A stretch of DNA of 26,362 nucleotides from a virus, in IMG/VR virus record IMGVR_UViG_3300038701_001323, positions 1 to 26,362 of that record; one strand, given 5' to 3'. A program made the position numbers and the translations under genes. This document shows positions 1 through 26,362 of this stretch, piece by piece (positions within the stretch are counted from its first letter, which is position 1; the number at the start of each line of letters is the position of its first letter). Under the pieces are notes generated by a model. It ran no database searches and had not been told where the DNA came from. It saw nothing but the letters and a program-made list of their open reading frames with translations.

Positions 1-180
1 ATTCCGCCCATTGCGCGGAAGCGCTCGCTTTGTACCGATACTGCAATCCGCCAGAAAGGCGCCGCTCGCGCGCATCGGGCTCGGAATGCTTCGGGCTCTG
101 GACTTCTCCGAGAAAAAGCGGAAGCCGCTCAAGTCGGGCGCCGCAATCGCCGAAGAGAAGAGCAGCAACGGAGAAGAGCA

Positions 181-363
181 ATGCAGCTGGAAAGCCTCAA
201 GCGTCGAATCGAAGCCGAAGAGAAGCGGATCGTTTGGCTATGTCGGAGCGAGCGCGCCCGGGCCCGTTGCGCCGATCGGCTGGCGCTGCTAGTCTTAGCG
301 CTTGACTCGCTGCTAGACGACAACGAAGAAGCGGCGCGCGAGTGGATCGCGCTCGCGAACTAG
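181..363 (+). CDS. Small early protein, unknown function (60 aa)
   Basis: This 60-residue charged, probably helical protein begins MQLESLKRRIEAEEKR and has a Leu/Ala-rich centre (LALLVLALDSLL) before an acidic stretch. I do not recognise a family. The start is chosen because the early-gene leader (AACGGAGAAG at 167-176, then AGCA) ends exactly at this ATG. The same frame is open back to base 1, so an N-terminal extension is possible but would ignore the leader. The stop is TAG, and a GC-rich hairpin follows at 375-393. It is the first of a series of small co-directional genes. Its alternating charge would allow a short coiled coil or protein-binding role, but nothing firm can be said. Confidence 0.55.
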   Translation: MQLESLKRRIEAEEKRIVWLCRSERARARCADRLALLVLALDSLLDDNEEAAREWIALAN

Positions 364-374
364 TCGGAGAAAGT

Positions 375-393
375 CGCCGCACGACTCGCGGCG
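375..393 (+). terminator. GC-rich hairpin after first early gene
   Basis: CGCCGC (375-380) pairs with GCGGCG (388-393) around the 7-base loop ACGACTC. There is no T run after it, so it may be an RNA-processing or attenuating hairpin and not an intrinsic terminator. It lies between the stop at 363 and the next leader at 432. Confidence 0.35.
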
Positions 394-445
394 CTAGTGT
401 AGTCTGGAACCGAACCGAAGAAGACCGAAGCAACGGAGAAGCAGA

Positions 446-1231
446 ATGCAGAACGAAGAACAGAGCCCGAGCCGAGCCGACTTGCCGAACGTGTACGATC
501 CGCGCAAGCTCTACGTAGCGCTTTGGAACTTGCCGGGATGCATGCCCGAAGTCGATCCGTTTCGCTCGCTCGAATGGAATGCGGCGCGCGATGCGCTCCG
601 AGAGCAGATCGAAGCCGAAGCCGAATCGGCGAGCGAGACTATGGGCGCCTTCGCGTCCGGCGAGACTCCACACGTCGAAGCCGCTTCGCTGCTCGCCGAG
701 TGCGAAGCGGCGCTCCGAGCGATCGAGTCGGAAGCAGTCTTCGGCGAGCCGTTCGCGCTGCAAGTCGGCGCCTACGTCTATTCCGTCGGCATCGACTCGC
801 CCGACGACGACGACGACGAAGACCGGCGCGCGGCGCTCGGCGCGCTGCTAGAAGTCGACTTGTGCGACGTCGAAGAAGCCGACTTCGGCGTGAACACGTT
901 CGCCGCTGGCGGCTTGGGAGAGTTTCTCATCTTGACGGACGAAGAAGCCGACGAAGCGGCGAGCGAAGCAATCGAGCGCGACTTGTGGGCTTTCCAGCCC
1001 GACTTCCTGGAACACTATATGCCAAGCGGAGTCGACGCGAGCGTGTTGCAGGCAATCGCCGAAGCGAAGTACGAAGACGCAAGCGAGGCTTTCGCGTCGA
1101 TGCTCGGAGTCGACGGAGTCGAAGCAGTCAAGCGCGACGCTATCGCGTACGATGGACGCGGACACTTCCTCGCGCAATACGACTTCGAAGAGCGCGAAAG
1201 CGGCGACTTCTTCGCGTATCGCGTGAACTAG
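446..1231 (+). CDS. Acidic early protein, unknown function (261 aa)
   Basis: The protein is strongly acidic, with many Asp/Glu and a run of five Asp followed by Glu-Asp (PDDDDDED) near residues 115-122. It has no signal peptide or membrane segment. The C-terminal end (DGRGHFLAQYDFEERES, then FFAYRVN) resembles the C-terminal ends of conserved hypothetical phage and plasmid proteins that I recall, but I cannot attach a function. The start at 446 follows the repeated leader (CAACGGAGAA then GCAGA). A perfect 11-bp hairpin follows the stop. A very acidic early phage protein could be a DNA mimic that blocks restriction or nucleases, but no diagnostic motif is visible and this is speculation from composition. 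Confidence 0.7.
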   Translation: MQNEEQSPSRADLPNVYDPRKLYVALWNLPGCMPEVDPFRSLEWNAARDALREQIEAEAESASETMGAFASGETPHVEAASLLAECEAALRAIESEAVFGEPFALQVGAYVYSVGIDSPDDDDDEDRRAALGALLEVDLCDVEEADFGVNTFAAGGLGEFLILTDEEADEAASEAIERDLWAFQPDFLEHYMPSGVDASVLQAIAEAKYEDASEAFASMLGVDGVEAVKRDAIAYDGRGHFLAQYDFEERESGDFFAYRVN

Positions 1232-1241
1232 TCGAGTAGAC

Positions 1242-1269
1242 TCCGCTCGGGCATCGGAGCCCGAGCGGA
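1242..1269 (+). terminator. Perfect 11-bp intergenic hairpin
   Basis: TCCGCTCGGGC (1242-1252) pairs perfectly with GCCCGAGCGGA (1259-1269) around the loop ATCGGA. No T run follows. It is preceded by GTAGACT, also seen before the hairpin at 4285. Probably a transcript-ending or RNA-stabilising structure. Confidence 0.5.
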
Positions 1270-1300
1270 CAGACCCCACGAAGAGCAACGGAGAAGAGCG

Positions 1301-2524
1301 ATGCAGAGCAACGAAGAGCAGAGCAGCGAGCACGAAGAGCGGACTACACTCCGGGCGCTTATCGACGGCGCGCAGATCGGAGAAGTCGACTTCTACGAAA
1401 TCGGACGATACCGAAACGGAATCGACGGAATCGAACACGGAGACTGGATCGGTTACGGCGATGCGGAAGCAGCGCGCCCGATCGAGCGCGCGAACGCTAT
1501 CGGCTCGACTTGGCTATGCGGAAGCGACTACGTCGGCGGCTCCGTAGTCCGAAGCAACCTACAAGCGATGCGCGCCATACTAGACGAAATCGCCGAAGAG
1601 CACGAAGCCGAAGCGCCATACGTGAACGCGAGCGGAGGATACGGTACAGACGCAGTTTTCTTTTTGCTAGACGTAGAGGCGCCCGAGTCGATGCTAGCGC
1701 CAATCGTCGAAGCGCTGCAAGCGCTCGAATCCTATCCCGTCTTAGACGAAGACTCGCTCGCCGAAATCGAGTGCGAGGAAGTAAGCGATTCGTGGGAATC
1801 GTACGCTTGCAGCGACTTCGCGAGCGCGCTTCAGGAGCGCATCGGCTCCGATTTCGTCGAAGTCGAAGCCGACTCGGATGCACTCTTCGGCCTGTTCAAC
1901 GAATGCAGCGGCACAATCGAGCACGAAGAAAGCGGCGCCTGGATTGACGTCGAAGGCGCCGCGACGTACGTTAGCGCGCCGCTGCTCTTCGCGCTCGGGT
2001 TCGCCAGAATCGACGGAGAGCAGGCGCTAGACGCTTGCGCCCGGCCCAACGAAGAAGACGCGAACGAAGCGCGCCGCGTTCTGCGCATCGCCGGAATCGG
2101 GCGAGCGATGAAAGCGATAAGCGGCGCGCTCGCTGCAAGCGCAGAGCGCGCGCTGCTCTGGAAGAAGAAGAAAGCGCTAGGCGAGGAAGCGAACGGCAAG
2201 CCGCTAGGCTACGGCTTGAGCGGCTCCGCGCTGAAACTCACTCGCTTGCACGCAAAGGAAATCGCTCGGCAAGCGATGCTCGGCATGGAAGTCGATGCCG
2301 GAGACTTGAGCGCGCCGCTAGCGCTCGACTCTTTCGATTCCGCTCCGATCCGCTCGGCCCGAATCACCGTTTCGGTATCGTCTAGCGATAAGCGAAACGG
2401 CGAAGCGCGATACGAAACGCGGAGCGCTACCGTCGACTTCGATCCGCTCGCCGCTTACAACGAAAGCATAAGCCGCGCCGACTTCGACTCGCTCTTTCTC
2501 GCGCTTGACGGGGCCAAGCAGTGA
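1301..2524 (+). CDS. Conserved-type early protein, unknown function (407 aa)
   Basis: The largest early protein. It is acidic in the first two thirds, with a lysine/arginine-rich segment near residues 270-320 (WKKKKALGEEANGK). The segment YPVLDEDSLAEIECEE near residues 145-160 resembles a motif I recall from uncharacterised phage and plasmid proteins, where it often reads YPVLDEDDxS. No catalytic motif, signal peptide or membrane helix is seen. The start at 1301 follows a full leader copy (AGCAACGGAGAAGAGCG). Its stop TGA overlaps the GTG start of the next gene, so the two are probably translationally coupled. Function unknown. Confidence 0.7.
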   Translation: MQSNEEQSSEHEERTTLRALIDGAQIGEVDFYEIGRYRNGIDGIEHGDWIGYGDAEAARPIERANAIGSTWLCGSDYVGGSVVRSNLQAMRAILDEIAEEHEAEAPYVNASGGYGTDAVFFLLDVEAPESMLAPIVEALQALESYPVLDEDSLAEIECEEVSDSWESYACSDFASALQERIGSDFVEVEADSDALFGLFNECSGTIEHEESGAWIDVEGAATYVSAPLLFALGFARIDGEQALDACARPNEEDANEARRVLRIAGIGRAMKAISGALAASAERALLWKKKKALGEEANGKPLGYGLSGSALKLTRLHAKEIARQAMLGMEVDAGDLSAPLALDSFDSAPIRSARITVSVSSSDKRNGEARYETRSATVDFDPLAAYNESISRADFDSLFLALDGAKQ

Positions 2525-2733
2525 ACGGCTTCGCTTGGCTCGCGCTGCTCGCTCTGCTCGCGTACTCGATCGGAGCCGCTCGGGGTCGCAAGCGCGGCGA
2601 AGCGCCGCGCCGATCGACTCGCAAGCGAACGGCCCGAATCGGCGGCTTGGCTGGCTATCCCGTTCGCCGCGCTCGGCGCCGCGCTCGGCGCCGCTGCATC
2701 GGTTCCTACGGCTTGCGCTGGCGGCTCCGCTAG
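2521..2733 (+). CDS. Putative small membrane protein with basic tail (70 aa)
   Basis: The frame starts at GTG 2521 and overlaps the upstream stop by 4 bases (GTGA). Residues 3-20 (GFAWLALLALLAYSIGAA) form one hydrophobic helix that could be a membrane anchor. The remainder is very rich in Arg, with three adjacent Arg-rich repeats (RRARRRARRR). No repeated leader is present, so expression would depend on coupling to the 1301-2524 gene. The Arg richness partly reflects GC-rich sequence and could mean the frame is not real. If it is real, the small anchor with a basic tail could bind membrane lipid or nucleic acid. No family recognised. Confidence 0.4.
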   Translation: MNGFAWLALLALLAYSIGAARGRKRGEAPRRSTRKRTARIGGLAGYPVRRARRRARRRCIGSYGLRWRLR

Positions 2734-2760
2734 GCGGCTCGCGGAAAGTCTGAAAGAAAG

Positions 2761-2789
2761 TCGGCGCTCGGCTCAAGTCCGAGCGCCGA
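2761..2789 (+). terminator. Perfect 11-bp intergenic hairpin
   Basis: TCGGCGCTCGG (2761-2771) pairs perfectly with CCGAGCGCCGA (2779-2789) around CTCAAGT, followed by CTTCCG. The loop and 3' arm (CTCAAGTCCGAGCGCC) closely match the hairpin at 4285-4306, so the two are homologous modules. Confidence 0.5.
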
Positions 2790-2830
2790 CTTCCGAAGAG
2801 AGGAGCAGACCCGAGCAGCGGAGCATCAAG

Positions 2831-3586
2831 ATGGAACGGAACGAAATCGAGACTACGTTCGCCGAAGCGCTGGCCGAAGCGCGCGCCGCTTTCCCGTCTT
2901 CGATGCTGCTCCGACTCGCTCGGCTCAAGTTGAATCAGCGCTTTACGCGATGCCTAGGCCGAGCGACGTTCGGCGCTGGCGCGCGGCGCGGACTAGTCGA
3001 GCTAAGCGCGAGCGCTTTCCTGCATTCCGATGCAGACCCCGAAGAGTGCGACGATACGATTCGGCACGAACTCGCGCACCTAGTCGCGTTCGAACTCTAC
3101 GCCGATAGGGGACACGGAGACGGATTCAAGCGCGCCGCTCGCGCGCTCGGCGCTCGCCCGAAGTCTCGGGCGCCGCGCGGATCCTTTCAGTATCTCGCGA
3201 CGAAGCAGCGCCGGACTTGGCGCCGCTTGACTTGCTCGGAGTGCGGCCGACTCTGGGCCGTTTCCGCAGTCACGCTCGGCAAGGCTAACTCGCTCGGCCG
3301 CGCTTTCTCTTGCGAGTGCGGAAGCCGCGCGGCGCTTGTGGAAGATGCGGAGCGCTTGACGAAGGGCGAACTAGGCGCCGAGATTGCAGAGCAGAAAGCA
3401 GAGCGCGAGCGGACGCGAGCGCTTGCCGAGTCGGATGCCGCTACGGAAGCATGGGTGCAGAATCCGACCCCGTTCCGATTGCAGCGCGCCGAGCGCTTCG
3501 AAGCGCTGGCGCTGAAAGCAGACGAAGCGCTTTGCGCGGCTCGCGAGCGGCTCCAGAAAGAAAAAGCGAAAGCGGCTCAAGCGTAG
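2831..3586 (+). CDS. SprT-like zinc metalloprotease-family protein
   Basis: This 251-residue protein has the zinc-protease signature HELAH at residues 79-83, preceded by DDTIRHE and followed by a third candidate ligand in GHGDGF (His95), the arrangement seen in SprT/Spartan-type proteins. A zinc-ribbon-like pair follows: Cys135-x2-Cys138 and Cys161-x-Cys163. Residues from about 175 on are charged and alanine-rich, probably coiled coil. Family knowledge: SprT-like proteins bind DNA, and the eukaryotic member Spartan degrades DNA-crosslinked proteins; roles in phages are poorly defined. The leader before ATG 2831 is diverged (AGCGGAG then CATCAAG) but supplies a Shine-Dalgarno sequence. It lies after the hairpin at 2761-2789, so it may head its own transcript segment. 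It is the only early gene here with a confident family. Confidence 0.85.
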   Translation: MERNEIETTFAEALAEARAAFPSSMLLRLARLKLNQRFTRCLGRATFGAGARRGLVELSASAFLHSDADPEECDDTIRHELAHLVAFELYADRGHGDGFKRAARALGARPKSRAPRGSFQYLATKQRRTWRRLTCSECGRLWAVSAVTLGKANSLGRAFSCECGSRAALVEDAERLTKGELGAEIAEQKAERERTRALAESDAATEAWVQNPTPFRLQRAERFEALALKADEALCAARERLQKEKAKAAQA

Positions 3587-3635
3587 GGCGCCGCAGTCCG
3601 ATATACTTAGCAGACCCAAGCAACGGAGAAGAGCG

Positions 3636-3920
3636 ATGCTGAGCACGGAAAAGACGCTAGACAAGATCGACTCGATTCGCGCGGAAGCCATCAAGGCCGA
3701 GACTGCGGCGAGCATCGCCGCGAGCGCGGAGCCCAAGGAAGCCAGAACGCTTGCGACGCGCGCCCGTTGGGCCGCAGACGAAGCCGAGCGGCTCCGCAAC
3801 GTACTTCGCCGCGAGCCGACGGAAGCAGCGCTCGGAGCGCTGGCCGACGACTACGTGACGCGAGCGCGGAGCGCCGCGATCCGCGCCGACGAAGCCGCAA
3901 GCAACGGGGCCGGGCGATGA
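3636..3920 (+). CDS. Small helical early protein, unknown (94 aa)
   Basis: A 94-residue Ala/Glu/Arg-rich protein, predicted helical throughout, beginning MLSTEKTLDKIDSIRAE. No conserved motif is recognised. Start 3636 follows a full leader (CAACGGAGAAGAGCG) and uses the shared CTG AGC second and third codons. Upstream, TATACT at 3602-3607 could be a -10 box, but no clear -35 is visible. Its final codons contain a degenerate leader copy that serves the next gene, and the two genes overlap by 4 bases (ATGA). Confidence 0.65.
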   Translation: MLSTEKTLDKIDSIRAEAIKAETAASIAASAEPKEARTLATRARWAADEAERLRNVLRREPTEAALGALADDYVTRARSAAIRADEAASNGAGR

Positions 3921-4264
3921 ATCAGCACGAGTACAAGAGCGCCGAGCAGCGCATTCGCGAAATGAGAGTGTCGCTCGCCGAGCAAGCGATAGCTTTCCAG
4001 ACCGAAGCGCTGGAAATCCTCGCGACGAATCCCGTTCGCTCGTTGATGCTCGCCGAGCGCGCTATGGCGCTGCAATGCTTCGGTGCGGAGTCTTTCGGGC
4101 CGACATTCGAAGCGAGCAACGGAATGCCGAGCGCGGCGATTCTATGCGCTCTGGAAGCAACGGAGCAGATTCGCGAGCGAGCGCGAGCCGAAGAGCGAGC
4201 GCTGCTCCGCGAGCGTCGCGCGCTGCGCAAGATGCGGCGAGTCGCAAGCAAGCGCCGCGCTTGA
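3917..4264 (+). CDS. Small helical early protein, unknown (115 aa)
   Basis: The frame is open further upstream, but ATG 3917 is preferred: it overlaps the previous stop as ATGA and lies at the end of AGCAACGGGGCCGGGCG, a degenerate early leader with correct spacing. The product begins MNQHEYKSAEQRIREMRVSL, is probably all helical, and has a basic C-terminal tail (RERRALRKMRRVASKRRA) that could contact nucleic acid. The family is not recognised. A hairpin with loop TCAA follows the stop. Confidence 0.65.
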   Translation: MNQHEYKSAEQRIREMRVSLAEQAIAFQTEALEILATNPVRSLMLAERAMALQCFGAESFGPTFEASNGMPSAAILCALEATEQIRERARAEERALLRERRALRKMRRVASKRRA

Positions 4265-4284
4265 GCGCGGAGCAGAGTAGACTT

Positions 4285-4306
4285 CGCTCGGGCTCAAGTC
4301 CGGGCG
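4285..4306 (+). terminator. Intergenic hairpin with TCAA loop
   Basis: CGCTCGGGC (4285-4293) pairs with GTCCGGGCG (4298-4306), 9 bp with two G-U wobbles, around TCAA. It shares GTAGACTYCGCTCGGGC with the 1242 hairpin region and CTCAAGTCCGRGCGCC with the 2761 hairpin, so it looks like a chimera of the other two modules. No T run follows. Confidence 0.4.
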
Positions 4307-4354
4307 CCTGCAAGCCGAAGAGAAGAGCGAACCCAAGAGCAACGGAGAAGAGCA

Positions 4355-4567
4355 ATGCTGAGCAGAGAAGAGCGAGCGGAAATCGAGAGAATGGCGATTC
4401 GCCTAGATGCGCTGGCGAGCGAAGTCGAATCGGGCGTCGAAGACGCTTGCGCCGACTCCGAGCGCTTCGCCGAGTCGGAGCGCGCCGAGCGCTGGCAATC
4501 GTTCGCCGATGCGCTCAGAGAAGCAGCGAGCGCGCTCGAACTCGCCGAGCCGCCCGACGAAGACTAG
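4355..4567 (+). CDS. Small acidic helical early protein (70 aa)
   Basis: A 70-residue acidic protein beginning MLSREERAEIERMAIRLDAL, probably two helices with a coiled-coil tendency, ending in PPDED. Start 4355 follows a full leader (AGCAACGGAGAAGAGCA) and carries the shared CTG AGC codons. The stop TAG is followed at once by the AGCCCG-AGCAG-hairpin cassette. No recognised family. Confidence 0.6.
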   Translation: MLSREERAEIERMAIRLDALASEVESGVEDACADSERFAESERAERWQSFADALREAASALELAEPPDED

Positions 4568-4596
4568 AGCCCGAGCAGAGCCGCTTTCGAGCGGCT
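4568..4596 (+). terminator. AGCCCG-AGCAG-hairpin cassette, single-copy form
   Basis: AGCCCG (4568-4573) and AGCAG (4574-4578) lead into AGCCGCT (4579-4585), loop TTCG, and AGCGGCT (4590-4596), then TTGCTTGCG. A 7-bp stem with a TTCG tetraloop is a plausible terminator or RNA-end stabiliser. The same cassette recurs expanded at 5851-5924. Confidence 0.55.
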
Positions 4597-4634
4597 TGCT
4601 TGCGTAGAAGAGCAGACCCAAACGGAGAAGAGCG

Positions 4635-4922
4635 ATGCTGAGCAACAAAGCGATGCGGCGAGTGCGACTCGGCGCGATCCGAGGAAGAATCGAAGCGATA
4701 GAAGCGAGCGCGAATCGAGCGTCTGTCACGATAGGCGAAGCGCTCGGGCGCTATGCGAACGCTCGCGGCGCTGGCGATGCAGCCGATGCGCTCGCCGAGT
4801 GTCTCGACAACGAAGAGCAGCGCCAGGAAGCGCAATCGCTCGCGTTCCGCGCCTGGGACGAAGCCCGAGAGTTGAATGCAGCGCTTTGGGCGCTGCTCGC
4901 CGCGAACGGAATCACGTACTAG
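4635..4922 (+). CDS. Small helical early protein, unknown (95 aa)
   Basis: A 95-residue protein beginning MLSNKAMRRVRLGAIRGRIE, basic at the N-terminus and helical and Ala-rich after it. No motif recognised. Start 4635 follows the leader (AACGGAGAAGAGCG) and has the CTG AGC codons. The next leader begins directly at its stop, with only 15 bases between the two genes, so they are probably one operon. Confidence 0.65.
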   Translation: MLSNKAMRRVRLGAIRGRIEAIEASANRASVTIGEALGRYANARGAGDAADALAECLDNEEQRQEAQSLAFRAWDEARELNAALWALLAANGITY

Positions 4923-4937
4923 GAACGGAGAAGACCG

Positions 4938-5468
4938 ATGCTGAGCAGAGAAGACAAGCCGACGATTCTGGCGACGTACGAAATCCAAGCGAGCGACGTA
5001 GGCAAGGCGACGATTCGCTTGCACTACGGCGGCTCCGAGCGCTCGCATTCCGTAGCGTCTTGCTTGGGCCGGATCATGCGGCAAGACGTCGGGCGCCGCT
5101 TGACGTTGCTACGATTCGCGAACGGTGCCGAAGTCCTGCAAGCCGAGAATGCCGAGCAGCGAACGAAGCGCGAAGAGCGCGAAGAGCGGCTCGCCGAAGC
5201 GCTGCTCCGCGCTCGGCTGGCAATGGCGAAGAGCAAGAGCGCCCGAAGCGACTCGATCGGGCGAGTCGAATGCAGCGAGCCCGAAGCGCTGGCGATGCTC
5301 GACTTGCTTCGCACCGATCCGGAGTGCGACGAAACGCGGAGTCACGATATGGGGCTCGGATCGCGGATCCTAGACGCATGGGGCGGAGAAGACGGAACGC
5401 GAAAGCCGTTCTGGCGGCTCTGGCTTGTCTACGAAGCCGAAGAGCAGAGCAACGGAGAAGAGCGATGA
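4938..5468 (+). CDS. Early protein, unknown function (176 aa)
   Basis: The N-terminal 60 residues look like a small beta domain (ATYEIQASDVGKATIRLHYG), followed by a charged helix near residues 72-100 (EQRTKREEREERLAEALL) and a C-terminal mixed region ending WRLWLVYEAEE. No family recognised. The start at 4938 follows leader AACGGAGAAGACCG and has CTG AGC codons. The last codons, translated SNGEER, are the leader of the next gene read in this frame, and the stop overlaps the next ATG (ATGA), so coding and regulatory sequence are merged. Confidence 0.65.
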   Translation: MLSREDKPTILATYEIQASDVGKATIRLHYGGSERSHSVASCLGRIMRQDVGRRLTLLRFANGAEVLQAENAEQRTKREEREERLAEALLRARLAMAKSKSARSDSIGRVECSEPEALAMLDLLRTDPECDETRSHDMGLGSRILDAWGGEDGTRKPFWRLWLVYEAEEQSNGEER

Positions 5469-5845
5469 TGAGCAACGAAGAAGAGAAGAAGCGACTCGCC
5501 GAAGCGATTCGAGCGCTGAGCGGCGAACGGCGAACGGCGATTGCCGAGCGCATCGAGAGCGGCGAGTTTGACTTCGGGGCCTTCTCCGACTTCTATCCCG
5601 ATGCGTATCCGGGCGAAGGGCACGAAGAGAAGCGCATCGCTTGGGGCGCCGATGCGATGCATTTCGACGCGATGCTCGGATACATCGCGAGCGAACTACG
5701 CGACTTCGAGCCGATATGCTCGCCCGAGTACATCATCGAGTGTCTCGACTCGGCTTGCCGCACGGAAGCGACTTGGGGCGATGCGCCGACTTCGGAGCGA
5801 CTCGCCGAAGCGCTGCTCGCCGATCCGGCAAGCGACTTGACCTAG
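5465..5845 (+). CDS. Acidic early protein, unknown function (126 aa)
   Basis: Start 5465 follows a full leader (AGCAACGGAGAAGAGCG) and overlaps the previous stop by 4 bases. A second ATG lies 3 bases on. The product begins MMSNEEEKKRLAEAIRAL and has an aromatic/acidic centre (FDFGAFSDFYPDAYPGEG). It is acidic overall, with no membrane segment or known motif. It is the last gene of the early series. The stop is followed by the expanded microsatellite-hairpin at 5851-5924 and then about 1.4 kb without convincing genes. Confidence 0.65.
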   Translation: MMSNEEEKKRLAEAIRALSGERRTAIAERIESGEFDFGAFSDFYPDAYPGEGHEEKRIAWGADAMHFDAMLGYIASELRDFEPICSPEYIIECLDSACRTEATWGDAPTSERLAEALLADPASDLT

Positions 5846-5848
5846 CAG

Positions 5849-5924
<76 letters not shown>

Positions 5925-6374
5925 GCTTCACGTACTGGCCGGACTTGGGCTCTAGCTCGACTCGATTCCTCGCTCGGAGTCGGCTTTCGCTCTGGAGCGC
6001 GTAGAATCGCTTGTGCTGCGCTCCGGCGGCTTGGGGTCCTAGGACACTAGGCTAGGCGACGAAGTCGATTCTAGGGGCATCCTCGCCAGCGCAGAGCGGC
6101 GAACGGCGCTCGCGGAGCGGCGCTAGGGCGATGCAGGCTAGTCTCTTGGGCGCTCTGCTATGGGCGAGCAGCGAGCGACGTGCGACGCTTGAGGCGCTGC
6201 TATGGGCGGATGACGGACGGCGAGCGATGCAGCGGCGAGCGGCGATTGGGGATTGACGAAAAAAGAGAAATAAAAAGAAAAAAGATGGAACCTTTTGGGG
6301 GAGTGATGCGTAGCGAACGGGGAGCGCCAGCCGCGCCTCCGTAGAGACGGCCTTTCGTCGCCGTTTGAATGGAG
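5925..6374. other. Non-coding stretch, with A-rich patch at 6245-6285
   Basis: No convincing gene is seen. Open frames on the minus strand here have unnatural low-complexity translations. Sequence is GC-rich and repetitive (GCGAGC, GCGGCGA words) up to about 6240. It is then interrupted by an A-rich, almost C-free patch (6249-6282, AAAAAAGAGAAATAAAAAG) that could ease melting or mark a transcription boundary. Confidence 0.5.
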
Positions 6375-6663
6375 TGTGCGATTCCGCACAATGGCGGAAC
6401 TCCCCTTGCCAAGGCGACCTTCGGCGCACGGCGCTCGCCGCTCCCCCCATCCGCCCCTTGCTATGGCCGCTTCGGCCCACGTCGCACGGCGAACGTAGTG
6501 TGCGATTCCGCACAGTGCCGAGCGCTGGCCGGTGTCGGGGATCCGACAGTGTGCGATGCCGCACGGTGTCGGGCGTCCGACGTTCGGCGTTTGTTGGGTG
6601 TCGGGTGGCCGACAGTGCGATGGCGTCGGGTGTCGGGGATCCGACAGTGTGCGGAAGCGCACA
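6375..6663. repeat. Array of eight short tetraloop hairpins in two families
   Basis: Family A, stem TGTGCG/CGCACA with 4-base loop: 6375-6390 (ATTC), 6499-6514 (ATTC), 6551-6564 (5 bp, ATGC), 6648-6663 (GAAG). Family B, stem TGTCGG/CCGACA: 6533-6548 (GGAT), 6568-6581 (5 bp, GCGT), 6599-6614 (GTGG), 6631-6646 (GGAT). From 6533 on they are tightly packed and roughly alternating, with a decayed A-like unit near 6615-6626. Stems are conserved while loops vary, which argues for a structure or dyad-binding site. TTCCGC (6382-6387) can alternatively pair with GCGGAA (6394-6399). Confidence 0.85.
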
Positions 6664-6935
6664 GCCTCGCAAGTCGCGTGCCGAAAAACGTGTACGGGGT
6701 GCCCCATTCCTGTAAACGTGCGTAGGGGCCTGTAGGTAGCTAGTCAAATCTGGGCATTTTCGAACCTGTTACGTTTCCGAAACACTACCCAGAGGTGGCA
6801 CTTCCTGCGTCGAGACCCAAGAGGGGGGCAGCGACTTCTAAGCGGGCAGGGGCCTCGACAGGCTTGGTGACAGCAATGCAGCACATGGTCATCCCTATGC
6901 AGGGTAGGATGAGCCCAGAGCCCAGGAGAGGCGTC

Positions 6936-7230
6936 TACTTAGATCTCTTGTAAGTGACTACCCGACATCCGACATCTAAGGAGACATCTAAGGAGATGGA
7001 ACTCCCGATGCCATCGAGGATGCCATGACTTGAACTTGTATATCTTAAACCCCCAACACATATATGTAGGGGTTAGAGAAAAAAGAGATATAAGGGGCCC
7101 ACAGCTCTGGGCCACAGGAAAAAAAAGTGCGCGGCGGTGCATGACTTACAAGTTTGAAATGCGATTTCCTCGATGACAACAGGACTTCTATTGCCTTAGA
7201 TGTCTCCTTTAATCTTTTGAGATCCAAGTA
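6936..7230. repeat. Large imperfect inverted repeat before the terminase genes
   Basis: Complementary arm pairs are 6978-6993 with 7194-7209 (16 of 16), 7012-7020 with 7167-7175 (9 of 9) and 7033-7040 with 7147-7154 (8 of 8). All three are symmetric about the same point (near 7093.5), so the arms are collinear without gaps; over 6978-7040 I count about 46 of 63 matching positions. An outer pair, 6936-6947 with 7219-7230, matches 11 of 12 but is offset by 21 bases, explained by a tandem GACATCTAAGGA duplication at 6971-6994. Inside lie a GGCCCA/TGGGCC hairpin (7096-7113) and the palindrome ACATATATGT (7058-7067). Confidence 0.8.
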
Positions 7231-7295
7231 GCGACGCACGTCAAACGGCGTTCGCCCCGCTACCATCGGCATCTCAGATCCAAGCAAGATCCAAG
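7220..7295 (+). repeat. AGATCCAAG direct repeats upstream of small terminase
   Basis: AGATCCAAG occurs at 7220-7228, 7276-7284 and 7287-7295; an inverted one-mismatch copy (CTTAGATCT) is at 6938-6946. The cluster ends 12 bases before the small-terminase start and could be a binding site for that protein or a regulator. Inference from position only. Confidence 0.6.
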
Positions 7296-7307
7296 TTCAG
7301 GAGTAAA

Positions 7308-7901
7308 ATGACCACCAACGATCCCAAGAAAAACGACCCCGATGGGAAGAACCAACCCATCGTCCCCGAGCCCGTCCACGAGATCAAGCCGCTCGGAGGC
7401 GGCAGGCTCAGCAAGACCGGAGGCCGCAGTGGCCGCCTCGATCCGGCCACGAAGAACGCGATCCTGTCCCACATCCGCAAGGTCGGATACCACCTCCCCT
7501 CGCTGGCAGCGATCGCTGGGGTGAAGCCCGGCTGGCTCGGCGTCCTGCTGAAGCGGGACGAGGAGTTCGACCTGGAGATCCAGCAGGCTCGGGCCGTCTT
7601 CCTGTCCAAGCTGGAGGCGGAAGCCTTCCGTCGGGCAGTCGAGGGCTGGGACGTGCCGATCACCATTGCTGGGCAGGCCGACGTCGTCCGAAAGTTCTCC
7701 GACCAGCTCCTGCTCCACATGCTCAAGAAGTCCGCGCCCGACAAGCACGGTGACAAGGTGGAAATCAACCAGCACACGACGGTCGACACGGCCGAGCGCG
7801 TCGGGCAGCGCTTCGACATGAACCGACTGGACCCGAGCGAGCGCGCAACTTTGCGCAAGCTACTGAGTAAAGCGAAGATGGAAGACGAGCCTGAGATGTA
7901 A
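7308..7901 (+). CDS. terS: Terminase small subunit (putative)
   Basis: This 197-residue protein directly precedes the large terminase. A disordered polar N-terminus (residues 1-45) is followed by a helix-turn-helix-like segment (LPSLAAIAGVKPGWLGVLLKRDEEF, roughly 65-90), a long helical region (EIQQARAVFLSKLEAEAFRRAV) and a charged C-terminus. This matches the DNA-recognition plus oligomerisation layout of phage small terminases, which bind the packaging site and load the large subunit. ATG 7308 has AGGAG 5 bases upstream. The AGATCCAAG repeats and large inverted repeat just upstream are candidate recognition sites. Identification relies on position and HTH layout more than on a diagnostic motif. 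Confidence 0.75.
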   Translation: MTTNDPKKNDPDGKNQPIVPEPVHEIKPLGGGRLSKTGGRSGRLDPATKNAILSHIRKVGYHLPSLAAIAGVKPGWLGVLLKRDEEFDLEIQQARAVFLSKLEAEAFRRAVEGWDVPITIAGQADVVRKFSDQLLLHMLKKSAPDKHGDKVEINQHTTVDTAERVGQRFDMNRLDPSERATLRKLLSKAKMEDEPEM

Positions 7902-7965
7902 CAATCCAGAACTTTTTCATTTTCCACGGAACCTCACCCCTCGCACGCGCGTAGGAGCGTGTGCG
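7895..7965 (+). promoter_or_regulatory. Conserved late leader, copy 1, with RBS-loop hairpin at terL
   Basis: GATGTAACAATC (7895-7906), then a T run (7914-7918), GGAACCTCACC (7928-7938) and GCGTAGGAG (7949-7957) match the 16163-16224 copy with the first two blocks at identical offset (33). CGCACGCG (7942-7949) pairs with CGTGTGCG (7958-7965, one G-U), leaving the Shine-Dalgarno AGGAG in the loop and the stem abutting ATG 7966. This could limit terminase translation. TGTAACAAT could alternatively act as an extended -10 promoter element. Confidence 0.65.
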
Positions 7966-10524
7966 ATGCACGACTTCGACGACCTAGACCTGAACATGAG
8001 CGACGAGCAGCTTGAAGCTCTCGATCTCGACGGGCTGAGCTATGACCTCAGTCTCAAGGAGTTCGTGCGTCGGGCGTGGCAGGAGCTGGAGCCAGGGACG
8101 CCGATGGTCGATGGCTGGGTGCTGGACGCCGTGTGCTGCCACCTGGAGGCGGTGACAAGGGGCGAAATCGACCGCCTCATCATCAACATCCCGCCGGGCT
8201 GCTCCAAAGCGGCACGGCTAGATGAGCCCGTCATGACCCCTCTGGGCTGGAAGGCCCACGGCGACATCGTCCCGGGAGATCTGGTCTACGGCGCCGATGG
8301 CAGCCTGAAGATGGTGAAGGGCGTCACCCCCCGATTCGTGGTCCCAGAGTGGCGTGTGACGTTCGACGATGGGACGTCCGTTGTCACATCCGAGGCGCAC
8401 GAGTGGACCGTGGAGCGCGATCACAACGCCACCCCCCGCAACCGGGTGACACAGGTGGTCGAGACCAAGGATCTCCTCATCAAGGATGGGAACCAGCGTC
8501 CGGACGCGATCAAGCTCGCCGGACCCGTGGAGCTGCCAGAGCAGCACGGGCAGCTCGTCGACCCCTACCTGCTTGGTGCGTGGCTCGGTGACGGGAACAA
8601 GACCGACGCGATGGTGACTTCTCATCGGGACGACGCCTACGTTCTGGCCACGGAGCATGGCGCGGAGACGTCCCGCACCGACGGGAACGCCGTCAGGCTG
8701 CGCATCCCTGGGCTACGTGTCAGGCTCCGCGTCATGGGCCTGATTGGGAACAAGCACATTCCTGACGCCTACCTGTATGGCTCGATCCGTCAGCGCTGGG
8801 AGCTGCTCCGCGGTCTCATGGACACGGACGGGAGTGCGGACAAGTCCGGGCGCTGCATGTTCGCGCAGTCCAACCTTCAGCTCGCTGAGAACGTTCATGA
8901 GCTGATCTCCTCGCTTGGGCTGAAGGCCAAGCTGAGTCACCACATCTCCAGGCTCAACGGCAAGTCGTTCGATTCATGGCGCGTGACGTTCACCCCGCGG
9001 GCTGGAGACGTAGTGTTCAAGCTTCGCAGGAAGCAGGAGAGGCTTGAGGCGCGCAAGAAGGACAACCCCAGGACACGGCACCGCTATGTGGTGAAGGTCG
9101 AGAAGCTCAAGACCGAAGCGATCATGTCATGCCTTCAGGTGGAGGGCGAGCACTACCTCATCGGAAAGAGCTTCGTGCCCACCCACAATAGTATGATCTC
9201 GAACGTGTTCTGGCCCGCATGGGAGTGGCGCGAGCGCCCGTGGCTGCGCTACATCAGCGCGAGCTACGGCCAGGACCTCGCAGTGCGCGACCTCGTGCGC
9301 TGCCGCGACCTCGTGCAGTCCGACTGGTATCAGCAGCGTTGGCCGATCCAGTTCAAGGGGGATCAAAACCTCAAGACGGCGTATGTGAACATGAGCACCG
9401 GCTTCAGGTTCGCGTCGAGCGTCGGAGGATCGCTCACGGGCTGGCGCGGTGACAGGATCATCCTGGATGACCCGCACAGCGTCAAGACGGCTGAGAGCGA
9501 GGCACACAGGCTAGAATCGCTCCGCTGGGTGACTGAGACGGTGCCGACCCGTCTGAACGAGTCGAAGCTGGTCCCCTCAGCCATCGTCTGCATCATGCAG
9601 AGGCTGCACCACGAGGACGTGTCCGGCCTGCTGTCCGACACGGGCGGCTGGGAGCACCTGATCCTGCCGATGGAGTGGGAGGGCGAGAATCGCTCGAAGA
9701 CGTGCGTCCACTGGACGTCTCCAATCCTGGGCATTCACGAGCCCGAGCCGTTTCAGGACCCGCGGGGCTATAGCCCGTCGCGCATTCCGGACGTCGAGGG
9801 GCAGACCCGCGAGGACGTCGAGGAGCTGCTGTGGCCCGAGCGCTTCAGCCGAGAGTCGGTGGAGCAGCTCAAGACGTCGTTCAGGCAGATGGGCGACGAC
9901 TACGCGGTAGCCGGTCAGCTCCAGCAGAGGCCCGCGCCTCGCGGCGGTGGCATCTTCGACATCGAGTCGATCAACTACATCGACCTGGATCAGGTCCCCG
10001 AGGGGCACGACGAGTGCCGCGGCTGGGACTTCGCCGCTACCTCGCGCAAGAAGAACAAGCGCGCCGCCTACACCGCGGGCGCCCACCTACGCCTCGTCGA
10101 CGGGAAGCTCTACGTCATCGACGTGGTGCGCGAGCAGCTAGACCCGAGCGAGGTCGAGCAGCTCCTGGTCGAAACAGCATTCAGGGACGGCCGCAACGTC
10201 CCAATCAGTATCCCGCAGGACCCTGGGCAGGCTGGCAAGCACCAAGTGCGCTACTTCGCTGGACAGCTCCAGGGCTACAACATGCACTTCTCACCTGAGT
10301 CGGGCGACAAGGAAGCCCGCGCGAACCCGTTCGCCACTCAGGTCCGGGCAGGCAACGTCTACTTCGTCAAGGCGGAGTGGAACAAGGACCTCATCGTCGA
10401 GATGAGCCACTTCCCCAAAGGGGTCTACAAGGACCAGTGCGACGCGCTCTCCCGGGCCTACTCCTACATCGTGACGATGTGCGAGCCCGAGATCGACGTG
10501 GTCGGAGGAATCGAGATCTCATGA
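7966..10524 (+). CDS. terL: Terminase large subunit, intein-containing precursor (852 aa)
   Basis: The ATPase-nuclease motor that cuts and packages DNA. Host protein residues 1-81 and 409-852 would splice to 525 aa, normal for the family. Walker A is PPGCSK (76-81) joined after splicing to Ser409. Walker B is RIILDDPH (497-504, Asp501-Asp502). RNase H-like nuclease acidic residues are probably Asp688 in GWDFAAT, Asp752 in IPQDPG and Asp826 in KDQCDAL. Residues 82-408 are an intein (separate entry). Because it interrupts Walker A, the precursor cannot be an active ATPase until spliced. The start has AGGAG in the loop of a hairpin. The stop overlaps the portal ATG (ATGA). Confidence 0.95.
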   Translation: MHDFDDLDLNMSDEQLEALDLDGLSYDLSLKEFVRRAWQELEPGTPMVDGWVLDAVCCHLEAVTRGEIDRLIINIPPGCSKAARLDEPVMTPLGWKAHGDIVPGDLVYGADGSLKMVKGVTPRFVVPEWRVTFDDGTSVVTSEAHEWTVERDHNATPRNRVTQVVETKDLLIKDGNQRPDAIKLAGPVELPEQHGQLVDPYLLGAWLGDGNKTDAMVTSHRDDAYVLATEHGAETSRTDGNAVRLRIPGLRVRLRVMGLIGNKHIPDAYLYGSIRQRWELLRGLMDTDGSADKSGRCMFAQSNLQLAENVHELISSLGLKAKLSHHISRLNGKSFDSWRVTFTPRAGDVVFKLRRKQERLEARKKDNPRTRHRYVVKVEKLKTEAIMSCLQVEGEHYLIGKSFVPTHNSMISNVFWPAWEWRERPWLRYISASYGQDLAVRDLVRCRDLVQSDWYQQRWPIQFKGDQNLKTAYVNMSTGFRFASSVGGSLTGWRGDRIILDDPHSVKTAESEAHRLESLRWVTETVPTRLNESKLVPSAIVCIMQRLHHEDVSGLLSDTGGWEHLILPMEWEGENRSKTCVHWTSPILGIHEPEPFQDPRGYSPSRIPDVEGQTREDVEELLWPERFSRESVEQLKTSFRQMGDDYAVAGQLQQRPAPRGGGIFDIESINYIDLDQVPEGHDECRGWDFAATSRKKNKRAAYTAGAHLRLVDGKLYVIDVVREQLDPSEVEQLLVETAFRDGRNVPISIPQDPGQAGKHQVRYFAGQLQGYNMHFSPESGDKEARANPFATQVRAGNVYFVKAEWNKDLIVEMSHFPKGVYKDQCDALSRAYSYIVTMCEPEIDVVGGIEIS
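8209..9189 (+). mobile_element. Class 3-type intein with LAGLIDADG endonuclease (327 aa) in terL
   Basis: The insert spans precursor residues 82-408, between Lys81 and Ser409. Intein numbering: position 1 is Ala, not Cys or Ser. Block A is the VMTPLGW region. Block B is SEAHEW with His64 and Trp66. Block F is SCLQVEGEHY with Cys308 where other inteins usually have Asp. Block G ends PTHN with Thr325, His326 and Asn327, and the +1 residue is Ser. Trp-Cys-Thr at these positions plus a non-nucleophilic first residue is the known signature of class 3 inteins, in which the block F Cys starts splicing. LAGLIDADG motifs lie at 121-129 (LLGAWLGDG) and 199-208 (LLRGLMDTDG), both with the acidic residue, so the homing endonuclease looks intact. 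The element carries no separate start codon. Confidence 0.9.
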
Positions 10525-11987
10525 GAGACCCAGTGAACAAGCCGAAGCTGCCCCTCAAGAAGGCGGTCCTTGGTAGCGAAGACGATCCTCTCCTCCGAGT
10601 GGAACGCGGCAGCGACGATCCGTTCACGGCGCTCGGCGATCCTGGCACGGCCATATGGGGCGGATGGATCGTCGAGCAGGAGAAGGACGCTGACCTGACC
10701 GGAACCGAGAAATACCGGACATTCGACAACATCGTTGCCAACGTGTCTATCGTCGCAGCGGGCGCCCGACTGTTTCTGAACCTCATCTCGAAGGCGAGCT
10801 GGACCGTGCTCCCCGCCGAGGAGACGCCCGAGGCGCAGCGCATCGCCGACGCGGTGCAGAAGGTCATGGACGAATGCGAGACCTCATGGACGAGCATCGT
10901 GCGCCAAGCGGCGACCTACCGGCTCTACGGCTTCTCCATCATGGAGTGGACGGCCAAGCTTCTCGACGACGGAACGATCGGATTCGACAACATCGACAAC
11001 CGGCCGCAGGTCACGATCGAGCGCTGGGACAGGGACAGGAACGGCAAGATCGTCGGCGTCGTTCAACGATCGCCGCAGACCTTCGAGGAGATCTACCTCC
11101 CGCGCCAGAAGATCCTCTACCTCGTCGACGACTCGCTCAACGATTCGCCCGAGGGGCTCGGCCTCTTCCGCCACCTCGTGAAGGACGCGCACAAGCTGCG
11201 CCGCTACGAGCTGCTGGAGGGCTGGGGCTACGAGCGCGATCTCCGCGGCGTGCCGGTCGGCCGGGCGCCGCTGGCGGAGATCAAGAAGAAGCTCAAGAAC
11301 GGCGACATGACGGAGACGCAGGCGGACGCCCAACTGGAGCCGCTGAAGAACTTCGTGAGCAAGGCCCTGAAGGGCATCTCGACGGGCATTCTGCTCGACT
11401 CGCAGACCTACCGCGCCGCGGGAGAGACGAAGCAGCCGACGCCCGAGCGCGTCTGGGACATCCAGCTCCTCTCCGGGCAGTCCGTCGGCCTGACCGACAT
11501 GGCGAAGGCCATCGACCGACTGACCCGCAACCTCGCCCGCGCGCTTGGCGTGGAGCAGATCCTGCTCGGCGAGAACCGCATCGGCAGCCACGCGCTGGCC
11601 AAGGACAAGACGCAGACGCTCGGCATGATAATCGACTCGACCCTGGGCGAGATGGGCGAGACGTTCGAGAAGGACATCCTGCGCCCCCTCTTCGAGCTGA
11701 ACGGCTGGAGCGAGGACCTCAAGCCCACGTTCAAGATCGAGCAGGTGCAGTATCGCGACCTGGACAGCATCGGCGAGTTCATCAAGTCGATCTCGCAGGC
11801 AGGCGCCCCGCTCATGCCGACCGACCCGGCGATTCCGAAGCTCTACGAGCTGCTCGGGCTCCCGGCGCCGGACCCGGAGGAGGCCATGCAGCTCCTCACG
11901 CAGATGAACCAGCCCATGCCGGGCGAAGAGCCGGAAGAGCCGTCGGAGGACGAAGACTCCGATGACATGGACGGAGAGGACGCATAG
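10521..11987 (+). CDS. Portal protein (DUF935/Mu gp29-like)
   Basis: A 488-residue protein immediately after terL, overlapping it by 4 bases (ATGA), with GGAGGA at 10503-10508. The order ASWTVLP, then YGFSIMEW, IGFDNIDNRPQ and DSPEGLGLFRHLV is typical of portals in the DUF935-like group, including the aromatic patch and the basic crown helix near LRRYELLEGWGYERD. The portal is the dodecameric ring at the capsid vertex through which DNA enters and to which connectors attach. The C-terminal 30 residues are Pro/Glu/Asp-rich (EEPEEPSEDEDSDDMDG) and probably disordered. The frame is open upstream of 10521, inside terL, but the overlap and context favour this ATG. Confidence 0.88.
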   Translation: MRDPVNKPKLPLKKAVLGSEDDPLLRVERGSDDPFTALGDPGTAIWGGWIVEQEKDADLTGTEKYRTFDNIVANVSIVAAGARLFLNLISKASWTVLPAEETPEAQRIADAVQKVMDECETSWTSIVRQAATYRLYGFSIMEWTAKLLDDGTIGFDNIDNRPQVTIERWDRDRNGKIVGVVQRSPQTFEEIYLPRQKILYLVDDSLNDSPEGLGLFRHLVKDAHKLRRYELLEGWGYERDLRGVPVGRAPLAEIKKKLKNGDMTETQADAQLEPLKNFVSKALKGISTGILLDSQTYRAAGETKQPTPERVWDIQLLSGQSVGLTDMAKAIDRLTRNLARALGVEQILLGENRIGSHALAKDKTQTLGMIIDSTLGEMGETFEKDILRPLFELNGWSEDLKPTFKIEQVQYRDLDSIGEFIKSISQAGAPLMPTDPAIPKLYELLGLPAPDPEEAMQLLTQMNQPMPGEEPEEPSEDEDSDDMDGEDA

Positions 11988-11989
11988 AC

Positions 11990-12589
11990 ATGGGCACCGT
12001 ATCAACCGTCACGATCAGCGCCGTCGACTTCAGCGTCTACGCACTCACCGCGAACGCGAACACGGACGCGACGAACTACTTCGTCGGCTCGCTCAGCTCA
12101 AGCGCGACTGCTTGGGCCGCGGCGTCGACCGACAACCAGAACAAGGCACTCGTGCAGGCGACCCGCTGGCTGGATGCAGCCGTGAACTGGTCCGGCACGA
12201 AGACCTCCGATTCTCAGCCCCTCGACTGGCCCCGCGATGGCGCGGCTTGCGGCGATACGGCAGTCACAGATGGGACGACGCCGGACGCAATCGCTCACGC
12301 GACTTTCGAGGTGGCTGGCCTTCTGCTCCAGGACGCGGACGCCGACGCCTCATCCGGCGAGGGCTCGAACATCAAGCGCGCCAAGGCGGGCAGCGCCGAG
12401 GTCGAGTTCTTCAGCTCAACGCTGGGCGAGTCCGAGGACACCGCATTCCCTCCGCTGATCCACCGCATCATCAAGTGCTACCTCGACGGCAGCAGCTACA
12501 ACATCGAGGGCGGGAACAGCTACGGCACGACCGACACCACGGACTTCTGCGAGGACGACTTCCGTCGCTCGCAAGGGTTCGGCTACTAG
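11990..12589 (+). CDS. Head-tail connector/adaptor (DnaT-like fold family)
   Basis: A 199-residue protein two bases after the portal stop. The pattern YALTANANTDATNYF, then LVQATRWLDAAVNWSGTKT and QPLDWPRDG, is that of the phage adaptor group labelled DnaT-like or gp6-like, helical proteins that dock under the portal to complete the connector. Usual length for this group is 150-200 aa, in agreement. No separate Shine-Dalgarno is obvious apart from purines at the portal 3' end (GGAGAGGACGC), so translation is probably coupled. The designation is by sequence pattern and position; the exact ring layer is not determined. Confidence 0.65.
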   Translation: MGTVSTVTISAVDFSVYALTANANTDATNYFVGSLSSSATAWAAASTDNQNKALVQATRWLDAAVNWSGTKTSDSQPLDWPRDGAACGDTAVTDGTTPDAIAHATFEVAGLLLQDADADASSGEGSNIKRAKAGSAEVEFFSSTLGESEDTAFPPLIHRIIKCYLDGSSYNIEGGNSYGTTDTTDFCEDDFRRSQGFGY

Positions 12590-12599
12590 GAGACCACCT

Positions 12600-12860
12600 A
12601 TGCTCATCTTCACTCTCTACACCGAAGACGGGGAGGACCACTACAAGGTTCAGGCCGTCGTGCAGCCCGAGAAGGGCGAGACCGAGCTGGTCGACGTGAC
12701 CAGCGAGTACTCCGTGCTGCCGATGCAGATCACGGACCAGGACAGCGGCGACGTGCTCCAGGGATTCTTCTTCGGGCACGACCACGACGTGGACTCCGAG
12801 GAGCCCAAGAAGGAGCTGGAGAAGCTCCCGGCCGCAGACGACGTCAACTGGGAGGACTGA
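12600..12860 (+). CDS. Small acidic protein in head operon, unknown (86 aa)
   Basis: An 86-residue, strongly acidic protein starting MLIFTLYTEDGEDHYKVQ. The N-terminal two thirds look beta-rich and the C-terminus is charged (EEPKKELEKLPAADD). AGGAG lies 8 bases upstream of ATG 12600. It sits between adaptor-type and head-closure genes, so it may be a minor head component or assembly factor. No family recognised. Confidence 0.7.
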   Translation: MLIFTLYTEDGEDHYKVQAVVQPEKGETELVDVTSEYSVLPMQITDQDSGDVLQGFFFGHDHDVDSEEPKKELEKLPAADDVNWED

Positions 12861-12863
12861 TCC

Positions 12864-13244
12864 ATGGGCAAGGACACCAACCCGCCGACTGACCGCTTCA
12901 GCGGGGCATCCGGAGTGATGCTCGTCGACTTCCAGATGTCGACAGTAGAGTTCAGCCTGTTCAGCTCCACGCTGTGCGGCAACACGACGAAGCACGGGAA
13001 CGCTACCCTCGTGTCGTGGGACATCGGGCCGTCGAAGGTCCTTGTCACCCTGGCATACCCGTGCGGATCTCTGTGGGCAAAGGAGCAGTCGGATATGACC
13101 TGTGGCGGCGACGACGACACTGCGATCACCCTGTTCGTCAAAGCGTCCCGCGCATCCGATGGACTCACTCGGATCTGGCCGAGCCGAGTTCGGTTCCGCG
13201 AGTATGCCCTGACGGAGGACATCGGGACATCGGTGACAGTCTAA
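12864..13244 (+). CDS. Hypothetical protein in head operon (126 aa)
   Basis: A 126-residue protein starting MGKDTNPPTDRFSGASGVML, with mixed beta character and several Cys (Cys48, Cys77 and Cys90 approximately). GGGAGGA lies about 8 bases before ATG 12864, only 3 bases after the preceding stop. Its own TAA overlaps the ATG of the GIY-YIG gene by one base. I do not recognise it. Being adjacent to a homing endonuclease gene, it may mark the junction of that gene's insertion. Confidence 0.65.
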   Translation: MGKDTNPPTDRFSGASGVMLVDFQMSTVEFSLFSSTLCGNTTKHGNATLVSWDIGPSKVLVTLAYPCGSLWAKEQSDMTCGGDDDTAITLFVKASRASDGLTRIWPSRVRFREYALTEDIGTSVTV

Positions 13245-13732
13245 TGGGCAAGGCCAGCCTCTACATCCTGGAGTTCTCTGACGGCAAGATCTACGTCGGC
13301 ATCACGACGCAGCGTCTTACCCAAAGGATCGCCAACCACCGATATGCGGCGTCCCATGGCGGCAAATCTCTCGTGAACCGGGCGTGGAGATCCCTAGGTG
13401 AGCCGCGCATCGTGGAGGTGGCCGAGGGCGACCTGGAGCAGATCAAGGACCTTGAGCGCGGGCTCACCCTTCACCTGAACTCCGTTGCCCCAGCGGGGTA
13501 CAACCGCAGAGTCGGCGGCAGCCACAACGGGGCTCACTCCGCCGAGACCAAGCAGCACCTGAGTTCGAAGCTCAAGGGGAGAAAGCTGGGCCCAGTATCC
13601 GAAGAGACCCGTCGGCGTATGAGCGAGGCTGCCAGACGTCGGAATGCGCGGATGACCGAAGAAGAGAGGGTCAGGCGCGCTGAACTCGGAAGGAAGAACG
13701 CAATGAAGCGGTGGGGGACACATGGGGCGTAA
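13244..13732 (+). CDS. Free-standing GIY-YIG homing endonuclease
   Basis: A 162-residue protein with an N-terminal GIY-YIG nuclease: LYILEF (residues 6-11) and KIYVGIT (15-21) are the two strand motifs, RLTQRI carries the conserved Arg, and the helix IKDLERGLTLHL holds the metal-binding Glu. Next comes AGYNRRVGGSHNGAHSAETKQHLS and then basic repeats with SEETRRRMSEAARRR, typical of NUMOD3-type DNA-binding modules in phage homing endonucleases. Such genes copy themselves by cutting intronless or insert-free alleles. The start overlaps the previous stop (TAATG), and the 3' end overlaps the head-closure gene by 11 bases, whose ribosome-binding site lies in this gene. No intron boundary was recognised. 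Confidence 0.85.
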   Translation: MGKASLYILEFSDGKIYVGITTQRLTQRIANHRYAASHGGKSLVNRAWRSLGEPRIVEVAEGDLEQIKDLERGLTLHLNSVAPAGYNRRVGGSHNGAHSAETKQHLSSKLKGRKLGPVSEETRRRMSEAARRRNARMTEEERVRRAELGRKNAMKRWGTHGA

Positions 13733-14099
13733 TCTTTTCGGCGCCAACATCTCGAAGATCATAAAGGACGTCCTCGGACCCTCGGTGCTGGACGCGGTTC
13801 TGACCAAGGTCTCGAACACAGGCGTCAACCCGGCGGACCCGACCGGCGCCCCAGTCACGTCGTCGACCGACTACGCATGTCGCGGCTTCATCGACAGCCA
13901 GGATCGGCGCGCATTCAACGGAACACTGATCCAGGACGGAACGCGAGTCGTCGTGCTCCTGGGCGACACCATCTCTGGCGGTAGCGTCTCACCGACGACC
14001 GCCGACACCATCACGATCGAGGGCACGGAGTTCTCGATCGTAGCGATAGACCGAGATCCCGACGCCGCCACGTACCAATGCGTCGTCAGACCGCTCTGA
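13722..14099 (+). CDS. Head closure / head-tail joining protein (putative)
   Basis: A 125-residue protein starting MGRNLFGANISKIIKDVLG. The second half is a beta-barrel-like sequence (GTLIQDGTRVVVLLGDTISGGSVSP, then EFSIVAIDRDPDAATYQCVVRPL) matching the size and strand pattern of phage head-closure proteins that seal the connector after packaging. It overlaps the GIY-YIG gene by 11 bases; GGGGGAC before ATG 13722 supplies the ribosome-binding site. The assignment follows the pattern and gene order and is moderately secure. Confidence 0.65.
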   Translation: MGRNLFGANISKIIKDVLGPSVLDAVLTKVSNTGVNPADPTGAPVTSSTDYACRGFIDSQDRRAFNGTLIQDGTRVVVLLGDTISGGSVSPTTADTITIEGTEFSIVAIDRDPDAATYQCVVRPL

Positions 14100-14112
14100 T
14101 AGGAGGAGCACC

Positions 14113-14682
14113 ATGAGTCTCAAGAGCAGCCAGATCAGTCGCTTCCCGTCGCAGCGTGACGGCCACACCCAGTACCCGAGCCTCGAAGCCGGTGCGTCCG
14201 GCATCGACATCGTCCCCATGCAGGTCGTCAAGGCCCGCGTCAAGCTCGAAGACATCGAGCTGACGGTCGCCGCGTCGGACGACTTCGGCAGCGTCAAGCT
14301 CTGCACGCTTCCCGACACGAACCTCTACATCATGGGGATGGAGGTCAACCTCGCAGTCGTCAAGGCCGGAACCACGAACGGCATCGTCGCCGCCACCGAC
14401 CTCGACTTCGGCATCGGCAGCGCCGCTGCCAGTGCGAGCACCCTCGCCACGACCATGATCGACTACCTGGAAAAGTCGGATGTCAACGACGACGCCCTGG
14501 CTGTGAGCTATCAGGCCCACACGCAGGGCCAGAGCACCGCGTCGTTCCCGAAGAAGGTCGCCGACGCGGCCGACAACGAGCTGTATCTGAACCTCGCATG
14601 CGCCATCACAGCCGACGACTCAGTGACGCTCAACGGCTGGGTCGACATCTTCTACGTCGATCTCGGCAACGAGATCAGCTGA
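14113..14682 (+). CDS. Probable virion structural protein (189 aa)
   Basis: A 189-residue protein with a beta-rich, Ala/Thr/Asp-rich composition. The C-terminus (LYLNLACAITADDSVTLNGWVDIFYVDLG) alternates hydrophobic residues as in jelly-roll or fibre-tip domains of phage surface proteins. A strong AGGAGGAG lies just before ATG 14113, suggesting high expression. It lies between head-closure and minor head genes. The function could be decoration or a head fibre; no named family is recognised. Confidence 0.65.
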   Translation: MSLKSSQISRFPSQRDGHTQYPSLEAGASGIDIVPMQVVKARVKLEDIELTVAASDDFGSVKLCTLPDTNLYIMGMEVNLAVVKAGTTNGIVAATDLDFGIGSAAASASTLATTMIDYLEKSDVNDDALAVSYQAHTQGQSTASFPKKVADAADNELYLNLACAITADDSVTLNGWVDIFYVDLGNEIS

Positions 14683-14685
14683 CCG

Positions 14686-15669
14686 ATGGTCGTCACCCTC
14701 GACAAGATCCTCGATGCGCAGGAGCCTGTGCTCGCCTCGGCATTCGCGACGATGGTTCGCCAGATCCGGGACAGGTACACGCTCGGCCAGATCGAGAGCT
14801 TTCTTGCAGCGGGTCGAGTGGAGCAAGCGCTGGAGACGGCGCTTCGCTTCGCTCCCCGTATAGGGGACGCCTACATCGAGAGCTACATCTCGGCGGGGCA
14901 GGACGTAGCCCGCCAGATCAACATCGAGCTGCCCAAGATCGAGGTGCGGTTCGACATCGTCAACCAGCGCGCAGTGAACGAGATGCAGCGCAACCGGCTT
15001 CGGCTGGTCCAGGAGTTCACGAACGAGCAGCGCATGGCCACGAGGCAGGCGCTGACCCGCGGCGTCCGTCAGGGGCTGAACCCGCGCGAGCAGGCAAGGG
15101 CATTCCGTGACTCCATCGGGCTCACGAGGCGCCAGGAGCAGTCCGTGGCGAACTACCGCCGCATGCTCGAACAGAACGACCGCGACGCGCTCAGGCGCGC
15201 TCTGCGCGACAAGAGATACGATCGCTCCGTCCAGTCCGCCATCGACAGCGGCCGACGCCTGCCCCAGGGTAGGATCGACAGGATGGTCGAGCGATACCGC
15301 GAGAGGATGGTGAAGTACCGGAGCGAGGTCATCGCCCGGACGGAGGCGCTCCGCTCTGTGCATCAGGGCAGTGAGCAGATGTTCGATCAGGCGATCGAAG
15401 GCGGACAGCTCCAGTCCGACCAGCTTCAGCGGGAGTGGAACACTGCGCTCGACGAGCGCGTGCGAGGTAGCCACGCGGCGATGCACGGCCAAGTGCAGCC
15501 GATGGGCGTCCCGTTCCTCTCGGGCCTGGGCAATCAGCTCATGTACCCGGGAGATCCGAGCGCCCCTCCGGAGGACACCATCCAGTGCCGCTGCTCAGTC
15601 GGGACAAGAGTCACCGACGCTGCGGCCATCACCGACGCAGACATTGGCATCGAAGTCATCGGCATCTAA
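14686..15669 (+). CDS. Minor head protein, Mu gpF / SPP1 gp7-like
   Basis: A 327-residue protein with a long helical N-terminus, then the Mu F-like head-morphogenesis domain: IARTEA at 216-221, TALDERVRGSHAAMHGQ from residue 253, and the terminal Cys pair QCRC (Cys301, Cys303). In this family the Arg-Thr-Glu and Asp-x-Arg-x-x-His motifs and the C-rich end are diagnostic. Relatives sit inside the procapsid near the portal and help assembly or DNA ejection. Start 14686 is 3 bases after the upstream stop, with weak Shine-Dalgarno, so translational coupling is likely. Confidence 0.85.
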   Translation: MVVTLDKILDAQEPVLASAFATMVRQIRDRYTLGQIESFLAAGRVEQALETALRFAPRIGDAYIESYISAGQDVARQINIELPKIEVRFDIVNQRAVNEMQRNRLRLVQEFTNEQRMATRQALTRGVRQGLNPREQARAFRDSIGLTRRQEQSVANYRRMLEQNDRDALRRALRDKRYDRSVQSAIDSGRRLPQGRIDRMVERYRERMVKYRSEVIARTEALRSVHQGSEQMFDQAIEGGQLQSDQLQREWNTALDERVRGSHAAMHGQVQPMGVPFLSGLGNQLMYPGDPSAPPEDTIQCRCSVGTRVTDAAAITDADIGIEVIGI

Positions 15670-15684
15670 GAGAGGCACAGAACC

Positions 15685-16143
15685 ATGAGCAAGAAGAGGA
15701 ACGGCAAGATCATCATCGAGGATCTGTACCTCGACGACGACACGAGCATCGAGGACTACGTCGCAGCCAACGGCGGCGGCATCCCGGACTACTCGACGGA
15801 CGAGCAGGACACAGGCGCAGTCTGGGTCGACGGCACCACGCCGATCTACCAGAAGACGATCAACGTCGGCGACCTGACGGGTGGCAGTTCCAAGGATGTG
15901 GCGCACGGCATCACTGGCCTCGCGCGGGTCGTCGGGATCGAGGGCGGCATGGAAGATGGGCAGGCGGGCGCCAGTCAGGTGTTCTACCCCCTGCCCTTCG
16001 CGAGCCCCAGCGCCAACATCAGCGTGCAGATCCAGCTCACCGCCACGCAGATCAAGGTGTTCGCCGGGTCGTACTGGAACCGTGCAGGCGGCGGCACCGA
16101 GCTGAACTCGGCGTACGTCACGGTCAGGTATCTGAAGAGCTGA
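15685..16143 (+). CDS. Tail- or head-fibre-like structural protein (152 aa)
   Basis: The segment STDEQDTGAVWVDGTTPIYQKTI (residues 37-59 approximately) is the pattern found at the start of many phage tail-spike or fibre C-terminal domains (typically GxWIDGKPIYxKTI), followed by beta-strand sequence and an end, AYVTVRYLKS, also usual for them. At 152 residues it holds little more than this domain plus an N-terminal linker that could dock it to the virion. Being in the head operon, it may be a capsid-attached fibre. A clear intrinsic terminator follows at 16158. Confidence 0.65.
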   Translation: MSKKRNGKIIIEDLYLDDDTSIEDYVAANGGGIPDYSTDEQDTGAVWVDGTTPIYQKTINVGDLTGGSSKDVAHGITGLARVVGIEGGMEDGQAGASQVFYPLPFASPSANISVQIQLTATQIKVFAGSYWNRAGGGTELNSAYVTVRYLKS

Positions 16144-16157
16144 TAGGACCGTCCTAG

Positions 16158-16185
16158 TCCTAGATGTAACAATCTAGGATTTTTT
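16158..16185 (+). terminator. Intrinsic terminator after first head-gene block
   Basis: TCCTAGAT (16158-16165) pairs perfectly with ATCTAGGA (16172-16179) around GTAACA, followed directly by six T (16180-16185). This is the best-formed intrinsic terminator in the window. It overlaps the conserved late leader, so protease-capsid transcription may begin or be regulated here. Confidence 0.8.
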
Positions 16186-16232
16186 GAGAAAGGATGGAAC
16201 CTCACCACGCCGTCGGCGTAGGAGAACAAGCT
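16163..16232 (+). promoter_or_regulatory. Conserved late leader, copy 2, before prohead protease
   Basis: This repeats the 7895-7965 leader: GATGTAACAATC at 16163-16174, T run, GGAACCTCACC at 16196-16206, GCGTAGGAG at 16216-16224. A hairpin ACGCC (16207-16211) / GGCGT (16215-16219) sits just before the Shine-Dalgarno AGGAG, 8 bases from ATG 16233. In this copy the first block is also the loop and 3' arm of the terminator stem, unlike copy 1. Confidence 0.65.
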
Positions 16233-16655
16233 ATGGCAGGAACAAACAAGCCCGGAGCGCTGAAGATCGAGAGGAAGTGCGACCTGCTGAAGGTCGACGA
16301 ATCCCTCGGCATCGTCTTCGGATTCGCGCTGGTATCGAAGGTTCAGGGCGAACGCTACTTCGATTCGCAGGGCGACCACATCCCAGAGGACTCCCTCATG
16401 AGGGCGAGCCTCGACTTCGCGGAGAACAGCCGTATCTCGAAGGAGATGCATCGCAAAGACAGCGAGGAAGGCTCCGTCCTCTTCATCTTCCCGATGACGA
16501 CAGAGGTGGCCAAGTCCCTCGGCATCGAGACGATGATGACCGGACTCCTGATCGGCATGAAGCCGCCGAAGGACGTCTTCGAGAAGTTCAAGGACGGCAC
16601 CTACTCTGGCTTCAGCATCGGCGGCGAGTACGTCGAGTCGGAGGAAGTGGAATGA
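16233..16655 (+). CDS. Prohead protease, XkdF-type
   Basis: A 140-residue protein beginning MAGTNKPGALKIERKCDLLK. Motifs VFGFALVS (28-35), RYFDSQGDHIPEDSL (41-55), EMHRKD (71-76, candidate catalytic His73) and the end TYSGFSIGGEYV (123-134, candidate catalytic Ser) match phage-like element PBSX XkdF serine proteases, which trim scaffold and capsid in the procapsid. An in-frame ATG at 16194 exists, but 16233 is chosen for its AGGAG at 16220-16224. The usual XkdF C-terminal segment (LDEISAVDFPAQQ) is not in this frame: it begins the next gene, which overlaps by 4 bases (ATGA). Confidence 0.82.
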   Translation: MAGTNKPGALKIERKCDLLKVDESLGIVFGFALVSKVQGERYFDSQGDHIPEDSLMRASLDFAENSRISKEMHRKDSEEGSVLFIFPMTTEVAKSLGIETMMTGLLIGMKPPKDVFEKFKDGTYSGFSIGGEYVESEEVE

Positions 16656-17548
16656 TCGACAAGGATGGCAAGAAGATCAAGCTGGTTCTCAAGGAGTTCA
16701 GGCTCGACGAGATCAGCGCAGTCGATTTCCCCGCTCAGCAGCCCGCCAAGGCGGTGCTCATGAAGCGGCACGAGCCGGAAGACACGCCCGATCTGGGCAA
16801 GAAGGAATCCGACGAGCAAGCGCCCGCAAGCTCTGAGGAAAACCCGAACGCGGGCAACGTTCAGAAAGCAGGAGATGATCCGATGAACGAGGACGAGAAG
16901 AAGCAGCTCGATGAGCTGGCGAAGAAGCTCGCGAAGGCCGAGGCCGTTCTGGCCCTGTCGACCGAGCAGCGGGCGCACTACGATGGGCTCGCCGAAGACG
17001 AGCAGGAAGCCTTCCTGGGCAAGGGTGCCGAGGATCGCGACAAGGTCGTCAAGGCCGCTCTGGCCAAGAAGGCGGAAGCCGAGACGGTCGAGTATACCGA
17101 CATGGAAGGGAACAAGTTCCTGAAGTCGGATGACCCGCGTCTCATCGCCATGGCGAAGAGGGCGGACGAGGAGCGCAAGGCGCGTCTGGAAGCGGAGGGT
17201 CTCCGCAAGGCCGACGAGCTGAAGAAGCGCGCCTCGGAACTCAAGCACCTGCCGGGCGAGGAGTCGACGAAGGTCGCGCTGCTCAAGGCGCTGGACACGC
17301 TGGAAGGCGAGGAGCACGACAAGGCCCTCGAAATCCTGAAGGCGCACGACGGCGGCCTCGGCGAGGCGTTCGAGAAGAAGGGCACGACGGCCGGGAAGGA
17401 AGAGAGCGGCGACGCGGCGACGCGCTTCGACGAACTCGTCAAGAAGGCCAAGGAAGAGGACAAGACCCTGAGCGAGGCCAAGGCCATCGTCAAGGTCATG
17501 GACACCGAAGAGGGCATGCGTCTGCATGCCGAAATGAACGGCCGCTGA
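16652..17548 (+). CDS. Scaffold-like protein with XkdF C-terminal segment (298 aa)
   Basis: Start 16652 overlaps the protease stop as ATGA. Residues 8-36 (KEFRLDEISAVDFPAQQPAKAV) resemble the tail of XkdF-type proteases, including the VDxPAQ motif. The remainder, from about residue 78, is charged, Lys/Glu/Ala-rich coiled coil (EDEKKQLDELAKKLAKAEAVL and onward), typical of capsid scaffolds that fill the procapsid and are then cleaved. An internal ATG at 16883, preceded by AGGAGAT, could produce scaffold alone. It sits directly upstream of the decoration and capsid genes, as scaffolds do. The function is inferred from position, composition and the protease link. Confidence 0.7.
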   Translation: MIDKDGKKIKLVLKEFRLDEISAVDFPAQQPAKAVLMKRHEPEDTPDLGKKESDEQAPASSEENPNAGNVQKAGDDPMNEDEKKQLDELAKKLAKAEAVLALSTEQRAHYDGLAEDEQEAFLGKGAEDRDKVVKAALAKKAEAETVEYTDMEGNKFLKSDDPRLIAMAKRADEERKARLEAEGLRKADELKKRASELKHLPGEESTKVALLKALDTLEGEEHDKALEILKAHDGGLGEAFEKKGTTAGKEESGDAATRFDELVKKAKEEDKTLSEAKAIVKVMDTEEGMRLHAEMNGR

Positions 17549-17566
17549 GCCGAAGGAGAAAGCAAG

Positions 17567-17944
17567 ATGGCAGTCTACGATGGCGCACAGACCATCACGG
17601 TCATTGCTGGCGACGCGGTTCCGATCTACCGTTTCGTGCAGCTTCAGACCGATGGCAAGTTCGATCCGGTCGGCGTGGCCCAGGCCCGCGCCGACGGTCT
17701 CTCCGCGGGCGCAGCCGCCGCGGACACCGACGACTTCCCCATGGTGATCCCCAATGGCGCTCGCGTCAAGGTGGAAGCCGGTGCGTCGGTCACGGTGGGT
17801 GCCCAGGTCGCGAGCGACAACGCCGGTAAGGCGATCGCGCACGTCGACACGGCGGGCAACTACATTCTCGGCGTCGCTCTCACCGCTGGCGGTGCGGGTG
17901 ACATCATCGAAATCCTCTTCAGCGTCCACCAGGACGGCGCCTGA
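17567..17944 (+). CDS. Capsid decoration / cement protein (putative)
   Basis: A 125-residue Gly/Ala/Val-rich beta protein (ITVIAGDAVPIYRFVQL, then VEAGASVTVGAQVASDNAGKA and YILGVALTAGGAGDIIEILF). Length, composition and position immediately before the major capsid gene match DUF2190-like decoration proteins that stabilise the shell. GAAGGAG about 7-10 bases before ATG 17567 gives good translation. It could also be a head fibre base; the decoration role is the likelier. Confidence 0.7.
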   Translation: MAVYDGAQTITVIAGDAVPIYRFVQLQTDGKFDPVGVAQARADGLSAGAAAADTDDFPMVIPNGARVKVEAGASVTVGAQVASDNAGKAIAHVDTAGNYILGVALTAGGAGDIIEILFSVHQDGA

Positions 17945-17965
17945 TCCTAGGCGAAAGGAGATAGC

Positions 17966-18958
17966 ATGGCTTACCAAGAGCCGGGCCGGAGCGACGTCCA
18001 TGTGGATCGTCCGCTGACTGGCGTTTCTCTCGCGTTCATGCAGGACGCAGAGATGTTCGTGGCCCCCAGGGCCTTCCCCATGATCCCCGTCGAATCCAAG
18101 AGCGACGAGTACTTCGTCTACGACCGGACCTACTGGTTCCGGGACGAGATGGCGAAGCGCGCTCCGGGCACGGAATCCGCAGGCATGACCTACGGGCTCG
18201 ACACGGCCAGCTACAGCTGCGCGGTGTGGGCGCTCCACAAGGACATCGCCGACCAGATCCGTGAGAACGCGGACCCCGCCGTGAACCTCGATCGCGAAGC
18301 CGCCGAGATCCTCGCCCAGAAGGCGATGATCCGCATGGAGCGCGACTGGGCCTCGCAGTTCATGACCACGTCGGCATGGACCCTCGACCAGACGGGTGTC
18401 GACTCGGCCACGCCGGGCGCCAACCAGTTCGGTCGCTTCGATCGCGCCGACTCCGAGCCGATCGAGACGATCCGCGCGGGTCGCCGGATCGTGCAGCTCC
18501 GCACGGGCAAGAAGCCCAACGTGCTCGTCCTCGGCCCCGAGGTCTACGACGCGCTTCTCGACCACCCCGACATCGTCGGGCGCCTCGACCGCGGCCAGAC
18601 GAGCGGCCCCGCGGTGGTGATGAAGGACGCGCTCGCCGCGCTCTTCGAGCTGGACGAGATCCTCGTCATGGAAGGCATCTACACCACCTCCGACGAGGGC
18701 GCGGCCACGGCCACCTTCGGCGCGATCGGTGGCAAGTCGATGCTCCTGCTCTACCGTCCGCCCGCACCGGGCCTGCTCACGGCCGCGGCCGGGTACGGCT
18801 TCTCGTGGAGCGGCATGGGCGGCATGATGGGCGGCCAGCGCATCAAGCGCATGCGCGACGAGCTGCGGGCGAGCGATCGCCTGGAGATCGAGGCTTCCTG
18901 GGACTTCAAGCAGGTCGCAGCCGACCTCGGCCTGTTCTTCGCCACGGCGGTCAACTGA
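17966..18958 (+). CDS. Major capsid protein
   Basis: A 330-residue protein beginning MAYQEPGRSDVHVDRPLTGV, with GAAAGGAGAT before ATG 17966. The order VAPRAFPMIPVESKSDEYFVYDR, then DIADQIRENADPAVNLDREAAEILAQKAMIRMERDWA (the long spine helix), NVLVLGPEVYDALLDHPDI (A-domain) and SDRLEIEASWDFKQVAADLGLFF at the C-terminus is that of HK97-fold capsid proteins in the group following XkdF-type proteases. The gene follows decoration and scaffold genes, and a stable hairpin follows it, fitting high expression. No N-terminal delta domain is visible; the scaffold is encoded separately. Confidence 0.88.
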   Translation: MAYQEPGRSDVHVDRPLTGVSLAFMQDAEMFVAPRAFPMIPVESKSDEYFVYDRTYWFRDEMAKRAPGTESAGMTYGLDTASYSCAVWALHKDIADQIRENADPAVNLDREAAEILAQKAMIRMERDWASQFMTTSAWTLDQTGVDSATPGANQFGRFDRADSEPIETIRAGRRIVQLRTGKKPNVLVLGPEVYDALLDHPDIVGRLDRGQTSGPAVVMKDALAALFELDEILVMEGIYTTSDEGAATATFGAIGGKSMLLLYRPPAPGLLTAAAGYGFSWSGMGGMMGGQRIKRMRDELRASDRLEIEASWDFKQVAADLGLFFATAVN

Positions 18959-18967
18959 CCGACCTAG

Positions 18968-18992
18968 CCCCGCGCCTGTGACGGGCGCGGGG
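18968..18992 (+). terminator. Strong hairpin after major capsid gene
   Basis: CCCCGCGCC (18968-18976) pairs perfectly with GGCGCGGGG (18984-18992) around TGTGACG. There is no T run, so it may protect the 3' end of capsid mRNA or partly terminate, lowering tail-gene expression. Confidence 0.5.
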
Positions 18993-19017
18993 CGAGACCA
19001 CCACCCGGGAGAGAACA

Positions 19018-19335
19018 ATGACGAAAGTCAGGAACTGGAAGGAGAGATTCGACCTGGAGGCGGAGTTCGTCTTCACGAAGAGTCTCCGCTACGGCGACGG
19101 ATACGTCTACCCCGGCGATCGCGTCCCCAAAGAAGAGATCAAGGCTCACAGGCTGCGTGTGTGGTGGAACGGCGGTTTCATCTCTCGGGCAGACTCGGCC
19201 ACCGCGCCGAAGCGCGAAGAAATCCGTGTCGAGCAGAGGGGGGCGTGGTATCGCCTGACCTTCCCAGACGGCACACAGAAGAACATCCGCAAGTCGCAAC
19301 TCAAGGAGTACGGGCTCGATGGCACTCAACAGTAA
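19018..19335 (+). CDS. Hypothetical protein between capsid and tail genes (105 aa)
   Basis: A 105-residue basic protein starting MTKVRNWKERFDLEAEFVFT. The second half has a short beta motif (EEIRVEQRGAWYRLTFPDGTQKNIRKSQL) resembling a small SH3-like or KOW-like fold. GGGAGAG precedes ATG 19018. It overlaps the next reading frame by 17 bases. Its slot after the capsid gene is where some phages encode head-tail connector proteins, but no specific family is recognised. Confidence 0.65.
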   Translation: MTKVRNWKERFDLEAEFVFTKSLRYGDGYVYPGDRVPKEEIKAHRLRVWWNGGFISRADSATAPKREEIRVEQRGAWYRLTFPDGTQKNIRKSQLKEYGLDGTQQ

Positions 19336-19702
19336 GCAGTACGGCTCGCTTCATCTCCGCAGGGAGCACGAGAGCGACATCACAGCGCTGACGGCTGGCG
19401 CCGCGACCATCGAGATCGAGGTCGACGCCAACTACCGTCACTGGTTCATGGCAGTCGAGTAATACTCGGACGCCGACGGCACGGTCGCAGTCCCCACCTC
19501 GGGCACGGCGACATTCACGGTCAAGACCGCGGCCCTCCGCACGGTCGAGCAGGAGCCGACGGACAACGTCGTGAACCTCGCGACGGCCAACGTCGAGGTG
19601 AACGCCAGCGGCAACGTGAACACCGTCAAGGTGGTTCTCGACAGCATCGCTGGCGGCTCTACGACGCACGCCCGTCTGCGTGTCATCGGCAACGTGAGCT
19701 GA
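19319..19702 (+). pseudogene. 127-codon structural-type frame interrupted by in-frame TAA
   Basis: From ATG 19319 (AAGGAG at 19303-19308) the frame encodes 47 residues, beginning MALNSKQYGSLHLRREHESD and ending HWFMAVE, then TAA at 19460-19462. It continues in the same frame for 79 sense codons (YSDADGTVAVPTSGT onward, ending VIGNVS) to TGA at 19700-19702. The second part has no ATG, keeps the codon use of the neighbours and ends 9 bases before the next gene, so both parts look like one gene. A CAA to TAA change would explain it (VEQYSDADG). Alternatives are stop readthrough or a sequence error. TAA ends several other genes here, so general reassignment is unlikely. Probably a small virion protein. 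Confidence 0.7.
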
Positions 19703-19711
19703 GGGGGAAGC

Positions 19712-21019
19712 ATGGCACTCGATCCTGTCTATGGTCCGAACCCGCTGAGGGGACTTCATTCGTTCCCTGGAGGAATCCCGGCCATCGGGATCGGTGACAC
19801 CCCCAACCTGGGAGCATTCTCCCGCCTTCGCGTCGCGAATCCTGCCGTTCTCTTCGAGAGCACGTCGCAGTATTCCGACGACACCGAAGTCAACATGTAC
19901 CACAAGGTGACGGGCGCCGCCAGCTCAACCCACCTCCCGAACGAATCTGCAACACAGCTTTCAGTCACGACCGCTAGCGGGGACGACCTCATCCGTCAGT
20001 CCCGCGACTACATCCCCTACCAGCCGGGAAAGTCCCAGCTCGCACTCATCACCTTCGCTCTTGGCGCGACCCAGACGAGCACGGTGAAGCGCGTTGGGCT
20101 TTTCGACGACGAGAACGGCTTCTTCCTGGAGGTCAGCGGAACGGACGTCGCGGTCGTTCGGCGCTCATATGATACCGGCTCGGTAGTCAATACGAGTGTC
20201 GCTCAGGCGAGCTGGAACCTTGACCCAATGGACGGGACTGGCCCCAGCGGGATAACGCTCGACCACGAAAAGGCCCAGATCCTCGTGCTCGATGCACAGT
20301 GGCTGGGCGTGGGTCGCGTCCGCATGGGATTCGACATTGACGGGCTCATCGTCTACGTGCATGAGTTCCTGCATGCGAACATCATCACGACCACCTACAC
20401 GACGACGCTTTCGCTCCCGGTTCGGTGGCAGATCACAACGACGGACACGAACGCCAGCGCAGACAGCATGAAGGCCATCTGCGCGTGCGTCATCAGCGAG
20501 GGCGGACGTGACACCGCGACTGCTCGCCCCCTCTCGGTGGCTGGCGGAACCCAGACGGTGACGAGCAGCAACTTCGAGGCCCTTATCGCCATTCGCCCCG
20601 CGGCGTTCTACTCGGGCTCGATCGTGATGCGCAGACGGGTCATCCTGGAAGGCTTCAAGATCCTGAACACCGGCTCCACCACCATCAACTACCTCCTGTC
20701 ATGGTGCGACGGGCTCGGCACCTGTTCCGTCACGGGCGGGACATGGGCGGCAAACGCCACGAGCGGTGCGGGCATCGAAGTGAACGGAACCGGAACGGCC
20801 ATGAGCTATGCGGACCTGCTGCGCCGCAATGTTGCGGTCGGATGGGTTCCCGGCAGCGGTGGGAACAACCCAGAGCCCATCTTCGACCTTTCCCAGGCCA
20901 CGCAGTACCCCCTAACGCTGGACATCGACGGCAACAACCCGAGCTTCCTTGTCCTCAGCGCGATCTCGCTGGGCGCGGACTCGGACTGCATCGGTTCCCT
21001 CAAGTACAGGGTGGAGTGA
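19712..21019 (+). CDS. Conserved virion structural protein (435 aa)
   Basis: The sequence follows a pattern seen in many phages: LGAFSRLRVANPAVLFES near residues 33-50, YQPGKSQLALITFALGA, VKRVGLFDDENGFFLEVSG, VVRRSYDTGS, SWNLDPMDGTGPSGITLD and WLGVGRVRMGFDIDGLIVYVHEF. Members are abundant large structural proteins, probably beta-rich surface or tail components, but their place in the virion is not settled. GGGGGAAGC precedes ATG 19712. No signal or membrane segment. The C-terminal third (from about residue 300) has repeated Thr/Gly/Asn beta sequence that could bind a partner or receptor. Confidence 0.75.
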   Translation: MALDPVYGPNPLRGLHSFPGGIPAIGIGDTPNLGAFSRLRVANPAVLFESTSQYSDDTEVNMYHKVTGAASSTHLPNESATQLSVTTASGDDLIRQSRDYIPYQPGKSQLALITFALGATQTSTVKRVGLFDDENGFFLEVSGTDVAVVRRSYDTGSVVNTSVAQASWNLDPMDGTGPSGITLDHEKAQILVLDAQWLGVGRVRMGFDIDGLIVYVHEFLHANIITTTYTTTLSLPVRWQITTTDTNASADSMKAICACVISEGGRDTATARPLSVAGGTQTVTSSNFEALIAIRPAAFYSGSIVMRRRVILEGFKILNTGSTTINYLLSWCDGLGTCSVTGGTWAANATSGAGIEVNGTGTAMSYADLLRRNVAVGWVPGSGGNNPEPIFDLSQATQYPLTLDIDGNNPSFLVLSAISLGADSDCIGSLKYRVE

Positions 21020-21020
21020 G

Positions 21021-21314
21021 ATGGTCAACGTCAACATCACAGCAACGATCGCAGTCGGCGCACGGGACGAGAACAACATCCTTGTCAAGACCGCGCCCGA
21101 CAGGACGTTCGTCCTCGTCGCGTCCATCTCGTTCGTCCCGAAGGACATGGACTTCCACTACGGCAGCACCGTGCTCACGCAGGTCGGTGCGCCCAGGGTG
21201 AACCTCGCGGACGGGTCGGTGACGGTGCAGCTCGAAGAGCACGTCGTGAATACGGCGCAGAAGCAGACGAACATCGCGAACCTGCTGCTAGGGCAGGGCT
21301 GGTCAGAGCAGTAA
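21021..21314 (+). CDS. Hypothetical virion-operon protein (97 aa)
   Basis: A 97-residue protein starting MVNVNITATIAVGARDENN; the frame is open upstream inside the previous gene, but ATG 21021 with GTGGAGTGAG before it, one base after the previous stop, is the natural start. Largely beta (RTFVLVASISFVPKDMDFHYG, then SVTVQLEEHVV). Position before tail-completion genes suggests a connector or minor structural protein. No recognised family. Confidence 0.65.
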   Translation: MVNVNITATIAVGARDENNILVKTAPDRTFVLVASISFVPKDMDFHYGSTVLTQVGAPRVNLADGSVTVQLEEHVVNTAQKQTNIANLLLGQGWSEQ

Positions 21315-21315
21315 G

Positions 21316-21744
21316 GTGGTCGGTCGTCGGGGATCACGGGCCTTCGTCATTGCGACAATCCGGGCTCAGGCAGAGCTGCTCATCAAGCAGATCGTCCTCG
21401 ACATCGTCGCCAACCTTCGTCGCGCGGCAAGCGAGGGTGGAAGCCCGGTCGACACCGGCTGGCTCCGCGCCAACTGGGTCGCCAGCATCGGCGAGCCGTT
21501 CGACGGAACAGTAGGAACAAGAGAGCAGGCCGAGCAAGGCAATGTGGACAACGCCCGCAGCGAGCAGTCGACGCAGGAGTTCTTCACCAACTACGGCCTG
21601 AACGACGGATCTGGGTACGTGTCGAACAACGTCCCGTACGTCCTGATCCGGAACGAAAGAGGCGGCAAGGTCGCCCAGAAGTTTTTCGTCCAGCGCGCCA
21701 TCAAGGAGGCGGTGGACAGGGCCCGAGGCAAGAGGTTCAGGTAG
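21316..21744 (+). CDS. HK97 gp10-like tail completion protein
   Basis: A 142-residue protein starting at GTG 21316, right after the previous TAA. The segment GGSPVDTGWLRANWVASIGEPFDG near residues 40-63 is the hallmark of HK97 gp10/lambda Z-like proteins, as are the closing NNVPYVLIRNERGG and VQRAIKEAVDRA. These join head and tail by acting at the proximal tail end. It is followed at once, without a gap, by the tail terminator gene at 21745, the usual order. GTG is the only start near the usual N-terminus. Confidence 0.82.
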   Translation: MVGRRGSRAFVIATIRAQAELLIKQIVLDIVANLRRAASEGGSPVDTGWLRANWVASIGEPFDGTVGTREQAEQGNVDNARSEQSTQEFFTNYGLNDGSGYVSNNVPYVLIRNERGGKVAQKFFVQRAIKEAVDRARGKRFR

Positions 21745-22155
21745 ATGGTATCCACCGCAGACGCAGTCGCCGCCATCTACGACAAGTTCGTCACCGCTTG
21801 GGGCGCCACGACAGACATCGCTGCCGACTCGCAGCATTTCAACCCGCCGTCGAACGATGAGTTCGTGCGGCTCGCAGTGCGGCACACCACGTCCAACCAG
21901 GAGTCCCTTGGTGGCGTCGGCAACCGCAAGTACGACAGGCAGGGCTTTGTGATCGTCCAGATCTTCACTCCGCTCAACGTGGGCGTGAAGACTGCGCTGA
22001 CCCTGGCCGACACGGCCAGGGGGATCTTCGAGGGAACTCGAATCCCAGCGCTGGACATCAGATTCAACGACACCCAGATCCAGGAGCTGGGCCCGCTCGA
22101 CGGCTGGTTCCAGGTAAACGTCCAGACGGAGTTCGCATACTCCGAAACGAAGTAG
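21745..22155 (+). CDS. Tail terminator protein (gpU-like)
   Basis: A 136-residue protein beginning MVSTADAVAAIYDKFVTAWG. The order YDRQGFVIVQIFTPLNVGVKTALTLADTARGIFEG then IQELGPLDGWFQVNVQTEFAYSE is characteristic of the phage tail-terminator family, which caps the growing tube and sets its length with the tape measure. Start codon ATG follows the TAG of the gp10-like gene directly; RGKRFR codons with AGGTAG supply some Shine-Dalgarno-like purines. Length is normal for the family. Confidence 0.82.
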   Translation: MVSTADAVAAIYDKFVTAWGATTDIAADSQHFNPPSNDEFVRLAVRHTTSNQESLGGVGNRKYDRQGFVIVQIFTPLNVGVKTALTLADTARGIFEGTRIPALDIRFNDTQIQELGPLDGWFQVNVQTEFAYSETK

Positions 22156-22165
22156 GAGAAGAAGA

Positions 22166-23782
22166 ATGGCAAGAGTCCCAACCAACAACGTCGGGCTCCG
22201 TTTCGTGCGCGAGACCTCGACGGGCGTCCTGGCCACAAGCGGCTGGCGTGTTCTCGAACCCAACGACATCACCGCGTTCGGCGCTGAGCTGTCCACGGTC
22301 GACCGTCGTCCCATCTCGCCCGACCGCGGTCGGAAGAAGGGCACCGTCACCGACCTGGACTCCAGCGTGGAGTTCGAGGCCGACCTGACCGTCGATGCGT
22401 TCGACGACTTCGCAGAGGGCTTCGTCTTCGCCGAGTGGGCGAACGTCGAGTTCCAGCTCACGCACCCGAAGCTCAACGGCGCCGCCCTCGATGTCGATGA
22501 CTCGACCGACGACTTCGACCTCAGCGGCATCCTGTCGAGCCTCACGAACGGCGCGCTGCTCGTGTCGAAGCTGATCTACAACGTCGGCGCCGCGCGCTCG
22601 CTGCTCTATGCCAAGGGCTACCTGAACTCGGCGAACAACGGTCTCCACGAGCTGAACGTCCAGCCGGTCGGCGGCGATGCCGTCCTCCAGGTTGCTTCCA
22701 GCCTCGTCACCGAGACTGCTCCCGCGAACGCCACGGTCGACGTGGCCGGTGTGCGCGTCAGCGACGGCGACCTCACCCTGACCGTCAGCGGCTCGACCGC
22801 CACGCTGGTCAGCTCTGCCGACATCTCCGACTGGGCCGCCCTGGGCATCCAGGCGGGCATGTACATCTACATCGGCTCCGACGACGGCTCCGGCGGCGTC
22901 CAGAACGCTCTCGGCACGGCTGCGGGCACGGCGGACGACACCTTCGGCTACGCCCGAGTCACGAGCGTCTCCAGCGCAACGCTGAACCTCGACAAGCTCG
23001 ACGCCAACATCGGCGGCACGGCGGACAACACGGGCGACGGCGACGCGGACATCATGTTCGGCCGCTTCCTCCGCAACGTCGCGGTCACGGAAGACTCGGA
23101 CGACGAGCGCTACTTCGAGCAGACGTACGGCTTCGAGACGGTCTACCCGGACCTCGGCGGCGTCGGCACGGACGAGTACGAGTACGCCAAGGGCAACTTC
23201 GCGAACGAGCTGGCCCTCAACATCCCGCTCGGCGACAAGGCGACGGCGACGTGGAGCTTCATCGGCACCACGACCGACGCGATCACCGCCTCCCGCGTGA
23301 CTGGCCCGAGCACGGCTCTGTCGCCGCTGCGCACGACCGCGTTCAACACGTCCTCGGACGTGGCGAGCATCTCGACGGACGTGGTCAGCTCGTCCAGCGA
23401 CGTCTGCTTCAAGGACCTGACGTTCACGCTGGGCAACAACGTCTCGCCCGAGAAGTGCATCGGCGTCATCGGCGCGACTGCGGTCAACGTGGGCCTGTTC
23501 GAGGTCACGCTGGAGGGGCAGATGCTCTTCACGCGGAAGGAGATCACGAACGCGATCCGCAACAACACGACCGTCACCTTCGCGGCGATCATGAAGAACG
23601 ACGACGGCGCGATCGCCATCGACATCCCGAGCCTGACCTTCGGCGACGGCAGCAAGGAGTACCCGACTGACGAGGCCGTGCTGGTCAACATCTCCGGCAC
23701 CGCCTTCAACGACCCGGCTGGCACGATCCCCGGGGTGTCCCTGGGCATCACTCGATTCGCGAGCGTGCCGACCAACGCCTGA
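22166..23782 (+). CDS. Major tail tube protein (538 aa, enlarged)
   Basis: Starts MARVPTNNVGLRFVRETSTGVL after AGGAGAAGAAG, an excellent ribosome-binding site for an abundant protein. The N-terminal part (NDITAFGAELSTVDRRPISPDRGRKKGTVTDLD) and C-terminal part (CIGVIGATAVNVGLFEVTLEGQMLF, then TFAAIMKNDDGAIAIDIPSLTFGDGSKEYP) are typical of siphovirus tail tube proteins. At 538 residues it is longer than many. The extra length is in the middle (roughly 165-330), Gly/Thr/Asp-rich beta sequence that may form a surface-exposed inserted domain. No sheath gene accompanies it, supporting a non-contractile tail. Confidence 0.85.
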   Translation: MARVPTNNVGLRFVRETSTGVLATSGWRVLEPNDITAFGAELSTVDRRPISPDRGRKKGTVTDLDSSVEFEADLTVDAFDDFAEGFVFAEWANVEFQLTHPKLNGAALDVDDSTDDFDLSGILSSLTNGALLVSKLIYNVGAARSLLYAKGYLNSANNGLHELNVQPVGGDAVLQVASSLVTETAPANATVDVAGVRVSDGDLTLTVSGSTATLVSSADISDWAALGIQAGMYIYIGSDDGSGGVQNALGTAAGTADDTFGYARVTSVSSATLNLDKLDANIGGTADNTGDGDADIMFGRFLRNVAVTEDSDDERYFEQTYGFETVYPDLGGVGTDEYEYAKGNFANELALNIPLGDKATATWSFIGTTTDAITASRVTGPSTALSPLRTTAFNTSSDVASISTDVVSSSSDVCFKDLTFTLGNNVSPEKCIGVIGATAVNVGLFEVTLEGQMLFTRKEITNAIRNNTTVTFAAIMKNDDGAIAIDIPSLTFGDGSKEYPTDEAVLVNISGTAFNDPAGTIPGVSLGITRFASVPTNA

Positions 23783-23809
23783 TAACCGAACCTGAACAAG
23801 GAGACCACC

Positions 23810-24241
23810 ATGTTCGAGCACCTGAAGAAGCTGGAAGTCCGTGACGCGATGAGCTGGTTCGACCTCCCCGAGATCGGGGAGGGAGCCCGGCTCCGCATCA
23901 AGCCCGCCGCCGAGTCCAACGCCCAGTACTACAACGCGCTGATCCGCGGCGTGGGCGCTGGCAACAACCGTCGGAAGGCGAAGCAGATCACTGCCGAGGA
24001 CCTCCAGAAGCACCGCAACCTGGACCGCAAGCTCTACCCCAACTACGTGATCGTGGGCTGGGAGAACGTCAAGGACGCCGAGGGCGAGTCCGTCGAGTTC
24101 AGCCGCGAGGTCGCTCGCGAGCTGTGCGACTCGCTTCCCGACTGGCTCTTCGACAGCCTCCGCAACCACGCCTCTCAGCCGGAGAACTTCCTCCCCGAGG
24201 GCGAGGAGCTTCCGAGCGCGGAGGACATCGCGGGAAACTGA
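23810..24241 (+). CDS. Tail assembly chaperone, short form (G-like)
   Basis: A 143-residue protein starting MFEHLKKLEVRDAMSWFDLPEIGEG after CAAGGAGACCACC. It stands between tail tube and tape measure genes, the position of lambda G. The frame-0 product stops at TGA 24239-24241, just after GGGAAAC. In lambda-type phages the short form is made in large excess over the frameshifted long form, and both coat the tape measure until the tube polymerises. Sequence similarity to named chaperones is weak, but position and recoding signal together make the case. Confidence 0.82.
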   Translation: MFEHLKKLEVRDAMSWFDLPEIGEGARLRIKPAAESNAQYYNALIRGVGAGNNRRKAKQITAEDLQKHRNLDRKLYPNYVIVGWENVKDAEGESVEFSREVARELCDSLPDWLFDSLRNHASQPENFLPEGEELPSAEDIAGN

Positions 24242-24588
24242 AGGAGACCCTTCGCTGGCAGCTTCGCTATGCCAAGGAGGGCTGGGCCATCGAGAGCGGC
24301 CAGTACGAGCGCTCGACAGGTGGCAAAGTCCCAGCTTGGTATGAGGAGAAGCCCACCGAGGGGTTCCTCGACTCGTTCTGGCTCTCAGCTTTCTTCGAGC
24401 TGTCCAGCGCACGCGACTTCGGCTTCTCGATCGGGCCCATCCCGATCCACGCCATGCTCGCCTACGCTGACTACAAGCAGCTCGACCGCCTCACGACCGA
24501 ACTGTTCATCGGAGTGATGCGCGAGCTTGACGAGATCTACCTAGAACACCTGCGCAACGAACAGAAGCGCAAGAGCACCAAGGGGTAA
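23810..24588 (+). CDS. Tail assembly chaperone, -1 frameshift fusion (GT-like, 259 aa)
   Basis: Slippage by -1 on GGGAAAC (24232-24238) changes GCG GGA AAC TGA to reading CTG AAG GAG from 24238, adding 116 residues to the 143-residue short form. The extension has TEGFLDSFWLSAFF, SSARDFGFSIGPIPIHAMLAYADYKQLD and FIGVMRELDEIYLEHL; the GPIPxxA pattern is common in frameshift-encoded T domains. The first Met in the extension lies far inside this conserved segment, so it cannot be started independently. Stop is TAA at 24586-24588. The ratio of short to long form matters for tail length in lambda-type phages. Confidence 0.85.
24232..24238 (+). other. Programmed -1 ribosomal frameshift site GGGAAAC
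   Basis: The heptamer fits X-XXY-YYZ in the zero frame (G GGA AAC) and lies immediately before the zero-frame stop. Lambda uses GGGAAAG for the same purpose. No strong downstream stem was identified by eye. Confidence 0.85.
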
Positions 24589-24592
24589 CGAC

Positions 24593-24673
24593 GTGGCCAT
24601 CGTCTACGGGAAGCTGTGGCAGGACCCCGCGTTCCGTGAAAAAATGAAGCATGCTCGACGGAGCGGGAGGTAG
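24593..24673 (+). CDS. 26-codon frame between chaperone and tape measure
   Basis: From GTG 24593 the frame reads VAIVYGKLWQDPAFREKMKH and ends ARRSGR at TAG 24671-24673. It starts 4 bases after the chaperone stop and fills the gap to the tape measure exactly, with codon choice like its neighbours. It contains six A in a row (24639-24644), where a -1 slip would enter the tape measure frame. It could be a tiny coupling peptide, a frameshift leader of the tape measure, or chance. Confidence 0.35.
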   Translation: MAIVYGKLWQDPAFREKMKHARRSGR

Positions 24674-24675
24674 AA

Positions 24676-26362
24676 ATCGTACAGTTCAACATCGACATCT
24701 CAGCCAACCCAACCAAGGCGGTTGCTGGGATCAAGAAAGTGGATCAGGCACTGCTGAGGCTTCAGCAACGTGCCAACTCCCTGCGTGGACTGTTCAACTC
24801 CTCCCTCGCCGTCAACCCGGCGTCGGCCACCTCCGGCATCAACGCAATCAACTCCTCGCTTGGACAGCTTCAGGCGCGCGCTGCCGCGCTGCAAGCTCAG
24901 TTCAGGCGAGGTTTTGTCGTAAACTCACGGGGCACCGCTGCTGGTCTCAACACGATCAACGCCAGCGCTCGGGCGGCCAATACGAGTGTGTCCACTCTTC
25001 GCGGAACACTCCTCCGGACGTTCGCGCTCTTCGGCGCCGTTGGCTCCGTCCTCAAGGGCGGCAGGGCTCTTGTGGACTTCTCCGAGTCCATCCGCACCGC
25101 TGGAGTCGTCTCCGGCGCGACAGCGAACCAGCTCGACGCCCTCTCCCAGCGTGCCCGCGAACTGGGCGCGACGACGCGATTCACCGCGGTCGAGGCCGCG
25201 GATGGCATCACCTCGCTGTCTCGTGCAGGCTTCACCGTCGGCGAGACGCTGGACACGATCGGCAGCACACTCAGCCTCGCAGTCGCTGGCAGCCTCGGGC
25301 TGAAGCGCGCGACGGACATCACGGCCAACGCTCTCCGAGGCTTCAACATCGAGGCTTCGGATTCCGAGCGAGTCGTGGACGTCATCACGGCAGCGGCGAA
25401 CAGCGCAACGACCACGGTCGAAGAGCTTGGCAACGCCCTCTCCTTTGTGGCGCCCATTGCCGCGGCCAGTCAGGTCAGCATCGAGCAGACGGCAGCCGCC
25501 CTCGACATCCTTGCGGATGCCGGTATCCGGTCGTCTCGCGGTGGTACTAGCCTCCGAATCATCTTCGCCGCCCTCTCGGACCCGAGCGAAACGGCTGCGG
25601 CAGCAATCGAGCGCCTCGGGCTCAGCATCGAGGACGTGGACATCAAGGCCCTCGGCCTCCAGAAGGTCTTCCAGAACCTGTCGCGCGACCAAGCGAAGTT
25701 CGGCGAAGAGGTGTTCAAGATCTTCGACCGCCGCGGTGCAGCCGCCGCTCTCGCGCTCTCGAACAACACGGAGAAGCTACAGCAACTCCAGGACGAGTTC
25801 CAGGGCGCAGCCGGTTCCGCGGCCAGAGCAGCCGCCGCGATTGACCAGAGCCTCCTGGGCGCGCTCAGGCGGGTCTCGTCGGCGTTCACTGAGATCTTCC
25901 TGGCTCTCGGCTCGGCAGGCGGCGAGAACCTGCTGGGCGGCTTCCTGGACGGGCTGGCCAACACCTTCCGGGCCGTCGCAAGGAATGTCGACGTACTGAT
26001 CGACGTTCTCCAGACTCTGGCCATCTTCATCACTGCTAGGCTCATCCGAGGAGCATTCCGGGCCCTCCTGAGCATCAACCCATTCGTCGCCCTTACCCGA
26101 GGAGCCTTCCTCGCGGTCGGCGCTCTGGCCGCATTCTCTGACAAGATCTTCGTGTCGCAGACCAGTCTCGCGACGCTCCAGGACGTGGCGATCACCGCGT
26201 TCGAGACGATCCGCGACTTCGCCATCCCCCTCTTCGAGGCCATTGGGCTGACCATCAGCAACGCCATTGGCGGCCCTGACCAGATCAACTCGATCGAGGA
26301 TTTCGTGAAGGCAATCGCTGGCGGCCTCGACTTCGCCCGGCAACTCTTCACGCAGGCGTTTT
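24676..26362 (+). CDS. Tape measure protein, 5' part (runs off the window)
   Basis: The frame is open from after TGA 24637-24639 to the window end, at least 560 residues. It has phage tape measure features: N-terminal VQFNIDISANPTKAVAGIKK, Ala/Leu/Gln-rich helices, the TP901-type core (LSQRARELGATTRFTAVEAADGI, then AANALRGFN-like ANALRGFNIEASDSERVVDVI and ALSDPSETAAAAI), and hydrophobic helices (VLIDVLQTLAIFITARLI; NPFVALTRGAFLAVGALAAF) for channel formation during DNA entry. No ATG, GTG or TTG occurs in frame before GTG 24739. A perfect GGAGGT (24666-24671) places ATC 24676 or GTA 24679 at the normal start distance. I therefore mark 24676, with GTG 24739 as the first standard alternative. 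The protein sets tail length. Confidence 0.85.
   Translation, partial: MVQFNIDISANPTKAVAGIKKVDQALLRLQQRANSLRGLFNSSLAVNPASATSGINAINSSLGQLQARAAALQAQFRRGFVVNSRGTAAGLNTINASARAANTSVSTLRGTLLRTFALFGAVGSVLKGGRALVDFSESIRTAGVVSGATANQLDALSQRARELGATTRFTAVEAADGITSLSRAGFTVGETLDTIGSTLSLAVAGSLGLKRATDITANALRGFNIEASDSERVVDVITAAANSATTTVEELGNALSFVAPIAAASQVSIEQTAAALDILADAGIRSSRGGTSLRIIFAALSDPSETAAAAIERLGLSIEDVDIKALGLQKVFQNLSRDQAKFGEEVFKIFDRRGAAAALALSNNTEKLQQLQDEFQGAAGSAARAAAAIDQSLLGALRRVSSAFTEIFLALGSAGGENLLGGFLDGLANTFRAVARNVDVLIDVLQTLAIFITARLIRGAFRALLSINPFVALTRGAFLAVGALAAFSDKIFVSQTSLATLQDVAITAFETIRDFAIPLFEAIGLTISNAIGGPDQINSIEDFVKAIAGGLDFARQLFTQAF

Follow-up and report, generated by a model that had tools for sequence, protein, structure and literature searches.

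A predicted class 3 intein with a LAGLIDADG endonuclease domain in the ATP-binding loop of a phage terminase large subunit

A bifunctional class 3 intein almost certainly occupies the ATP-binding loop of the phage packaging ATPase encoded in the window, by which is meant the whole stretch of DNA analyzed here, a lone uncultivated-virus record of 26,362 bases from IMG/VR; both its splicing and its DNA cutting activity are predicted from the sequence. The host gene is terL (7966..10524, + strand), a single uninterrupted frame of 852 codons that encodes the precursor of the terminase large subunit together with its intein (852 aa). Scans of the whole protein assigned its C-terminal part to Terminase_6C (E 5.5e-12) and to the PsiM2 ORF9 terminase (TIGR01630, psiM2_ORF9; E 3.8e-22) and the insert to LAGLIDADG_3, and the gene product also matched phrog_38 (E 1.8e-70). 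Profiles and alignment identify the extein as a terminase of the PsiM2/Terminase_6C type with a P-loop and Walker B ATPase and an RNase H-like nuclease. Alignment with intein-free terminases delimits the N-extein of 81 aa (7966..8208, +), which ends with ...NIPPGCSK, the initial segment of the ATP-binding loop. The C-extein of 444 aa (9190..10521, +) begins with Ser+1 and, according to domain scan and alignment, comprises the Walker B-like RIILDDP and the RNase H-like nuclease. As a terminase small subunit gene (7308..7901, +; phrog_4044, E 6.6e-21) is found upstream and the ATG of the downstream portal protein gene (10521..11987, +; Portal_Mu, E 1.7e-19; phrog_113, E 2.2e-51) overlaps the terL stop codon, the locus is an unremarkable tailed-phage cluster of packaging and head genes. 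On the 5' side of the packaging genes, the window encodes a SprT-like metalloprotease-family protein (2831-3586, +; PF10263, E 1.2e-10). A free-standing GIY-YIG homing endonuclease (13244-13732, +, within the ORF 12974-13732; PF01541, E 1.7e-5; phrog_314, E 5.4e-15; weak NUMOD3 match), the second nuclease of a mobile type in the window, is encoded between the genes for the head-tail adaptor and for head closure.

The sequence, the alignment of relatives and the structure model were used to delimit the intein of 327 aa (precursor residues 82-408; 8209..9189, +). It is flanked by ...INIPPGCSK and SMISNVFWPAW, and subtraction of residues 82-408 from the precursor leaves an extein protein that reads ...RLIINIPPGCSK^SMISNVFWPAWEW... 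and has exactly the 525 residues that a preliminary description of this DNA had predicted for the spliced product. The intein-free terminases of Shewanella S0112, Rhizobium RHph_X3_2, Erythrobacter ZS04, Aeromonas 56 and Paracoccus Pkon1 align without gaps across the site (38-49% identity), e.g. NVPPGCTKSMTTSVFWPAW. In IMG/VR, the extein as a single query sequence retrieved one relative only, and a profile search was required to obtain 80 further terminase homologues (41-55% identity), one of which (L067) bears an intein. Nearly all IMG/VR loci with a match that spans the site read N[VI]PPGxxKS. Since the homologues without the insert close up at K|S, the junction is assigned to the ATP-binding loop, with Lys81 before and Ser82 after the insert. 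The proposed insertion between the P-loop Lys and Ser of terL was thus borne out by approximately 85 intein-free homologues that run through PPGxxK^S, with the nuance that PPGCSKS is not a canonical Walker A motif; it represents the deviant PPGxxKS form usual for terminases of the PsiM2/Terminase_6C type, as opposed to the canonical GKS form. A search for homologous terminases that carry the 327 residues as a normal domain, which would have spoken against an intein, led to these approximately 85 proteins without them. The probability that the insert is a normal terminase domain or an assembly artefact is negligible and both readings were rejected, as the insert-free homologues close at K|S, the insert of an independent contig (L067) is related and interrupts the terminase at the identical residue, and the GC content and codon-position GC of the insert are similar to those of the exteins; nothing was found in their favour.

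In class 3 inteins, splicing is started by Cys F:4, both Cys F:4 and Trp B:12 are needed, and the +1 residue is typically Ser or Thr (PMC5222942). The window intein starts with Ala1 (8209..8211, +), which is in register with Ala1 of its relatives, and lacks an N-terminal nucleophile (Cys, Ser or Thr). The further residues expected of this class are all in place, i.e. His64 (B:10) and Trp66 (B:12) in block B (8398..8406, +), Cys308 (F:4; 9130..9132, +), Thr325 (G:5), His326 (G:6) and Asn327 (G:7) in block G (9181..9189, +), and Ser+1. Alignment of 32 relatives showed H64, W66, C308, H326 and N327 to be invariant and T325 to be nearly so, which confirms the class 3-type signature (A1, W66, C308 and T325) reported in the preliminary description and agrees with its proposal of Cys308 as the presumed initiating nucleophile. 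In the wider family, Cys is present at this position in 155 of 169 relatives and the full W-C-T triad in 152 of the 163 members having a C-terminus, although this set was collected with the window intein as query and its share of class 3 members is uninformative on the frequency of class 3 versus class 1 inteins in general. A loose count gave 118 of the 163 members with a Lys no more than a few residues from the start and with Ser or Thr at +1. One of the few breaks in the triad is a class 3-type intein in a terminase-like gene (L016:2163-3185), which follows APRH and in which Gly replaces Thr at G:5 (TGHN end). It is very improbable that splicing of the window intein is started by an N-terminal nucleophile (class 1) or by direct attack of Ser+1 (class 2). 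Class 2 inteins also lack a nucleophile at residue 1, while nothing favours class 1 with Ala at this position; both are opposed by the complete and conserved W-C-T triad and by the relatives of solved structure and proven mechanism, which belong to class 3. The relatives of the window intein in PDB sequence searches are class 3 DnaB inteins.

An AlphaFold2 model was calculated for the intein plus 10 flanking residues per side from an alignment of 23 sequences and reached a mean pLDDT of 89 and a pTM of 0.88. Foldseek matched the entire length to PI-SceI (E 1.2e-18, TM ~0.67), the endonuclease domain to I-DmoI, and the splicing domain to the class 3 inteins MchDnaB1 (6riy) and MsmDnaB (6bs8), consistent with a predicted HINT fold. 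A tblastn search against known phages matched TerL inteins over residues 1-327 with E-values down to 1e-42, and Pfam LAGLIDADG_3 (PF14528) was detected on the insert (E 3.7e-8). These matches and the confident model resembling intein crystal structures argue that an intein, rather than a chance similarity, was identified. The first LAGLIDADG motif, LLGAWLGDG (residues 121-129; 8569..8595, +), was located by alignment and contains the acidic Asp128 (Asp in 161/169 relatives). The second, LLRGLMDTDG (residues 199-208; 8803..8832, +), was recognized by domain scan and alignment and contains Asp207 (Asp in 167/169 relatives). Two motifs with one acidic residue each (D128 and D207) are characteristic of a LAGLIDADG homing endonuclease, and the earlier statement that both retain this residue was confirmed. 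Their retention supports an intact nuclease that is predicted to be active.

Judging from the mechanism of the class 3 family, Cys308 would attack the Lys81-Ala1 peptide bond to generate the branched thioester at block F, and the N-extein would be transferred to Ser+1. Cyclization of Asn327 would then release the intein, and an O-N acyl shift would link Lys81 to Ser82, which would restore PPGCSKS and yield the 525-aa terminase. In unspliced TerL, the ATP-binding loop is divided by 327 residues and DNA packaging should fail. Splicing of a class 3 DnaB intein from mycobacteria is reported to be subject to an oxidation-type switch (PMC6195587), and by analogy oxidation of Cys308 might block splicing and leave the packaging ATPase without activity until conditions become suitable, although such a condition-sensitive role is considered improbable for the window intein. 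Cleavage of intein-free terL alleles at the uninterrupted site is the probable role of the LAGLIDADG domain, and repair would then copy the intein in.

In mycobacteriophages, inteins are found more often in phage terminases than in any other host protein. TerL1-a inteins of these phages are located between the P-loop Lys and Thr, and five of seven TerL intein types were tested, all of which spliced while two cut intein-free alleles (Kelley et al. 2016, PMC5050341). In these mycobacteriophage K|T inteins (NelitzaMV, Toto and others), the alignment directly showed the motifs of class 3, and like the window intein they combine a TerL host, the P-loop Lys|Ser/Thr site, the W-C-T triad and a LAGLIDADG domain. 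They align over the full length but share only 36-37% identity with it; their host belongs to the terminase_1 family (PMC5050341), whereas that of the window intein is of the PsiM2/Terminase_6C type with a PPGxxKS loop, and the +1 residue is Thr in NelitzaMV and Ser in the window. MchDnaB1 (6rix/6riy) and MsmDnaBi1 (6bs8) share the fold of the splicing domain and the His-Trp-Cys-Thr active-site residues, but reside in DnaB helicases and were solved as mini-inteins without endonuclease. PI-SceI (VMA1 intein) likewise consists of a splicing and a LAGLIDADG endonuclease domain, but employs the class 1 mechanism, resides in the yeast V-ATPase and is only ~16% identical. Terminase inteins at Lys|Ser/Thr are thus already published (PMC5050341) and class 3 inteins occur in large numbers in the phage collections that were searched. 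Matches to the window intein were obtained in 772 phage records of the phage collection and in more than 580 IMG/VR stretches, so that rarity is a weak ground for interest; three relatives only were detected in GTDB genomes (best identity 39%). The mycobacteriophage survey places inteins of the terminase_6 family in the C-motif only, and class 3 inteins at the K|S loop site of PsiM2/Terminase_6C-type terminases may be absent from it (PMC5050341). To this terminase family the window adds a divergent class 3 intein that appears to be intact and interrupts the ATP-binding loop. Four IMG/VR terminases detectably similar to that of the window (L027 and L021-L023) carry an intein at the same site, which indicates a variation in the host branch and no new kind of intein.

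What is new is that a homologous terminase, encoded in L067 (IMGVR_UViG_3300033049_000079), is interrupted at the same position by a class 3 intein (L067:521-1507, 329 aa) that is related to the window intein and the closest found. This intein is inserted at the identical K|S position (NVPPGCTK^PLEIN...LTRN^SMTTSVFW) and shares the terminase family, the Trp/Cys/Thr triad and the LAGLIDADG domain with the window intein, but is only 41% identical, starts with Pro1 instead of Ala1 and ends with TRN, where Arg replaces the penultimate His (LTRN); a few other family members likewise lack this His. With the nearest relatives at ~41% identity, the inteins have diverged too far for selection to be tested usefully. 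A careful tree of 42 sequences unites the two inteins as sisters (support 97/85), as does a tree of 162 sequences (99). However, the L067 terminase extein is sister to the terminase of Shewanella S0112, which has no intein (100/99), and a constraint uniting the window and L067 exteins was rejected (AU p 0.0003). This discrepancy of sister inteins in separate exteins points to more than one gain or loss at the terL K|S site, and could reflect either the homing of a mobile element or, with no recent homing, an old intein that was lost repeatedly. One possible, though rather unlikely, version of the latter is that the window intein is a splicing-competent class 3 intein with an inactive endonuclease, which was kept by descent, lost in most relatives and is now immobile. 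Most close terminases are indeed intein-free, and the path length between window and L067 is of the same order for the inteins (2.28) as for the exteins (1.84), as would fit old vertical descent and losses. On the other hand, endonuclease domains that no longer home usually decay, whereas both catalytic Asp residues and the entire LAGLIDADG fold are retained in an open frame here, as expected for the preferred reading of a bifunctional intein. The window and L067 show one terL site to be intein-bearing in separate lineages with empty nearest relatives, and this set of bearing and empty terL genes provides natural material for testing phage homing; apart from its host branch and the L067 pair, the window intein is an ordinary case. 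The junction codons (8206-8208/9190-9192) are AAA|AGT in both intein-bearing alleles, while in seven empty terL alleles the same Ser codon is TCN in six and AGC in one. The shared AAA|AGT is possibly a trace of co-conversion, judged from two cases only. In Proteus phage ZX7 (L053:1-748), a gene annotated as a homing endonuclease is located directly 5' of an intein-free homologous terL.
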